64,000 bases of DNA from Bacteroidota bacterium (GTDB lineage Bacteria; Bacteroidota; Ignavibacteria; Ignavibacteriales; Ignavibacteriaceae). The first letter of the stretch is position 1. Each line of letters opens with the position of its first letter. Made by a program: the position numbers and the translations under genes. Location of the stretch: the NCBI GenBank assembly GCA_021815405.1, contig JAKAGV010000010.1:1-64000 (forward strand). Reading direction: 5' to 3'. Positions 1 through 64,000 of the stretch are shown here, in pieces. Under the pieces are notes generated by a model. It ran no database searches, was not told where the DNA came from, and saw only the letters and a list, made by a program, of their open reading frames with translations.

Positions 1-102
1 GTATGCCAGACTTCCGAAAAAAAGTATAATAAAAAACAATGAAGAAATTATCAACTGAGGAAGAATAATTTTAGTTTCGTTTTGTAGAGTTAATTTTTCC
101 AT
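1..102 (-). CDS. N-terminus of a membrane protein, cut by window edge
   Basis: The ATG lies at 100-102, preceded by GGAGG (112-116) at 9 nt spacing, and the frame stays open to base 1, giving the first 34 residues of a protein. After a short polar start (MEKLTLQNETK) comes a strongly hydrophobic run rich in Ile, Leu and Phe, so an N-terminal membrane helix or signal anchor is likely. The family cannot be recognised from this much. It lies 54 bp downstream of the GH53 galactanase gene on the same strand and may belong to the same galactan transcript. Confidence 0.55.
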   Translation of the reverse strand, partial: MEKLTLQNETKIILPQLIISSLFFIILFFGSLAY

Positions 103-156
103 AAGGATGATCCTCCGGATTATTTTAGTGAAATAGTACTTTCTTTATCAAATCTT

Positions 157-1188
157 TTAATACCTAGTAAATTTATCAAAAACGGTAATTACCGGCAGTA
201 CATTACCATTATCATCAAAAAAACTTCTTGAGCCTCTTCTACTTACTGCGGGCTCCCACCAGAAAACACCTGCACCTCTTCCATCAAGGACGTTCATCAC
301 TATTCGGTTTACTTCTTCTAGAAATTCTTTCTGCCCTTCAGGAGTTTCAGGGAAAGGTGCCTCTTTATTTATATATTCTGCCGGCTTCCAGTTGTATGCC
401 GTCTCAACGACATAAATATCTTTCTTATATTCTTTTGCTGCATAGTCCAAGCATTCACGCAAGTCAAGCAGGCTTCCCTGCCACCAGGGATAGTATGATT
501 CGCCGATTGCATCGTATTGTATCCCATAAGAATTAAGCTTATCAAAAAAATATTTTGTTGCGGCTTTATCACCGCCTCTGTCAATGTGTATCATAATTTT
601 TGGATGAGGATTGTTCCCGCAGCCGGCAAAAACACCGTTGATTCCTGCCTGAATTAGTTCCGCAAAGTTATTCCAATGTTCCGGCAGTTTGCCGTCAGGC
701 CAAAGTATGCCGTTAGTTACTTCATTTCCTATTTGAACCATGTCCGGCAATACTGAAGAGTCGCGGAATGCAATAATAGTCTTTTTAGTATAATCAAAAA
801 CAGCTTGAACCAATTGTGCATGAGTCATACCTTCCCATACTTTTGGCATAAATTGTTTTTCGGGATCAGCCCAGGTATCTGAATAATGAAAATCAAGGAG
901 AAATTTAAAGCCGAGTTGCTTGGCTTCTTTTGCCTCAGCAATAGTATAATTAAGATTATTAGGCAATTGAGTTGGATGATTGAACAATCGTAAGCGAATC
1001 CAGTTGTATCCATGTTCTTTAAAAATCTGAAGACATGGTTTTGCTTTCCCGTCTTCTTTAAAGACAAATCCATTGTCTTCGGCTTGTTTCATAAAAGACA
1101 AGTCAGCGCCGATTGCATATCCTTGTGCTCTTGCAAAGCCGATAGAGATAAATATATAAAACAGGACTGCCGTTACAAGTCTTTTCAT
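157..1188 (-). CDS. GH53 arabinogalactan endo-beta-1,4-galactanase
   Basis: 343 aa secreted enzyme expected to cut beta-1,4-galactan, the side chain of rhamnogalacturonan I, into galacto-oligosaccharides. Residues 1-22 form a signal peptide (MKRLVTAVLFYIF...ARAQG). The rest matches the GH53 TIM barrel: IGADLSFM near 27, the likely acid/base Glu156 in QIGNEVTNG, and the likely nucleophile Glu262 in YVVETAYNW. Length fits the family (about 330-400 aa). There is no T9SS sorting domain, so it probably stays periplasmic or is lipid-free secreted. It sits beside a beta-helix T9SS protein, a TonB receptor and galactose catabolism genes, which supports galactan as the substrate. Family assignment is firm; exact product pattern is not visible. 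Confidence 0.93.
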   Translation of the reverse strand: MKRLVTAVLFYIFISIGFARAQGYAIGADLSFMKQAEDNGFVFKEDGKAKPCLQIFKEHGYNWIRLRLFNHPTQLPNNLNYTIAEAKEAKQLGFKFLLDFHYSDTWADPEKQFMPKVWEGMTHAQLVQAVFDYTKKTIIAFRDSSVLPDMVQIGNEVTNGILWPDGKLPEHWNNFAELIQAGINGVFAGCGNNPHPKIMIHIDRGGDKAATKYFFDKLNSYGIQYDAIGESYYPWWQGSLLDLRECLDYAAKEYKKDIYVVETAYNWKPAEYINKEAPFPETPEGQKEFLEEVNRIVMNVLDGRGAGVFWWEPAVSRRGSRSFFDDNGNVLPVITVFDKFTRY

Positions 1189-1258
1189 TATTTCCGTTAC
1201 TTCAATAATCTAAAACTAAATATTTGCATTTCAGCCATTACAAATTTATTACTGAGAA

Positions 1259-1300
1259 AGACAAGGGTTCAGAAGTTTCTCAACTCCGCCGCCCTTGTCT
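1259..1300 (-). terminator. Candidate hairpin terminator after the beta-helix gene
   Basis: A perfect 9-bp inverted repeat, AGACAAGGG (1259-1267) and CCCTTGTCT (1292-1300), lies in the 189-bp gap below the beta-helix gene's stop. The loop is 24 nt and only a weak T-rich run follows on the minus strand. It could end that transcript or act as an mRNA 3' stabiliser. Confidence 0.4.
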
Positions 1301-1377
1301 TATTCTCATTACCGATTAACAGATTTTTTTTAACAACTTTTTTGGAGAACTCTGTAATTCCGGTATTCAAATTAAAA

Positions 1378-3102
1378 TTACTTCATTAAGATCATTTTTT
1401 TAGTTAACGAAAAATTACCCGCATGAAGCTGATACATATAAACTCCGCTTGCTAATTTTGTAGCATCGAAATCTACTTTGTAGCTTCCGGCTCTCTGTTC
1501 CTGATTAACCAGTGTAGCTATTTCCTGACCCAACAAATTGTAAACCTTAATAGTAACATAACCGCTCTGTGGTATGCTGTATTCAATTTGTGTGGATGGG
1601 TTGAACGGATTCGGATAATTCTGGCTAAGTGCATAGTTCATTGGTACGTTATTATGAATTTGTTCAACACCTGTAATCTGTTCAGGGAACCAGTTCAAAT
1701 CACCCAATGCTTTGCCGTCATCGCCGGCATGCTGCAGAGAAGTGTTTGAATAACGCAGATTCTCTGGTACAGGATAACCTTGCGTAGATGCCCAATTAGT
1801 AGCAACATTTGGCCAATCTTTTGTAAGTGAAGGTGGATCGTATAAAGGATAAACATACGGGCGTAATCCACTTGCCGACTGATTATTATGCCATATTGTA
1901 TCGATAAAGGTAGCCATATTGCCTCCCGCCATTTGAACAAGCGATGAGTTGAATCCCGGATCAACGCTGTCGTTATTTGCTACATTAATATACGGCCACG
2001 ATGTTTTATCAGTCAGCATACCCGGCTGGCAGTTAATAAAATCTGGTGGACGAAGTGGAGTAATTCCCGAAATTCCTTCTGTATTTAACTGCGACCACAT
2101 ATTAGTTATTTGCTGCGGCCAGAAATAAGCATTGTTTGTTATCGTTATATGCCTGTCAGCTTCTTTCAAATTGTAAGGAGCCGATGCAAGTGAACGTAAT
2201 GAGTCTATTGGAATAATCGCCGACCCCCAGCTGCCGGGTGTATTGTTGTACCATGATTCTGGATAAGCTGCCGAAGAGACACTGAAAAATATATTATTCT
2301 TAATAACTGCGTTTGTCATCTGGTAAAGGTCGAAAGCCCCACCCTGCCCTGAGAAAAATATTGTGTTGTGGTCGAATAATAAATATGTGCAGCCATAACC
2401 CGATGAACCTAAAACATATCCCCCAGTTAAAAAGAAAGTGTTATTTATGAATATGGCAGTATCGCATGGATATGTTCCCGGGTCCACCCACGCGAAGCCA
2501 GGATTTTGTGGATTATCATCCTGATTATTTCTAAACTCGCAATTTGTGATATAGAAACTGTTATGATTAGTATTCCAGGTATCAAACAAGTTTGGAGTTC
2601 CGGCACCGGATATATTTTCAAGTACACAATGATCAAAGATGTAAACATTATAATCGCCGCTAGGAGCTACAAAACGACCTGTGAAAGAAATGCTGTCAGT
2701 TCGAGTACCAAGAAAATATATACCTCGCAGTTCGAGCGTATCGTTACCTTGCGGACCGAAGAAATCCGGAATCGATGAATTATCCTGTGCAATTGAAGGG
2801 GCAACTACAGGCGGATGACCAGTAACAGGATTAATGTAACCGACAATTCGGACATTTCCTTTTGCTGTTATTGGTGCTGTCATCCAATAAACAGTGTCTA
2901 AATCACCGGTTGGTTTCAATAGAAAAACCGTATTAGGCTGCACTAAACCTTCTGCAGTAGTATCTGAATTAATGACGTTATTGAGGTTACCAGGCGGCAA
3001 CGCAGATACAATAACAGTATCACGTTGAGCAAATGATTTTGATGGTGCCAAAGACAGCATCATCAAAGCTAACAGGAACACTGTAGTGAACATTGTTTTC
3101 AT
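1378..3102 (-). CDS. Secreted parallel beta-helix protein with T9SS sorting domain
   Basis: 574 aa when started at the ATG at 3102, which has AAAGGA just upstream; an upstream in-frame ATG has no such site. After a signal peptide (MKTMFTTVFLLALMMLSL...SFAQ), the body has repeated short Asn/Thr/Ile/Phe-rich turns such as FINNTFFL and AVIKNNIFF, typical of a right-handed parallel beta-helix of the pectate-lyase-like superfamily. The last roughly 85 residues are a T9SS type A sorting domain: NYPNPFNPST, then VYNLLGQEIATL and ASGVYMYQL, ending KKMILMK. No catalytic signature of a named PL or GH family is evident, so it may be a lyase-like enzyme or a polysaccharide-binding surface protein. It lies between the TonB receptor and the GH53 gene, suggesting a role in galactan or RG-I use. 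Confidence 0.7.
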   Translation of the reverse strand: MKTMFTTVFLLALMMLSLAPSKSFAQRDTVIVSALPPGNLNNVINSDTTAEGLVQPNTVFLLKPTGDLDTVYWMTAPITAKGNVRIVGYINPVTGHPPVVAPSIAQDNSSIPDFFGPQGNDTLELRGIYFLGTRTDSISFTGRFVAPSGDYNVYIFDHCVLENISGAGTPNLFDTWNTNHNSFYITNCEFRNNQDDNPQNPGFAWVDPGTYPCDTAIFINNTFFLTGGYVLGSSGYGCTYLLFDHNTIFFSGQGGAFDLYQMTNAVIKNNIFFSVSSAAYPESWYNNTPGSWGSAIIPIDSLRSLASAPYNLKEADRHITITNNAYFWPQQITNMWSQLNTEGISGITPLRPPDFINCQPGMLTDKTSWPYINVANNDSVDPGFNSSLVQMAGGNMATFIDTIWHNNQSASGLRPYVYPLYDPPSLTKDWPNVATNWASTQGYPVPENLRYSNTSLQHAGDDGKALGDLNWFPEQITGVEQIHNNVPMNYALSQNYPNPFNPSTQIEYSIPQSGYVTIKVYNLLGQEIATLVNQEQRAGSYKVDFDATKLASGVYMYQLHAGNFSLTKKMILMK

Positions 3103-3163
3103 GATAGACATCCTTTCATTGAAGATTATATTTATGTTAATTGCATCCAATGGTAATTTACTC

Positions 3164-3185
3164 AGTAATCGCGCTTTTGATTACT
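3164..3185. promoter_or_regulatory. Palindrome upstream of the beta-helix gene
   Basis: AGTAATC (3164-3170) and GATTACT (3179-3185) form a perfect 7-bp inverted repeat with an 8-nt spacer, 62-83 bp upstream of the ATG at 3102. The symmetry and position suit a regulator site, but only one copy was seen and no partner regulator can be named. It might instead be a hairpin in the transcript following the TonB receptor. Confidence 0.25.
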
Positions 3186-3268
3186 TGCTGTAAACGATAA
3201 CTAAATTTAAATGAATGTTTTTATCATAATGTTTGTCCTTTCTTTCTTAGTTTATGTTTATTTAATTA

Positions 3269-6200
3269 TTATAGTCTCCATCGAACTCCTAAATCCGCAG
3301 TCAAACCATAATCAGATTCCGATGTTGGAAAACCTGATCCCCTAATTAAATAAGTATCGCTTTCACTGTTGATGTTATTTATATCCATGAACACTTCAAG
3401 ATCATACCATGGCAAGCTTTGCTTTGCTGATAAATCCCATCGCAAATAATTAGCCTTGTCTGAGCGTAGTGAATTATAAAAGTTTGTTCCGTTATAAACC
3501 TGAGATTGGTATATCATAGAAGCTAATATTGAAAACTGTTTATAATCAAATCCGATTGATAGGTTTACTATGTCATTAGGCTGCTGTATTAGTCTATCCG
3601 TATAATTGGTATCTGTGTGAACTGTAGGGAAAGGATAAACAGGTGAATGAGTTGTAATAGTATAAGGATACTTTGCACTTGAAAATATATGAGTGTAATT
3701 AACATTCATAACTAACCCGCTTAATACTCCTGGCAAATACCAGAAATGAGTTTGCCATTCGGCTTCAATTCCCCAGATATCAACACGGTTGGGATTATTT
3801 ATATAGGTTGTAAGTGAAAACGTCTTTGTATTTGGAGGAACTCCGGAATATTTGCTGGGATCGGTAATGTAAGATTGTTGACTGAATATTAAATTATCAA
3901 TACTTTTTAGAAATGGGCTTACTGCAAACAATCCTATTTCATTATTATATAATGCTGCCTGAAAATCATAGTTATGTGAAAATGCTGGCTTTAAAGCATA
4001 ATTGTTCCAAACTACATAGTGTCCGCTGTTGCTGGAAACATCCAACCTCGGTACGATGGTACTAAAGTCCGGATAAGCAAGAGTATTAGTATAAGATGCA
4101 CGAAGACTAAGTCCAATTATCGGATCGTATTTCACACTTACATCAGGAAGAAGATATCCATGATACTCGTCTTGTGTTACCCATGAATGGTTAAGTATGT
4201 TCGGGTAAGGATTCGTAGCATCTGCATTACCCATAAAATGCGGCGCTGTATAAGAAGTCTTGAGACCTTGATATCGAACACCGGGTATTATAGTTATCTG
4301 CGGACCGATGTTAATTGTAGCCATTATATATTCTGCACTTCTGAATTCATTTCCATAGTAATCGCTGGCTGTGCTGCTGTATTGATCCGGAAGGTAGCTT
4401 GGAACTGTTTGCGGCGTTGTTGTTGCCGCTCCAAGAATTTTTATTTCATTCATTATCGTATTAATTACACCCGCATTAACACCCGAAAACATCGAATAAT
4501 CACCGCTAAGGAATCTTCCATAATTCATATTTGGATTATAGAAGCCTTGAATCGGAAAGTTTTGTGTACCGTTCGGATTAAGGTTATATGGTGATTGTGT
4601 AAGCCACGGAAGAGCTTGAACGATTTGCAGTCTGAATCCTGTAGCATAATTTCCGTACAAACTGCCGAAACCATCATCGAAATTATAATAACGGGTAGTA
4701 TATTCATATTGCCCTCCTGCCTTAAAAGTTACCGAAACTAAATCTGAAAAATTGAAATTTCTCTCCAAGTCAAGTGAACCTTGAACATCATTTTGTTTAT
4801 TAAAACTTCTCCAAGTTGAATTGCCCTGCCAATACATATTGTTTAGGTTAATCATCCCTTGAGCTGCTTTAGCAATTTGTTTAGGATCAAGATAGTTCGG
4901 TATTCCTGTAGTCCCAGCGGATAACTGATCAAACACCAGCCTCCAGCCGTCAGGCGTATAGTTATCTGAATATGAATTTGAGAGCTTCAAATTCATTTTA
5001 ATTGAGCTTATGGTTTGCTCATAGCTCAGAATATTTGTTATAACGTTAAGCCTGTTGGATGACATCTGAGTTCCGAATTGGATGTCATTACCGTAGTTCG
5101 CAAGATCATATGTTTCATCGTGACCTTCATTCGTTGTATTACCATGGCTAAATAAATTAACAAGAGTCAGTTTACCTGCCGGCAGCGTGTAATCAAGCGT
5201 TAATGTTGCATTATATCTCTGAACAATACTGGGATTAAATGATAGATTCAAACTGCCTAGTACGATGGAGTCCGGCTTGTCCTGTTTATTAGGCTGATAG
5301 TAAGAACCTCCCAGTTGGTCTGAAGTGAGGGTTTGTCTTTGTGCAATTCCCTGAACAAATACGCCGAAGCGATTGTTGAAAAATCTTTTTTCTATGCTGG
5401 CTACAAACTTGTAATCGTTATAAGTGCTCATCAGATTATTATACGCTCCTTGAGCAAGCAGAGAAATCGTAGGCGCACCGGTAGGAGTTCCTCTCGCTGT
5501 TCTTATATCGAAATTTACGGTACCGCCGAGTACTGCAGCATCCATATCGGGAGTAACGGTTTTATATACTTCAATGCCTTCTAATGTGTTCGACGAAATC
5601 ATGCTCATATCTACTGCACGACCGCCTGGACTATTATAAGGGGTAGCGTAAGCGCCGCCAGATGTAATAGTACCTGCATCATTCGCCGGTATGGGCACGC
5701 CATCGATTGTTATCGTATTATATTGAGGCTGAAGCCCGCGAATTACCACCTGTGTTGCTTCGCCCCCGCTCCTGATTAATGAAATGCCGGGCAGTCTGCC
5801 TACCGATTCCGCTGCGTTCGCATCTGGCAGTTCCTGTATACGTGCAGCCGAAACTACATTTGCAATATTATCGGAAGATAACTGCTGATTGATAGCAGCA
5901 TTTTGTCCGCTTGCCTGTGCTGTAACAACTACTTCCTTTGCTGTAACACTAACTGCCTGTAGTTTTACATTTTTTACCAGGGTTTCGCCTTCTTTTACTT
6001 GTATTCCAATCGATACGGTATTATAACCGATATACGAGACTTTCATTACATAAGATCCAACAGGTACATTTGTGATTAAATATTTTCCATTTATATCTGA
6101 AGGTGCGCCGATACTTGTTCCTTCTAATATAATATTGGCACCGAAGAGGGCTTCATTTGTAGTTGAATCGGAAACTCTTCCTTCGATTCTACCGGTAGGA

Positions 6201-6274
6201 CCTCCCCATATTAATGGAGTAAAAAGAATAGCAATTAAGAAAGCATAAAAAATAGTAGATGTTTTTCTTAACAT
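3269..6274 (-). CDS. TonB-dependent receptor (SusC-like without SusD)
   Basis: 1001 aa outer-membrane active transporter. Order: signal peptide (1-24); a carboxypeptidase-regulatory-like beta-sandwich around 27-115 (GRIEGRVSDS, GANIILEGT, DINGKYLITNVPVGSY); the plug domain around 130-260 (LPGISLIRSGG, VVIRGLQPQYN, IDGVPIPAND); then a long beta-barrel with Tyr/Asn-rich strands, ending in DLGVRWRL with the usual aromatic-rich terminus. No SusD gene is adjacent. Its neighbours are a beta-helix T9SS protein and GH53 downstream and galT upstream, so import of galactan-derived oligosaccharides is a reasonable inference. The substrate cannot be read from sequence. Confidence 0.9.
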   Translation of the reverse strand: MLRKTSTIFYAFLIAILFTPLIWGGPTGRIEGRVSDSTTNEALFGANIILEGTSIGAPSDINGKYLITNVPVGSYVMKVSYIGYNTVSIGIQVKEGETLVKNVKLQAVSVTAKEVVVTAQASGQNAAINQQLSSDNIANVVSAARIQELPDANAAESVGRLPGISLIRSGGEATQVVIRGLQPQYNTITIDGVPIPANDAGTITSGGAYATPYNSPGGRAVDMSMISSNTLEGIEVYKTVTPDMDAAVLGGTVNFDIRTARGTPTGAPTISLLAQGAYNNLMSTYNDYKFVASIEKRFFNNRFGVFVQGIAQRQTLTSDQLGGSYYQPNKQDKPDSIVLGSLNLSFNPSIVQRYNATLTLDYTLPAGKLTLVNLFSHGNTTNEGHDETYDLANYGNDIQFGTQMSSNRLNVITNILSYEQTISSIKMNLKLSNSYSDNYTPDGWRLVFDQLSAGTTGIPNYLDPKQIAKAAQGMINLNNMYWQGNSTWRSFNKQNDVQGSLDLERNFNFSDLVSVTFKAGGQYEYTTRYYNFDDGFGSLYGNYATGFRLQIVQALPWLTQSPYNLNPNGTQNFPIQGFYNPNMNYGRFLSGDYSMFSGVNAGVINTIMNEIKILGAATTTPQTVPSYLPDQYSSTASDYYGNEFRSAEYIMATINIGPQITIIPGVRYQGLKTSYTAPHFMGNADATNPYPNILNHSWVTQDEYHGYLLPDVSVKYDPIIGLSLRASYTNTLAYPDFSTIVPRLDVSSNSGHYVVWNNYALKPAFSHNYDFQAALYNNEIGLFAVSPFLKSIDNLIFSQQSYITDPSKYSGVPPNTKTFSLTTYINNPNRVDIWGIEAEWQTHFWYLPGVLSGLVMNVNYTHIFSSAKYPYTITTHSPVYPFPTVHTDTNYTDRLIQQPNDIVNLSIGFDYKQFSILASMIYQSQVYNGTNFYNSLRSDKANYLRWDLSAKQSLPWYDLEVFMDINNINSESDTYLIRGSGFPTSESDYGLTADLGVRWRL

Positions 6275-6321
6275 ATAAGCTCCATTCTAAATATTTAGAT
6301 TAATAATTGTGATATAGTTTT

Positions 6322-7368
6322 CTATTTATTTTTTTTATAATGTACAGATGATAGCTCTTTCAATATATTTGCACTGTATTCAGGAGTAATGTCCCTCTGA
6401 GGCTCTGCCAGCATTTCATAACCAACCATGAATTTCTTAATGTTTGCAGACCTAAGAAGAGGAGGATAAAAATGCATGTGGAAATGCCACTCCTTATAAT
6501 CTTTACCATCGGTAGGCGCCTGATGCATTCCTGCCGAATATGGGAAAGTGGTTTTAAAAAGGTTATCGTATTTCGTCGTAATAGTTTTCAAAGCATTTGC
6601 AAAATCTTTATCTTCTTTATTATTGAATTGGAGTAAGCTTGCGATTTTTCTTTTCGATATTATTAAAGTCTCATAAGGCCATACCGCCCAAAATGGAACT
6701 AAAACAACGAACGATTCATTTTTATAGACTATCCTTTCTTCCAGTTTTAATTCTAACTTCAAATAATCCTGAAGGATGCTACGTTTATTCTTTTTGTAAT
6801 ATTTTTTAAACTGCTTTAGTTCATTTGCTGCTTCAAGGGGTATGCTTTGCTGCGCCCAAATTTGCCCGTGAGGATGGGGGTTGCTGTTTCCCATCATCGA
6901 ACCTTTGTTTTCAAAAATCTGAACATAGTTTATTGCTGGATTCGAGCCTAGCTTTTGGAATTCATCGCGCCATGTTTCAATAACATTCTTAATTTTCCCT
7001 TCGCCCATCTCCGCAAGTGTTAAATCATGCCTCGGAGAAAAATTTACTACCCGGCAAATTCCTTTTTCGCTTTTAGCTATAAGAAGATCCTCTTTATTTA
7101 GATTATAATTTTCTGTATTCTCAAGGAGTGCAGAAAAGTCGTTGGTAAAAACAAATGTATTTTCGTATCGAGGATTAATTTCACCATTCGCACGTTTATT
7201 ACCGGGACATAGATAACAGCTAGGTTCATATTCATGGCGGACTTGATTATCAGCTTCAGAAACTTCTCCCTGCCATGGTCTATTTGTGCGGTGCGGAGAA
7301 ACTAAGATCCACTCACCCGTCAAAATATTTTTTCTGCGGTGAGGATATTGAAAATTATAGTGTTTCAT
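6322..7368 (-). CDS. galT: Galactose-1-phosphate uridylyltransferase
   Basis: 348 aa from the ATG at 7368; a TTG two codons earlier would also be possible, but the ATG is preferred. It catalyses the Leloir step from galactose-1-phosphate and UDP-glucose to glucose-1-phosphate and UDP-galactose. The catalytic motif NPHPHGQIW places HPH at 165-167, with the uridylylated histidine as the second His, nearly the same number as in the E. coli enzyme. A zinc-type Cys-x-x-Cys (CYLC) is near residue 51. The start overlaps the galK 3' end by 14 nt, so translation is probably coupled. No galE is seen in this window, although the pathway needs the epimerase. Confidence 0.96.
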   Translation of the reverse strand: MKHYNFQYPHRRKNILTGEWILVSPHRTNRPWQGEVSEADNQVRHEYEPSCYLCPGNKRANGEINPRYENTFVFTNDFSALLENTENYNLNKEDLLIAKSEKGICRVVNFSPRHDLTLAEMGEGKIKNVIETWRDEFQKLGSNPAINYVQIFENKGSMMGNSNPHPHGQIWAQQSIPLEAANELKQFKKYYKKNKRSILQDYLKLELKLEERIVYKNESFVVLVPFWAVWPYETLIISKRKIASLLQFNNKEDKDFANALKTITTKYDNLFKTTFPYSAGMHQAPTDGKDYKEWHFHMHFYPPLLRSANIKKFMVGYEMLAEPQRDITPEYSANILKELSSVHYKKNK

Positions 7369-8536
7369 CTTCAACTTTCACCATATTTGTTCCGTTACTA
7401 ATTTGCGTTTCATAAATCTTAGCTTCTATTCCAAAATACTTCTTGTATTTATCTTGTACTTCTTTACTGATCTTTTCAACTGCATCTTTTTCAATTATAT
7501 TGATTGTACAGCCGCCGAAGCCTCCGCCCATCATTCTCGAACCGTACACTTTTGGATTATCCTTAACAAGCTCGACTAAAAAATCCAGTTCTTTACAGCT
7601 TACTTCGTAATCCTTACTTAAGCCCTCGTGAGTTTTGCGCATTAAAGCACCGAATGTTTTTAAATCATGTCCTGAAAGTGCATCGCAAGCTTTCAATAAC
7701 CTGTCATTCTCTTCAATTACATACTTGCAACGCTTGAAGACGACCTCAGTCAGCTTAGGTTGAAATTCGTTCAGCATATCTAGTGAAATGTCGCGCAGAC
7801 TTTTTACCTGAGTATACCCTTCTTTAATTTTCTTAACTCCCTCGCTGCATTCATTTCTCCTTTGATTGTATTCCGAATTAGCAAGAGAATGAGAAACGTT
7901 GGTATCAAATAAAACAATTGATATATTTTGAAAATCAAATGGAAAATATTCTCTTTCCAAGGAACGGCAATCCAACCTAAGGACATTTCCGCCCTTACCA
8001 AAAATATTTATATACTGGTCCATGATCCCGCAATTAACGCCGACAAATTCATTCTCTGCTTTTTGGGACATCTTGACTAATGACAGACTATCAATATTCA
8101 AACTATATATTTGATTAAGCGCGAATGCCAGCCCTGCTTCAAGAGCTGCGGAAGAAGATAATCCCGCACCAATTGGAATATTACCTCCAAATACACAATT
8201 GAATCCGTTAAATTTATACCCCGCTTTCTTTAATTGATCAATTACACCTAACAAATAATTTGCCCAGTGTTTATCTGATTGAATAATTCTTTCAATTGAG
8301 CATTCAACAAAATCATTCATATCATAAGCAAAGATTTTACATTGTAAATCTTTCCTGGGTGAAATTGCTATGTAAATAACTTTGTCAATTGCAGCCGGAA
8401 GGACATAGCCCATGTTATAGTCTGTATGTTCGCCGATTAAGTTTATTCTGCCAGGCGAACGAAACATGCTCGGCGTTTCGTTATACAACTGAACAAATTT
8501 ATTTTTTATTTTCTTTGCAAGTACCAAATCATTCAT
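7355..8536 (-). CDS. galK: Galactokinase
   Basis: 393 aa GHMP-family kinase that phosphorylates D-galactose at C1 with ATP. Diagnostic motifs: the galactokinase signature GRINLIGEHTDYN at 29-41, the ATP-binding GHMP motif PIGAGLSSSAAL near 120, and the C-terminal MMGGGFGGC glycine loop. Its ATG overlaps the stop of the small membrane protein gene in an ATGA arrangement, and its 3' end overlaps galT. Symporter, small protein, galK and galT therefore read as one operon that imports galactose and passes it to glucose-1-phosphate. Confidence 0.97.
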   Translation of the reverse strand: MNDLVLAKKIKNKFVQLYNETPSMFRSPGRINLIGEHTDYNMGYVLPAAIDKVIYIAISPRKDLQCKIFAYDMNDFVECSIERIIQSDKHWANYLLGVIDQLKKAGYKFNGFNCVFGGNIPIGAGLSSSAALEAGLAFALNQIYSLNIDSLSLVKMSQKAENEFVGVNCGIMDQYINIFGKGGNVLRLDCRSLEREYFPFDFQNISIVLFDTNVSHSLANSEYNQRRNECSEGVKKIKEGYTQVKSLRDISLDMLNEFQPKLTEVVFKRCKYVIEENDRLLKACDALSGHDLKTFGALMRKTHEGLSKDYEVSCKELDFLVELVKDNPKVYGSRMMGGGFGGCTINIIEKDAVEKISKEVQDKYKKYFGIEAKIYETQISNGTNMVKVEDETL

Positions 8537-8733
8537 ACTTCTTGTTTCCTATTTTTCAAATACATAATACCGCCGAAGAGTACTATAATTCCTCCCCACC
8601 ATAGATCGGGATGAGTACTGGCGAGAACAGTCTTATATTGCGGCGGATTTATCAGTTGATAAAGACCGCTTATAATAATTAAGCCTCCCATTACTATTAA
8701 AATCAATCCAACAAAAAACCAGATAGGTTTCAT
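8533..8733 (-). CDS. Small two-helix membrane protein in the galactose operon
   Basis: 66 aa from the ATG at 8733, which has GGAAGAG just upstream (a TTG four codons earlier is a weaker choice). It starts MKPIWFFVGLILIVMGG and has two hydrophobic stretches, about residues 3-25 and 45-58, joined by a polar loop with NPPQYKTVL and HPDLWWGG; the tail is basic (LKNRK). No named family is recognised. It lies 22 bp after the symporter gene and overlaps galK by 4 nt, so it is co-translated with sugar uptake and phosphorylation genes. A small partner subunit of the symporter is possible but is inference from context only. Confidence 0.72.
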   Translation of the reverse strand: MKPIWFFVGLILIVMGGLIIISGLYQLINPPQYKTVLASTHPDLWWGGIIVLFGGIMYLKNRKQEV

Positions 8734-8755
8734 AATCTCTTCCAATTCGATTTAG

Positions 8756-10429
8756 TTACCAGAATATTACGTCTAGAATAATCAATATGACCAACGAGAT
8801 AGCAGCATAAAATACGGGTCGTTTGAAAAGCGGTAAATGCTCGTCAATATTTTCTTCAGTCAAACCCTTAACCAAACCAACTAACTCTTCTTTGGGTTTC
8901 TTACGAGTAAACAAGCTAATCACCACCGTAACTATGGCGCAAATAAGCCATGCCCACCAGGCGCGCCAAAAGTTAGCAGCCATATCGCTTTGAACGTTTG
9001 ACATAGTGATTATGCTCTGGCTAAACCAATTAAACTTAACAGCCATGTACATGGTAAAAGATGAAGCCATCCCGGTAATCAATCCCCAGAAAGCACCGTT
9101 AGGAGTAATCCACCAGACAAACATTCCTAAAAGCATCGTTGCAAATAGAGGGGCGTTAACCCAGGAGAAGATTGCCTGCATGTAATCCATAATACTTGGA
9201 AAGCTTTTTGCCCAATAAGCTGTAATTAAAGAAACAGCAACACCGGCAACTGTTGAAACCCGTCCCATCCAAAGTAAATGGGCATCCGAAGCATTCTTAT
9301 ATAAAACAGATTTGTAAATATCGTAGGTCCATACAGTATTGAAGGCGCTGATATTCCCGGCTTGCCCTGCCATGAATCCAGCTAACAATGCGGTAACTCC
9401 TAAACCGACTAGACCTGTTGGATAATATCTGGCAATTAATAAAGGTAAAGCAGAATCATAATTTATATGCCCTCCGTCGTGAAGCAGCTTAAACCCACTG
9501 TTTGGATCGTGTGATAATACAATGGCAATTAATCCTGCAAGTATTACTATGAACGGCAGGGCCATCTTAAAGAAAGATGCTAATATCGGAGTCATACGCG
9601 CAGAGTGCAGATTCTTTGCCGAAAATGCACGCTGAATGACAAGGAAATCCGTAGTCCAATATCCAAACGAAAGAACGAAACCAAGCCCCAGTGCAATTCC
9701 CGCCCAGTTTATGAACATACCATTTTCTATAGGATTGCCTGATGTTGACCACAGTGTTGTAAAAGATACAGGAGATATTTCGTTTATCCGGGTAACAATC
9801 GCATGCCAGCTTCCGATTTCCATAAACCCCATAATAGAAACTAAGAACAAGCCAAACCAAATAAGGAAGAATTGAATAATTTCCGTGAAGATAGCAGACA
9901 TTAAACCGCTCATAGTTACATATATGCCTATGGTAATTGCAGAAATCCACATGCTGATATCCCAATGCCAGCCTAAAAAAGTGTGGAGAACAAGAGCCAT
10001 AGCATAAAGATTAATACCGGAGACAAGCAGAGTCATGATCGCAAATGCAATACCATTAAGTACACGGGTCTTTTCGTCAAAGCGCAATTTTAAATAACCC
10101 GGGACAGATTTAATTTTACTGCTGTAATAAAACGGCATCATATAAACACCGAGGAAAAGCATTGCAGGTATTGCGCCTATCCAGTAAAAATGTGCAACGT
10201 ACATTCCATATTTAAAAGTATTTCCAGTCATGCCTAAGAGTTCTAATGCCCCCAGGTTTGCGGAGAGGAAAGCAAGCCCGGCAACCCAGGAAGAATTTTT
10301 GCGACCGGCAAGGAAAAAGTCTTCTTCATTTTTTGTAAATCTCCGGAGATACCATCCTATACCGAGCACAAAGGCAAAATAGACAAGGATTATAATCCAG
10401 TCAATAAAAGAAAGTCCAATTGTAGGCAT
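8756..10429 (-). CDS. Sodium/solute symporter (SSS family), probable galactose importer
   Basis: 557 aa inner-membrane transporter with about 14 predicted helices, beginning WIIILVYFAFVLGIGWYLRR and followed by the conserved segment DFFLAGRKNSSWVAGLAFLSANLGALELLG, quoted here as motif span residues 38-67. This is typical of SGLT-like sugar:sodium symporters. Later features include GLMSAIFTEIIQFF and the C-terminal helix after a charged loop (RKKPKEELVGL). It is the first gene of the operon with the small membrane protein, galK and galT, and has operator-like palindromes directly upstream, so D-galactose is the probable substrate. Related sugars cannot be excluded. Confidence 0.9.
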   Translation of the reverse strand: MPTIGLSFIDWIIILVYFAFVLGIGWYLRRFTKNEEDFFLAGRKNSSWVAGLAFLSANLGALELLGMTGNTFKYGMYVAHFYWIGAIPAMLFLGVYMMPFYYSSKIKSVPGYLKLRFDEKTRVLNGIAFAIMTLLVSGINLYAMALVLHTFLGWHWDISMWISAITIGIYVTMSGLMSAIFTEIIQFFLIWFGLFLVSIMGFMEIGSWHAIVTRINEISPVSFTTLWSTSGNPIENGMFINWAGIALGLGFVLSFGYWTTDFLVIQRAFSAKNLHSARMTPILASFFKMALPFIVILAGLIAIVLSHDPNSGFKLLHDGGHINYDSALPLLIARYYPTGLVGLGVTALLAGFMAGQAGNISAFNTVWTYDIYKSVLYKNASDAHLLWMGRVSTVAGVAVSLITAYWAKSFPSIMDYMQAIFSWVNAPLFATMLLGMFVWWITPNGAFWGLITGMASSFTMYMAVKFNWFSQSIITMSNVQSDMAANFWRAWWAWLICAIVTVVISLFTRKKPKEELVGLVKGLTEENIDEHLPLFKRPVFYAAISLVILIILDVIFW

Positions 10430-10475
10430 ATATTTTACTCTGTAACATTTATTATTTCATAGGGTTTATTACCTT

Positions 10476-10497
10476 ATACCGAAATCGTTTTCGGTAT
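10476..10497. promoter_or_regulatory. LacI-type operator 1 (near-perfect palindrome)
   Basis: A 22-bp palindrome with core ACCGAAATCGTTTTCGGT and a central CG; 20 of 22 positions obey the symmetry. It lies 47 bp upstream of the symporter ATG. Two more copies with the identical core CGAAATCGTTTTC follow within 160 bp, and the adjacent gene is a LacI/GalR-family regulator. Repression of the galactose operon is the natural reading. Confidence 0.8.
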
Positions 10498-10567
10498 ATT
10501 TTTATTATTCTTTTAAACAGCTTGGGATCACAAAACTTTTATAACATTATCAAATCCGATATTACAA

Positions 10568-10589
10568 CTTTCGAAATCGTTTTCGTATC
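10568..10589. promoter_or_regulatory. LacI-type operator 2
   Basis: Contains TCGAAATCGTTTTCGTAT, the same central core as operator 1, with centres 92 bp apart. The outer arms are less symmetric. The spacing would allow looping between repressor dimers or tetramers, but this is inference. Confidence 0.7.
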
Positions 10590-10632
10590 CGCGACAATAC
10601 TTACCATGAAAGTTTTACTAAAAGGAAACATT

Positions 10633-10654
10633 CTACCGAAATCGTTTTCATAAA
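10633..10654. promoter_or_regulatory. LacI-type operator 3
   Basis: Contains TACCGAAATCGTTTTCATAA. The left half-site matches operator 1 exactly through the centre; the right half is degraded after TTTTC. It starts 16 bp past the end of the lacI-family gene, 65 bp from operator 2 centre to centre. Confidence 0.65.
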
Positions 10655-10669
10655 AACAATGAAAATTAT

Positions 10670-11677
10670 TTAAGTTGATTTTCTGACAATTAATTCAGCT
10701 TCAAAAACTACTGTTTTTTTTTGATTATTTTTTATCTTTTTCTCTATCATATCAATTAATATTTCGGCAGCTTTCTTTCCCATCTCAAAAGAAGGCTGAT
10801 TAACAGTTGTCATTGGTGGTTCGATTAAGCTTGTAATCTTATTGTTGGAGAAGCCGACTATTGCAATATCTTCAGGAATTTTCAAGCCTGCTTCCTTTAT
10901 TCTTTGAAACGCTCCAATAGCCACAGGATCGTTTACTGCAAATATTGCATCGGGAATTAAATTATCTTTTAATAAAGAATCCATAGACGCATAACCATCA
11001 GATTCCTGTAATCCGCCGTACCGAATGAGCTCTTCGGATATAGGCAAGTTTGCACTTTTTAAGGCGTTCTTATAACCTTTAAAACGAAGTTTGCAGATGT
11101 TCATTGCACTTGGACCTGTAAAATGGGCTATCTTTTTGTGCCCTCTTTCAATTAAATGCGTCACTGCCACACATGAACTTTTAGCATCATCTATGACTAC
11201 TTTAGGTGTGGAAATTTTATTCAATGCTCTATCAAAAAAGACTAAAGGTATTTTTCTATCGATTAAAGCCTTGAAGTGATCTCCGTTTGTTGTGGTTTGA
11301 GAAATAGAAACAATGAATCCCGCAACTCTCTGATGCATTAAAGCGTTAGTGTTGATAACTTCTCTCTCATAGCTTTCATTAGACTGGCAGACAAGAATAG
11401 TAAATCCGGAATGATAAGCTACCTCCTCTATTCCGCTAATTGCCGAAGAAAAAAAGTCGTGTTTAATTTCAGGAACTATTACACCGATAACATTGGTTTT
11501 ATTGCTCTTTAAGCTTCTGGCAATAGGGTTTGGCCAGTAATTTAATTTTTTGGCAAGCTGTTTAACTTGTTTCTTCGTTTCCTCATTTATATCAGGATAA
11601 TTATTCAAAGCACGGGATACCGTAGACGCGGAAATCTTCAGCTTTTTAGCAATATCCATGATTGTTGTGTTTCGCAT
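10670..11677 (-). CDS. LacI/GalR-family repressor, probable galactose operon regulator
   Basis: 335 aa cytoplasmic regulator. The N-terminal helix-turn-helix (MDIAKKLKISASTVSRALN) and hinge (LNYWPNPIARSLKSNKTN) are standard LacI features, followed by a periplasmic-binding-protein-like effector domain (IGVIVPEIKHDFFSSAI, FDRALN, GFSNN). It lies directly upstream of the symporter-galK-galT operon. Three copies of one palindrome occur in the gap between them, and a half-matching site (11677-11698) covers its own start, so autoregulation is likely. No clear Shine-Dalgarno precedes the ATG; that region is the operator-like AT-rich stretch. The effector (galactose or a derivative) is inferred from neighbours. 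Confidence 0.92.
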   Translation of the reverse strand: MRNTTIMDIAKKLKISASTVSRALNNYPDINEETKKQVKQLAKKLNYWPNPIARSLKSNKTNVIGVIVPEIKHDFFSSAISGIEEVAYHSGFTILVCQSNESYEREVINTNALMHQRVAGFIVSISQTTTNGDHFKALIDRKIPLVFFDRALNKISTPKVVIDDAKSSCVAVTHLIERGHKKIAHFTGPSAMNICKLRFKGYKNALKSANLPISEELIRYGGLQESDGYASMDSLLKDNLIPDAIFAVNDPVAIGAFQRIKEAGLKIPEDIAIVGFSNNKITSLIEPPMTTVNQPSFEMGKKAAEILIDMIEKKIKNNQKKTVVFEAELIVRKST

Positions 11678-11698
11678 TTAAAAAAACGTTTTCGAAGA
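11677..11698. promoter_or_regulatory. Operator-like half-site at the start of the LacI gene
   Basis: AAAACGTTTTCG shares the central CG and the right half-site TTTTCG with the three operators upstream of the symporter, in the same register, but the outer arms do not match. It abuts the start codon, so bound repressor would block its own expression. Confidence 0.5.
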
Positions 11699-11936
11699 TG
11701 CGTTCAAATTACATTTTAATTTTTCATTTGTCAAGTTTAAAAATTTTATTTTAATATTTCTTCGAGTAGACTGATGATATTTTCAAATATTAAATTTTCA
11801 ATTAAAGAAATATACTGAGTTGATCACCTGTTTGATTTTAACCGGAGCTATTACGCCGTTTTTCATATCGGAAATAACAAAATAAAAATCATTGTTATTG
11901 AAGAAGATATTCTAAATCTTTAAGATGAAAGTAAAT

Positions 11937-12668
11937 TCATGATTGAATAGATGATCCTGGTTCCTTAGTACGTATATCTTGATCTATTTTCCCATCTATT
12001 ATGTGGATTTTTCTATGAGTCCTAAGTGCAAAATGTTCGTCGTGTGTTACTACTATTATTGTTTGATTATTCTCCCTGTTAAGTTTCTCAAATAGGCTAT
12101 AAATATTCTCGGAATTTTTTGAATCGAGGTTACCAGTAGGTTCGTCCGCAAGCAAGACAATCGGATCATTTGCCAAAGCCCTTGCAACTGCTATTCTCTG
12201 CTGCTGCCCGCCGGAAAGCTGATTCGGTTTATTGTTTTGTTTATCCTCCATTCCTACCTGTTTAAGTAATTCGGCAGCTTTTTCTCTAGCTCTTTTGACA
12301 GTTGTTCTACCTCTTGCAAGCATCGGCATCATAACATTCTCAAGCGCAGTAAACTCCGGTAATAAAAAATGGAACTGGAATACAAATCCGAATTTTTCAT
12401 TTCTTAATTCAGCCAGTTCCTCTTCTTTCATTGCCGATATTTCTTTTTCTTCAAGAAATATTCTGCCATTCGTAGGCATATCAAGAGCGCCAATTAAATA
12501 TAATAACGTAGTTTTACCTGATCCGCTGGGACCGGTAATAGCGCTGAATTCACCTCTTCTAAAGTCCAAACTTATATCGGGCAGAATTGTTGTAGATACG
12601 ACTTCGCCGCCGTTCTTATTAACAATGGTTTTATTAACATTTTCAGCTTTAATTATTATATCATTCAT
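11937..12668 (-). CDS. ABC exporter ATP-binding protein (MacB/LolD type)
   Basis: 243 aa ATPase energising a MacAB-type exporter. Walker [10 protein letters not shown] lies near 46-54, the Q-loop in [18 protein letters not shown], the ABC signature [15 protein letters not shown] near 147, Walker [14 protein letters not shown] near 170, and the switch His in VVTHDEHFA. The start overlaps the stop of the upstream permease (TAATG), implying coupled translation. This is the last gene of an operon with one adaptor and two permeases. The substrate (lipoprotein, peptide or drug) cannot be told. The 259 bp to the preceding lacI-family gene hold no supported gene. Confidence 0.94.
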
Positions 12669-13933
12669 TATTTCTCACCGCGTAATATTTCTACCGGATT
12701 AACTTTAGCTGCATTTCTTGCGGGTATAATTGATGCTATTAAACTGACCAGAACTGCAAAGCCAAATGAAAAAGTAAAATACCAAAGGTTCTTGCCCATC
12801 AATAATCTGTCCGCCCTTACAGCAGAACTGCTGGATGAAGCAATTTTTATAGATGATAATATTTCAATCATGCCGTATCCAAGCAGGCAGCCTATCGCAG
12901 CGCCAATTATGGCAACTATCAAACCTTGGAAAATGTATATTACGGTAATTTCAGATTTCTTAAATCCTATCGATTTTAATATTGCTATGTCCCTTGTTTT
13001 TTCCAGCACGTTTGTAATTAAAACATTTGCCACACCAAAGCCTGCGACAAGTACAACGAAGAATACCAGGAAGTAAACTATCATGGATATCATTTTAAAT
13101 AATGCTAATACGCTAGAAGCTTTTTCTTCCCATGTAATAGCTTTATAATTTGTTAAATTTTTAATATTGTCCGCAACCAGATAATCTTTTTTCAAATTAT
13201 TAACTCGTATGTAAATATCGGTGACTTCATTAGGCGGGTAACCGCCGATGTTTTGCGCCAACTTTAAATTCACATAAACGTTTCCGTCAATGTCATTTAT
13301 TCCTGTTGAGAATATTCCTATTACCCTCAAGCTGAAAATATTTCCGTTGTTGGCAACAATTTGAATTCTATCGCCAACCTTTGCGCTGAAATCCTGCGCC
13401 GCAGAGGTACCAAGCAAGATACCGTCGGGCGTCCTTTCCAATTGATCATAATTTCCGCTTATCATACTCTTTTTGAACTTCTCAATTTTATCCTGAGAAG
13501 AAGGAATAATTCCGAATAGCTGCACCGGCAGCGTAGTAGTTCCGAACTTTCCGATTGTGTTTAGCCCGACCAACGGAGTAGCCATCTCAACTAATGAATC
13601 TTGCTCAATTAGATCCATTATTTTTTTATAATTCTTAATTACCTCTTCATCGCTGCGGTAAACATTCTTAATGAAATTAACTTCGCTGTTCTTACCTGGT
13701 TTAATTAATTGGTCAGGAACAAGCGGCAGCATTTTTTCACCGCTTACAAGTACATGAGGGGCAATGTTTATAATTTTCTGCACAAAGCTTTCTACCAGCC
13801 CGTTCATAAGTGAAATGGCAGTAATTAAAACCATAACCCCTACACTAATTCCTGCAAGAGACAAAATCGATTGTCTCTTCCTTTGTGAAAGCTGCCTGAA
13901 GGCTATTAAAAACAGATGTTTTTTATTCTTCAT
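12668..13933 (-). CDS. ABC exporter permease (FtsX/MacB type), second of two
   Basis: 421 aa with one N-terminal helix ([24 protein letters not shown]), a large periplasmic domain of roughly 220 residues, and three C-terminal helices ([41 protein letters not shown] region, 280-320). It ends [16 protein letters not shown], the usual FtsX-family terminus. It begins one base after the stop of the other permease. The two permeases are clear paralogues (shared [16 protein letters not shown] and P-A-R-x-A-A-K-x-N-P-V endings), so a heterodimer is likely. Confidence 0.92.
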
Positions 13934-13934
13934 C

Positions 13935-15206
13935 CTATGCCCTTATTACATCCACAGGATTTGCTTTAGCTGCTCTTCTTGCGGGGCTCCATCCTGCAGC
14001 AATGCTTACAGCAATTGAAAAAAACGCCGTTATAATAAATGAAAATGCAGTTTGATATGTAACCAGATGGTCGCTTCTAACAACTGCACCTTTGCCAAAG
14101 CTTATCGGAAGAGTTGATATGAAATTTGCAAGATAATATCCCGCGGTTTCTCCAATTACTGTTCCTACTAAACCAAGTATCAACCCCTCCAGAATAAATA
14201 TCATTTCAATTGATCTTTTAGATAAACCGAATGATTTCATTATGGCTATGTCCTGCCTTTTCTGCAGCACAATTGTAATTAAAACATTCGCTATTCCGAA
14301 ACCTGCAACAATAAAGACGAATATAACAAGAAACAATGTTATGTTATTGTTCCTTTCAAAAAGATCTATAAGGTTCGCATTAGCCTGTTCCCATGTTTCC
14401 GTTTTATAGCCGGTTATTCTGCTTATTAATTTTGCTAAAGGATCTATTTCATCCAAAGTTTTTGTATGAATCCCTATTGCAGTTACTATATTATCGGGAT
14501 AGCCTTTTATGTTCTGGGCAAATTTTAGATTTATAAAAATATTATGGTCATCTACTGCGCTGAATCCTGTTGAGAATGTTCCAACTAAAATAAGATTGTA
14601 CACCTGACCGTTTTCACCGATCAGCCGGATAATATCATGATACTTGGCTTTTAATTTATCAGCCAATCCGTTTCCTGCCAGAATCCCGTTAGGCGTATAT
14701 GCAAGTTCTTCCAGACTTCCGGTTTCAATTTTCCTGGAAAGATTGGCTATATTCTTTTCCCTTTCCGGAATTATTCCTTTAATAAAACACGGTTCCGTTA
14801 GCGTTCTAAGTCTTAACACTCCTCTTGTATATACATAAGGAGAAACAGCGTCAATATCCTTTATGTTGTCCAGAACAGAAACCACCTGCATATATGGTTT
14901 TATTTCATTTTTGTTATCGGGAGCTATTCTTGATTTTATAACATAAAGACTTTCAGAGTTATAATTATCATTACCAAACAACAGATGTCTTTTGGGGATG
15001 ACCTTTTCGCCTTTAACTGTAATTAGCGGGGAGACTTCTATAATTTTACTTTTTATTTCATAAATAATTCCGTTTGTTATCGCGAAGGTTAATACCATAA
15101 CCATTGCCCCAACTGCAACACCTGCAATAACAAGTACAGTCTGCTTTCTTTTAAAAGCCAGATGATTTTTTACAATAGAAAATATCAAATACAGTTTTGA
15201 ATTCAT
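13935..15206 (-). CDS. ABC exporter permease (FtsX/MacB type), first of two
   Basis: 423 aa from the ATG at 15206, which overlaps the adaptor stop as TAATG; a start 12 codons upstream would overlap the adaptor by 37 nt and is less likely. Topology is the same as its neighbour: an N-terminal helix (VLVIAGVAVGAMVMVLTFAIT), a periplasmic domain, three C-terminal helices, and the ending ARRAAKANPVDVIRA. With the adaptor and ATPase it forms a complete inner-membrane pump; an outer-membrane channel gene is not seen nearby. Confidence 0.92.
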   Translation of the reverse strand: MNSKLYLIFSIVKNHLAFKRKQTVLVIAGVAVGAMVMVLTFAITNGIIYEIKSKIIEVSPLITVKGEKVIPKRHLLFGNDNYNSESLYVIKSRIAPDNKNEIKPYMQVVSVLDNIKDIDAVSPYVYTRGVLRLRTLTEPCFIKGIIPEREKNIANLSRKIETGSLEELAYTPNGILAGNGLADKLKAKYHDIIRLIGENGQVYNLILVGTFSTGFSAVDDHNIFINLKFAQNIKGYPDNIVTAIGIHTKTLDEIDPLAKLISRITGYKTETWEQANANLIDLFERNNNITLFLVIFVFIVAGFGIANVLITIVLQKRQDIAIMKSFGLSKRSIEMIFILEGLILGLVGTVIGETAGYYLANFISTLPISFGKGAVVRSDHLVTYQTAFSFIITAFFSIAVSIAAGWSPARRAAKANPVDVIRA

Positions 15207-16267
15207 TATTGAACCGGATTTACTTTTAAACCGTTTTTCCATTCCTCCGACGGTGAAGCAGCTATAATATCCCCTGCTTTAATATTGCCGCTGATAAGAT
15301 AGGTATAATTTCCCCCACTGTTATTTCCGGTTTTTATAATTGTTTTTTCAAGCTGACCGTTAATTATTTTATAAACATAGCTGCCGTCTGCGTCTTTTAA
15401 TATAGCGCTTCTCGGTATCAGCAGCACATTATTCATTTTTCCGGTTTCTATATTTATAGTAGCCGTCATTCCTACATTTAAATTTTGCGGAATATTTATA
15501 AGCTTGAGATATATCTTTGATGTCTTTGTAGCCTCATTTATTTTAGGCACAATTCTATAAACATAAGCATCAAAATTTTTATCGGGGAAGGCATCAAAAG
15601 CGACTACACTTATTTGCTTTAACGAAATTTTAGAAAGATCCTGTTCATCAACATCACCCTCTACCAGTATTGAGGAAGGAGATACAATTTGAAAACATAT
15701 ACTGTTCGGAGCTAAGTTATCTCCCAAATTGACATCAGACGAAACAATAACGCCGTTAAACGGTGCATAGGTCTCGGTTTTGGACAAATCTTCATTCGCT
15801 TTATCCACTATTATATTTTGTTGTTCAACTTTTAATACTGCTAGATCGTAATCTTTCTTTGCATTATTAAAATCATTCTGTGTTATTGTATTTGAAGCCT
15901 TTAATTTTTTTTCTCGTTCAAAATTTATAGTTTCGTTTGCAAGTTCAATCTTTGCTCTTTCCAAATCGCTTTGTGCTTGCCGTAAATTTAATTTTTTATC
16001 TTCTTGATCTGTAGTCAAAAGAAGCTGTCCCTTTTTAACCCGGCTTCCTTCCAGGGTATTAATCATTTTTACAATACCGCCGGATTCGTTTCTCAATGTC
16101 GCCATTGTATCGGCAGTAACGCTGCCGGTGGCATATACCAATGTAATTAGATCTCCTTTTATTAATTTAATTACATTTACTTTAGTATGAACGAATAAGT
16201 TTTTATAAATAACAAATAATATTAAAATTGCAATTATGCCGGCAGCAATCACATATTTCCTTTTCAT
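15206..16267 (-). CDS. Periplasmic adaptor (HlyD/MacA-type membrane fusion protein)
   Basis: 353 aa. An N-terminal membrane anchor (YVIAAGIIAILILFVIYKNLF), then a biotinyl-lipoyl-like half (GGIVKMINTLEGSRVKKGQ), an alpha-hairpin of charged heptads around 85-150, the return lipoyl strand (YAPFNGVIVSSDVNLGDNL) and beta-barrel/membrane-proximal domains (GMTATINIETG, LLIPRSAILK). It links the two permeases to an outer-membrane channel. AGGA precedes the ATG. It heads the four-gene exporter operon, whose promoter should lie in the following 600-bp gap. Confidence 0.93.
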   Translation of the reverse strand: MKRKYVIAAGIIAILILFVIYKNLFVHTKVNVIKLIKGDLITLVYATGSVTADTMATLRNESGGIVKMINTLEGSRVKKGQLLLTTDQEDKKLNLRQAQSDLERAKIELANETINFEREKKLKASNTITQNDFNNAKKDYDLAVLKVEQQNIIVDKANEDLSKTETYAPFNGVIVSSDVNLGDNLAPNSICFQIVSPSSILVEGDVDEQDLSKISLKQISVVAFDAFPDKNFDAYVYRIVPKINEATKTSKIYLKLINIPQNLNVGMTATINIETGKMNNVLLIPRSAILKDADGSYVYKIINGQLEKTIIKTGNNSGGNYTYLISGNIKAGDIIAASPSEEWKNGLKVNPVQ

Positions 16268-16875
16268 CCGGAAGTCCTTTTGTTTTAAGCTGTTTATTTT
16301 ATTGGTTACAATTTATTGATAACATTAAAAATAATAAATATGAATTGCCTTAAACCTCATTTATTAATTTTGTCGCAAAATAAGCAACTTCTCGTTTAAA
16401 TTCTTTTTGCTTTTCTTCTTTGTTAAATTATGCGGCTTTATTTTTTTATAAAATTCTGAAATAACACAAATTATGTTTTCGTTATTCCGATTTACCAAAA
16501 AAGTTTTGTTTTTATTTATAAAAAGAATGACAACAATTCTTTATTGATAAGTCAAAAATATTATCATTTGCAGGTTTCTTCGACTGAGATATCTGATAAA
16601 TCAGCTATATGACTCCTATTATGAAAAGAATGCGCCCTCGGAAATGGTTAATTGAACTTTTTGTATAGCCCCGCATATTTAATAATTTTTTTTGCAGGAG
16701 AGTTATTTACCTGTCCCGGCTTTATGGATAATGTACTTTTTTTATATCAATTATTTTATTCGATTTATGTTTATGAATTTGATGAATTAAATTCCAGCAT
16801 GATTATTATTCCCAAAGGATGGTTAAAACGGCATTGTAGCGGTACATAGGTATATTCTGCTCATAATGGAAATTA
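16268..16875. other. Gap upstream of exporter operon; no gene seen
   Basis: 608 bp of AT-rich sequence between the adaptor start and the left end of the dead IS. It should contain the exporter promoter. An open frame at 16652-16849 on the plus strand has no recognisable domain or ribosome site and is not called. Confidence 0.5.
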
Positions 16876-18140
16876 CCCCAAACTATGCAATAAGAAATAA
16901 AAGACAAGCAAAAGATAAAAAGAATAAATAAATTAGGGAGAGGAAAAAGGACATAAAAAAATGCAAAACATCAGTTATGAATTCGTAGAAAAACTAGTAA
17001 CATCCTGAGGCGGAATGAGAATGATGAAAGAGCTTGTTGACAGGACAGGAATAAGAGAATATATGGAAAAACTTCCACTGCCAAAACCAGGCTCAAACCG
17101 TGGATATTTACCAACAGAGTTAATAGAAAGCTTTTGGGTAAGCATATGGATAGGAGCTGGCAGGTTTGCACACTCGGCATACCTAAGATATGATAAAGTA
17201 ATAAAAGAGATATTCGGATGGAAAGAAACCCCCTCACAGAGTACATACAGCAGATTCTTTGGTAAATTTAGTTGGAAGATAAACAACGAAGTATTTGTTC
17301 CAATGCAGAAATGGTTTTTAGAGCAGATAAAGATAAAAGGAGCGACAGTAGATTTTGACAGCACAGTAATGACAAGATATGGAGAGCAAGAAGGCAGCAA
17401 GGTTGGATATAATCCACAAAAGCCTGGCAGAGCGAGCCATCATCCGCTTATAGCTTTCTTAGCCGAGACACGAATGGTAATAAATGCCTGGTTAAGGCCG
17501 GGCAACACAGTGGCAGTAAATCTATTCAAGCCGATAAAATTTTTGTTGCAGGGACAGGGGGGGATGGATAACAACGAAAAGCGGTGTACAGATAAAAGAA
17601 TTTGAGTACAAAGCAATCGGATGGAACAAAGCCAGAAGACTTATAGCGGTAAGAAAAAATATAGAAAAGATGCCTAAAGCAACCGGGAAACTGTTATTAT
17701 TTAAGGAAGAACAACTGCCTCCAAAATATCGTTACAGTGTATATGTAACAAATCTGGATTTACCGGCAGAACAGATATGGAATATGTATAGAGACAGAGG
17801 GGATGCTGAGAACAGGATAAAAGAATTGAAATATGATTTTGCAATAGATGGATTTTGCATGAAGAAGTTTTGGGCTACAGAGGCAGCATTTAGAACAATA
17901 ATGATAGCATATAATTTAGTGAGCTTATTCAGACAAGTGGTGCTTCAGAATAAAACTCAGGCAACATTGAATTCATTATAGTTCAAATGCTTTGCATTAG
18001 GAAGTTGGATAAAAAAAGAGTCTCGCCACAAGGTATTAAAAATATCTATTTCTGGGAAAAGGAGAGATTGGCTGGAAGGTTTATTCTCAACTGTCGGTCA
18101 GTTATCACTTCCTTTCTCATTTTCTATTGCATAATTTGGG
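16876..18140 (+). mobile_element. Degenerate IS1380-family insertion sequence
   Basis: About 1.26 kb bounded by 16-bp terminal inverted repeats with one mismatch: CCCAAACTATGCAATA (16877-16892) and TATTGCATAATTTGGG (18125-18140). A TTA triplet flanks both ends (16873-16875, 18141-18143), a possible remnant of the short target duplication. It encloses a broken DDE transposase on the plus strand, the only plus-strand gene in the window. It is shorter than a typical intact member (around 1.5-1.7 kb), in line with an internal deletion. It cannot move by itself. Confidence 0.9.
16961..18134 (+). pseudogene. IS1380-family transposase, multiply disrupted
   Basis: The reading frame starts MQNISYEF at 16961 and hits TGA at 17006, where a Trp codon is expected (SWGGMRMM). 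It then runs to about 17520 with the first catalytic Asp region VDFDSTVMTRYG and SHHPLIAFL. A segment of roughly 70 codons holding the second catalytic Asp (the usual RADSGF region) is missing between GNTVAVN and LFKPIKF. The G7 run at 17557-17563 carries one extra G: removing it restores QGQGGW and joins the next frame. That frame has the third acidic motif (DRGDAENRIKELKYDF), a TAG at 17979 and then FKCFALGSWIKK to the stop at 18132. At least two nonsense changes, one frameshift and one deletion make it dead. Confidence 0.92.
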
Positions 18141-18189
18141 TTAGAATTAATTTACGACTTTCATTAGCGACCTCGAAGGTTGCTCTGAC

Positions 18190-18221
18190 AAAAAAATGCC
18201 GGAGTGGAAGGCTCAGGCATT
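18190..18221 (-). terminator. Rho-independent-type terminator of the gluconokinase operon
   Basis: On the minus strand, the arms AATGCC (from 18216-18221) and GGCATT (from 18195-18200), plus an inner GAG/CTC after one mismatch, form a hairpin followed directly by seven T residues (18190-18196). It lies 30-60 bp past the gluconokinase stop, the expected place for the end of the uxaE-to-gntK transcript. Confidence 0.7.
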
Positions 18222-18250
18222 CTTTTATAAAAAATATTTTCTAATTAAAT

Positions 18251-18730
18251 CTATTTGATTTTCTGTAAAATATTCTCAACTATTTTCTCAAGCGGTTGGT
18301 CAATGTCAATCGTAATTGCATTTGCCGGTTCCTCCAGCGCTTCAAACTGGCTCTTCAGCATACCCGGCTTCATGAAATGATCTTTGCGCATTTTCATTCT
18401 CGCTTCAATTAATTCATAACTGCCTTTAAGATAAATAAACTTTACCCCGTCATTCACTTTAAGAATTTTTCTGTAAGCTTCCTTTAATGCAGAACTACTA
18501 AGAATAATATTTTCACTGTGAGATAATGCGTCCTCTATTATGGTACGAAGCTTTAGCAGCCACGGCATCCTGTCTTCGTCATTCAGCGGAATTCCGTTCG
18601 ACATTTTTTCAACATTTTCTTTGGGATGATAATTGTCCCCCTCATAATATTTCCATCCGAGCTTTTCGCTCAGCATCTTACCAACGGATGTTTTACCGCA
18701 GCCGGCAACACCCATTATAATTAAAACCAT
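18251..18730 (-). CDS. gntK: Gluconokinase
   Basis: 159 aa cytosolic kinase making 6-phosphogluconate from D-gluconate and ATP. The P-loop GVAGCGKTSVGK sits at 7-18, followed by the family-specific YYEGDNYHPKENVEKMSNG and LNDEDRMPWL, and later LKGSYELIEARMKMRKDHFMKPGML. Length matches the GntK/IdnK family. AGGA precedes the ATG, and it starts 11 bp after the LarA-family gene. Placed last in an operon with tagaturonate epimerase, a mannonate-forming reductase and a LarA-family protein, it suggests that gluconate is made inside the cell from galacturonate rather than only imported. Confidence 0.95.
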   Translation of the reverse strand: MVLIIMGVAGCGKTSVGKMLSEKLGWKYYEGDNYHPKENVEKMSNGIPLNDEDRMPWLLKLRTIIEDALSHSENIILSSSALKEAYRKILKVNDGVKFIYLKGSYELIEARMKMRKDHFMKPGMLKSQFEALEEPANAITIDIDQPLEKIVENILQKIK

Positions 18731-18741
18731 TTTGTTTCCTG

Positions 18742-20013
18742 TTAATTAAATCTTTCTTTATAAGCCCAGAGACCAAGCGCCGGATTAGATATATAAAATA
18801 TTTCTTCTCCATCGGGCATTATGTTGACTCCATCTATCAGCTTTTCAGGGTTATATTTTTCAGTCATCTTCTTAATGTCAGCCCACTTAAAGTTTACACC
18901 TTCCATTTCCTCTTTAGTTATGTTGCCGGGGCAATATGTTATTGAGAATCTTCCTTCGGATGATCCGTGAATAAGATGAGCAGCCGCACTTAAGCTATTT
19001 TGAAGGTCTTCATTATCTTTTGTAAGCTGCAGAATTTTTGGAGTATTTACATAACCGTATTTTCTAATCAGCTTATCAATTCCCTTGTCCTCGCCGAATT
19101 CTTTTAAGCCTGGCGCAATGACAATCAATTCACCGCCATCATCGATTGCCATTCTGGTACGGTAAACAGATTTGTTTCCGAGCCAGGTTGTTTTGAACTC
19201 GGAAGGATCAAGATAAACGATTACTTTCTTAAGTGGTTTTTCGAGCATAACAAAATTTACTTTCAGCGAAAGCTCGGCAGCAAGATTAAAGCATTCAATA
19301 TCGTCGCCGATAAATAAACCTCTTACGGCGAGGTTATTGTTTTCGTCTTTACCTACAACGGTAAGAACATAAACAATCGGCAAGCCCTTCTGGAAATGAT
19401 CTGATCCGTAATTTAGTACTCGCTTAACCGGTGTGTCTGCTCTTCCCATTATCTTCTCCATTCCGTAAGCGGCACCGAGAAAATGGCTTTTATTAATTCC
19501 TTCCTTGCCGCCGGTACCGATAAAAATATTTTTGTTATGATTTGCCATGCCAATTACTTCATGAGGAACTACCTGACCAATTGAAAGAATAAGATCAAAA
19601 TTTCCTTCAACCAAAAGCTTATCTACCTGGATTGGAATAGGATAATCCACAGAACCATTGGAAATTTCTTTCACATAATCAGCCGGAACAATTCCAAGCG
19701 TTTCCAATCCGGTTCGCCATTCATGAACGCGGAATAGACCTTTCGGTACACTGCCGTACATTATCCCGATTTCCTTTTCAGTCATCGGTACATGCGTTCC
19801 GAGCGCCGGCAGAATATCTGTTAAATTATCTTTATAATATTCCCAAGTCATTTCCGTAAGCTTGCCGGCATAAGAATGAAGCCTGGTAATATCAGGAGGT
19901 ATTGCCAATACTTTCTTCTTTCCGCCGAGCTTATCAAGAGCTTCATACAATCCTTTTTTCAAATCTTCTTTTGAAAGATTCTCGTTGACCGAACCTTTGC
20001 TGTAATATAACAT
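18742..20013 (-). CDS. LarA-superfamily protein (nickel-pincer racemase/epimerase-like), candidate gluconate/mannonate 2-epimerase
   Basis: 423 aa. LarA-type enzymes racemise or epimerise 2-hydroxy acids with a nickel-pincer nucleotide covalently held on a lysine. The key residues fit by spacing: Asp41-x-Thr-Arg44 (LarA Asp72/Arg75), GTH with His74 (His108), PHEVIG with His151 (His174), Lys161 ten residues on (Lys184, the cofactor lysine) and His177 sixteen further (His200, a nickel ligand). Reference numbers are for Lactiplantibacillus LarA, from memory. Members acting on D-gluconate/D-mannonate are known in this superfamily. The gene lies between a mannonate-forming SDR and gluconokinase, so that reaction is the best guess. 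AAGGA precedes the ATG. larB, larC and larE for cofactor synthesis are not in the window. Confidence 0.8.
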   Translation of the reverse strand: MLYYSKGSVNENLSKEDLKKGLYEALDKLGGKKKVLAIPPDITRLHSYAGKLTEMTWEYYKDNLTDILPALGTHVPMTEKEIGIMYGSVPKGLFRVHEWRTGLETLGIVPADYVKEISNGSVDYPIPIQVDKLLVEGNFDLILSIGQVVPHEVIGMANHNKNIFIGTGGKEGINKSHFLGAAYGMEKIMGRADTPVKRVLNYGSDHFQKGLPIVYVLTVVGKDENNNLAVRGLFIGDDIECFNLAAELSLKVNFVMLEKPLKKVIVYLDPSEFKTTWLGNKSVYRTRMAIDDGGELIVIAPGLKEFGEDKGIDKLIRKYGYVNTPKILQLTKDNEDLQNSLSAAAHLIHGSSEGRFSITYCPGNITKEEMEGVNFKWADIKKMTEKYNPEKLIDGVNIMPDGEEIFYISNPALGLWAYKERFN

Positions 20014-20043
20014 TACTATCCTTTAATAATATTTGCACTCTTT

Positions 20044-20182
20044 CTTAATCGTAATCTTAATCTTGCTCTTACTCGTATTTGTCTTATCATCTTACTTCTT
20101 AACCCGATAAAGATTTCCGCCAGAGGCAGATCAGCCTTTGGCTGAACGAATGAGATTAAGAGCATTAAGAGCGAGGAATAAG
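20044..20182. repeat. Intergenic word-repeat element with nested hairpin
   Basis: The 186-bp gap between the LarA-family and SDR genes holds a left arm of CTTAATC/CTTGCTCTTACTCG words (20044-20075), a central hairpin GCCAGAGGC (20119-20127) with GCCTTTGGC (20134-20142), and a right arm of GAGATTAAGAGC words (20151-20175). The arms are imperfectly complementary. This looks like a non-coding dispersed repeat inside an operon, not a promoter. Confidence 0.5.
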
Positions 20183-20199
20183 ATCATTCTAAAAATTAA

Positions 20200-21051
20200 T
20201 TACACGCCCGAGTAAACATTAAATCCGCCGTCAATCGGGATTACAACACCGGTAACAAATTTAGCAAGATCCGATAAAAGATAAAGTACTGCGCCATGCA
20301 AATCTTCCGGCTCACCGAACTTACCCATTGGAGTTGCCGAAATTACTTTGTTGCCTCTTGCTGTAAGCCCACCGGTCTTCTCATCGATCAATAAAAATCT
20401 ATTTTGATTTGTTAGAAAGAATCCCGGTGCAATTGCATTCACCCTGATATTTAATTTAGCAAGATGAACAGCTAACCATTCGGTAAAATTATTTATTGAG
20501 GCTTTTGCTGCAGAGTACGCAGGTATTTTGGTCAGCGGTCTGTATGAGTTCATTGACGAAACATTTAATACCGAGCCTTCGCCTTTCTCAATCATGTCTT
20601 TCGTAAATACCATTGTTGGTAACACTGTCCCAAGGAAGTTCAGATCAAAAACTTTTCTGAATCCGTCAACGCTTAATCCGTAAAAAGTCTTTTCAAGCTC
20701 AGATAGATTTTCTTTCTCAATAAATTCTAATTGAGTTGTAGCCTTAGGAGAATTACCTCCCGCGCAGTTTACTAAAATATCTATTTTGCCGAAAGTTTTA
20801 TTCACCTCTTCCTTGGCTTTTTTCAGCGAATCTTCATCAAGTACATTTGCCTCAACACCGATTGCAGCAGTTCCGAATTTATCAACTAATACTTTAGCCG
20901 CCTTATCTGCGGCTTCTTTGCTAATATCAAGTACAGCGATTTTAATTCCTACGGCAGATAAACAATCTGTAATTGCACTGCCGATTACTCCGCCGCCGCC
21001 GGTAATAACGCAAACTTTATCTTTTAAATGATCAAATGAATACTTATTCAT
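20200..21051 (-). CDS. uxuB: SDR oxidoreductase, probable D-mannonate oxidoreductase (fructuronate reductase)
   Basis: 283 aa short-chain dehydrogenase. The Rossmann motif is TGGGGVIGSAI (18-28), the catalytic Ser/Tyr/Lys are in NVSSMNS and YSAAK, and the C-terminal PMGKFGEPEDLHGAVLYLLSD is characteristic of the SDR type of fructuronate reductase, unlike the long-chain E. coli UxuB. Expected reaction: D-fructuronate + NAD(P)H to D-mannonate. AAGGA lies before the ATG. It follows tagaturonate epimerase by 25 bp, matching the pathway order. Other SDR substrates are possible; the symbol follows function, not homology to E. coli UxuB. Confidence 0.85.
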   Translation of the reverse strand: MNKYSFDHLKDKVCVITGGGGVIGSAITDCLSAVGIKIAVLDISKEAADKAAKVLVDKFGTAAIGVEANVLDEDSLKKAKEEVNKTFGKIDILVNCAGGNSPKATTQLEFIEKENLSELEKTFYGLSVDGFRKVFDLNFLGTVLPTMVFTKDMIEKGEGSVLNVSSMNSYRPLTKIPAYSAAKASINNFTEWLAVHLAKLNIRVNAIAPGFFLTNQNRFLLIDEKTGGLTARGNKVISATPMGKFGEPEDLHGAVLYLLSDLAKFVTGVVIPIDGGFNVYSGV

Positions 21052-21076
21052 ATAACTTCCTTCCTTAAAATTTTCT

Positions 21077-22636
21077 TTAACTTAATTTAAATGGATCCAT
21101 ATGACGCTTAAAATGCTTGATTAAAATTTCGTAATGAAGCTCTTCGTTTTCATTCAAGCATTTATAAATTTTTTCTCTGAATAAATATTTACCGCTGCTG
21201 TCTTTCTCAGTAAGAACTCTTCCATAAGTAACATGCAGTGCTTGCCGTGCGTCGTTCGAATAGAACAAACCTTCAAGCTCCTCGTCCTTATATTCTTTGC
21301 CGGGCTTTATTCTTTTCATATCGGCAGACACGTGATAGCTTTTCTTTTCAACATCATAAAGATTTGCTGCAAAATCAAGTATCTCTCTAAATAATTCCGG
21401 CTCTTTAATAGCTACTACTTTCAATGCTTCTAGGTAGCTTGTACCGGCAGTTTTAACATGCGTAAATCCGATGTTAAGCGAACCGATAACTTTGTACGCG
21501 CTAAACTTATCGCTTCCGGAATGTAGACTGATTTTATAGCTTCCAAAGTGTTTAGCAATCTTTGCATGCTTTTCATATTCATTCTTGAATAAGTTTAAAT
21601 CGCCTTTGTAATCGATTCCTTTTTCAAAGTCGCCGATAAATCGCGGTGCTAAACTAATAAATTCTACCTTCAATCTCTTTAGTTCGCTTGCAATGAAAAA
21701 ATGTTCGAACGGAGTTGTAACTGAATCTGTTTCATCGACGGATACTTCAACTTCAAATTTTCCTTTAGGAAGCTTTGAAGCGAGATGATTGTAGAGATTA
21801 CTGATATGAAGAATGGAACCGTTGTATTTAACTACGGCTTTTAAAACATCGATTAATGAGGGCTGAATTACAAAGTCTTTTCCAATCTCAAACTTTTTAT
21901 TTTCATATCTTGCCGTTAAAGCCGATAAGCTGTCATTAAGTTTCTCCCAAGGAATTTCCTGTGCTTTCTTTTTTAAATCAGCTTCTGAAAGAATATCAGC
22001 ATCGTTATTAACATATTCTCCGGGATCGAAAGTAAATGTTGGAAAGCCTGCAGCAACTAATCTGTCAATATCCTCCTTAGTTTTAAGATGGTCGGCATCG
22101 GCGCCGAAGCCGCTCTGGAAGCCTTCCTGAAACACTGCCCAAACAGCCGCATCCAAGACATCTTCTGCAGTACGCTGCGTCCTTGTAAGCTCGCGTATTG
22201 ACTGCTGTGCAAATATCGGTCTGAATTCATATCCCTTCAACGCCCTGATGTGACCGGCATTAGCCAAACCTAACCTGTCTCCGAATCCGAATGAATTGGT
22301 TAATCCAAGCGGAACCGGCTTAGTGAATGAGAAAATTTCCTGCAAGCTTAAAGAATTCTGACGATTCAAACCGCATTTCTTTAACACCAAGTTATTTCCT
22401 TTTGAAATTCGGATTACTTCCCCGTTAAACTTATCCGGCAATTTTTCGCCAGAATTGGAAAGGATATAGAGCGACTTTTCCAAGCCTTCTCTTCCAATGA
22501 AAAAAGTTGTCCCATCAATCGATTGAACTGAGTTCTTGTAGACGTCAACCTCATGTGTATCATCAAATTTTACGGCAGATATGTAATCGCCTTTTGATAC
22601 ACTCGCATATTTCTCTTTTAGATTTTCGAAATTCAT
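21077..22636 (-). CDS. uxaE: Tagaturonate epimerase family protein
   Basis: 519 aa, converting D-tagaturonate to D-fructuronate and so joining the galacturonate and glucuronate routes. It is recognised by the family segments FGFGDRLGLANAGHIRAL, PIFAQQSIRELTRTQRTAE and FQSGFGADADHLKT, followed by a long TIM-barrel-like body with SLHSGSDKFSAY. Length is slightly above the usual 480-500 aa. No signal peptide is present, so it acts in the cytosol. Its partner isomerase UxaC is encoded 25 kb away (47251-48657), and the next genes downstream carry out the following steps. Confidence 0.88.
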   Translation of the reverse strand: MNFENLKEKYASVSKGDYISAVKFDDTHEVDVYKNSVQSIDGTTFFIGREGLEKSLYILSNSGEKLPDKFNGEVIRISKGNNLVLKKCGLNRQNSLSLQEIFSFTKPVPLGLTNSFGFGDRLGLANAGHIRALKGYEFRPIFAQQSIRELTRTQRTAEDVLDAAVWAVFQEGFQSGFGADADHLKTKEDIDRLVAAGFPTFTFDPGEYVNNDADILSEADLKKKAQEIPWEKLNDSLSALTARYENKKFEIGKDFVIQPSLIDVLKAVVKYNGSILHISNLYNHLASKLPKGKFEVEVSVDETDSVTTPFEHFFIASELKRLKVEFISLAPRFIGDFEKGIDYKGDLNLFKNEYEKHAKIAKHFGSYKISLHSGSDKFSAYKVIGSLNIGFTHVKTAGTSYLEALKVVAIKEPELFREILDFAANLYDVEKKSYHVSADMKRIKPGKEYKDEELEGLFYSNDARQALHVTYGRVLTEKDSSGKYLFREKIYKCLNENEELHYEILIKHFKRHMDPFKLS

Positions 22637-22670
22637 TTCATTACCTATTTTCTTATTATTAATTTCTTAA

Positions 22671-24920
22671 TTAAAATTTTATTTCTAGTTTATTCTGTAC
22701 CTGTTTATTCAATTTTACACGTACAATTTTTTCTTTTGTTTCCCAGTCAAAAGCTGCAGGCATATTATTAAGTAAAACACTTGAAGGCTTTAAATCGACT
22801 TTTACAACAGCAGTACAATCTGCATTTATTGGTTCGACCGCAAGATTGATTATATTTTTAGCTGAGCTGAGTATAATGCTTTTTTCTTTATCACCATCCC
22901 GATAATCAATATAACTGAAGTGAGCTTTCTCCTCCGGATTTCCCGGGAATGCAAATATGTTCAAAGTATTTCTTTTCGCCGCTGCAGGTTCCCATAATCG
23001 GCTATTGCCGGCGTAAATATTACCTGTTACGTAAATTGAATTTCTTTTTATGAATACCGGAATTTTATCCAACGAATAATTTACTTTTATATTCTTTTCT
23101 CCGGTAAAAGTTTTGTTGAAATTGTAAAAATCAAACCATTCGCCCTTTGGCAGATAAATTTCTCTTGAGTTTGTAGAATCGAAGATTGGGGCAACAAGGA
23201 ATGCATTGCCAAATAAATATTCATTCCAGATTCCGTAAGTATTTTTATCGGATGGATATTCGTACGAAAGCGGCTTCATTAATACACCGTTTTTATATGA
23301 AGTGTTTGCCTCGGAAAATATGTACGGCAGCATTTCCATTCTGCGCTCGCAAGCTTCTCTATATATTTTTTGTAGCTGAGTGCCGTACTTCCAAGGAGGT
23401 CTATCTTCGCCTTTACCGCCCGCATTATCTATCTTAGTTTCATAAAGTCCGCACCATGAACCGAATTCAATCCATCTTGCATACAAACTTTCAGGAATTC
23501 TGCCGCCAAGATAACCGCCTACATCTGAGCCCCAAACCGGAAAGCCCATGTAACCGCATCTAAGCGATGTAGCAATACTGCATGCAAATCCGTCCCAGGT
23601 TGAACGGGAATCTCCACCCCAAACAGCGCTTAAGTTTGGCTGACAACCCTGATATGCTGCACGGGCAAAATTAAATTCATCTTTGCCGAATGAGTCTTGA
23701 AGAAATTTGCTAATTACTTTAGAGTAAAGATAAATATATTTGTTTCTTCGCTCAGGTTCAGGTGTTCCGTCATGCCAGAAAGCTGTAACAGGAAAATCTT
23801 CATCACCGCGATCCATTTTATGACCTCTGACATTATAAGAATATTGATTTTCCGTCAGTCTTTTTTCAAACTCTTTTACAGCTTCCGGATTCGTCAAATC
23901 AATATAGCCTTTGTAATTTGGAAGAAGCCCAGGAAAATCTTTGTCTTCAAAAGTCAGAGAGCCAACCCATGTCATGAATTGCAAACCATATTTATTATTT
24001 ATTTCAGAAATCCATTCCTTTGGATTTGAAAACTTTTTATTGAAATCCATCTTTGACCATTCCTGTGCACCGTTGCTGTAAGGTCTATCGACAAACCATG
24101 CAGTTAAAGGAATTTTCAAGTCAGTCATTTTTTGAATGTCACTTAGAATCTCTTCACTTCCTCCGTTATTTTGGTCACGCCAGGTTACCGGTCCGCATGC
24201 CCAAATAGGAACAAACTTAGGATGACCGATTACGGAATAATAAGAACGCAGAATTTCATCACCATTGTTACCTGTGAAGATGTACCAATCAAGTTTCCCG
24301 GTATGATGATATAATTCGGTAACGCCATTGATGCCTAAAGTATATCTTCCTTCTGCAAACGTATTGAAGAAAGAAGCATATCCTCTGCTGCTCATATAAA
24401 ACGCTGACCAAACAGAAGCATAGTTTTCATGATACTGGCTGTCGCTGCCTAATACTTCAACATCCACGACCTGACCGCGTAAATCCGGGCTCTTCTTGTT
24501 GTCCGGATACAAGTGTTCAAGAACGCCAAAGTAATGTTCATCCTGATCTTTTAAAAGTATAGTAACATTCTGTGCCCACTTCGGTTTGCAAAAAAATCTT
24601 AAGCCGCCGTTCAATTTTGAAATTCTAATTGTATCGACTAAATCAGATGATGCTTCTCCGTACTTAGCAACAGCCGGATAAACAACTTTAATGAGAACTT
24701 CACCATTAGACTTTCCAACGTCGGAAATAAATTTCGGCGGAGTAAAATTAAAATTGATTGATTTTATTTCCACCAATTGTTTCTTACCGACGGTAACAAT
24801 AATGTTTCTTTTGACTAGTTCAACTCCAAGATTTTCATTTCCGGATTCTGCATGTGAAATGAAAATTCCGGAAGAAGAAAAGAAAAGTAGACATAGTGAA
24901 GTAATAAAAATTTTTTTCAT
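22671..24920 (-). CDS. Secreted GH31 alpha-glycosidase
   Basis: 749 aa with a signal peptide (MKKIFITSLCLLFFSSSGIFISHA). The GH31 barrel is clear: FVPIWACGPVTWRDQ, LTAWFVDRPYS, the nucleophile Asp370 in GHKMDRGDED and the likely acid/base Asp437 in WGGDSRSTW, then GSDVGGYLGG and RRMEMLPYIF. The C-terminal beta-domains end LNKQVQNKLEIKF with no T9SS tag, so a periplasmic location is likely. GH31 includes alpha-glucosidases, alpha-xylosidases and others; specificity is not readable. In this pectin locus it may trim an alpha-linked side-chain sugar. It is 34 bp upstream of uxaE on the same strand. Confidence 0.88.
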   Translation of the reverse strand: MKKIFITSLCLLFFSSSGIFISHAESGNENLGVELVKRNIIVTVGKKQLVEIKSINFNFTPPKFISDVGKSNGEVLIKVVYPAVAKYGEASSDLVDTIRISKLNGGLRFFCKPKWAQNVTILLKDQDEHYFGVLEHLYPDNKKSPDLRGQVVDVEVLGSDSQYHENYASVWSAFYMSSRGYASFFNTFAEGRYTLGINGVTELYHHTGKLDWYIFTGNNGDEILRSYYSVIGHPKFVPIWACGPVTWRDQNNGGSEEILSDIQKMTDLKIPLTAWFVDRPYSNGAQEWSKMDFNKKFSNPKEWISEINNKYGLQFMTWVGSLTFEDKDFPGLLPNYKGYIDLTNPEAVKEFEKRLTENQYSYNVRGHKMDRGDEDFPVTAFWHDGTPEPERRNKYIYLYSKVISKFLQDSFGKDEFNFARAAYQGCQPNLSAVWGGDSRSTWDGFACSIATSLRCGYMGFPVWGSDVGGYLGGRIPESLYARWIEFGSWCGLYETKIDNAGGKGEDRPPWKYGTQLQKIYREACERRMEMLPYIFSEANTSYKNGVLMKPLSYEYPSDKNTYGIWNEYLFGNAFLVAPIFDSTNSREIYLPKGEWFDFYNFNKTFTGEKNIKVNYSLDKIPVFIKRNSIYVTGNIYAGNSRLWEPAAAKRNTLNIFAFPGNPEEKAHFSYIDYRDGDKEKSIILSSAKNIINLAVEPINADCTAVVKVDLKPSSVLLNNMPAAFDWETKEKIVRVKLNKQVQNKLEIKF

Positions 24921-25027
24921 AATAATTTCTAAGTCTTATATAGAATAAGATATAAAGTATAAATTTGATAATGATGGAAAAGTTATATTGCTATCCCCTC
25001 ATATAGTTAAGGCTTTTTCCCTTGCAA

Positions 25028-26335
25028 CTAAATCTTCGCCACTTCCATTTTAGGTGCAAGTGCATGGAAAATTAACAGTGCAATCAAATAAGCGGAGCCG
25101 CAAATGATAAATAATATCAAATACTGTCCGCCGGTTATTTGAAGAATAAATCCTGCGGCAGTAGCAATCAACATTCCGCCGATTGAACCAGCCATTCCCC
25201 CTAAGCCCACAACAGATGCAACTGCTTTTTTCGGGAACATATCAGATGCGGTGGTAAAAATATTTGCAGACCATCCTTGATGAGCCGCGGCTGCAAGTCC
25301 GATTAACAACACCGCCCACCATTCAGGAACAACAGAAGCAAAGACTATCGGCACAACAAGTACAGCGCAAATCAGCATTACTATTTTTCTTCCTTTATTT
25401 ATACTCCAACCTCGCTTGATAAATACTCCGGATAACCACCCACCGCCGATGCTGCCAATACTCGTCATTGTATAAATTACAATTAACGGCAAGCCAAGAT
25501 TTGCAAGGTCAAGGTTATATCTCTTATTCAAGAACAATGGCAGCCAGTAAAGATAAAACCACCAGATAGGATCAGTTAGAAATTTGCCGATAACAAAAGC
25601 CCAGGTTTGTTTGTATCTTAATAATTGCAGCCAAGGAATTTTTACAACTTCTTCTTCCGGTGGATCGCTGTTTATATAAGCCAGTTCAGATTTCGATAAT
25701 TTTTTATGTCTTTCGGGAATTTCATACTTCCATACCCAAAGAACAACCCAGATAAAGCCCAGCAGACCGGTAAAGATAAATGCTTCCTGCCAACCCCAAG
25801 TTAATGTAATCCACGGAACAACTAGCGGTGCAACTACAGCACCGATATTTGCGCCTGAGTTAAAGAGTCCGGTTGCCAGTGCTCTTTCTTTTTTGGGGAA
25901 CCATTCAGCAGTTGATTTTATTGCTGCAGGGAAGTTTCCTGATTCGCCTAAGCCTAATGAAAATCTTGCAAAGCCGAAACCGAAAACTGTTTTAACTAAA
26001 GCGTGCTCCATAGCCGCAACGCTCCATAAAGCAATAGAAATTGTGTAGCCTATTTTGGTACCGACCTTATCGATGATCCTGCCAAACACCAGCAAACCGA
26101 TTGCATACGCTGCTTGAAATGCGGTTACGATATAACCATAATCAATATCATTCCAGCCGATATCTTTCTGAAGCGTCGGGGCAAGTATTCCGAGCACCTG
26201 CCTGTCGATATAATTTATTGTTGTCGCAAAGAATAACAGCGCGCAGATTGTCCATCTGTATGAGCCGATTTTCATCTGGCTTTGTTCTTCAACAGATATG
26301 GCTTTTTCTGCAACATTAGAATTTATATTATTCAT
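25028..26335 (-). CDS. exuT: MFS hexuronate transporter (ExuT-like)
   Basis: 435 aa major-facilitator permease of the anion:cation symporter group. Twelve hydrophobic segments; signature stretches include TTINYIDRQVLGILAPTLQ in helix 1, GRIIDKVGTKIGY in the 2-3 loop, and LGLGESGNFPAAIKSTAEWF with GLFNSGANIGA. These are strongly shared by galacturonate/glucuronate importers. It lies between PL9/GH28 pectinase genes and the intracellular tagaturonate pathway, fitting import of saturated uronic acids. Uptake of unsaturated oligogalacturonides is less likely for this family. Confidence 0.87.
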   Translation of the reverse strand: MNNINSNVAEKAISVEEQSQMKIGSYRWTICALLFFATTINYIDRQVLGILAPTLQKDIGWNDIDYGYIVTAFQAAYAIGLLVFGRIIDKVGTKIGYTISIALWSVAAMEHALVKTVFGFGFARFSLGLGESGNFPAAIKSTAEWFPKKERALATGLFNSGANIGAVVAPLVVPWITLTWGWQEAFIFTGLLGFIWVVLWVWKYEIPERHKKLSKSELAYINSDPPEEEVVKIPWLQLLRYKQTWAFVIGKFLTDPIWWFYLYWLPLFLNKRYNLDLANLGLPLIVIYTMTSIGSIGGGWLSGVFIKRGWSINKGRKIVMLICAVLVVPIVFASVVPEWWAVLLIGLAAAAHQGWSANIFTTASDMFPKKAVASVVGLGGMAGSIGGMLIATAAGFILQITGGQYLILFIICGSAYLIALLIFHALAPKMEVAKI

Positions 26336-26376
26336 TTTTAGTCTTTCAATATTTTTAGATGATTATTTATAAGACA

Positions 26377-27873
26377 TTATTTGAGTAAAATCATTTTTTT
26401 AGAGATGATATTTTTCTCCTGCTGAAGTTGGTAGAAATATATTCCGGAGGAAAGATTTCTTGAATTAAAAACAATGCTGTGTTCACCTTTGCTCATATTT
26501 CCGTTCAATAGTTCAATTACCTTTTTACCAAGCATATCGTAAATGCACAATCTGACTATGCCTGTTTTATCTATGTTGAATTTGATTGTCGTACTTGGAT
26601 TAAAAGGATTGGGAAAATTTTGATACAAAGAAAATGAAGAAGGTGTATTATTATTTTTTTCAACGGCATCAAATGCATTATATTCAAAAGCTCCTAAGTC
26701 CGGTGCGCTTCCGTTAAAAATAATTCCGACATCAACACCGGCATCGATTAAAGAACTGCCGGCAGCTAATCTAAAAAAATTATTATCTTGTAGATTTCCG
26801 TTACTGTCTCTCGGCACCACAGCAAGAGAGGTATCAACACTCAGAAAGTCTGAATCTGAAATATTAAATCCTTGCCAGCTATTTCTTTCCTGAGTTCCGC
26901 TCTTTATTGATACAATGCCTTTGTAAGAAATACAGTTTTTAATATCATGGCTGCCTTGAACAACGGTATTGTTGAAATGGAAATTGTCGCCTTTATTTCT
27001 GTAGGCAGTACAATTGTAAACCGTTTGTCCGGCGGTATTATTATTTTCATCAAATCCTCTGCCGCCGTTGCCTGCGTTATCAAACGAAACGCAATTCTTA
27101 ACGATATGATGAGTTGGGACATAATTGCCGCCTAATTTAAAACCATTTCCATTGCCGTCAACTTGACCGGTATGCCAGATGTCAACGCCGTTTCTAAATG
27201 CAAAGCAGCTATCGATTTCAACAGAACTGTCAGCCATCCATAAGTCCCATCCGTCATCGGAGTTATTGAATGACCTGCAGCCTTTATAAACATTGCCGGA
27301 GCCGATATTCCATTTCGCTCCAAAGCCGTCTGCATTGCCGCCAACCGGCGGATCAAAATTAAAATAGGAATCGCAATTCAATATCAAATTATGAGAAGGA
27401 TAAGTTGTCCCGGAACCGCTGCCTATCTGCATCCCTGTATTTTTGTTATCATGTATGGAACAGTTTTCAATTATATTAAAGCTGCCGGAAATATTTAGTC
27501 CATTATGTCCCGCATTCTTTATTTCCAGTCCTTTAATTTGCCAGTAATTTCCGCCTAAACTTATCCCATCGGAATTACTTCCGATAAAATCCAAAACAGG
27601 CTTCTCTCCGGGATAAGCTAAAAGCTTGTAATAATTATTAACAGTTCCGGATCTACTAATTTTGATTTTTACGCTGGAAGCATATACTCCGCCGCGCAAA
27701 TAAATAGTTTCCGCTTCCTTAGCTGCCGAAATGGCTGCAGCAATAGTTTTGAAAGGCTTATCAATCGTTCCTGGATTTGAATCATTTCCATTTGGGGAAA
27801 CATATATTTGCGCTTCAAGTAAAGCAGAATAAAACAATGTAACTGCAATAATTATAAAAATACTTTTTACCAT
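26377..27873 (-). CDS. PL9 pectate lyase-like secreted protein with T9SS sorting domain
   Basis: 498 aa. Signal peptide (MVKSIFIIIAVTLFYSALLEAQ), then YVSPNGNDSNPGTIDKPFKT, the usual start of an extracellular parallel beta-helix. Core motifs match family PL9: NADGFGAKW, CRSFNNSDDGWDLWMA and GNGNGFKLGG, holding the Asp cluster that binds Ca2+ and a conserved Lys. The sorting domain (NFPNPFNPST, YDMLGKKVIELL, KKMILLK) occupies about the last 85 residues, so the enzyme is exported by T9SS and probably surface-anchored. It would cleave homogalacturonan by beta-elimination, feeding unsaturated products to the KduI/KduD branch. Confidence 0.9.
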   Translation of the reverse strand: MVKSIFIIIAVTLFYSALLEAQIYVSPNGNDSNPGTIDKPFKTIAAAISAAKEAETIYLRGGVYASSVKIKISRSGTVNNYYKLLAYPGEKPVLDFIGSNSDGISLGGNYWQIKGLEIKNAGHNGLNISGSFNIIENCSIHDNKNTGMQIGSGSGTTYPSHNLILNCDSYFNFDPPVGGNADGFGAKWNIGSGNVYKGCRSFNNSDDGWDLWMADSSVEIDSCFAFRNGVDIWHTGQVDGNGNGFKLGGNYVPTHHIVKNCVSFDNAGNGGRGFDENNNTAGQTVYNCTAYRNKGDNFHFNNTVVQGSHDIKNCISYKGIVSIKSGTQERNSWQGFNISDSDFLSVDTSLAVVPRDSNGNLQDNNFFRLAAGSSLIDAGVDVGIIFNGSAPDLGAFEYNAFDAVEKNNNTPSSFSLYQNFPNPFNPSTTIKFNIDKTGIVRLCIYDMLGKKVIELLNGNMSKGEHSIVFNSRNLSSGIYFYQLQQEKNIISKKMILLK

Positions 27874-27912
27874 TTATTTCCCTATTAATTGTTTTTTAAT
27901 TGATGATAATAT

Positions 27913-29283
27913 TTATTCAGTTAGTTTTCCGTTTATATAAACATCTTTCATTTTAATATTTTCAGCGTTTGAAATTTTGCTGCCGTCTTTTACTCCGTCA
28001 AATTTACAGTCTGAGATAAATACATCTTTTACTTTTGAATTTGCAAGTCCTTCAACGAACAAACAATACCTGCTTTTTTGGCTGGTTACATTGGAAATAA
28101 AAATATCTTTCATTACGGGTTTAAAGTGATATCCTTTTGCTTCCGGAGGATCATAGTTCATGTTAAGTTCTACAATTGCACCGGCAACCTCACCAACTTT
28201 AATATCCCTGACAAAAATATTTTCAACTACACCTCCGCGCTTTGCATTGGATTTTATTCTTAGCATCCTATCGAGAGCCGGACTATTCATCTCGCAATTC
28301 TCTACATAAACATCATGGCATCCGCCGGAGATTTCGCTTCCAATTGAAACTCCGCCGTGTCCGTCTTTCATGTTGCAATCTTTAACAATGATATCTTTGC
28401 TCGGAGTATTTAATTTTCTGCCGTCATTATTCCTGCCGGATTTAATTGCGATGCAGTCGTCACCGTCATTGAACACGCAGTCCTTTATCAAAACATAAGA
28501 ACAAGCTTCCGGATCGCATCCATCTGTGTTTGGACCGCTGCTGTTAGTTTTTACTCCGTCAACAGTAATGTTAGTGCTTAAGAACGGATGCATAAACCAG
28601 AAAGGTGAATCTTTTAAAGTTACTCCTTGAATTAAGATATTTTTACACTTCATGAATTCAATCATCGTCGGTCTTAAATAATATCCCGCGCCAAAAATTC
28701 TTTTTTCAAAGGGAACTTTTTCATCATTAAGCTTCAGTAAACGCGGACGGCTTTCCTTGTCGCCGCTTGATTTTTTCCACTTCCACCAGTTTTCATTGCT
28801 TGCCTGTCCGTCAATAATTCCTTTGCCGGTAACCGCAATGTTCTTCTGTCCGTATGCATAAATCAACGGTGAATAATTCATGCAGACAGAACCTTCCCAG
28901 CCGCATAAAACAACTGGCAGATAATCTTTCGGGTTCGTACTAAATTTTAATACCGCATCTTCGGAAACATGCAGATTCACGTTGCTCTTCAAATGAATTG
29001 CACCGGTAAGAAATTCTCCTTTGGGAACAACAACTCTTCCGCCGCCGGCTTTTGCACAAGCATTAACAGCTTTTGCTATCGCTTCGGTACACAAGGTTTT
29101 TCCATCAGCAACGGCGCCGTATTTTGTAATGTCAAAATCTTTTTTAGGGAATACCGGTGCTTTAATCTTTGCCAGAATTTTATTTACATTTTTCCATCCG
29201 GCATTTGAAGAATTTTTCTGAGCAAAACTGCCCGATGAAATGAAAGAAATAACCAAAAAGAAGATTAACAATAATTTTTTCAT
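27913..29283 (-). CDS. GH28 polygalacturonase, periplasmic type
   Basis: 456 aa from the ATG at 29283; an ATG four codons earlier lies inside the GGAGAG ribosome site and is rejected. Signal peptide to about residue 22. GH28 catalytic elements: NTD at 252-254, DD at 275-276 in NDGDDCIAIKSG, His309 in DGHGGVSIGSE, and RIK at 342-344. The start (KAPVFPKKDFDITKYGAVADG) is typical of exo-acting bacterial members. No sorting domain is present, so it probably hydrolyses imported oligogalacturonides in the periplasm to galacturonate. It is 20 bp downstream of a second GH28 gene, forming a tandem pair. Confidence 0.92.
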   Translation of the reverse strand: MKKLLLIFFLVISFISSGSFAQKNSSNAGWKNVNKILAKIKAPVFPKKDFDITKYGAVADGKTLCTEAIAKAVNACAKAGGGRVVVPKGEFLTGAIHLKSNVNLHVSEDAVLKFSTNPKDYLPVVLCGWEGSVCMNYSPLIYAYGQKNIAVTGKGIIDGQASNENWWKWKKSSGDKESRPRLLKLNDEKVPFEKRIFGAGYYLRPTMIEFMKCKNILIQGVTLKDSPFWFMHPFLSTNITVDGVKTNSSGPNTDGCDPEACSYVLIKDCVFNDGDDCIAIKSGRNNDGRKLNTPSKDIIVKDCNMKDGHGGVSIGSEISGGCHDVYVENCEMNSPALDRMLRIKSNAKRGGVVENIFVRDIKVGEVAGAIVELNMNYDPPEAKGYHFKPVMKDIFISNVTSQKSRYCLFVEGLANSKVKDVFISDCKFDGVKDGSKISNAENIKMKDVYINGKLTE

Positions 29284-29303
29284 TTTACTCTCCATTAAAA
29301 AAT

Positions 29304-30965
29304 TTATTTTATAATTACCGAACCTTTATCAACTTCGCCAAAGTAGTTTACCGGAGTTTTAAGATTCGACAAATCCGTATTTTTAATTACGATGGACTTA
29401 GTTTCCTGTCCCGAAACCTTCATAAAATAAGGGGCTCCTTCTGCATATTTAATTTTGTTCAATACAAAATCAGCGCTTTGATTAACATTAAAAATAGGAC
29501 CTTCCTTTGGAACTATTTCAACGTTATCAAGAGTCATACCTTTTGCATAATCTGTTTCAAATCCTCTATCGGCTCTAATGTAAGAATTTGTTATTTGAAT
29601 ATTTTGAATTGGCATTTCCGGTAAACCGACAACCGAAGCCGCTTCCCTTGCACCGTCGCAAAAGATACTGTCGATGAAAATATTTTTGAAGATCGGAGTT
29701 CTGTCTGTTACAGGAAAAGCTTTTACTTCCGCATTCTTAATTTCATAATAGGTATTAAAAAGAATTGTCTGGTTTACAATATCTTTCATAAAAATATTCT
29801 TAATAAAAATATTATCAACCAAGCCGCCTCTGCCTCTTGAGCTTTTAAATCTTAAACCGACATCAGTACCAACAAAATCGCAGTTGTGAACATAAATGTT
29901 GTGCATACCGCCGTTGGTGTTGCTGCCAGTAACAAAGCCGCCGTGCGCATGGTAAACAACGCAGTCGGCAATAACTACATTCTGAAGGACGGCTTCGGCT
30001 GCGCCTTTTACCACATTTGCTTTCATGCAGATGCCGTCATCGCCGGCAGTAATTGTGCATTTGTAAAGCAATACATTTTTACTTGAGCCGATATCCATTG
30101 CATCCCCGTTCTGTGCCCAGTATTCGTTATTAACTTTTACATTCCTGATAACCATGTCTTCACAAAAGTTAGGATTGAAGGCAAAGGAAGGAGAATTTTC
30201 CAAAGTTACTCCATCAATCAGTACTTTTTTGCAATGCATCAGAGAAACCATTTTAGGACGCATAGCATCTCTCAGTGGCAATAAATCTTCGATGGTAATT
30301 TTCTTCTTTTCTTTCCTAAATTGAACAAAATATTTATCAGCGTTCATAGCAACTTCAGACGGATACCAAATATTGCCAGCATCATTTACAACTCCACCGG
30401 AATTAACAAATTTTTTCCAGAGGGATTCGTTAACTTTGTCTTTTTTAAGCGGACGCCATGTAGTACCGTTTCCGTCAATCAAACCGCTGCCTGTAATTGC
30501 TATGTTCTCAAGATCAAATCCGTATATCGGAGATGCTAAAACAAATCCGCCGCTTGGGGTCTTTATAATAGGATAATCTTTATGGTCGGGGCTGAATAAA
30601 ATTAATGCACCTCTTTCAACATGAAAATTTACATTGCTCTTCAATTCTATCGGTCCGGTCAGCCATAATCCCGGAGGGACAATGACTTTTCCACCGCCTG
30701 CTTTTGAACAAGCATTAATGGTTTTTTGAAAAGCAACGGTGTTCATCGTATGTCCGTCGCCAACTGCTCCGTATTCTTTTATATTAAAAGACTTGTTCTG
30801 AAAGTGCGGAAGCTGGATTGAAAATGATTTAAAAGGCAGATCTTTCAAATAAGAATTTACTTCTTCCTGCAATTTATCCTGTGCATTGAGAAAGCTGAAA
30901 GTTCCTCCTAGAAAAAGTAAGATTAGAATTTTAACGATGCTGAATCTTATTGAGCTAATATTCAT
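29304..30965 (-). CDS. GH28 family glycosidase, divergent
   Basis: 553 aa from the ATG at 30965, which has GGAG 8 nt upstream; a start 12 codons earlier lies in a word-repeat region and lacks such a site. Signal peptide MNISSIRFSIVKILILLFLGG. GH28 motifs are recognisable but altered: NGDAMDIGSS for the usual NTD block, ITAGDDGICMK, YHAHGGFVTGSNTNGG and GLRFKSSRGRGG. Large insertions lie between residues 140 and 230 (TWRPLKKDKVNESLWKKF). Such members often act on rhamnogalacturonan or terminal residues, but that is not readable here. It lacks a T9SS tag. Confidence 0.88.
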   Translation of the reverse strand: MNISSIRFSIVKILILLFLGGTFSFLNAQDKLQEEVNSYLKDLPFKSFSIQLPHFQNKSFNIKEYGAVGDGHTMNTVAFQKTINACSKAGGGKVIVPPGLWLTGPIELKSNVNFHVERGALILFSPDHKDYPIIKTPSGGFVLASPIYGFDLENIAITGSGLIDGNGTTWRPLKKDKVNESLWKKFVNSGGVVNDAGNIWYPSEVAMNADKYFVQFRKEKKKITIEDLLPLRDAMRPKMVSLMHCKKVLIDGVTLENSPSFAFNPNFCEDMVIRNVKVNNEYWAQNGDAMDIGSSKNVLLYKCTITAGDDGICMKANVVKGAAEAVLQNVVIADCVVYHAHGGFVTGSNTNGGMHNIYVHNCDFVGTDVGLRFKSSRGRGGLVDNIFIKNIFMKDIVNQTILFNTYYEIKNAEVKAFPVTDRTPIFKNIFIDSIFCDGAREAASVVGLPEMPIQNIQITNSYIRADRGFETDYAKGMTLDNVEIVPKEGPIFNVNQSADFVLNKIKYAEGAPYFMKVSGQETKSIVIKNTDLSNLKTPVNYFGEVDKGSVIIK

Positions 30966-31067
30966 TTGTGTCTCCGTTTGTTTGCATAACGCATAGGGCA
31001 AAGCGCATAGCGTAAATAATTGTAATGTTGATGATGATTGGGTTTTCTTTTTCGCTTAGCGAAATAT

Positions 31068-32051
31068 TTATTTTACCTTAAAAACTTTATTTAAAAAATT
31101 AGTTATGTAATCAAGTGTCTTATCAAACCAAGGATGGAAAAGCCAGAATGTGTGAATTGTATTAGGCAAAGTATGTACTTTATAATAGATGTTATAATTT
31201 TTCAGAAGCTTAATCATCTCATCTCTTCCGGCATGGAAACGCGGTACAGCGCTGTTAATAAAGGCTATCGGCGGTGTTTTGCTTGTTGTATGATTATATG
31301 CACCCGCATCTTTCCAAACCTGCGGATTATCTTTTGCGGATACGCCAAACCAACGATGAGCAGCGCTCGGCTTTGCGGGATTATTTTTTACTTCTTCCGA
31401 ACCTTTACCGAAAAAATCCACTACACCGTCAACATCAACAATAGCCTGAACGCTGCTTGAATAATTTGTATTGCCTTCATCGCCTTCAAACTTTTCATCG
31501 TCGTTAGTAGCACCCAGCAGCGCCGCAAGCTGACCGCCCGCAGAACAGCCATAGGCAGCAATTTTATTTTTATCGATATGATATTTTTCTGCGTTAGCTC
31601 TCATCCATCTAACTGCCGCTTTCAAATCAAAAACTGCCGCCGGATATAATGCTTCGGGGGAAAGACGGTATTCGGGAGTAACCGTAACAAAACCTCTTGC
31701 AGCTAATCTCTCAGCCATCGGAATAATTAAAGATGTATCACCGGAAGCCCAGCCGCCGCCGTAAATCATTAATACTCCGGGCAAGTTTTTCCTTGCATTT
31801 ACTGAAGGGCAAAAAATATTTAGATGAAGTTCTCTTTTGCCAATCTTAACGTAGACAATGTTCGATTCTTCTTTAACATTCTTTGGAAGCTTTCTTGTTA
31901 CAAGTTTTGCATCGGGAAACTTCTTAAGCATCTTTTTGTTAGCGCTGTACAAAGTATAAGAAGTATCCCGCGGAATCCCGTTGATCGTATCAATGTGCTG
32001 AGAAAATGCAAGGCTTGAAAAAAATAAAAGTAAAACGAAAATCTTGTGCAT
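31068..32051 (-). CDS. Secreted alpha/beta-hydrolase esterase
   Basis: 327 aa from the ATG at 32051; a TTG four codons earlier would overlap the methylesterase gene. Signal peptide MHKIFVLLLFFSSLAFSQ. The fold is marked by the oxyanion loop MIYGGGWASGD, the nucleophile elbow AYGCSAGGQLA and the late His in NTIHTFW, with an Asp expected near SAVPRFHAG. It resembles bacterial carbohydrate esterases of the acetyl/feruloyl type. It starts one base after the stop of the CE8 gene, so coupled expression and removal of acetyl or other esters from pectin are likely. The exact ester is unknown. Confidence 0.85.
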   Translation of the reverse strand: MHKIFVLLLFFSSLAFSQHIDTINGIPRDTSYTLYSANKKMLKKFPDAKLVTRKLPKNVKEESNIVYVKIGKRELHLNIFCPSVNARKNLPGVLMIYGGGWASGDTSLIIPMAERLAARGFVTVTPEYRLSPEALYPAAVFDLKAAVRWMRANAEKYHIDKNKIAAYGCSAGGQLAALLGATNDDEKFEGDEGNTNYSSSVQAIVDVDGVVDFFGKGSEEVKNNPAKPSAAHRWFGVSAKDNPQVWKDAGAYNHTTSKTPPIAFINSAVPRFHAGRDEMIKLLKNYNIYYKVHTLPNTIHTFWLFHPWFDKTLDYITNFLNKVFKVK

Positions 32052-32052
32052 T

Positions 32053-33309
32053 TTAATTTTCAATCTGATTAATACCGAAATCTACCAGTCGCTCATGAAT
32101 ACTTGCAAGTGTACCGGTAACTTGCGCATCGTTTATAATTTTCAATTCTGTTAAATCATTTTTGGAAAATTCTGAACTACAATCAAATCTGATTGTATCT
32201 GAACCTGCACCGGAATTATATGTAAATACTTTTCCGTCGCTTGATTTTAAAACCGGCTTGCCGATTACAGTCACCGGTTCATCGAAATAAAATAAAACAT
32301 AACCTTTATGCAATTCATATTTGGTTATAGAAGGACCATTAGATGATTCCGGATTCCACTTTCCGTCAAATGTCCAGGCAGCAGTAATCTCTTTCGGAGA
32401 AGGAGAGCCTGCAGCAGTAATCAGATTATTTTTGAACCACGGATAATTACCGCCTTCTCTGGTGCAGTTGTAATAATAATCTCTCTCGCCCCAGTTTGCT
32501 GGTCTGTTCTTTTCCGGATTATTTGGATATGTTACCCTGTAAATCGGAGTATCAGCCATGCTTGAAGAAAACTTGCAGTCAATCAAATAGAACTGAGCAT
32601 CGTAGTGATGCCTTCCAAGCTGAAATCCTTTTACTCCGTCGAATGAGCAATTCTTCAAAACAAACTTTTGATTTATTTTGTAGCCGCCTGCATGCCAGAT
32701 TGAAGCTATCCTTTTCAATTCGTAAAACTTTGAGTTCTTAATAAAGCACCAGCCGCGCGGGCAAACAAAATCAACCGAGCCTTCAAATGTACAATCGGCA
32801 TGATAGTACATTCCGGTTTTATAATCCCACAGCGAAACCGTATCGCCGCCTTTGCTTAAGACTTTACAATTATAAATAATCGTTCTCGTTCCTTTTCCGT
32901 ATACTGCAAATGCATGCGGACCAACTTCCGGCTGAGTATTTTCTATTGTAAGATTTTCAAGCACAATATCATCGGCATGAATATTAACAACCGCTGGCCC
33001 AATCGAATCCTCGTGTGCAATCCAATCCGTTCTAAGCTGGCTGTATTCAATAATCGTACTGTCTTTGCTTTCGCCTTTAAGCGTAACATAATCCTGAGTA
33101 ATTCTAATCTTCTCGTTATACACTCCGTTTTTTATATAGATAACCACTCGCTCGTAATTAAACATCGGAAGCGAATTGATAGCGGCTGTAATAGTTCTGT
33201 AGTCTCCGCTTCCGTCTTTTGCTACAGTTATAAAGTGATAGTCCTTCGCAAATAATGCTGAAGCAAGGAAACAGAATAGGATAAAAGTAAAATAGAATCG
33301 CTTTCCCAT
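32053..33309 (-). CDS. CE8 pectin methylesterase with unusual active-site surround
   Basis: 418 aa with signal peptide (MGKRFYFTFILFCFLASALFA). The CE8 beta-helix starts ITVAKDGSGDYRTITAAIN. The two catalytic Asp positions are conserved as Asp156 (GGDTVSLWD) and Asp180 (GSVDFVCPRG), and the substrate Arg is probably in LGRHH. However, the usual Gln before the first Asp is Gly155, and the standard FGN/FGR after VDF is CPRG. An extra C-terminal region of about 100 residues (FDGKWNPESSNGPS...) looks like a beta-sandwich. It would demethylate homogalacturonan before lyase or hydrolase attack. Family is sure; activity on ordinary pectin is less so. Confidence 0.88.
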   Translation of the reverse strand: MGKRFYFTFILFCFLASALFAKDYHFITVAKDGSGDYRTITAAINSLPMFNYERVVIYIKNGVYNEKIRITQDYVTLKGESKDSTIIEYSQLRTDWIAHEDSIGPAVVNIHADDIVLENLTIENTQPEVGPHAFAVYGKGTRTIIYNCKVLSKGGDTVSLWDYKTGMYYHADCTFEGSVDFVCPRGWCFIKNSKFYELKRIASIWHAGGYKINQKFVLKNCSFDGVKGFQLGRHHYDAQFYLIDCKFSSSMADTPIYRVTYPNNPEKNRPANWGERDYYYNCTREGGNYPWFKNNLITAAGSPSPKEITAAWTFDGKWNPESSNGPSITKYELHKGYVLFYFDEPVTVIGKPVLKSSDGKVFTYNSGAGSDTIRFDCSSEFSKNDLTELKIINDAQVTGTLASIHERLVDFGINQIEN

Positions 33310-33345
33310 TTTCTAAAAATTTTGTGGAAACTATGTTTTTGGAAT

Positions 33346-33412
33346 AATGGAGTAATGGAATACCCGTCTAAAGGCATGTTCAGACATTACTCCAACATTC
33401 CATTACTCCATT
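33346..33412. repeat. Intergenic hairpin with perfect 16-bp arms
   Basis: AATGGAGTAATGGAAT (33346-33361) is exactly reverse complementary to ATTCCATTACTCCATT (33397-33412); the loop is 35 nt. The arms are built from the word TAATGGA repeated. It lies between the SGNH esterase stop and the CE8 start and may be a dispersed element or an mRNA processing signal. Confidence 0.75.
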
Positions 33413-33430
33413 TTAAATGTTAGCTCAGCT

Positions 33431-34075
33431 TTATCTAAATATTTTGTTTAATCCTTTCCAAACCGCCGCGGCAATCTGCTGCTGCCCTTTTATATTTGGA
33501 TGAAGTCCGTCAGCGTAATTCTGAGGTGAAACAGTTTTTATTAGAGAAATAAATCCGATTGATTCTTCCTTTGCCAGTTCCTTATATTTTTTCTCAAGCT
33601 TCATCAAAGAGAGCTTTGTATTCTCGTTATACTTTTTCTTTACATTCAACGCCGACATTGTTTTCAGATTTATATCAGACGGCGAGAGTATAACAATTTT
33701 TGTTTTACTGTTCGTCTCTCTTATTTTGTTTATCATCCATTTCATATTTTGAATACAGACATTTACAAGACTATCATTGCCATCCTTAAGATCATTTACA
33801 CCGAGAAATATTAAGAAATAATCCGCATCCGGATTTGCTTTTAACACCGGAAGAATTTGTTCCTTATCCGATGTCTTTCTACCGTTTCTTCCCGCATTCA
33901 CAAAATCAATTCCCTTATGTTCCTTCGAAAGGAAATATACCCAGCTATGCCCATTGACTTTTGCACCGTGAGTTATTGAATCTCCAAAGCAAATTACTTT
34001 GCCTTTAATATTGCCGTTATATGTCATAGCATAAAAGAATGTTAAACATAAAAAACCTATAAATAAATATTTCAT
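33431..34075 (-). CDS. SGNH/GDSL-family esterase
   Basis: 214 aa secreted protein (signal peptide MKYLFIGFLCLTFFYAM). The SGNH blocks are visible: block I CFGDSITHG with catalytic Ser33, block II Gly in NAGRNGRKT, block III FLGVNDLKD, and block V YADGLHPNIKG with the Asp/His pair. This fold covers acetylesterases acting on pectin and hemicellulose, and the neighbours (PL10 eight bases upstream, a CE12 remnant, CE8) favour deacetylation of pectin. It is not close to classical CE12 in wording, so only the superfamily is stated. Confidence 0.87.
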   Translation of the reverse strand: MKYLFIGFLCLTFFYAMTYNGNIKGKVICFGDSITHGAKVNGHSWVYFLSKEHKGIDFVNAGRNGRKTSDKEQILPVLKANPDADYFLIFLGVNDLKDGNDSLVNVCIQNMKWMINKIRETNSKTKIVILSPSDINLKTMSALNVKKKYNENTKLSLMKLEKKYKELAKEESIGFISLIKTVSPQNYADGLHPNIKGQQQIAAAVWKGLNKIFR

Positions 34076-34082
34076 GTTCTAC

Positions 34083-35273
34083 TTAATCACTTTCTCCAAT
34101 CATTTTCAGCCACGCCGGATAAGCATCCAGCACTTTCTGCGGCTCGTAATTGTACCACGTATAGCCGTCGCGGCGTTCTCTGCCGACTTGCGCAAGCGAG
34201 TAAACCGGTATTCCGTTGCGGTCGCAGAAGAATGGCTTATTATCTTTAAGCGTATAAAATCTTGCCCAAACCGGCGGCGCTTTTGGATCATTTACAACAA
34301 TCCTATCTGTCACACTTGTTCTATATTTAAAAACTACTTTGGGAGCTTGAATTGTCTTTTCTCTTATTCCGTGAAGCTCCGATTCCTTAAACCATTCAAC
34401 TGCGCTTTTAATCGAATTGACAATTGCTTTGCCTGGATGTTTAATGCTCATTAAGAATAAAACTATGTCTGCACTTTCATCTCCGCATTTAGAAGGCAGT
34501 TCAAATGTTCTTGCGCCTCGCGGCTTGAAATTTATTTCATCATGCTGCTGACACCAAACTGTGAGCTTCCCATTCTCAGCTATCTGGCATTTTAAAATGC
34601 AGTCAAGTCCTTTTTCATAAGCTATCTTTACTTTTGCACGAGTTGTTTTATCTACAAAAGAAAAGTCCGGATCATTCGTAACAATATTTCTGAACACCTT
34701 CATTATCCCGATCATCGCACCGTCATTAAAGGTGATGTATTTTCTGTAGCCGCTTGTATCGGGATAGAATTGAGGGAAGCCTCCATTGGGATACTGTGCT
34801 TCCAGCATAAAATGAATTCCTCTTAAAGCGGCAGCGGCATATCTTTTATCTTTTAATAAAAAATATGCTTTTGCAAGATATTCTACCTGTGAATGAGTTG
34901 CGCCATTATCGAACGTTGTCCTAAGTGAATCTCTACCTTCCTTTAAAATTGCTTTTTGTTCCGGAGTCAATATCGCCATCATATCATAATTTTTCGGAAA
35001 GCCGCCGTTCTTCTGCTGATATAACAAAATGTTGTCAGCAATTTCTTTTACCTGTGTCGGCTTATATTTCTTTTGATCCGGCAGCATAACAATAAACTGC
35101 TCATGGTCTGTAATATCTTTCCAGTGATGTGCACTATCGTAAAAACCAGAAACGTCAATCGCTTTCTCTGAAGTACTCTTTACATCCTGCGGTTTACTAC
35201 TGGATAGCAACAGCAGAGAAATAAAAATAACAAACACCGAAATATTTTTGGCTGAAAGAAAATTTAGTTTCAT
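34083..35273 (-). CDS. PL10 pectate lyase
   Basis: 396 aa. After a signal peptide (KNISVFVIFISLLLLSSS) comes the PL10 alpha/alpha-toroid: ADNILLYQQKNGGFPKNYD, TTFDNGATHSQVEYLA, LEAQYPNGGFPQFYPD, and YITFNDGAMIGIMKVF. These blocks define PL10, which cuts de-esterified homogalacturonan to unsaturated products with Ca2+. There is no T9SS tag, and length fits a single catalytic domain. GGAAGAG lies just before the ATG. It overlaps nothing but ends 7 bp before the SGNH esterase gene, suggesting one transcript. Confidence 0.9.
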   Translation of the reverse strand: MKLNFLSAKNISVFVIFISLLLLSSSKPQDVKSTSEKAIDVSGFYDSAHHWKDITDHEQFIVMLPDQKKYKPTQVKEIADNILLYQQKNGGFPKNYDMMAILTPEQKAILKEGRDSLRTTFDNGATHSQVEYLAKAYFLLKDKRYAAAALRGIHFMLEAQYPNGGFPQFYPDTSGYRKYITFNDGAMIGIMKVFRNIVTNDPDFSFVDKTTRAKVKIAYEKGLDCILKCQIAENGKLTVWCQQHDEINFKPRGARTFELPSKCGDESADIVLFLMSIKHPGKAIVNSIKSAVEWFKESELHGIREKTIQAPKVVFKYRTSVTDRIVVNDPKAPPVWARFYTLKDNKPFFCDRNGIPVYSLAQVGRERRDGYTWYNYEPQKVLDAYPAWLKMIGESD

Positions 35274-35306
35274 TATTAACTCTTCCTTGAGGGTATAAGG
35301 TATATT

Positions 35307-35370
35307 GGTATAAAGGTATAATGGTGAAATGGTATAAGATTTACCCCTTATACCATTATATCTTTATACC
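35307..35370. repeat. Intergenic word-repeat hairpin (GGTATA words)
   Basis: GGTATAAAGGTATAATGGT (35307-35325) pairs with ACCATTATATCTTTATACC (35352-35370) over 19 positions with one mismatch. Inside, ATGGTATAAG (35329-35338) and CTTATACCAT (35347-35356) are perfect complements, giving two alternative folds. The left side contains about six GGTATA-like words in 8-9 bp steps. Confidence 0.75.
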
Positions 35371-35376
35371 CAACTT

Positions 35377-35791
35377 TTATTTTAAGTAATCTGACAATGG
35401 AAGTTTAAGCTGTCTTATTCCTTCAATCGCAAGCTCTGCAACCTTTGCCGCTTCGAGAATTGTAAGATGAGTCTTATCGGTTGAGGTATAAAACTCTTTA
35501 GATATTTCCGGTCCATAAGATTCGACCAGTTTCTTTCTTCCACAAGCCTTCGTTGAAAAAGCTTTTTGTACTTCTGCCGCCTCTTGCGGCATCAACAACA
35601 TTGACATCATTATTAAAAAATTCCGGAAGCATCTGTGCCCAGCCGCGCTGATGTTTTACATTCGTAGTGTCATACAAACAAATTGTCGAATCGCCGATTG
35701 TGTAAACTGTAATTTTGCTGACGGTAAAGCCAATAATTAAAAGCCAGCCCAATATTATCATGAAAAAAGAAATAACTCTAAGTAATTTCAT
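35377..35791 (-). pseudogene. Remnant of a CE12 rhamnogalacturonan acetylesterase
   Basis: The 5' part encodes a signal helix and then the CE12 block I, VYTIGDSTICLYD, followed by RGWAQMLPEFF and ARGGRSTKSFFNEGLWKK. After this the frame ends. In another frame the 3' part encodes LVESYGPEISKEFYT, the block V motif DKTHLTILEAAKVAELAIEG, and a normal stop. A full CE12 enzyme is about 250 aa; here roughly 100 residues including block III (the Asn/Asp oxyanion region) are gone, and the join near 35525 is out of frame. So the gene is dead, although both ends remain readable. Confidence 0.85.
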
Positions 35792-35876
35792 GTTTCATAA
35801 GTTTAAAGATCTGAAAAGGAGAATTGAAAGAAATATGTTCTTTTGAAAGCGCTAAGCAGAAATATTATTTATTACC

Positions 35877-36254
35877 ATGCAAAATCTTGAGCAGCTATAA
35901 AACGTAATTTTTGTCCTCACTCCAAAATGAGAGTACCGATAAATTTTCTTATTTTATGCTACTCTCATTTTGGAGTTGTGACGAATAACATTTTATCTCC
36001 TTACTCCAAATCCTGACTACCTATTTGTAATCTTTTTTTAAGGCACTCCTATTTTGGAGTTGTGACAAATAACATTTTTTTTCATTACTCCAAAATGAGA
36101 GTAGGGATAAATACAATTTTTTCCTCATACTCCAATTCCAGACTAACGATAAATACTATTTCTTATGACTACTCATAAACTTGAGTAACAACTAAAAAAC
36201 ATTTTTGCTGGTTCTCCCAAAAAAGAGTAGCTATCTTTTATGTGATTTATAACC
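35877..36254. repeat. Nine-unit, exactly 42-bp periodic degenerate array
   Basis: Units begin at 35877, 35919, 35961, 36003, 36045, 36087, 36129, 36171 and 36213, each exactly 42 bp, with no insertion or deletion despite strong divergence. Each unit has a 16-bp head with arms close to ACTC...GAGT around an 8-bp centre, then 26 bp of AT-rich spacer, often TAACATTTTT-like. Heads at 35919 and 36087 are ACTCCAAAATGAGAGT; the head at 35961 is its exact reverse complement ACTCTCATTTTGGAGT in the same register. One plus-strand frame reads as 14-residue repeats (SKMRVGINTIFSSY type) but stops occur in units 1, 4 and 8. The array fills the gap between the CE12 remnant and a GH28 gene. Confidence 0.9.
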
Positions 36255-36279
36255 TTTCCAAAAGGTAAGCAGCATCTTA

Positions 36280-37860
36280 TTATTTAAGAAGAACCATTTT
36301 CCGTACTTGGACATTATTATCAGCATTTATTTTATATAAGTATACTCCGCTGCTTAAGCCTGAAGCATTAAAATTATATTCATGCTCTCCGGCTTGCATT
36401 TTCTGATTAATTAAAGTTTCTACACGTTGACCAAGCGTATTATAAATCTCCAGCTTCACATTACTTTCTCTCGCTAAACTAAATTTAATTTTAGTCGATG
36501 GATTAAACGGATTAGGATAATTCTGTGATAAAGAAAAACCAGACGGAGTGACGTTATTTTCAACAGAGGTTGCACCGGTAACATATCCATTAACTTGAAG
36601 CAAATACGAGCCTCGTCCGTTTGATGCAGTTATTGTAACATTGGCAGTATCAATTGTAGCGTTCCTTACTTGTAAACCGCTTTGAGCTTGAATGTTCACA
36701 TTTTGAAAATGAATATTTGTAAGCGGCATTTCCGGCACACCGATAACAACACCCGCATATGGCGAACCTGTTGCGGTCAAGTTCTTAACAGTAATATCAT
36801 GGAAATGCGGTGTTGTAGCTGTTACTTGTTGTGCGGGGTCAGAAGAAGATGGAATTGTAGGGTAATACTCAGTAAAATAAATCGCATTTTGAACGTTGGT
36901 CATTTTAATATTACTATAAATGATGTCTCTTACGTTTCCGCCGTTTCCACGGTAAGACTTAATTCTCAATCCGTTATCCGTACCGTTGAATGTACAGCTA
37001 TCAACATACATGCTGTCTACTCCGCCGCTTGTTTCACTTCCGATTGATACCCCATGTCCATGCATGAAAGTACAATTGGAAATATAAATTCTCGAACACC
37101 CGGCATTGGGATCGGAACTATCATAATTTCCCGACTTCACTGCAATGTTATCATCGCCGTTATCTATATAACAATTAGTTATATAAACATTGTGGCATGT
37201 TGCTGGATCGATGCCGTCAGTATTAGGCGAACTCGAAGGAGCTAAAATTGTAACACTGTCTACAATAACGTTTGTGCACCACTCCGGTATAAAGTGAAAC
37301 TGCGGAGAATTCTTCAGCGTAATACCTCTTAATAAAACATTATTGCAATGGTTAGGCTGAAACATTCTTGGTCTGGCAGAGATAGTTCCATTCTCATAAG
37401 CGGTCCACCATTCCTGTCCTTGTCCGTCGATATAACCTCTGCCGATAATTGCAATATTATTTGCATGATTAGCAGTAAGAAGCGGCTGATAAGAGCCAGT
37501 TGGTTTTGTAGTATCTGCGCCGGGCTTATAATATGCAGTCATACGAGTAGTTCCTAATAAGCCGGCAGAGCTGTCTATTTCAAGCGTATCATTACTTTGA
37601 ATTGTCAAAGGTCCTGTAACGAATTTACCGTTTGAAAATCTAATTACGCCTCCGCCTGCGGCTGAAACACTGTCCAGAGCGGCTTGAATAGCCTTCGTAT
37701 TATCAGTAACTCCGTCGCCGATAAAGCCGTTACTTGTTGTATCTACCGATGTAAGATTTGCATTAGTGTTCTTTCCTTTTCCATACGATACTGAATTCAT
37801 CAATCCAACTATAGTAAACATTATAAATGTTGTAATTAAAATATTTTTTTGTAATCTCAT
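36280..37860 (-). CDS. GH28 polygalacturonase with T9SS sorting domain
   Basis: 526 aa secreted enzyme. Signal peptide to about residue 27, GH28 beta-helix from near 45 (SNGFIGDGVTDNTKAIQAAL), with NTD at 213-215, DD at 236-237 (NGDDNIAVKSG), His269 in HGHGVSIGSE and RIK at 299-301. The sorting domain starts at NYPNPFNPST, about residue 446, and ends VRKMVLLK. Unlike the two periplasmic-type GH28 enzymes nearby, this one should reach the cell surface and attack polymeric homogalacturonan. Its C-terminal coding DNA closely resembles that of the neighbouring GH28 remnant and the large CE8 gene, suggesting duplication or gene conversion. Confidence 0.93.
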   Translation of the reverse strand: MRLQKNILITTFIMFTIVGLMNSVSYGKGKNTNANLTSVDTTSNGFIGDGVTDNTKAIQAALDSVSAAGGGVIRFSNGKFVTGPLTIQSNDTLEIDSSAGLLGTTRMTAYYKPGADTTKPTGSYQPLLTANHANNIAIIGRGYIDGQGQEWWTAYENGTISARPRMFQPNHCNNVLLRGITLKNSPQFHFIPEWCTNVIVDSVTILAPSSSPNTDGIDPATCHNVYITNCYIDNGDDNIAVKSGNYDSSDPNAGCSRIYISNCTFMHGHGVSIGSETSGGVDSMYVDSCTFNGTDNGLRIKSYRGNGGNVRDIIYSNIKMTNVQNAIYFTEYYPTIPSSSDPAQQVTATTPHFHDITVKNLTATGSPYAGVVIGVPEMPLTNIHFQNVNIQAQSGLQVRNATIDTANVTITASNGRGSYLLQVNGYVTGATSVENNVTPSGFSLSQNYPNPFNPSTKIKFSLARESNVKLEIYNTLGQRVETLINQKMQAGEHEYNFNASGLSSGVYLYKINADNNVQVRKMVLLK

Positions 37861-37933
37861 TCGATTCTCTTTTATTATTGATTATTAAGAAGCAAACAGC
37901 TTCGTAGTTCATGGATAAAAATAAATAATAATA

Positions 37934-38335
37934 TCACTTTAAAAGTATCATCTTGTTTGTTTAAATAAATCTTCCTGCAATAATTTTGTAAAGATAAACT
38001 CCGCTGCTTAAGCTTGAAGCATTAAAATTATATTCATGTTCACCGGCTTTCATATTTTTATCTATCAAAGTAATTACATGCTGTCCTGCTGCATTATAAA
38101 TATCCAGCTTCACATGGCTTTCTTTTGCCAGAATAAAATTAATTTTTGTTGATGGGTTAAATGGATTAGGATAATTTTGAGAGAGACAATAACCTTTCGG
38201 TGTAATATTATTTTCAATTGCAGTCGGACCGGTAAGAAATTTTCATTTTGAAAACTCAACCACACCGCCGCCGGTTGAATCGACTAATACTGTTATTCCG
38301 CCTGCAGTAGATTTTTTGCTGCCGGTCTTTCCGAA
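37934..38335 (-). pseudogene. GH28-T9SS gene remnant with catalytic core deleted
   Basis: Reading the minus strand, STGGGVVEFSK, a TGA, then KFLTGP match the N-terminal GH28 segment GGGVIRFSNGKFVTGP of the gene at 36280-37860. Directly after this comes AIENNITPKGYCLSQNYPNP, the C-terminal linker and sorting domain (YNAAGQHVITLID, SSGVYLYKI). A TAA interrupts the end (GRFI, stop, TNKMILLK) before the final TGA at 37934-37936. All the catalytic region (about 350 codons) is missing. This is a collapsed sister copy of the neighbouring GH28. The stretch from here to 38502 holds nothing else that can be supported. Confidence 0.82.
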
Positions 38336-38502
38336 CTATGAATTTGATCAAGCTGCTAAAAGAATTATTAATAATATGAAGTTTAGAAATATTTTCTTTT
38401 TGATATATATCGTCATCTCTTGCTGTATGATAATTTCATCATCTGATTTACCAAATTATCAGCCTTGAAGACTTTTTAGATCTTCAAGGCATAAATGAAA
38501 TC

Positions 38503-41500
38503 TTACTTCAAAAGAAGAAGTTTTTTAGTGGAAGTAAAATTAGCGGCAGTAATTCTATAGAAATACACTCCGCTGCTTAAGCGTGAAGCATCAAAGTGAT
38601 ATTCATGAACTCCAGCTTTCATTTGTTGATCGATTAAAGAAGCCACACGCTGACCAAGAATATTATATATATCCAGCGTTACTTGGCTTTCCTTTGGTAA
38701 ATCGAACCTAATAGTAGTAGAAGGATTAAATGGATTTGGATAATTCTGGTAAAGTTGATAAGACTTTGGTATTTGATTTAAGGAATTATCAGTCTTTAAT
38801 CCTGTTATTATTGGTTCTACCGGCATCCAATCATATGCAAAATTAGGATTGGAGCTTTTTGCAAAGATATTCTGAAGAGTATAGTTTGCCGCCTCAGTAG
38901 CAGTAAGCTGCGTTGATATGGATGCGATCCTCGAAGCCGGCAAATAGCCTGGACCACTGCAATTATATTCTGCATAAAGTGCCGGAGTTACATTCCATGT
39001 AAGCCATCCCGCAGGGTCAAGACTTGCAGGCTCATAGCAGTTAATATACACGGTACGCGGAGCGCCTTGCCATGGTCTACCAAGATCAAAATCGGTAATT
39101 GGCTTGCCGTCAAAGCCGATTGAATCTGCAGTGATTTTACAATTAAGAAATACATAACCGAACATTGATGCTGCATCAGTCGAAGCAGCGGTTAAAGTTC
39201 CGCCGTTTCTATTTTCATGAATTTCACAACTGTCGAATACAACAATATCGCGACCAAAAATAAAATCAACTGAACCGGATATGTAACAGTCTTTCATGTA
39301 AATACGATCGGTTCCGTGTCCGCCTCTTGAATAATAAGTATCCTGATAGCCTTCAATATTACAGTTGTAATAGCTTTCTCTGTCTCCGTTGGTTTCCAGA
39401 GCAACCGCCTGCTGATTTGCCTGCGAACCGTCATTTACAACTGTATTTTGAAATGTAATATTCATAGCTGTAAAGTCAGAAGCTTCAATATCGGTACTGT
39501 AAGATCCGGAGGTACCGAGATTATTTTTACCTGCATAATCATCATAAGTTAAAATTGTACTATCGCGGCTCTCGCCTTCCAAAAGAACATTTACTTTAGT
39601 TTCGGCTAACTGAAGTTTTTCTTTGTAGGTTCCATTCTTTACGAAAATAATATAAGTGCCAGTATAATTATCTGGGACTGCATCAAAAGCAGCTTGAACA
39701 GTTGTATAATCTCCGCTTCCGTCTTTAGCAACAACTTTCATTACAGTCGGCGCCGGTGATTGTGTTTTAAAAGTATCTACAACGCCGTATGCAGTTCCCT
39801 TATTGTTTGTAGCATAAGCGCGAACATAATAAGTTGTAGAAGAAGTTAAAGGATACAAGGTGCTTGTAAAGGATCCCAATCCGGTTCCATTTACAGTCTT
39901 GTTGTCAGCAATAGTAGGATTACCTGAGGTATTCCAGCAAACGCCTCTTGCGGTTACGCTGTCTCCGCCCCATGCAGTTACTGTGCCTCCACAATCTGCA
40001 GTCTTAACCATAATATTAGAAACAGAGGCAGTTGTAACAGTTGGAATTCCTGTAGAATCCAAAGTTCTAAAGGTTACCTGCGCACCGTAAGAAGTACCGG
40101 CATCGTTGGTTGCATATGCGCGAAGATAATAAGTGGTACCTGCAGTTAGGTTTGTTGCCTGGCTTGTAAACGAACCCGATCCGTTTCCATCCAACGTCTT
40201 ACTATTTGCTGTAGTGGGATTTGAAGCAGTATCCCAGACAACGCCTCTGGCAGTTACAGGTGCGCCGCCGTCGGTTGGAATATTTCCTCCGCTTGTTGCA
40301 AATGTAGTTGATATACCAGTAACAGAATCTGTCGTTACAGTCGGAGGATCGGAAGTAACACCTGTAGTAAAACCTGAAATTACCACACTGTCAACTGCAA
40401 CAAGCTTAGCCCATCCTTCAGCTTTTGTATCATGAGGATAAACTCTTAAGTAAAAAGTTTCACCTGAATTAACCGTATCGTTTAATGAAGCGCTGAAAGG
40501 TGCAACTTTATTACCTACTAAAGCTGTATCAGGTATTAAAACTTGTTTAGTTGCAAAAGTAGAATCTTTTGAATAATCAATTTCGGCTCTCAAATTTGAT
40601 GAAAACCATCCTCCCATAAAAAATGAAATCTTATTAACATTGAATGTACCGCCGAACTTTGGAGAAACGGCATACTGGAACCACATACTGTCTACGGGAT
40701 TCGGCTCGGCATTCCATGTTTTAATAACAGTTTGAACTGCTCCTTCATTAACCAAATATCCGCTTGTTGTTGGCAAATTAGCAAAGCCATAAAATTTCAT
40801 AGCACTGCTGTATGTAGGTACTTGTGCATCTACCAAACCAGAGGTTACCGGATTCTGATCAGTTTGCCAGGGCCAAGTTGCAGTTGATGGATTAGGCAAG
40901 CTTTCAATATTTCCGCCTATCACTACATTTTGTAGGCAAACATATTTCCCTGTTCTAACACTCGGATCATTATTTACCCAAGGATAAATTCTTAAATACA
41001 AAGTTTGACCTTCATTAACCGAAACGTTTACAGCCGCCTGAATATTTGATAAAGTAGTTTCACTTAAATAATTATTTCCACTTGTATCGCCTGTTGTATA
41101 ATTTATTTGAGTAGAAGTTTTAAAAGTTGAATCCGTTGAATAATAAATATTAGCCTTCATGGTATTGATAGACGCCGAGGCAATATCAAGTGAAATTGAA
41201 TTAACATCAAATTTATATCCCATCTTTGGTGAAACTGCAAATTGAATAAACACAGTGTCGATTGGCGTTGTTTGATTTGCAGGCCAATTATTATTAGATA
41301 TTTTTACCCTTTGACTGTAATTAGGACCGGAGTATTGATTAATAACCATGTTATTAAGATACTCATCGTTAGCTGTTACCTGCCCGGTTGTTACGGCAGT
41401 TTGACCTGTCCCGGCAGTTGAAGGATCAGTTAATGACCACGTTGCACCCGATGGAAAAAGATTTATGAACGTTGTGATACCGTTGATGGCAACATTTTGA

Positions 41501-42090
41501 ATGTACATATATTTACTTGTACTTCCGTTATCGCCAGTTTTATTCCATGGATAAACTCTAACATAAAGAGTTTGACCTGCGTTAACTTTTACATTTATCA
41601 AATTAACTACTGAATCGGCAGGCAAGCCTTTTCCTGCTTGGGGCAGGGAAAGATTAGTATCTATAATAGTTGAAACGGCAAAAGTAGAATCCGTTGAATA
41701 GGCTATAGTCGCCATAATATTATTGCTTCCCTTTGCACCAAGGAACATAGAGATGGAAGTTGCATTAAATGAATAACCAGGCTTCGGGGAAACAGCAAAC
41801 TGCATGTAAATGTTATTATTTTTCATGCTGTCGGCAGTCCATGCGCCTGTGCCGGTTGGTCTTAATTTTTGCACGTTAGTCAGTGTTATATCACTAAAAG
41901 CTGCTGAAGCATCATAGGCAACCTGCAAGCTATCAACTGCCTCGTTAGCAGAAGTAACCTGACCTGAAGTAATAAAAGATTGATCCCCTTGAAGAGCCCA
42001 GGTAACTGATGCGGTACCTTGAGCAGCTAAATTAGTTGAGAAAAGCAGAATAAAAATTGCTGCAGAAAAAAATATCAATATTTTTTTCAT
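38503..42090 (-). CDS. Multimodular CE8 pectin methylesterase with T9SS sorting domain
   Basis: 1195 aa surface enzyme. Order: signal peptide (1-23); three copies of an unnamed beta-rich module at about 25-207, 215-394 and 403-575, each with QFAVSPK-x-GY or similar, YSTDSTF and TLYLRIYPW-like motifs; two fibronectin-III-like repeats at 582-676 and 682-776 (TTYYLRAYATN); the CE8 catalytic domain from 784 (VVAKDGSGDYTTVQAAFDAV) with Gln893, Gln916-Asp917, Asp942 in VDFIFGR and Arg1005 in LGRPW; and the sorting domain from about 1115 (NYPNPFNPST...KKLLLLK). All standard CE8 residues are present, unlike the smaller CE8. AGGAGCG precedes the ATG. The repeated modules probably bind pectin (inference). 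Confidence 0.93.
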   Translation of the reverse strand: MKKILIFFSAAIFILLFSTNLAAQGTASVTWALQGDQSFITSGQVTSANEAVDSLQVAYDASAAFSDITLTNVQKLRPTGTGAWTADSMKNNNIYMQFAVSPKPGYSFNATSISMFLGAKGSNNIMATIAYSTDSTFAVSTIIDTNLSLPQAGKGLPADSVVNLINVKVNAGQTLYVRVYPWNKTGDNGSTSKYMYIQNVAINGITTFINLFPSGATWSLTDPSTAGTGQTAVTTGQVTANDEYLNNMVINQYSGPNYSQRVKISNNNWPANQTTPIDTVFIQFAVSPKMGYKFDVNSISLDIASASINTMKANIYYSTDSTFKTSTQINYTTGDTSGNNYLSETTLSNIQAAVNVSVNEGQTLYLRIYPWVNNDPSVRTGKYVCLQNVVIGGNIESLPNPSTATWPWQTDQNPVTSGLVDAQVPTYSSAMKFYGFANLPTTSGYLVNEGAVQTVIKTWNAEPNPVDSMWFQYAVSPKFGGTFNVNKISFFMGGWFSSNLRAEIDYSKDSTFATKQVLIPDTALVGNKVAPFSASLNDTVNSGETFYLRVYPHDTKAEGWAKLVAVDSVVISGFTTGVTSDPPTVTTDSVTGISTTFATSGGNIPTDGGAPVTARGVVWDTASNPTTANSKTLDGNGSGSFTSQATNLTAGTTYYLRAYATNDAGTSYGAQVTFRTLDSTGIPTVTTASVSNIMVKTADCGGTVTAWGGDSVTARGVCWNTSGNPTIADNKTVNGTGLGSFTSTLYPLTSSTTYYVRAYATNNKGTAYGVVDTFKTQSPAPTVMKVVAKDGSGDYTTVQAAFDAVPDNYTGTYIIFVKNGTYKEKLQLAETKVNVLLEGESRDSTILTYDDYAGKNNLGTSGSYSTDIEASDFTAMNITFQNTVVNDGSQANQQAVALETNGDRESYYNCNIEGYQDTYYSRGGHGTDRIYMKDCYISGSVDFIFGRDIVVFDSCEIHENRNGGTLTAASTDAASMFGYVFLNCKITADSIGFDGKPITDFDLGRPWQGAPRTVYINCYEPASLDPAGWLTWNVTPALYAEYNCSGPGYLPASRIASISTQLTATEAANYTLQNIFAKSSNPNFAYDWMPVEPIITGLKTDNSLNQIPKSYQLYQNYPNPFNPSTTIRFDLPKESQVTLDIYNILGQRVASLIDQQMKAGVHEYHFDASRLSSGVYFYRITAANFTSTKKLLLLK

Positions 42091-42401
42091 GTACGCTCCT
42101 AAATAATATATTGAAAGTATTATGAATTAATCCTCTTACCCCCACAATTGCCCAAGTTTTACCAAATTTTATAATAAATCCATTACTATAAAAGATGTTG
42201 AATTACTTAATACAAAGTTTCTTTATAAATTGAGCTTCTTATTTTAACAAATTGAATGATTGGTTTAGAATTCGAATTTGAGGAAAGAAAAATAAAATTG
42301 AAAGATAAAGGAAACACAGAATAGATTTCCCCGCAAGAAGTGAGGTTATTAGTCTACGCTGTTATAATTTGAAATATTTAATGATTCTGGAAATTTGAAA
42401 A
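42091..42401. other. Gap between kdgK and the large CE8 gene; nothing recognised
   Basis: 311 bp, AT-rich, without a supported ORF, clear hairpin or repeat. It should hold the promoter of the CE8 gene and the end of the kdgK transcript. Confidence 0.5.
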
Positions 42402-43436
42402 CTATCTTTCCACCCTGCCGGAGCCGCTGCCTTTAGCAAGTTTTTCAACTTCATCAATTGAAACGAGGTTGAAATCTCCAGGTATTGTTTGCTTCAAACA
42501 TGAAGCTGCTACGGCAAACTCAAGTGCATCTTTTGAATTGTTCTTTGTTAGCAAACCGAAAATCAAGCCACTGGCAAATGAGTCTCCGCCTCCGACACGA
42601 TCTACAATTTGTATATCGTATTTCTTGGAACGATATGGTTCTTTACAGTCTTTATCATCATGAAGTAAAGCGCTCCAGCCATTTCTTGAAGCCGAATAAC
42701 TTTCTCTTAAGGTAATAGCTACAGCTTTAAAATTAAATTTTGATTTAAGCTGCTTTGCTAATTCAAAATATCCTTTTTCATCAAGCTCTGCACTTTCAAT
42801 GTTGGTTGTTCCTGCTTTAAAGCCGAGGCTTTTTTCCGCATCTTCTTCGTTAGCAATGCAGACATCTACATAATCCATCAATGGAATCATTACCGATTGA
42901 GCTTCTTTGGTTGTCCAAAGCTTTGCACGGTAATTCAAATCAGCACTGATTGTAACACCATGCTTCTTTGCTGCTTCGCATGCTGCTTTTAATGATTCCT
43001 GAACTGTCTTTCCAAGAGCTGGAGTAATACCGGTCCAGTGAAACCACTTTGCATTCTTAAAAACTTCGTTCCAGTTTAATTCATCTTTACCTAAGGTAGT
43101 AACTGCAGAGTTGGCTCTATCATAAATTACTTTTGAAGCTCTCTGGCTTGCGCCGGTTTCTAAAAAATAAATTCCGACTCTTTCGCCTCCCCTTACAATA
43201 TAATTTTCATGGACTCCAAATCTTCGCAGACTGTTTACAGCAGCCTGCCCTATTTCATGTTTAGGAAGTTTAGAAATGAAGTAACTTTCAAATCCGTAAT
43301 TTGATAAAGCCACTGCAACGTTGGCTTCACCGCCGCCAAAATTTACATCAAAGCTTTGCGTTTGCACAAACCTGCTGTAACCTGGTGTAGATAAACGCAG
43401 CATAATTTCGCCCATCGTTACAACTTTATCGTTCAT
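42402..43436 (-). CDS. kdgK: 2-dehydro-3-deoxygluconokinase (PfkB family)
   Basis: 344 aa ribokinase-type kinase that makes KDPG from 2-keto-3-deoxygluconate. The N-terminal half has MGEIMLRLSTPGYSRF and FGGGEANVAVALSNYGF, the substrate-binding glycine patch; the C-terminal VDRVGGGDSFASGLIFGLL holds the anion hole and catalytic Asp. SVDEVEKLAKGSGSGRVER at the end is usual for KdgK-like members. It follows the KDPG aldolase gene by 36 bp. The pair finishes the pathway from KduD product to pyruvate and glyceraldehyde-3-phosphate. Confidence 0.92.
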   Translation of the reverse strand: MNDKVVTMGEIMLRLSTPGYSRFVQTQSFDVNFGGGEANVAVALSNYGFESYFISKLPKHEIGQAAVNSLRRFGVHENYIVRGGERVGIYFLETGASQRASKVIYDRANSAVTTLGKDELNWNEVFKNAKWFHWTGITPALGKTVQESLKAACEAAKKHGVTISADLNYRAKLWTTKEAQSVMIPLMDYVDVCIANEEDAEKSLGFKAGTTNIESAELDEKGYFELAKQLKSKFNFKAVAITLRESYSASRNGWSALLHDDKDCKEPYRSKKYDIQIVDRVGGGDSFASGLIFGLLTKNNSKDALEFAVAASCLKQTIPGDFNLVSIDEVEKLAKGSGSGRVER

Positions 43437-43472
43437 TTTAATTTATCCTTAGTTTCTTCCAAATAATAAAGT

Positions 43473-44120
43473 TTAGTTTTGCTTTGCACGTGCTATGATT
43501 TCCATAAGTATTTTAGCATTCTCAGTTAGGACACTATAATTTCCATCGGCAATAGCTTTCTTATCTAACAGTGCAGTGCCTAAACCAACTGCACATGCCC
43601 CGGCTTTAATCCAGTCTCCGGCGTTAGTCAGAGTAACACCGCCTGTCGGCATTAGTTTTAAATATGGCATTGGCGCAAGCACACCTTTGAAGAAAGCCAT
43701 TCCAACAACATCCGCAGGAAAGACTTTAATTACATCCGCCCCGGCTTCAAATGCGGTTTGAATTTCTGTAGGTGTAAATGCACCGGGCATTGCAGGAATA
43801 CCGTTTCTATGTGCTGTTTCTAAAATTTCTTTTTTGAAAAACGGGCTAACAACATACTTGGCGCCGGCATCGATTGCTTGCTGAGCAGTCTCTGCATTTA
43901 ACACAGTCCCGACACCAACATTCATGTAGCTTCCAATTTCCCGGCTTGCGTTTTTAATTACCTCAATTGCATTTGGAACGCTCGTGGTAATTTCAATTGC
44001 CGAAACACCGCCTTTGTAAATTGCTTCTGCAACTTTAATCATCTTAGAAGAATCAGCTAATCTAACAACTGCAACAGCCTTTGCTTCGAAAAGGGATTTT
44101 AATATTTCATCTTTATTCAT
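43473..44120 (-). CDS. eda: KDPG/KHG aldolase
   Basis: 215 aa class I aldolase splitting 2-keto-3-deoxy-6-phosphogluconate to pyruvate and glyceraldehyde-3-phosphate. The Schiff-base Lys is Lys132 in VIKVFPADVVG and the proton-transfer Glu is Glu43 in AIEITTS, both nearly at E. coli numbering. Other family marks are VGVGTVLNAETAQQAI, GAFTPTEIQTAFEAGAD and MPTGGVTLTNAGDWI. It is cytosolic and precedes kdgK in the operon. Confidence 0.94.
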   Translation of the reverse strand: MNKDEILKSLFEAKAVAVVRLADSSKMIKVAEAIYKGGVSAIEITTSVPNAIEVIKNASREIGSYMNVGVGTVLNAETAQQAIDAGAKYVVSPFFKKEILETAHRNGIPAMPGAFTPTEIQTAFEAGADVIKVFPADVVGMAFFKGVLAPMPYLKLMPTGGVTLTNAGDWIKAGACAVGLGTALLDKKAIADGNYSVLTENAKILMEIIARAKQN

Positions 44121-44428
44121 TTTTATTTTCTACTTCCAGTCAGAGATTTAAAACAATAATATTAATATTCTACAAATCGAATTTAAAAAATTTTCATCAA
44201 CATATAAACATATTCTTTCATAGATCAATTTTAATATCTTTACAACTAATCTTTTACAATTGTTTTATTATAGGGGATTACTTTACCGGTTACTATTTTC
44301 GCTCAAAAATTTTTCGCTTCGGCTATTCAAATAATTTTTGAAAAGATTTTAAAGTGAACCGCAATTCACATGGAATTGAATAAAGCATTTTAATCTAAAT
44401 TGATCCGCAAATAAAAAAGAAGGAAGGA
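44121..44428. other. Promoter gap of the eda-kdgK operon
   Basis: 308 bp between the aldolase start and the end of the LacI-family gene; no gene seen. CTTTACCGGTTACTA (44280-44294) contains a small ACCGGT palindrome and partly resembles TTTAATTGGTTATTA in front of the neighbouring LacI gene (45491-45505). These could be sites for that regulator, but the match is weak. Confidence 0.3.
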
Positions 44429-45469
44429 TTAATTATAAGCATGTTTGGAATTTACCGAACACGTCTGCCTAAGAATTAATTCTGTAGGGATTTCAATCTG
44501 TTGAGGTTCGAATGTGTCGATGTTTTTTATATGGTCAATAGTAAGTTCAACTGCAGCTTTACCTAGTTTGTCAGTAGGCTGATTAACACAGCTTAAAGAA
44601 GGCGATATAAAACGGTTAACATCACTATTACCGAAACACATTATATCTATATCATCCGGAATTTTTAATCCTGATTCTTCTACAGCAGCATATACACCAA
44701 GGGCAACAGGATATGTAACAGCAAAAATAAATTCTGGCATATTGCCGCTATTAAAAAGCTTCATGAAACCTCTATAACCGGCTTCCTCATCAAAACCACC
44801 GTAGATAACCCAATCAGGGTTAATAGGCAGATCATGCATCTTCATAGCATCCTCAAAGCCCCGGTATCTTCTTAAACCGATATTTATTTCCGGATATCCG
44901 GCAAGGTGAGCAATCTTTCTATAGCCGAGTCTTAGCGCATGCTCAACAGCCATAAAACTTCCGCCTCTATCGTCAACAGTAATTGAACTTGTACCTGGAA
45001 TATCCAAAACTCTATCGACAAAAGTCAATGGTATTCCCTGCTTTTTTACTTTTTCGAAAATTGCATGATCCCGTGTTTGCTGAGTAATTGAAACAATTAA
45101 ACCGTCAACACGCATTGCCAGTAAAGATTCAATATGCTTAACTTCTCTTTCGGAATTTTCCTGAGAAACCGTAAGTATAATTTCATAGTTGTTATGAAAT
45201 GCCGTATCGTATATCGATTCAATTAATGAACTAAAAAAGAAATGAGCTATCTTGGGAACAACTACTCCGATTGTATTAGAACGCTGCGATGACAGATTAC
45301 GCGCCATATAATTTGGTGTATAACCCATCTCAGATACAGTTTTCTTAATTAAAAGAGTTGTCTCTTTTGAAATGTCGGGATGTCCCCGTAATGCTTTGGA
45401 AACGGTTACCTTCGAAACATTCAATTGTTTCGCAATGTCATCCAGAGTAATGTGTGAACTTCTTCCCAC
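44429..45469 (-). CDS. LacI-family regulator, probable pectin/KDG regulator
   Basis: 346 aa starting at GTG (45467-45469), which has a good AGGAG 7 nt upstream; no better ATG exists. The N-terminal HTH (LDDIAKQLNVSKVTVSKALRG) and hinge (MGYTPNYMARNLSSQRSN) are followed by the sugar-binding core (IGVVVPKIAHFFFSSLIE, VDRVLDIPGTSSITVDDRGG) and the Leu/Pro-rich C-terminus. It sits between kduD-kduI-uxaC and eda-kdgK, so it most likely controls uronate catabolism, with KDG or a relative as the inducer. This role is inferred. It is clearly paralogous to the galactose-operon regulator. Confidence 0.9.
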   Translation of the reverse strand: MGRSSHITLDDIAKQLNVSKVTVSKALRGHPDISKETTLLIKKTVSEMGYTPNYMARNLSSQRSNTIGVVVPKIAHFFFSSLIESIYDTAFHNNYEIILTVSQENSEREVKHIESLLAMRVDGLIVSITQQTRDHAIFEKVKKQGIPLTFVDRVLDIPGTSSITVDDRGGSFMAVEHALRLGYRKIAHLAGYPEINIGLRRYRGFEDAMKMHDLPINPDWVIYGGFDEEAGYRGFMKLFNSGNMPEFIFAVTYPVALGVYAAVEESGLKIPDDIDIMCFGNSDVNRFISPSLSCVNQPTDKLGKAAVELTIDHIKNIDTFEPQQIEIPTELILRQTCSVNSKHAYN

Positions 45470-45601
45470 TTTAAACTCCTAATATTGTTATTTAATTGGT
45501 TATTAAATTTTATTTTCTTTTATAAAATTAATTAACTTTTAGAATAAAGCTATGAATTATATTTGCTAAGAATTTTTTTTTGATAAGCAACACTGAGCCG
45601 G

Positions 45602-45629
45602 CGTTTAATTAAATTCATGCAATTAAACG
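45602..45629. terminator. Hairpin between kduD and the LacI gene
   Basis: CGTTTAATT (45602-45610) and AATTAAACG (45621-45629) are perfect 9-bp arms with a 10-nt loop, 10 bp past the kduD stop. No T-run follows on the minus strand, so it may be a factor-dependent terminator, a stabilising hairpin or an operator for the adjacent LacI-family protein. Confidence 0.4.
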
Positions 45630-45638
45630 TTTCGATCA

Positions 45639-46400
45639 TTATCTTCCCATCCAGCCGCCATCAACAGTAACAACACTTCCATTAAGATAGTTGGAAGCAT
45701 CCGAACATAAGAATACAACTGTTCCCATTAAATCTTCCGGAGTTCCCCAACGCCCTGCCGGAATACGATCAACAATGGCTTTATTCCGAACCGGATCTTC
45801 TCTCAAAGTTTTTGTGTTATCTGTTTCAATATAACCAGGAGCGATAGCATTTATCGTCACTCCTTTCGATGCCCATTCATTTGCAAGAGCCATAGTCAAC
45901 TGTTTTATTCCTCCCTTAGAAGCAGAATAACCTGGCACCAATATGCCGCCCTGGAATGAAAGCAAAGAAGCGACGAAAACAATTTTGCCGTATCCTCTTG
46001 CCGTCATGTCTTTGCCGATCTCACGTGTTAAAATGAATTGCGAATTAAGGTTCACTTCAATTACTTTATCCCAGTATTCATCCGAATGTTCCGAAGCAGG
46101 CTTCCGCAAAATTGTTCCTGCATTGTTTACGAGAATATCAATTTTCTGAAAATCCGATTTTACTTTGCCGATAAATTCGTACAATGATTTCCGCTCCGAA
46201 AAATCGCACTTGTATGATTTAAATTTTCTTCCGGCACCGGTTATAATCTTTTCGGTTTCGCTAAAGTCTCCGTTGCGGGAAACTCCGATTATATCTGCAC
46301 CGGCTTCGGCAAGAGCTAATGCATATGCTTGACCGATTCCTTTATTTGATCCTGTAACAAGCGCAGTTCTGCCGTTAAGTTTGAACTTATCTAAAATCAT
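45639..46400 (-). CDS. kduD: 2-deoxy-D-gluconate 3-dehydrogenase / DKI II reductase
   Basis: 253 aa SDR that reduces 2,5-diketo-3-deoxygluconate to 2-keto-3-deoxygluconate. Motifs: TGSNKGIGQAYALALAEAG at 16-34, NNAGTILRKPASEHSDEYWD (the KduD-typical segment near 90), catalytic YSASKGG, and AIAPGYIETDNTKTLREDP. The ATG overlaps the kduI stop in an ATGA junction, so the two successive pathway enzymes are made together. Confidence 0.95.
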   Translation of the reverse strand: MILDKFKLNGRTALVTGSNKGIGQAYALALAEAGADIIGVSRNGDFSETEKIITGAGRKFKSYKCDFSERKSLYEFIGKVKSDFQKIDILVNNAGTILRKPASEHSDEYWDKVIEVNLNSQFILTREIGKDMTARGYGKIVFVASLLSFQGGILVPGYSASKGGIKQLTMALANEWASKGVTINAIAPGYIETDNTKTLREDPVRNKAIVDRIPAGRWGTPEDLMGTVVFLCSDASNYLNGSVVTVDGGWMGR

Positions 46401-47230
46401 CTTATGTCTTTCGTATCTACCCAGTCCATATCATCAAAGCCCTGGTTCTCACCGCCCATCGACCAAATGAAAGAATAGTTTTGTGTCCCAACTCCGGAAT
46501 GGATTGAATAGCTTGGCGATAAAACTGCCTGACCGTTTCGAACTACAATGTGCCTCGTTTCATCAGGTTCACCTATAAAGTGAAAGATACATGAATCTTC
46601 ATTTAAATTAAAATACATATAAACTTCAGATCTTCTCTGATGAGTATGAACCGGCATCGTGTTCCAATTGCTTCCTTCTTCAAGTTCGGTAAGTCCCATA
46701 ACAAGCTGGCAGCTCTTAGCTCCTTTTTCATGGATATATTTATAGATGGTCCGCTTGTTTGCGTTCTTTACATCGCCGAGTTTGTTCGGCTGTGCTTCAC
46801 TGAATTTTATATGCACACAAGGATAATCTTTATGAGCAGGATAACTTGAAATATAAAATTTCGCAGGCTCTTTTGGACTTGCACTTTCAAATTCTATCTC
46901 TTTGGTTCCTCTCCCGATGTAAAGTCCGTCTTTGCTTTCCATCGAATAAGTCTTTCCATCGGCTTTTATTTTTCCCGAACCGCCGATATTTATAATTCCG
47001 ATTTCTCTTCTTTCAGCAAAAAAATCCGCAGCCATTTCCTTTTTGCTTGCAAGAAGTTTTAACGGCTGATTAATTGGTACGGCAGATCCGGTGATTGATC
47101 TATCTATATCGGAATAAACCATCTCAACCTTACCAAGAGTGAAAAGAGAATCAATCAGAAAAGTTTTTCTTAACTCTCCGGTTGTCATTCTTTTAATGCC
47201 AATAGGATCTGGCGAATATCTTACTTCCAT
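46397..47230 (-). CDS. kduI: 5-dehydro-4-deoxy-D-glucuronate isomerase
   Basis: 277 aa cupin-fold metalloenzyme that isomerises the opened unsaturated uronate to 2,5-diketo-3-deoxygluconate. The metal ligands His195, His197, Glu202 (PVHTHQRRSEVYMYF) and His244 (SIHSGVG) are at E. coli positions minus one. RYSPDPIGIKRMTTGELR and GRGTKEIEF are also conserved. It lies between uxaC (20 bp upstream) and kduD (4-bp overlap). Confidence 0.96.
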   Translation of the reverse strand: MEVRYSPDPIGIKRMTTGELRKTFLIDSLFTLGKVEMVYSDIDRSITGSAVPINQPLKLLASKKEMAADFFAERREIGIINIGGSGKIKADGKTYSMESKDGLYIGRGTKEIEFESASPKEPAKFYISSYPAHKDYPCVHIKFSEAQPNKLGDVKNANKRTIYKYIHEKGAKSCQLVMGLTELEEGSNWNTMPVHTHQRRSEVYMYFNLNEDSCIFHFIGEPDETRHIVVRNGQAVLSPSYSIHSGVGTQNYSFIWSMGGENQGFDDMDWVDTKDIR

Positions 47231-47250
47231 TTTAACCTCTACAGATCAAA

Positions 47251-48657
47251 TTAAAGTTTATAAGCCTTTTTAACAAGATCATAAGCAAGAGCGTGACTCA
47301 TAACTTTGGCTTCATCCAAATCTACAATATGTTTTGCAACGAGTCCGGCGAGAAAGTTTGAATCAACTCTTCTGGATAAATCATGTCGCGCGGGAATTGA
47401 TAAGAACGCTCGCGTATCATCATTAAAACCAACAGTATTATAAATGCCCGCAGTTTCAGTTACATTTTGTCTGAAGCGTGTCATCCCTTCTATGCTGTCA
47501 TGGAACCACCATGCCGGACCGAGCTTCATTGCAGGATAATGACCGGCAAGAGGCGCAAGCTCTCTTGCATAATTTGTTTCATCAAGAGTGAAGACTATCA
47601 GCGTTAGTCTTGGATTGTTGCCGTATTTGTTTAAAAGCTCACGCATATTTTTTGTGTATTCGGTTTGAAGCGGAATGTCAGCGCCTTTATCCAATCCGAA
47701 TCTTTCAAAAATAACTTTGTTATGATTTCTCATCGCGCCGGGATGGATCTGCATTACAAGCCCGTCTTCAATGCTCATCCTTGCCATTTCCATGAGCATA
47801 TTTCCGGTAAAAAGATGCCAATCATTTTCTGAGGCAGCACCTTTCATTGCTCTTTGGAATATTGCATCGGCTTCGCCGTCACTGAGCTGATGTGTGTATG
47901 GACTGATTATTCCCTGATCGGTTGAAACTGCACCAATTGATTTGAAATATTGTCTCCGGTTCTCCAAAGCTTTAATATAATCTTTATAATTTGATACTTC
48001 TATTCCCGAAGCTTTACTTAACATTTCAATTTCTTTCTTCCAGTTTTTTGCAGTTATATTAACTACCGCATCGGGACGGAAGCACGGCATCACTCTACCT
48101 TTCCAGCCGGACTCCTTAATCTTTTTATGTTGTTCAAGGCTGTCTGCAGCGCCGTCAGTAGTACTAAGAACTTCAATGTTAAATTTCTCAAAAAGATTTC
48201 TCGGAAGAAATTCCTTCGTCTGCAATTTTTCCTGGATTGCATCATAGATTTTCATTGCGGTCTTCGAATTCAATTTTTCTTCTATGCCGAATACAACAGT
48301 GAATTCATGACTAAGCCAGGCACCGGTCGGAGTTCCGGAAAATAAATAATAGTTGTCTCCGAATATCTGCCAGATTTTTCTATGATCTTTCTCTACTTCG
48401 GTTCCGTCAACTGTTGGAATGCCGAGTGACTCAAGCTTTATTCCCTGCGAGTAAAGCATTCTGAAAATATAATGATCCGGAATAATAATTAATTCCGTCG
48501 GATCCGGAAACGGAGTATTGTTTGCAAGTATCCTCGGATCAACGTGTCCATGCGGACTGATGATTGGAAGATCTTTAACTCCGGAATATAATTCATAAGC
48601 TATATCTCTAACTTTTTCGTTCGGATCGAAATAACGAAATTCATTTAATTGTGCCAT
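47251..48657 (-). CDS. uxaC: Uronate isomerase
   Basis: 468 aa amidohydrolase-fold enzyme converting galacturonate to tagaturonate and glucuronate to fructuronate. Conserved: LPIISPHGHVDPRILANNTPF near 32-52 with the metal-site His pair, PDHYIFRMLYSQGI, STDGAADSLEQHKKI, and the C-terminal GPAWWFHDSIEGM with FNDDTRAFLSIPARHDLSRR. It supplies the substrate for the tagaturonate epimerase encoded at 21-22.6 kb, and is expressed here with kduI/kduD instead, so both galacturonate branches are probably co-regulated. Confidence 0.96.
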   Translation of the reverse strand: MAQLNEFRYFDPNEKVRDIAYELYSGVKDLPIISPHGHVDPRILANNTPFPDPTELIIIPDHYIFRMLYSQGIKLESLGIPTVDGTEVEKDHRKIWQIFGDNYYLFSGTPTGAWLSHEFTVVFGIEEKLNSKTAMKIYDAIQEKLQTKEFLPRNLFEKFNIEVLSTTDGAADSLEQHKKIKESGWKGRVMPCFRPDAVVNITAKNWKKEIEMLSKASGIEVSNYKDYIKALENRRQYFKSIGAVSTDQGIISPYTHQLSDGEADAIFQRAMKGAASENDWHLFTGNMLMEMARMSIEDGLVMQIHPGAMRNHNKVIFERFGLDKGADIPLQTEYTKNMRELLNKYGNNPRLTLIVFTLDETNYARELAPLAGHYPAMKLGPAWWFHDSIEGMTRFRQNVTETAGIYNTVGFNDDTRAFLSIPARHDLSRRVDSNFLAGLVAKHIVDLDEAKVMSHALAYDLVKKAYKL

Positions 48658-48728
48658 AACTTTTAGCTAAACCTTTGTCTACTTTCTTTTAGGTTGATTC
48701 GTTGATTACAAATTTACTGAATTAATTT

Positions 48729-50714
48729 TTACTTGGCTTTTCTAAGCAGCCATGAAAATAAATTTTCTGCTGTTTTATAATTTTCAATGTCTGCAGGTAA
48801 TTTGTGGTCGTCAATATACTCATTGTAAAACCATGGATCGCCTACGGCAAACACAAAACCTTTTCCGACTTTTGCCGTTGCTATTATTACATCTCCTTTA
48901 TCCGTCAATAACGGTTTTGCATTGCCTGATAATTTTAAAGTGCTTATTTCTTTCATGTAAATCTTCTTTACATTTTTGAAGATTGGGTTTTTAGGAAGAT
49001 TAACAAACTCTCCCATGTAATATTTTTTCCCGACAACATCGTTCCGGCTGTCTTCATTAAAATGAATTCCAAAATTTTCTGCAAGCTTATTCAGATGCCG
49101 GAATTCACAGTTTCCCTTATCGTTGCCGAAGAGAACTAAAACGCCGCCTGCTTTTACCCAGCTTACAATATTTTTTATCGAAGTATCATCTATATAATTC
49201 GGATGCGGATTTTCCTGCGGCGTATCGGGATCGACAATAATATAAATACTTAATTTGTCTAAGGAAGATTTTGCCGGCGCATTATGAAGCTCAGTAATTT
49301 CTGCGCCAAGATTTGTAATTATTCTGCCGAGCTTCGAATAACCGGAATTAGCCGTATCTTCCCAAATATAATGATAAGGATGTTCTTTACCATCTTTGCC
49401 CTTCTCATGCTCATCGTTGAAATAATTATCCAAGCCGACAACTTTTTTATTATTCTTTCCGACATTTGAATTTGGATCCGGCAAAGATTTTTCTAATTCA
49501 ACAGTCCCCATAATGAAAGGACCGACACCTTTGAAATCATCATCGCGCTTTGGAACGCTTGAATAATATTCAAAGGTTCCGTCGCGGTAGGGATGTCCGC
49601 CCAAGCCTGCACCTGCACAGGTATTAGTTAAAGTTGGGTAACCGTCGCTTCCTTTTTTTATTAAATTGTTTTTTATTCCTGCAAAAATTTTTTCGGCATT
49701 GTTGAAATAACTTTTCTTAAGGTATCCTTTGTTTGCTCCTTTAGCAAAGACATACATGAACATCGACGAAGCAGAAGCCTCAAGATAATTTCCATTCTTG
49801 CCGGGCTTATCAATTACATTGTACCAAAGATGAGTTCTTTTATCTTGAAATCTTAACAGTGCTTTGCATTCATAATTCAAAATGGAAATCAATTCATGTC
49901 TGTTAGGATTATTTTTCGGAAGATAGTCCAGAACATCAACAAGCCCCATTAAATACCAGCCGATTGATCTTCCCCAAAAAGAAGGCGAGTCTCCGGTTCT
50001 CGGATTTGCCCACTTCTGCTTTTTGCTGTAATCCCAGCCGTGATAGAACAAACCTGTTTTGGGATCTTTTGCATGCTTCGCCATTAAGATAAACTGCTTT
50101 GTAATATCGGTAAAATCTTTCGGCTCATTAAATGTAACCGCATAATGGGCATAAAATGGTTCAGCCATATAAAGACCATCGAGCCACATCTGTTCAGGAT
50201 AAATTTCTTTATGCCAGAAACCGCCTTCGGGAGTTCGCGGCTGTTCGCTCAACTGCTTCCTTAGCAATTCCGCAGCTAATTTATATTTTTGATTTTTTGT
50301 TGCCTGATAAAGATCGAGCAAAGTTCTTCCGGGAGTTATATCATCAAGACGGAATTTTTTGAAGTCATAAGTTTTGATATTACCGTCATCAGATAAATAC
50401 TTATCCAGATCGTCCTGAATATAATTAAAATATTTTTTGTCGTGAGTATTTTCATAAACCATCCATATTGCATGAAGCATTACACCCTGCTCATAATCCC
50501 ATCTGAGTTTCTCCTGGTCGTAAGCAATCAGCTTTGGATGCCGGGCAATAAAGCTGTCCGTCATTAAGGTAGACCAAACTGTATCAGCAGATTTTTTTAC
50601 TTCATATCGATTTGATGAAGTATATAATTTGCTTTCTGCTTTTAGCATAAAAGCAGCTCCGGTTATTAAAACAAGAGCCACAGTCAATGTCATTTTAGTT
50701 CTTTTATCTGTCAT
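48729..50714 (-). CDS. GH105 unsaturated rhamnogalacturonyl hydrolase with extra C-terminal domain
   Basis: 661 aa with an N-terminal signal/anchor (MTLTVALVLITGAAFMLKAES). The first 400 residues form the GH105 (alpha/alpha)6 barrel: RWDYEQGVMLHAIW, PEQMWLDGLYMAEP with the catalytic-type Asp179, YHGWDYSKKQKWANP, SPSFWGRSIGWYLMGLVDVL and TCAGAGLGGHPYRDGTFEYY. It should remove the unsaturated uronate from rhamnogalacturonan oligosaccharides. Residues about 430-661 are an additional glutamine-amidotransferase-like or DUF4350-like domain (YIIVDPDTPQENPHPNY, AGGVLVLFGND, FAVGDPWFYNEY) whose role is unknown. It starts the uxaC-kdu region on its upstream side. Confidence 0.88.
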   Translation of the reverse strand: MTDKRTKMTLTVALVLITGAAFMLKAESKLYTSSNRYEVKKSADTVWSTLMTDSFIARHPKLIAYDQEKLRWDYEQGVMLHAIWMVYENTHDKKYFNYIQDDLDKYLSDDGNIKTYDFKKFRLDDITPGRTLLDLYQATKNQKYKLAAELLRKQLSEQPRTPEGGFWHKEIYPEQMWLDGLYMAEPFYAHYAVTFNEPKDFTDITKQFILMAKHAKDPKTGLFYHGWDYSKKQKWANPRTGDSPSFWGRSIGWYLMGLVDVLDYLPKNNPNRHELISILNYECKALLRFQDKRTHLWYNVIDKPGKNGNYLEASASSMFMYVFAKGANKGYLKKSYFNNAEKIFAGIKNNLIKKGSDGYPTLTNTCAGAGLGGHPYRDGTFEYYSSVPKRDDDFKGVGPFIMGTVELEKSLPDPNSNVGKNNKKVVGLDNYFNDEHEKGKDGKEHPYHYIWEDTANSGYSKLGRIITNLGAEITELHNAPAKSSLDKLSIYIIVDPDTPQENPHPNYIDDTSIKNIVSWVKAGGVLVLFGNDKGNCEFRHLNKLAENFGIHFNEDSRNDVVGKKYYMGEFVNLPKNPIFKNVKKIYMKEISTLKLSGNAKPLLTDKGDVIIATAKVGKGFVFAVGDPWFYNEYIDDHKLPADIENYKTAENLFSWLLRKAK

Positions 50715-50756
50715 AAAATACCTGCCTTAATGAGGACAGTTTTTTAACTATCTCAA

Positions 50757-51767
50757 TTAGAATCCGAAACCTATAGAAAGGCGGTTAACATTCTTAAAGA
50801 CGTCCATCTTTGAAAATGAATAATTGACATCTACTTCGTTGCCGCCGATGGTTTTATTAAATCCAACTCCGGCAGACCAGGACATAATATCTCTGTTCGA
50901 CTGATATCCGGCGCGCAGAGCAATCATACCGAGGAATTTATATTCGGCGCCGATATTAAATCTTTCCGAATAATTATTTGAATGCAAGAAGTCAACAGCA
51001 AAAGTCAAAGAGTTGTCCTGTGAATGAGCCGGATTTATAAAATCCATCAAATCTATCGCCGTTCCAATTGTAAAAGTAAGCGGAAGCTGTTCATAAATTT
51101 CTTCACGGATAATATTTGAAGAAAAGTTTCTGATTGCCATGCCGAACCTGAAACCTTTATAACCGGTGTAATACATAACTCCAGCATCAAATACCAGTTT
51201 TGAAGCATCATTCTTAGTTGTGGTTCCATCTACAAAAGTATTACTTCCTAAGTTTTGTCCGGCAATTCTAACATTACCGCCGATTGAGAATTCTTCGCTA
51301 ATGGCTTTAGCATAGCTTATTCCAAATGAGTAAGCACCTACATTCGACAGTGTTCCGTTATCGATATAACCAAGCTGGCTGCCTGCATTCGGGTCAAGAC
51401 TTGTACCGTAGATAGTACCGTAACTAACCGAAAGCAGACTTACGCCGACGACTCCATAGTTTTCAAGGTTCCATGATGCGGCACCGCCAATGTAGTTGAT
51501 GTCTGCAATCCATTGAGTATAATCTAACACAACGTTAAATGTATTATCCATTTTTGCCAAGCCGGCTGGATTGTAAAAAATACTTTCAGCGCCTTCACCA
51601 ACTGCGTAATATGCTTCGCCCATTGCACTGGCTTTTGGTGAAATACTAACTAATTGAAAGTTCATTGTACTCTGTGCAAGTTTATTTAACCCAACCTGGC
51701 TGTAACCGTTAAATGCAAAAATCAGAACTACAAATGCTGTTAATACTATTTTCAAAAATATTTTCAT
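50757..51767 (-). CDS. PorV/PorQ-family outer-membrane beta-barrel protein, cassette 1
   Basis: 336 aa from the ATG at 51767, which has AAGGAG 8 nt upstream; the ATG at 51785 has no such site. Signal peptide MKIFLKIVLTAFVVLIFAFNGYSQ, then the family opening ISPKASAMGEAYYAVGEGAESIFYNPAGLA and repeating amphipathic beta-strands to a terminal VNRLSIGFGF. PorV shuttles T9SS cargo to the cell surface in Bacteroidota; local paralogues may serve the neighbouring cargo. It directly follows the 725-aa secreted protein gene and forms a cassette with the TonB receptor beyond. Confidence 0.88.
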   Translation of the reverse strand: MKIFLKIVLTAFVVLIFAFNGYSQVGLNKLAQSTMNFQLVSISPKASAMGEAYYAVGEGAESIFYNPAGLAKMDNTFNVVLDYTQWIADINYIGGAASWNLENYGVVGVSLLSVSYGTIYGTSLDPNAGSQLGYIDNGTLSNVGAYSFGISYAKAISEEFSIGGNVRIAGQNLGSNTFVDGTTTKNDASKLVFDAGVMYYTGYKGFRFGMAIRNFSSNIIREEIYEQLPLTFTIGTAIDLMDFINPAHSQDNSLTFAVDFLHSNNYSERFNIGAEYKFLGMIALRAGYQSNRDIMSWSAGVGFNKTIGGNEVDVNYSFSKMDVFKNVNRLSIGFGF

Positions 51768-51784
51768 TTTCTCACTCCTTCTCA

Positions 51785-53962
51785 TTAACGTACGACGATA
51801 AACTTTTGATAAGAAAGCTCACCATCAGGCTTTGTAAATACGGCAATGTACACTCCGCTGTTTATTACCTGCTGGCTGGAAGTGAGCATATCCCACGGCT
51901 CAGAGCCGGTGCCGAGAGGATTGTTATGCTGAATCGTCTGTACTAAGTCGCCGTTTTCAGTATAAATTTTTATTGTACATACGGGAGGTAAATTATAGAA
52001 GGTGATGTTTCTCTGATTTGCAAATCCATACGTTATTAAAAGCGGATCTTTTATATTATATGGATTCGGAACAATCCTAATTTTTGATAGATCATTCTGT
52101 GAAAAGTGCGGCGGCTGAACCTGATCTACATCCGGGTATAATGTTCTGCTGCTGTAAATAATTTTACCGCGTGTAGTCGGATCAGCATTCGGATCATTAT
52201 CTGCAATCTTCGCCTTTGCTTGAATATAAAAATAATACTGAGCACCAAACAATACGTTCTTAAATTTAATTGAATGAGTTACACCCTTGTCGCTTCCATC
52301 CGAATCATAAATAGGCTGGTACCAGATAGTATCTGCATTTGAGATGCGCGACATTATTCTGTAACCGGCAAAGTTAGACATTGCTTCCGCATTCGGATCG
52401 CTCCATTCTATTTGAACACCATCGCCATAACCGGTAACAGTAGCTGTTGTCGGAGGCGGTGGAGCCTGAGGAATATCATAATTATGATCGTAATTCCATT
52501 GAGCTCTATAAGCACTCAACATAACCGAGTCTATTCCCATGCTGATCCATCTGTCTTTTCTCTTATCCATTTCTGTTGCACCGGAAGGGAATTGAAAATT
52601 TGCAGGCAGCCATCCGGTATTAGGATTTGGCATGTTTGGCGGATTCTGCAAAGTTCCATCGAGCCATTCCTTACCTATTTCCTGTCCGGTCTTAAAGCCG
52701 ATTCCGGTATAACCGTTTGCATAAACGATATGAACTTTTTGTCCAGGATACATTTTATAAGGACCAAAACTTACATATCTATATGAAGCGCTTTCGGGAA
52801 CATTTGCCGGGACAAGCGAGTTATCGGCATACCCGAATTCATCCGAGTTTTGCTCGTGATAAGTTCCAGGATATGCCCCCGGCATTGGATTATCTTCAGA
52901 AAACCCGCCGCGAACTACATAAAAGTTTGCATTGTTATAAACATCATTCGATGTTGTCTTTGGAAAATTCCTGCCTGAATAAGTAATCTTCGGCTGAAGT
53001 GGATCATCAACATCTTGGCTCGGATCGGAAAACGGTTCTTTTGATGCGTGTAGTATTGCCATGTATGTCATATTAGGATCCAACAATCTTCCGTCCTGTG
53101 TAACTGCCGGCGAGCCCATATTATCGCCTGGCTTTTGAGGATCATCTGCACTGTATTCATAAAAGACTCTTAAACTATCCCCAGGTTTACCGCCGTAATA
53201 ATGCTGCCAGTCATTACTTCCTAATTTGAAATAATCACTTGAAGAAGTACTTATTGCAGGATTATTTCCATTAGAATATTCTAGATTATCCTTCGAAACA
53301 TTAATGTTTACATAAACGCTGTCCAAAGTATCTTTGCTTGCGTTGGTAAACATCAAATCTGCGATAACATAATCATCATTAAAATTTTGCGACCAAACCA
53401 TAAGCTTTCTGCTTACGTTGATTCCCAAAATTGTTGAGTCAGTTACCTGCACAATTTGATCAAAGGTATGATTTTGAAATTCGCTGTAATTCGGATCGAC
53501 TGTAGCAAAATCATTAAGAGGAACTTTATTAAAATTAACAGTTTGATCCGGGTAACCAAATCTTAAATAACTTGTAATTGGCACCAGAACCTTACCGGCG
53601 CCCCAAGCCGGATATAAACTATTTGTGTAGCTGTACATTGCCACAGGCTGAACAGAATCCACCAAAGGATTAAACCAATTAGTTGCAGTAAGTACTACTC
53701 CGGCTCCGGTATAACCTTCAGCATATTGACCACGGTTAGCCATTATATCATAATCATTCGGGAAATAGCCTGAAAGGTATTCAAAGCTGGATCTATATCC
53801 ATTTGCAGAAACGCCTAACCACAAATGACCCAGTCTCATCGTTGCAGTTTGTAGTTCGGGTTGTGTTTGTCCTTTTATGTTCGGAGCTATTGAAAAGATT
53901 AGAGCCATCAAAACGCTAACCTTTATTAAGATACCGAACAGTTTATTATTAATACGATTCAT
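51785..53962 (-). CDS. Large secreted protein of TonB/PorV cassette 1
   Basis: 725 aa, no named enzyme family recognised. A signal peptide (VSVLMALIFSIAPNIKGQ) leads into RLGHLWLGVSANGYRSSF, and a body with repeated Tyr/Asp/Asn-rich strands. A fibronectin-III-like domain lies about 520-600 (VQIEWSDPNAEAMSNFAGYRI, YYFYIQAKAK). The end resembles a sorting-type beta-sandwich (RIVPNPYNI, IKIYTENGDLVQTIQH, SGVYIAVFTKPDG, FIVVR) but lacks the classical NPFNPST linker. It is paralogous to the 738-aa protein at 60229-62445, in the same gene order. A surface sugar-capturing partner of the receptor is a guess. Confidence 0.75.
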   Translation of the reverse strand: MNRINNKLFGILIKVSVLMALIFSIAPNIKGQTQPELQTATMRLGHLWLGVSANGYRSSFEYLSGYFPNDYDIMANRGQYAEGYTGAGVVLTATNWFNPLVDSVQPVAMYSYTNSLYPAWGAGKVLVPITSYLRFGYPDQTVNFNKVPLNDFATVDPNYSEFQNHTFDQIVQVTDSTILGINVSRKLMVWSQNFNDDYVIADLMFTNASKDTLDSVYVNINVSKDNLEYSNGNNPAISTSSSDYFKLGSNDWQHYYGGKPGDSLRVFYEYSADDPQKPGDNMGSPAVTQDGRLLDPNMTYMAILHASKEPFSDPSQDVDDPLQPKITYSGRNFPKTTSNDVYNNANFYVVRGGFSEDNPMPGAYPGTYHEQNSDEFGYADNSLVPANVPESASYRYVSFGPYKMYPGQKVHIVYANGYTGIGFKTGQEIGKEWLDGTLQNPPNMPNPNTGWLPANFQFPSGATEMDKRKDRWISMGIDSVMLSAYRAQWNYDHNYDIPQAPPPPTTATVTGYGDGVQIEWSDPNAEAMSNFAGYRIMSRISNADTIWYQPIYDSDGSDKGVTHSIKFKNVLFGAQYYFYIQAKAKIADNDPNADPTTRGKIIYSSRTLYPDVDQVQPPHFSQNDLSKIRIVPNPYNIKDPLLITYGFANQRNITFYNLPPVCTIKIYTENGDLVQTIQHNNPLGTGSEPWDMLTSSQQVINSGVYIAVFTKPDGELSYQKFIVVR

Positions 53963-53988
53963 TTTTTAAACTCCAATATCTTTAATTA

Positions 53989-56900
53989 TTAAAAGTCGAC
54001 TTTCAATCCAAACCAGATATCTCTTGGCTGGTCATATAAAAAGAAAGAATAATTAGGATCATTTATATAAGGTTTAGAACTGGACCTTAAGTCTCCGACT
54101 TTGTCATTACCGGCAATATATTGCCCCGGATTTTGAGACCTTAACTGATCATACTTGGGCGAATTATACATCGGAAGATGAAGTGAAGCCATGTATTGCT
54201 GTTCATCTGAAGCACTTTGGAAAGGATACCCATCATGCATCAAGTTTACTTTTATATTAAACACGTTTGAACAGTCAATATAGAAAGTAGCATTTGTCCC
54301 GGCAATTGGAAAAGTTTTGCTAAGCTTCAAATCAACCATATAGTAATCCGGCCATTCGAGATTGTTATTTGTAAATGGATCGTTTAACGGATTCCAGGTA
54401 AAGTAGCTTCCGGCAGTCCATTGAGCAAAGAATGATAACTCCCAGTTTCCGAAAATATCAAGACCGCCAAGCTGTGGACCCCATTTATCCGGTGAACGGA
54501 AAACAAAATTAGCATTAACGCTTGGTTGGGGTAATGCACGCGTATCGTTTCCTTGATATAATAAAGTTTCAGGGTTGTTAATTGCAACATCGGTAATTGT
54601 ACTAACACCGGTGTTGCCGGTTTTAGTCAGCATATAATTGAAATTAATCCAGCCGGTAAACCAGCTATGATCATTCTTAGATAAGTTGACTTCAAGACCC
54701 TGAATATCCTGATATTGGTTGTTTAAATAAGATTTATAATTCAGATTCGAATGATCTGACTGAGCAGATTCATAAGTTACCGTTCCATACTGCCCTGTAA
54801 CATCTTTATAATAACCGGAAACTCGCACTATATAATTCTGGTAAAAATTATAAGCAACTCCAAGCTCGTACGAAGTTGTTAACGGTGGTTCTAAATTCGG
54901 ATTTGCCATCTGGTAAAGTCCGTTCTTGGTGTATCTGTATTTGAACTGATACATAGTATAGTATGGCGGATTAGATCTAAACTGACCGTAATTAAAATAG
55001 AATTTCGATTCTGTTGTAATCGGGAAAGAAATTCCTAAACGAGGACTAACAGTAAAATAATTTTTAATTTTCTGCAGGAAGCCTGGATGTGTTTGATTGT
55101 ATTGTTCCCATGCATCCCAAATATAAGAGTTTCCTGTTGCTAAATAACGGTAGAGAGTGCTATCATTTTTACCACCGCCGGGTAATGGCTGAGGTGCAAA
55201 AGCATCATACGCAAAAGGCTGTGCAGGCCAAAGTCCGCCGCCACCGTAATAATAATCAAATCTTACGCCTAAGTTAGCTACTATGTTGCCGTATGAAATT
55301 TGGTCCTGAACAAACATACCTGTTTGGCTTGGCGTCCTATGATAATTAAATTCATAAGCATTATATGAATTCTGATTCCATATTTCATAGAAGATATGGT
55401 TAAGATCGATAAGATTATATTCAATTCCGGCTTTTACATAGTTATGATCATCGATTTGCGAAGTGATATTAAACTTAGCCGAATACTGGGAAGTCTTCTG
55501 ATTATCATGAAGATCGCCTTCCCGATGTCCGAAAGTTAAACCGGATACCCATGGGATTGTAAATGAATATCCGTTATATTGTTCATTACCAAACTGGGAT
55601 TTGCCGTATGGAGTTTCATCAACTCCAAATGGACCAAAGTTTGTAATTGTTGTTGTATCTCTATTATCGCCAGTCGGAGTAAAGTCTGACATAGTCAGAT
55701 AACCGAGAGTAAGTTCATAGAAAGTTTTTTTGCTTAACATCTGATTCAGAGTCAAGCCTGTCATTACAGTAGTTTGATTTAAGATTGGATAATAGTTCGG
55801 ATCATAATCATATACAAAATCATCCGAAGCATATTTAAGATTATCCAAAGGCATAAATCCGCCTCTGTCGCTTGCATCCGGGGCATCTCCATTTACCGGA
55901 ATAATTGGTGATACTCCTATCTCTCTTTTCCAAAGACCGTTCAGCGTTAAACTCATTCCTTCTGCTGGTGTCGATTTTACGGTAAGCAAAGTAGTCGAGT
56001 TCATATCATTATTTAATGTAACAGGAAACGTATAATGCTGCTGCCTTGTATTATTAGAAATATAGAACGTTGCATCGCCGAGGATATGGCTTATAAAAGG
56101 CACCGGACCGCCGAAGCCGCCGTCAAAGTTATAGTCCTGAAAATTTTCTTTACCTGCTCTTTCAGCAAATAATTTCTGCTGAGCTAAAGGAACCGAATAA
56201 CCTAATTTTGCTAAACCGGCATAATCCGGTACTACGCGGAATTGCCATGCAGTAAGTAAATAAAGATCTAACGGAGTTGCGGTAGGCCAGCTGCTGGTTA
56301 CCGCTCTGGATTTTGCCGCAGCATCATAACCTACAAAACTAGGATGCTGCTGCTGCATATATGGATCATTTGCCCATGCACTTGCTGTTCCTTGAAATGC
56401 AACAGCCGGGTCCAGGTACGAAACTAAAAAGTCATTATGCGGATCGTAGAATGATTGCCCAAACCTCCTCATATGTGAATTGTCTGATGATATGTTAAAC
56501 GTGCCATGATAGCCGTCCAACGTACCGCCTTTGGTAGTAATATTAATTAAGCCGGAACGAAAGTTACCGTACTCTGCATTATAACCTCCGGACAATAAAG
56601 ATATCTGCTCGATAGCGCTTAATGGAATTGATGTTTCTGCATTTCCATTTGAAGCATCATTAAATGAGAGACCGTTAACGAAGGTTCCCGTTTGATCGGC
56701 ACTTCCGCCTCTTATTGTCAAATAACCATTTTCTGTACCAACGCCCGGCAGTTTTTCGAGAAATGAATTAATCGCTCTTATACCTGAAGTATTGCTCAAT
56801 TCGTTGTTTGTAACAACAAGCTGGGTGCTTGATACTTCTTTATGAAGCTCGTCTCTTTGCGCAGTTACCACTACTGTCTTCGATTGGATTGTTGACGGTG

Positions 56901-57234
56901 TTAACCTGATATCCTGCTCTGCTACACGATCGAGAGAAACCAGAACGCCTTTTATAATCTGCGATTTATAGCCGATCATGGATACTTTCAAATTATATGT
57001 ACCAACCGGAACGTTAATTATAAAATATTTACCGTCAAGATCCGTAGCGGCGCCTAAGCTTGTACCTTCAACCAGTACATTAGCTCCTACTAATACTTCT
57101 CCCGTTTCCGCATCTTTGACAGTCCCTATTATTCTGCTCCGTGACTGCGCATTTGCAATTGCAGAAAACATGACAAAAATAATTGTCAGAGTTAATCCGA
57201 GTTTTCCTATTGCAGGAAGTACTCTATTACTCAT
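53989..57234 (-). CDS. TonB-dependent receptor, cassette 1
   Basis: 1081 aa outer-membrane transporter. Signal peptide to about 30, carboxypeptidase-regulatory-like domain 33-115 (RIIGTVKDAETGEVLVGANV, DLDGKYFIINVPVGTY), plug domain about 120-240 (INSFLEKLPGVGTENGYLTI, ISLLSGGYNAEYGNFRSGLI), and a long barrel ending PRDIWFGLKVDF. TAGGAG precedes the ATG. Instead of a SusD it is followed by a 725-aa secreted protein and a PorV-like protein. The substrate is unknown; pectin oligosaccharides are suggested by location. Confidence 0.92.
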   Translation of the reverse strand: MSNRVLPAIGKLGLTLTIIFVMFSAIANAQSRSRIIGTVKDAETGEVLVGANVLVEGTSLGAATDLDGKYFIINVPVGTYNLKVSMIGYKSQIIKGVLVSLDRVAEQDIRLTPSTIQSKTVVVTAQRDELHKEVSSTQLVVTNNELSNTSGIRAINSFLEKLPGVGTENGYLTIRGGSADQTGTFVNGLSFNDASNGNAETSIPLSAIEQISLLSGGYNAEYGNFRSGLINITTKGGTLDGYHGTFNISSDNSHMRRFGQSFYDPHNDFLVSYLDPAVAFQGTASAWANDPYMQQQHPSFVGYDAAAKSRAVTSSWPTATPLDLYLLTAWQFRVVPDYAGLAKLGYSVPLAQQKLFAERAGKENFQDYNFDGGFGGPVPFISHILGDATFYISNNTRQQHYTFPVTLNNDMNSTTLLTVKSTPAEGMSLTLNGLWKREIGVSPIIPVNGDAPDASDRGGFMPLDNLKYASDDFVYDYDPNYYPILNQTTVMTGLTLNQMLSKKTFYELTLGYLTMSDFTPTGDNRDTTTITNFGPFGVDETPYGKSQFGNEQYNGYSFTIPWVSGLTFGHREGDLHDNQKTSQYSAKFNITSQIDDHNYVKAGIEYNLIDLNHIFYEIWNQNSYNAYEFNYHRTPSQTGMFVQDQISYGNIVANLGVRFDYYYGGGGLWPAQPFAYDAFAPQPLPGGGKNDSTLYRYLATGNSYIWDAWEQYNQTHPGFLQKIKNYFTVSPRLGISFPITTESKFYFNYGQFRSNPPYYTMYQFKYRYTKNGLYQMANPNLEPPLTTSYELGVAYNFYQNYIVRVSGYYKDVTGQYGTVTYESAQSDHSNLNYKSYLNNQYQDIQGLEVNLSKNDHSWFTGWINFNYMLTKTGNTGVSTITDVAINNPETLLYQGNDTRALPQPSVNANFVFRSPDKWGPQLGGLDIFGNWELSFFAQWTAGSYFTWNPLNDPFTNNNLEWPDYYMVDLKLSKTFPIAGTNATFYIDCSNVFNIKVNLMHDGYPFQSASDEQQYMASLHLPMYNSPKYDQLRSQNPGQYIAGNDKVGDLRSSSKPYINDPNYSFFLYDQPRDIWFGLKVDF

Positions 57235-57469
57235 ATACTACTCCTAAATAAATGAATGTGAACCTATTGTTTGATGATTAAAATTTTTTGATCAAATACT
57301 GATAATAAGTTAAATTTTATTAACAGTATATTTTAAGTGTTAAAGGCAATAAAATAAAAACAAAATCTCCTACTTGAAGTCTTTCTGCAGGTAAACAAAT
57401 AACCTATTATAAAAACGAAATCCATATCTGCATTATTTTCATTAAAAAAGAGAAAAATTTCTCTTGCCA

Positions 57470-57784
57470 ACACGGAAACTATACTTACTCACACGGAAGG
57501 TTTAGCTGCAAAGAGAGTAAGTGATCCTGCATACACGGAACTCTTAGCTGCAGAGAGAGTTACTCCAGCATCAAAGAGGGAAATTGATGCTACGCACATG
57601 GAAGCCCTTCCAACAAATGCGGAAGCCTTAGCTGCAGAGAGAAAAACTCCGGCATCAAAGAGGGAAATTGATGCTACACACATGGAAGTCCTTCCAACAA
57701 ATGCGGAAGCCTTAGCCGCAATAACAGTTACTTCGACGGCATTTAGAGTAATTGAAGCAATGAATAGTGCAATTTATCAACCAC
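57470..57784. repeat. 21-bp (heptad) repeat array open on both strands
   Basis: Fifteen contiguous 21-bp steps, starting at 57470 and advancing by 21 to 57764, without indels. Unit types alternate, for example ACATGGAAGCCCTTCCAAC, ATGCGGAAGCCTTAGCTGC and AGAGGGAAATTGATGCTAC; a higher-order 84-bp copy (57575 and 57659) repeats about 70 bp with three changes. The plus-strand frame is open from 57403 to the stop at 57790-57792 (heptads such as MEALPTN, AEALAAE), with the first ATG only at 57598. The minus strand is also open across the array. Neither frame has a good start, so no gene is called. Confidence 0.85.
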
Positions 57785-58004
57785 AATCATAAATATCCTA
57801 GTTGCAGTATATAAAGCACTTATAACAATTCGAAAAGAAAATTTTTTATGAATAAATCTGCTTTAAAAAATCAAATCAATTATTATGATTTTTCGAAGAT
57901 GATTCATGCATGTTTTCTAAAAAAATTATCAGCGTTATTGTAATTCTGCGATGTATTCTAAGGATATCATTGTGGATAAAAACAAAAGAAAGTAAAAGGT
58001 AATC

Positions 58005-58032
58005 GGTATAGGGTATTTTTTTACCCTATACC
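58005..58032 (-). terminator. Hairpin after the small T9SS gene
   Basis: GGTATAGGGTA (58005-58015) and TACCCTATACC (58022-58032) are perfect 11-bp arms around a six-base loop, 25 bp past the T9SS gene stop. Flanking words GGTAAAAGGTATA/GGTAATCGGTATA echo the 35.3-kb hairpin. It is likely to end or protect the transcript. Confidence 0.6.
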
Positions 58033-58056
58033 TTTTACCATATTTTCTATACCGTA

Positions 58057-59010
58057 TTACTTAAGCAGCATCATCTTTTTACTGATAATTCTGCTTCCTG
58101 TAGAAAGCTGGTAAATATAAATACCTGAGCTTAAGTTATCCGCACTGAAGTTTACTGTATGTTCGCCTGCAGACAAATTTCCATTTACCAATGTTGCTAC
58201 TTTTTGACCGAGCATGTTGTAAACGGTTAAGTTTGCTGTTTCAGATTTATCCAAAGAGAAAGTAATCTGTGTAGACGGGTTGAACGGATTGGGATAATTT
58301 TGCGAAAGTGAAAATACTTTCGGCACCGATTTTTCATTCTCTACTGCCGTTGCCGGAGATGTAGTTCCGTAAACTCTAACATCATACAACACCAAATATT
58401 TTGAAGTACTTGCACTAGAATAATTATACCATGGATAAAATCTCAGCGCGAAAAGTCCGCCATTGTTAATATTCGTATTTATTGTATAGCTGGTATCATG
58501 AGGTAAACCGGAAGAAGGTTGATCTTCTCTAATATCTGGTAAACCTATAACAGTACTTGTAGCAGTAGGATATGTTACGCTATCATAATCAACCAAATTA
58601 TTTTGGCTAAAGTTTGCAGTATCTGTATCCCAATAAACAGCTCCATGCATATAACCATGAGTACCATAGCAAGCCATCCAGAATGCAATGCTGTCAACAT
58701 GAAAATTATTTCCTGCACTAGGTTTAACTAAACACTGTACATATCGTGTATAATCAGGTCCCGGTTCTCCTGCTGCAAAGCCTACTGTACCGGCATTAAT
58801 TCTAACTGCTGGACCGAATGCTGAGCTGCCTGTAAAGTCTTTTATTGTTAACGTACCTGCAAGCTGCATTGTATCTGCAACAAGATTTCCGGTAATAGTA
58901 GCACCCGTAGAATCATCCAGAAACCATTCCGCCTTTGCTGCTGTTTGAGCAAACATCTTTATCGAAAAAATAAAGCATGCTGCTAGAAAAAAAGAAGCTA
59001 ACTTCTTCAT
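58057..59010 (-). CDS. Small T9SS protein with one copy of the CE8-linked module
   Basis: 317 aa from the ATG at 59010, which is preceded by GGAGGT; upstream in-frame ATGs lack this. Signal peptide MKKLASFFLAACFIFSIKMFAQ. One domain (about 25-215) resembles the three N-terminal modules of the large pectin methylesterase: CLVKPSAGNNFHVDSIAFWM, YWDTDTANFSQ, LFALRFYPWYN, KYLVLYDVRVYG. The sorting domain follows (NYPNPFNPSTQITFSL, YNMLGQKVATLV, KKMMLLK). No catalytic motif is visible, so it may be a surface-exposed binding protein of the nearby receptors. It lies between the two receptor cassettes. Confidence 0.78.
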   Translation of the reverse strand: MKKLASFFLAACFIFSIKMFAQTAAKAEWFLDDSTGATITGNLVADTMQLAGTLTIKDFTGSSAFGPAVRINAGTVGFAAGEPGPDYTRYVQCLVKPSAGNNFHVDSIAFWMACYGTHGYMHGAVYWDTDTANFSQNNLVDYDSVTYPTATSTVIGLPDIREDQPSSGLPHDTSYTINTNINNGGLFALRFYPWYNYSSASTSKYLVLYDVRVYGTTSPATAVENEKSVPKVFSLSQNYPNPFNPSTQITFSLDKSETANLTVYNMLGQKVATLVNGNLSAGEHTVNFSADNLSSGIYIYQLSTGSRIISKKMMLLK

Positions 59011-59094
59011 AGAACCTCCATTGTTTTTATTATTGAACATGTTATTTAATGAATTCATCTTACGCAAAATCTCACTTAAACATATCGGAGTTTT

Positions 59095-59128
59095 AGAGTA
59101 ATGGAACAGTTATTTGTTCTATTATTCT
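59095..59128. repeat. Imperfect word-repeat hairpin
   Basis: AGAGTAATGGAACA (59095-59108) pairs with TGTTCTATTATTCT (59115-59128) at 12 of 14 positions around a 6-nt loop. The TAATGGAA word is shared with the 33.35-kb hairpin. It is 65 bp downstream of the PorV-like gene stop on the minus strand. Confidence 0.5.
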
Positions 59129-59192
59129 ATCATTTCATTATCTAATATCTAAGGATCTGCGTAACTATAGTTAATGAATATGCTCTTCTATT

Positions 59193-60206
59193 TTAGAATG
59201 CGACATTTAAAGAAAACCTGTTAACTCCGTTAAAGTATTGGGTACTCGAATAAGAATAATCGACTTCCAATTGAGTCCCGCCGATTTCATGCTCTAAGCC
59301 TACACCTCCTGACCAGCCAAAAATATCCTGATTCGATTGATAACCGGCTCTTAACGATACTGTTTTCATAAAAGTATACTCTATACCTGTATTAACTCTA
59401 TCGGTATAATTATTCGGATGGACAAACTCAGTTGATACCATTATTGAATGATCTTGTGAAAGATTCTTGTTTATTAAATCCATAATGTTCATGCCGAGAC
59501 CGACAGAAAAAGCAAGCGGAAGCGGGGACTGGAAATACTGGTATTGCACAAATGTCGAGAAGTTTCTAATCGACATGCCAAGTCTAAGCGATTCGATACC
59601 TGGGAAATATTTTATGCCCATATCGAATGCCAGCTTGTTTGCATTATTGTCTGATGTAACTCCGTTGGCATCAGTTAATTGACCTAAATTCTGCCCGACG
59701 TATTTTATAGTACCGCCGATTGAGAACTTTTCGCTGACTGCTTTCACATAAGTTAAACCGAAAGAATAAGCGCCTACATTCGGAACATTTCCGGTTAAAA
59801 TATAATTAGCACCGGTACTAGTAGCAGGAACAAAGGCAGTACCTTTAATATCACCGTAATTTACATAAACAAAGCTGAAAGCAACGGCACCATAGTTTCC
59901 TGCATTCCATCCAACGGCACCGGCAAGGTATTTTATATCTGCAATCCATTGCGTCGAAGAAACAAAAGCTTGAAATTGAGATTTCATTTCGGTTAAACCT
60001 GCCGGATTAGAAAATACACTTTCAACGCCGCTGCTTAATGCTGTATTTGCATCTCCCATAGCTGCAGCTTTTGGAGAGACTCCAACCTGGAGGAACGTCA
60101 TTGATGATTGTCCTGCTTGCTTTAAATCCACTCCGGAATCTTGAGCCATCAGATTAAAAGCACACAGCAACAAAGCTAATAAGAATATTTTGGTAAATAG
60201 TTTCAT
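59193..60206 (-). CDS. PorV/PorQ-family outer-membrane protein, cassette 2
   Basis: 337 aa from the ATG at 60206, which has GGAGA about 9 nt upstream; the ATG 11 codons earlier has none and would overlap the upstream gene. Signal peptide MKLFTKIFLLALLLCAFNLMAQ; then VSPKAAAMGDANTALSSGVESVFSNPAGL and beta-strands ending GVNRFSLNVAF. It is clearly a paralogue of the protein at 50757-51767, sharing SPKA-AMG, FS-NPAGL/FY-NPAGL, TQWIADI and SLRAGYQSNQDI/ALRAGYQSNRDI, and has the same gene neighbours. Confidence 0.88.
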   Translation of the reverse strand: MKLFTKIFLLALLLCAFNLMAQDSGVDLKQAGQSSMTFLQVGVSPKAAAMGDANTALSSGVESVFSNPAGLTEMKSQFQAFVSSTQWIADIKYLAGAVGWNAGNYGAVAFSFVYVNYGDIKGTAFVPATSTGANYILTGNVPNVGAYSFGLTYVKAVSEKFSIGGTIKYVGQNLGQLTDANGVTSDNNANKLAFDMGIKYFPGIESLRLGMSIRNFSTFVQYQYFQSPLPLAFSVGLGMNIMDLINKNLSQDHSIMVSTEFVHPNNYTDRVNTGIEYTFMKTVSLRAGYQSNQDIFGWSGGVGLEHEIGGTQLEVDYSYSSTQYFNGVNRFSLNVAF

Positions 60207-60228
60207 CTTAAAATCTCCTATGAAATTG

Positions 60229-62445
60229 TTATCGTGCAATTACCAGTTTCTGGTATGTTATTCCACCATCCGGTGTTTGAAATACAACGATATAAACTCC
60301 ACTGGCAACTGTCTGTCCATTTTCATTGGTCATATTCCATTTATCAGAACCGCTGTCTTCATTATGATAAATTGTATTTACCAGATCGCCGGCTTCTGTA
60401 AATATTCTTATCGTTACAGTATGCGGCAGTTCGTAAAATGTAATTTGAAGATTGGAAGGATTTGCGAAACCATATCCTCTTAGCAGTGGATCATTCCAGT
60501 TAAATGGATTTGGGACCATTGCAATGTTGTCCATATTGCTTCGGACCAAAGCTTCGCCAGTAACGGCAGTATTATTATAAAAATATACTCTGCCGCTGTA
60601 AATTGTTTGTCCTCTATCCGATGGATAAATATTTGGATCGTTAGGAACTTTTTCCATTGCCTCTACATAATAATAATACGTTGCGCCAACACGAATGTGT
60701 GTGTCGGTAAACTGCGTTGTAAATTTGCTGGCTGTTGTATCAGTTCTGTATACTTCTTGATAATAAGTTGTATCGGCATTGGAAAGTTTTTTCATAATCC
60801 GATAACCTATAAAGTTTCCCATACTCTCTGCAGCTGGATCAGACCAGTTAAGGACAATACCTGCACCAGTTCCGGCAACACTTACACTGCTCGGAGGCGG
60901 AGGAGTTATAGGTGCATTATAACCGTGATCAAAGTTCCATTGTGCTTTGCTAACCGACTGATAAACTGAATCTATTCCTGTGCTAATCCATTTATCTTTT
61001 TTGATATCTGTTGGAGTAGCCCCTTGCGGAAACACAAAGTTAGACGGGAACAAACCGGTCGGTGAATTTGGCAAGGGATCCGTTAATGTATTAGTACCCG
61101 TAGTTAAATCGTTATACCATTCTGTACCAACTTGAACAGCTTTTGCTCTGCTGATTCCCGCTATACCAGTTGCGGTTACAATTCTAATTTGCTGACCGGG
61201 TGCAAAGGTGTAAGGACCATAGCACATAATCATACTCTCAAAGGAATTGCAGAAAGGAGAGACACCAAGCTCGCCTCCCGGGGCTGTTTTACCTTCTTCA
61301 TCAAAATTAACTCTATGAAAGCCTGGTCTAATATCGGTGCCGGTCATATCTTCACTCGAAAGTGTACTTCCATTAATTAATTGATAGTATTTTGATGCAT
61401 CGGATCCGGTTGGATCGTAAGCATTATTGAAAAGACCAAGGTTAAGTGTATTCTGCATATTTGCAACTGTTGTAACCGAAGGCTGATTCATATCGTCAAC
61501 ATCGGCTGCATCAACATTATTAACCATAACTCCGGTAGGAATATATGGTGCCTTTGAAGCATGCAGAGTCGCCACAAAAGTGAAGTCATAATCCAAAAGC
61601 CTTCCTCCTTGAACAGTAAGCGGTTGTCCCATTCTATCAGCAAAAATTCCAGAGGTAACTTCAGGATCGTCTGCTGAATAATCATAATATACACGCAAGG
61701 AATCGGTAGTCTTTGCCCCGTAATAATGATACCATTTTCTCGGCGCATTATTATTATAGTATCTATCTACTGTAGCAACTGCCGGATTAGTTCCATCTGC
61801 GTTCTGAAATTGATATTCTCCATCATGAACGAAAATATAAAAATTTGAAAATGTTACAGTAGTATCGTTGGTAAATGTTAAATCAATTATTGAATAATTA
61901 TTATCCAGTCGTTCTCCCCAGGCAAGAACTTTTCTTTGGACCGTTATACCGCACGAATATTTGTTTGTAACGGTAACAGTTTGGTCGCTTGTGCCGATGC
62001 ATTTGGTTGCATCAACAACGGCGCCTCCGAGATCATTTTGCGGAGGTGTACCTGTAACTCCGCCCGTTGTTATTGTATAATTTGGATTTGCATAACGAGT
62101 ATAGTTTTGCATAGGAACAACAACATTACCGTTGGGTTGATCTTTTTCTACCGGCGAGAAGACCGCTGCCTTACCGTTCCAATTATCTGTTGCAACACAA
62201 ATAAAACCGCCAAAGAAGCTTTCGGTTCCCTGAAACCGGCAGCCGTATGCACCGTAATCAGCAAATAAATTTAAGTTGGATGCACCGTATGTTATACCTT
62301 TGTTTCCTCCATTCTCTGTTACACCTCCCCAAAGTCGGTTGACTCGAATTAAAGCTTGAGGGAACAAATTGCTTGCCGAGAAAAATGCTATTATAAAAGC
62401 CGTACGAATAAAATTTATTCGATCTATTTTAATTTTCATTTTCAT
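60229..62445 (-). CDS. Large secreted protein of TonB/PorV cassette 2
   Basis: 738 aa from the ATG at 62445, preceded by GGAG; the longer frame starts inside the gap after the receptor. A signal peptide (FIRTAFIIAFFSASNLFPQ) is followed by LIRVNRLWGGVTENGGNKGI, like its paralogue. Shared with the 725-aa protein: repeated DYSADDPE-type strands, GPYTFAPGQQIRIV versus GPYKMYPGQKVHIV, the KDKWISTGIDSV segment, a fibronectin-like domain (IVLNWSDPAAESMGNFIGYRI) and the ending IRIFTEAGDLVNTIYH...FQTPDG. No enzyme family is recognised. The conserved pairing with a TonB receptor and PorV-like protein suggests one surface complex. Confidence 0.75.
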   Translation of the reverse strand: MKMKIKIDRINFIRTAFIIAFFSASNLFPQALIRVNRLWGGVTENGGNKGITYGASNLNLFADYGAYGCRFQGTESFFGGFICVATDNWNGKAAVFSPVEKDQPNGNVVVPMQNYTRYANPNYTITTGGVTGTPPQNDLGGAVVDATKCIGTSDQTVTVTNKYSCGITVQRKVLAWGERLDNNYSIIDLTFTNDTTVTFSNFYIFVHDGEYQFQNADGTNPAVATVDRYYNNNAPRKWYHYYGAKTTDSLRVYYDYSADDPEVTSGIFADRMGQPLTVQGGRLLDYDFTFVATLHASKAPYIPTGVMVNNVDAADVDDMNQPSVTTVANMQNTLNLGLFNNAYDPTGSDASKYYQLINGSTLSSEDMTGTDIRPGFHRVNFDEEGKTAPGGELGVSPFCNSFESMIMCYGPYTFAPGQQIRIVTATGIAGISRAKAVQVGTEWYNDLTTGTNTLTDPLPNSPTGLFPSNFVFPQGATPTDIKKDKWISTGIDSVYQSVSKAQWNFDHGYNAPITPPPPSSVSVAGTGAGIVLNWSDPAAESMGNFIGYRIMKKLSNADTTYYQEVYRTDTTASKFTTQFTDTHIRVGATYYYYVEAMEKVPNDPNIYPSDRGQTIYSGRVYFYNNTAVTGEALVRSNMDNIAMVPNPFNWNDPLLRGYGFANPSNLQITFYELPHTVTIRIFTEAGDLVNTIYHNEDSGSDKWNMTNENGQTVASGVYIVVFQTPDGGITYQKLVIAR

Positions 62446-62509
62446 TTTTTCTCCAAAATTTTGATTACTGTCTTTCCCGTAAGTAAGGGAAATGACATCT
62501 AAAGACTTT

Positions 62510-64000
62510 CTAAAAATCAAACTTTATTCCAAGCCAAACCGATCTTGTATATCCGTAAGAAAACAAATCTACATTAGGACTGTTTATCCATGGTTTGGCT
62601 GATGAGTTCATATCACCGATCTTATCTTCTGTTGTAACAACATCACCTTTTTTATGTACAATGCCCATCGCATCAGTAACATCTTGTGTATATACATAGC
62701 CGGGATATAAATATGAACCAGATGCTTCACTTCGTATAGGATCATAGTAAGAACTATGATACTCTGGAAGATGAAGCGATGCCATGTAGCCCGTAAAATC
62801 TGATCCTGAAGCAGAACCATTGCCGCCATAGAAAGCGTAATTATATAGGAACTGCTTGTTGTTGAAAAGGTTGTTTACATTTAAGAAGACAGTTGCCCTA
62901 AGCGGACCAACTGTGAAAGCCTTACTTAATTTCATATTGACTAACCACAAATTCGGCCATCTGAAATAATTTGTAGCTCCTTCGTCTGTACTGCGTGGAT
63001 TGAAGACGAAAATATCACCTAGTCTCCAATCGGGAAGAAGACTCAAGCTCCAGTCTCCTAGGAATCTTCCCCATCTGCTAGGGGATGTAAGCGTAATGTT
63101 TGCTCGTATTTCCGGAACGGGGAACGGTCTAGAAGGATTGGCATAAGAAAACGCAGCCGGAGCTACATTCGAAGCAGAATCCTGATAAACTGCAATTCTG
63201 TTTGTAATACCGCTGCTGGAATAAGTGTATTGTAAGTTTAACCAGCCTGTCAGATATTCACCAACAGATTTTGTTACTTGAAATTCAAGACCTTGAATGG
63301 TTGCATAAGAATCGCCCGATCTAAATCTATAATTTGGTATACCTGCAGTTGTAGGGATATAATTTATAACTCTTACATTACCAGTTACATCTTTATAATA
63401 TCCGGCAACATGAATTAGATACTCATTAAACAAATTGTAGTCAACTCCTAATTCATATTGAATTGTTTTAGAAGGAGCTAAGTTGGGATTTCCGAGGTCG
63501 TACAGTCCGCCTTTCTGAGTATCGTATCTAAAGCCGTAAGCGAGCATGTCTGCAAGAGGAGGCATGCTTCTAAATTGTCCATAGTTGAAATAGAATTTCG
63601 CACTCTCGGTAATTGGAAAAGATATTCCGAACCGTGGGCTGAACACGAGATGAGTAGCAACGGGTTGAAGTAATGGTGTTTGCCCAGCCGCAATATATTG
63701 AGCATTCAATTGATTCCAATGCTGCCAGATGATTGAACCGCCTGACTGCAGAATACTAAGATAATCTGTCGGAGTCCAGTTTGGAGCCGCAAATGCAGCT
63801 GCATCCCATGGTCTGCCGGTGGGCCATTCAAGGTTTCCAAAGCTATAATAGTCTGCGCGGATACCAATATTCGCAACCATATCTTCAAATGTAATCTGAT
63901 CTTGAATATATGCGCCCAAATTACGCGGATAAACATTGAAATTATATTCATACATACTTAATGGACCCTGGTTCGGCCAGTATGACCATCGATTATTGTT
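62510..64000 (-). CDS. TonB-dependent receptor, cassette 2 (C-terminal part, runs past window)
   Basis: The frame is open to base 64000, so about 496 residues of the C-terminal barrel are visible and the plug and signal peptide lie outside. Shared with the receptor at 53989-57234: FGISFPITESAKFYFNYGQF, YELGVDYNLFNEYLIHVAGYYKDVTG, NMKLSKAF, MASLHLPEYHS, KIGDMNSSAKPWIN and the ending TRSVWLGIKFDF. The internal ATG at 63955 is not the start. It heads the second cassette, 64 bp upstream of the 738-aa protein gene. Confidence 0.92.
   Translation of the reverse strand, partial: NNNRWSYWPNQGPLSMYEYNFNVYPRNLGAYIQDQITFEDMVANIGIRADYYSFGNLEWPTGRPWDAAAFAAPNWTPTDYLSILQSGGSIIWQHWNQLNAQYIAAGQTPLLQPVATHLVFSPRFGISFPITESAKFYFNYGQFRSMPPLADMLAYGFRYDTQKGGLYDLGNPNLAPSKTIQYELGVDYNLFNEYLIHVAGYYKDVTGNVRVINYIPTTAGIPNYRFRSGDSYATIQGLEFQVTKSVGEYLTGWLNLQYTYSSSGITNRIAVYQDSASNVAPAAFSYANPSRPFPVPEIRANITLTSPSRWGRFLGDWSLSLLPDWRLGDIFVFNPRSTDEGATNYFRWPNLWLVNMKLSKAFTVGPLRATVFLNVNNLFNNKQFLYNYAFYGGNGSASGSDFTGYMASLHLPEYHSSYYDPIRSEASGSYLYPGYVYTQDVTDAMGIVHKKGDVVTTEDKIGDMNSSAKPWINSPNVDLFSYGYTRSVWLGIKFDF

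Follow-up and report, generated by a model that had tools for sequence, protein, structure and literature searches.

A predicted galacturonate-to-gluconate gene block with a LarA-superfamily group 18 protein in a Bacteroidota genome

Described pathways and the four-gene block

The conversion of galacturonate via gluconate is prior art and not a new idea. According to the available text of two papers (PMC6978723, PMC3750489), Rodionova proposed in 2012 that mannonate is epimerized to gluconate in a pathway encoded at the pectin locus of Thermotoga, and the available part of a later report states that the activity of the T. maritima epimerase GntE2 was demonstrated after that proposal (PMC7583248). 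The T. maritima pectin operon has the gene order aldH-pelB-gnd-uxaRED-gntEK (accessible sections of PMC3750489 and PMC7953866). A second described system, the galacturonate-phosphoketolase pathway of Lactobacillus suebicus (Valk 2020, PMC6978723), shares the upper route to mannonate and later reaches 6-phosphogluconate and the pentose phosphates; in the text available, its mannonate kinase and 6-phosphomannonate 2-epimerase are known as activities without genes.

In the window, i.e., the whole 64-kb stretch of DNA that was analysed, the gene set of the route proposed by Rodionova (uxaE, fructuronate reductase, epimerase and gluconokinase) is present as a single block of four adjacent minus-strand open reading frames. 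These and the related features of the window are:

21077-22636, minus strand: uxaE, tagaturonate 3-epimerase (Pfam UxaE PF16257, 575 bits)
20200-21051, minus strand: SDR-type uxuB, fructuronate reductase / D-mannonate oxidoreductase (NCBIfam PRK08277, 392 bits, cut-off 281)
20014-20199, minus strand: 186-base gap from uxuB to the LarA gene (from the sequence)
18742-20013, minus strand: LarA-superfamily group 18 gene, predicted D-mannonate/D-gluconate 2-epimerase (NF052594, NPN_18_hexonate, 655 bits, cut-off 500)
18251-18730, minus strand: gntK, P-loop gluconokinase (TIGR01313, 182.5 bits, cut-off 113.75)
about 18183-18233, minus strand: terminator-like hairpin with a T run, 3' of gntK (fold -17.7 kcal/mol, z -4.3)
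25028-26335, minus strand: MFS transporter, possibly for hexuronate uptake (Pfam MFS_1; best NCBIfam match TIGR00893, under its cut-off)
47251-48657, minus strand: uxaC, uronate isomerase for the opening step of the route (PRK02925, 553 bits, cut-off 387)
42402-43436, minus strand: kdgK-like PfkB kinase of the other branch, which receives KDG from kduI/kduD (best match NF041633, under its cut-off)
43473-44120, minus strand: KDPG aldolase of the other branch (TIGR01182, 185 bits, cut-off 156)

The list of open reading frames and the profile searches agree on the four consecutive genes and on their order, as they had been described in the first-pass annotation, and chance or misannotation was rejected because the profile scores are far above the cut-offs. 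The intergenic distances from uxaE through gntK are 25, 186 and 11 bases. Most of the 186-base gap folds with an unremarkable z of -1.5, and the possibility that it belongs to a repeat family was rejected, with zero copies in the compared loci. The hairpin that had been noticed behind gntK held up, as none of 200 shuffles folded as well; it is not among the sites returned by a simple terminator scan. NCBIfam profiles also place kduI and a kduD-like gene in the window, the latter marginally under its cut-off. Elsewhere in the window, GH28 and further pectin genes were judged present from reading the open reading frames alone.

As in the window, the T. maritima operon has the order uxaE, fructuronate reductase (uxaD), LarA-type epimerase and gluconokinase, and the same route has been proposed for it in the literature available. 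The earlier impression that the route had not been described for a pectin locus is therefore not upheld, since the 2012 proposal concerned the pectin locus of T. maritima, in which the genes follow the same order. The two systems also differ: the available descriptions put gnd inside the T. maritima operon, whereas the gnd genes of the window genome lie outside the block; they assign the T. maritima LarA protein (4NAR), the best PDB match of the group 18 protein of the window, to group 20; and T. maritima has both LarC and uxuA (it served as a search control), whereas the window genome has only uxuA.

With a probability of roughly two-thirds, we infer that the block encodes the later steps of a galacturonate pathway in which a LarA group 18 enzyme converts D-mannonate to D-gluconate, with a cofactor source outside the known genes. 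UxaC would convert galacturonate to tagaturonate, UxaE tagaturonate to fructuronate, and UxuB fructuronate to D-mannonate, which would be epimerized at C2 to D-gluconate by the LarA group 18 protein and phosphorylated to 6-phosphogluconate by GntK; a stand-alone gnd elsewhere in the genome would then yield ribulose 5-phosphate and CO2. The reduction by UxuB and the oxidation by Gnd would roughly cancel, and therefore the pentose phosphate pool would be reached without net reductant. Group 18 of LarA would thereby gain a concrete predicted substrate, and several phyla would possess a redox-neutral route from a pectin sugar to pentose phosphates, with candidate kinases of the PfkB, PFK and GntK types near the epimerase. 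The observation underlying the first-pass annotation is confirmed, and its interpretation as a whole is partly supported.

The group 18 protein and its predicted substrate

The LarA protein of the window scores well above the cut-off of the curated NCBIfam family NPN_18, "putative hexonate epimerase", and its gene gives the only Lar_N match of the genome at E <= 0.001. At the same threshold its sole sequence match in the PDB is 4NAR, which is T. maritima GntE2 according to the accessible part of PMC7583248. The AlphaFold2 model (pLDDT 89.3) is closest to the same structure (E 8e-27), followed by lactate and malate racemase structures; of the 19 PDB matches of the model at E <= 0.001, those other than 4NAR bear titles of lactate racemase, malate racemase or LarA-like proteins. 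Residues D41, R44, H74, H151, K161, H177 and K281 align with GntE2 D38, R41, H73, H154, K164, H180 and K287, so that both the catalytic set (D41, H74, H151, K281) and the cofactor set (R44, K161, H177) are complete, following the GntE2 assignments in the available text of PMC7583248. The alignment bears out the earlier remark on His151, Lys161 and His177. The signature residues E152 and V153 of the loop are also present, and so is W277, which is taken as the signature Trp. The protein thus shares with GntE1 and GntE2 (groups 19 and 20; the comparison was made with GntE2) the fold, the catalytic and cofactor residues and the loop Glu; it differs from them in belonging to group 18, with a substrate that the available text only hypothesizes to be a hexonate, and in residing in a host without the known cofactor genes. 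The epimerase probably needs the nickel-pincer nucleotide, which the window genome seems incapable of producing through the known LarB-LarE-LarC route.

Group membership and genomic context together point to a D-mannonate/D-gluconate 2-epimerase. D-gluconate epimerase activity is reported for groups 19 and 20, which are related to group 18 and use free mannonate, and a hexonate substrate of group 18 is put forward as a hypothesis only (Desguin 2020, available part of PMC7583248). That group 18 epimerizes a different hexonate, with a product other than gluconate in vivo, would agree with this hypothetical status and with the two pocket positions that differ from GntE2 (V153/S156 and N280/G286). 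The frequent neighbours of the gene, uxuB, a kinase and 6-phosphogluconate dehydrogenase, and the GntK of the window block speak against a different hexonate, which we regard as highly improbable.

Neighbourhoods, kinases and the fate of mannonate

Two samples were used for comparison. The phylum sample contains 395 genomes, 41 of them with a match and 22 over the group 18 cut-off, including the window genome. A contig scan for relatives gave at least 585 matches, of which the best 80 were kept, and the relatives listed include Bacteroidota, Ignavibacteria, Caldithrix, Planctomycetes, Verrucomicrobia, Lentisphaerae, Acidobacteria and Spirochaetes. From 111 loci (the window and L061-L170), 97 were left after exclusion of six without a LarA gene in crude gene calls (L080, L089, L116, L145, L160, L163) and eight with a distant LarA (L082-L088, L090); two loci with an identical protein (L076, L123) were each counted, and L142 and L156 share one assembly. 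Neighbour labels are cluster-based, with cluster representatives identified by profile.

Within six genes of the group 18 gene (larA18), a sugar kinase of any kind is found in 74 of the 97 loci, uxuB in 71, gnd in 70, uxaE in 42, pdxB in 36 and uxuA in 8. Among the 43 loci with complete context, 39 have a kinase, 38 uxuB and 37 gnd, and 33 have all three together. This recurrent company of larA18 across phyla, together with its membership in a hexonate-epimerase group, supports the pathway reading of the block. By contrast, gntK lies 3' of larA18 in the window and in one other locus (L092) only; the exact gene set of the window is therefore rare.

The kinases belong to separate Pfam families (PfkB in 64 loci, PFK in 8, GntK in 2). 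A kinase immediately adjoins larA18 in only 49 of the 97 loci, and 23 have none within six genes, some of these being truncated by contig ends. In the tree sister of the window protein (L091, 84% identical), a PFK-family protein occupies the position of GntK and is accompanied by a HAD-family protein and gnd. Such an exchange of kinase families at one site suggests that the substrate of the kinase is either the substrate or the product of the epimerase, and the GntK of the window points to gluconate. In the main rival reading, mannonate would be phosphorylated first, and 6-phosphomannonate would be epimerized by the LarA-type enzyme to 6-phosphogluconate. Extracts of L. suebicus do phosphorylate mannonate and epimerize afterwards (available text of PMC6978723), and this order would suit the arrangement in which a PfkB kinase directly precedes larA18 (42 of 97 loci) and gnd directly follows it (33 of 97). 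However, the kinase of the window is of the GntK type and lies downstream of larA18, mannonate is reportedly not a substrate of E. coli GntK (cited in the same text), and the use of free mannonate by groups 19 and 20 also disfavours phosphorylation as the first step, which we consider unlikely.

For epimerization before phosphorylation, the step after GntK would require 6-phosphogluconate dehydrogenase. A gnd gene is present in all 22 group 18 genomes of the phylum sample and lies at most 2.5 kb from larA18 in 19 of them, the exceptions being the window genome (G000), G014 and G176. The window genome has two gnd genes, one identified by an NCBIfam profile, and neither adjoins the block. The loci contain 74 gnd copies, and the stand-alone copy of the window genome, on contig C2, shares 79.5-82.3% identity with the six that match it best and about 52-57% with the most distant ones; the zwf-linked copy reaches at most about 53% identity to any of the 74.

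The first-pass annotation had placed the LarA protein in the position of mannonate dehydratase. Its observation that uxuA is absent from the window was confirmed by tblastn with the UxuA of the same genome (E 1e-3); nevertheless, uxuA is present elsewhere in the genome (G000:C5:145730-146884; 416 bits in the first search, 526 bits with TIGR00695), next to an MFS transporter and close to GH10 and GH115 genes, i.e., in a glucuronoxylan locus. The window genome therefore does not fit a replacement of mannonate dehydratase in the sense of a genome without uxuA, whereas 15 of the 22 group 18 genomes do; seven are positive, in a search for this type of dehydratase as distinct from enolase-family enzymes. 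Because uxuA is retained in a separate locus, mannonate would be a branch point in the window organism and not the site of a uxuA replacement.

Cofactor genes and possible sources of the nickel-pincer nucleotide

The nickel cofactor of LarA-type enzymes is a recent discovery. Profile searches of the window genome found no larB, larC or larE over cut-off, an absence that the first-pass annotation had named as evidence against its own reading. It was not treated as fatal, because the epimerase gene stays intact in lar-less genomes, with all cofactor residues in place. In the phylum sample of 395, 23 genomes have LarC over cut-off, 40 have Lar_N and 14 have both. Of the 41 genomes with a match, 40 were searched for LarC and LarE (G326, which carries a fragment, was omitted); the identical 14 have each of the two over cut-off, and LarB is over cut-off in 9 of the 30 genomes searched, all of them among the 14. 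Since 26 of the 40 LarA genomes are without LarC, the gap in cofactor genes extends beyond group 18. Within group 18, all three genes occur in the same 7 of the 22 genomes, and none of the three in the other 15. The remaining weak matches in lar-less genomes (LarE at most 46.4 bits against a cut-off of 150, LarB at most 47.1 bits against 175) are taken, by judgement, as other PP-loop proteins and PurE. A set of named genomes gave a LarC match in 20 of the 50 searched (out of 79), two of them weak and partial; in this set, "lar-less" denotes the absence of LarC alone, and assembly gaps are possible.

It could be argued that the enzyme is idle or specialized in this organism, with no cofactor and no flux, and that mannonate proceeds via UxuA to KDG. 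The missing larB, larC and larE and the presence of uxuA, the kdgK-like gene and the KDPG aldolase gene would all be in accord with this, but the gene is intact with all key residues kept, and 11 of the 22 group 18 genomes carry it in the absence of both uxuA and the lar genes (G263, G302, G031, G035, G062, G124, G176, G224, G361, G393 and G093), 10 of them with gnd near larA18. An idle enzyme is thus improbable.

Assembly gaps are not the full cause of the missing lar genes, as the single-contig genomes G188, G124 and G302 carry the gene without LarB, LarC or LarE over cut-off. A search for lar-less lineages that had lost cofactor residues found none: all 95 group 18 proteins compared carry the seven catalytic and cofactor residues without variation. 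Of these proteins, 43 are lar-less, 24 come with LarC and 28 are of untested LarC status (one duplicate and two rows with weak LarC were left out, and L116, L145, L160 and L163 gave no called protein). The lar-less proteins also do not form a single clade; placing the lar-less label on the tree takes 16 changes, and starred branches force at least nine of these.

The occurrence of an intact epimerase in many lar-less genomes is the part worth pursuing, and it opens a testable gap, namely enzymes expected to use a nickel cofactor in hosts without the known biosynthesis genes. We read the gene as encoding a working epimerase with a cofactor from outside the known LarB-LarE-LarC route, so that the nucleotide would be either imported or synthesized in another way. 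There is an even chance that many bacteria with LarA-type epimerases in the main hexuronate pathway are unable to make the nickel-pincer nucleotide and receive it from neighbours, in the manner of a shared vitamin, or that they produce it, or a substitute occupying the same site, without LarB, LarC and LarE. A literature search on LarA without LarBCE and on cofactor import, scavenging or auxotrophy, with most subscription papers out of reach, found nothing relevant; the opposite case, larBCE without larA, is mentioned in the accessible part of PMC11796402. On the tree, one clade of 17 rows (support 94/89) is wholly lar-less, and it includes 11 of the 12 genomes of the same order and both genomes of the same family.

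The gntK side of the window block

Just past gntK lies a split transposase of the DDE_Tnp_1_4 family, which occupies two open reading frames (window 17015-17981). The gene for 6-phosphogluconate dehydrogenase, gnd, is missing near the larA18 gene of the window, whereas most relatives have it close to larA18, so the window may have undergone a rearrangement here.

Other neighbours of larA18

A pdxB-like gene is often found close to larA18 and gnd (36 of the 97 group-18 loci, for example, L062, L065, L110 and L124); its label, 4-phosphoerythronate dehydrogenase, comes from naming the representative of L062 by profile. A PFK-family protein, labelled from the representative of L103 (PRK14072), is encoded near larA18 in L069, L071, L091, L096, L103, L107, L135 and L158, in most of these eight loci accompanied by a HAD-family protein, and might be a new sugar-acid kinase.

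LarA and LarC in other genomes

Partly similar gene surroundings were also seen at L086, L087, L088 and L090, where the LarA protein has just 27-31% identity to that of the window; LarC is present in these genomes.

LarC was not found in the family f43 genomes G167, G207, G215, G246, G258, G270, G278 and G392, each with two matches to Lar_N, the domain marking LarA proteins. Conversely, G066, G097, G128, G172, G240, G119, G141, G145 and G336 have LarC above the cut-off and no Lar_N match, and in PMC11796402 cyanobacteria are reported with the same pattern as these nine genomes.

LarC-like proteins are encoded in G403, the genome of L106 (284-aa open frame; best piece, 83 bits), and in G439, the genome of L155 (268-aa open frame; best piece, 87 bits); in both, the match is confined to roughly the first 230 positions of LarC.
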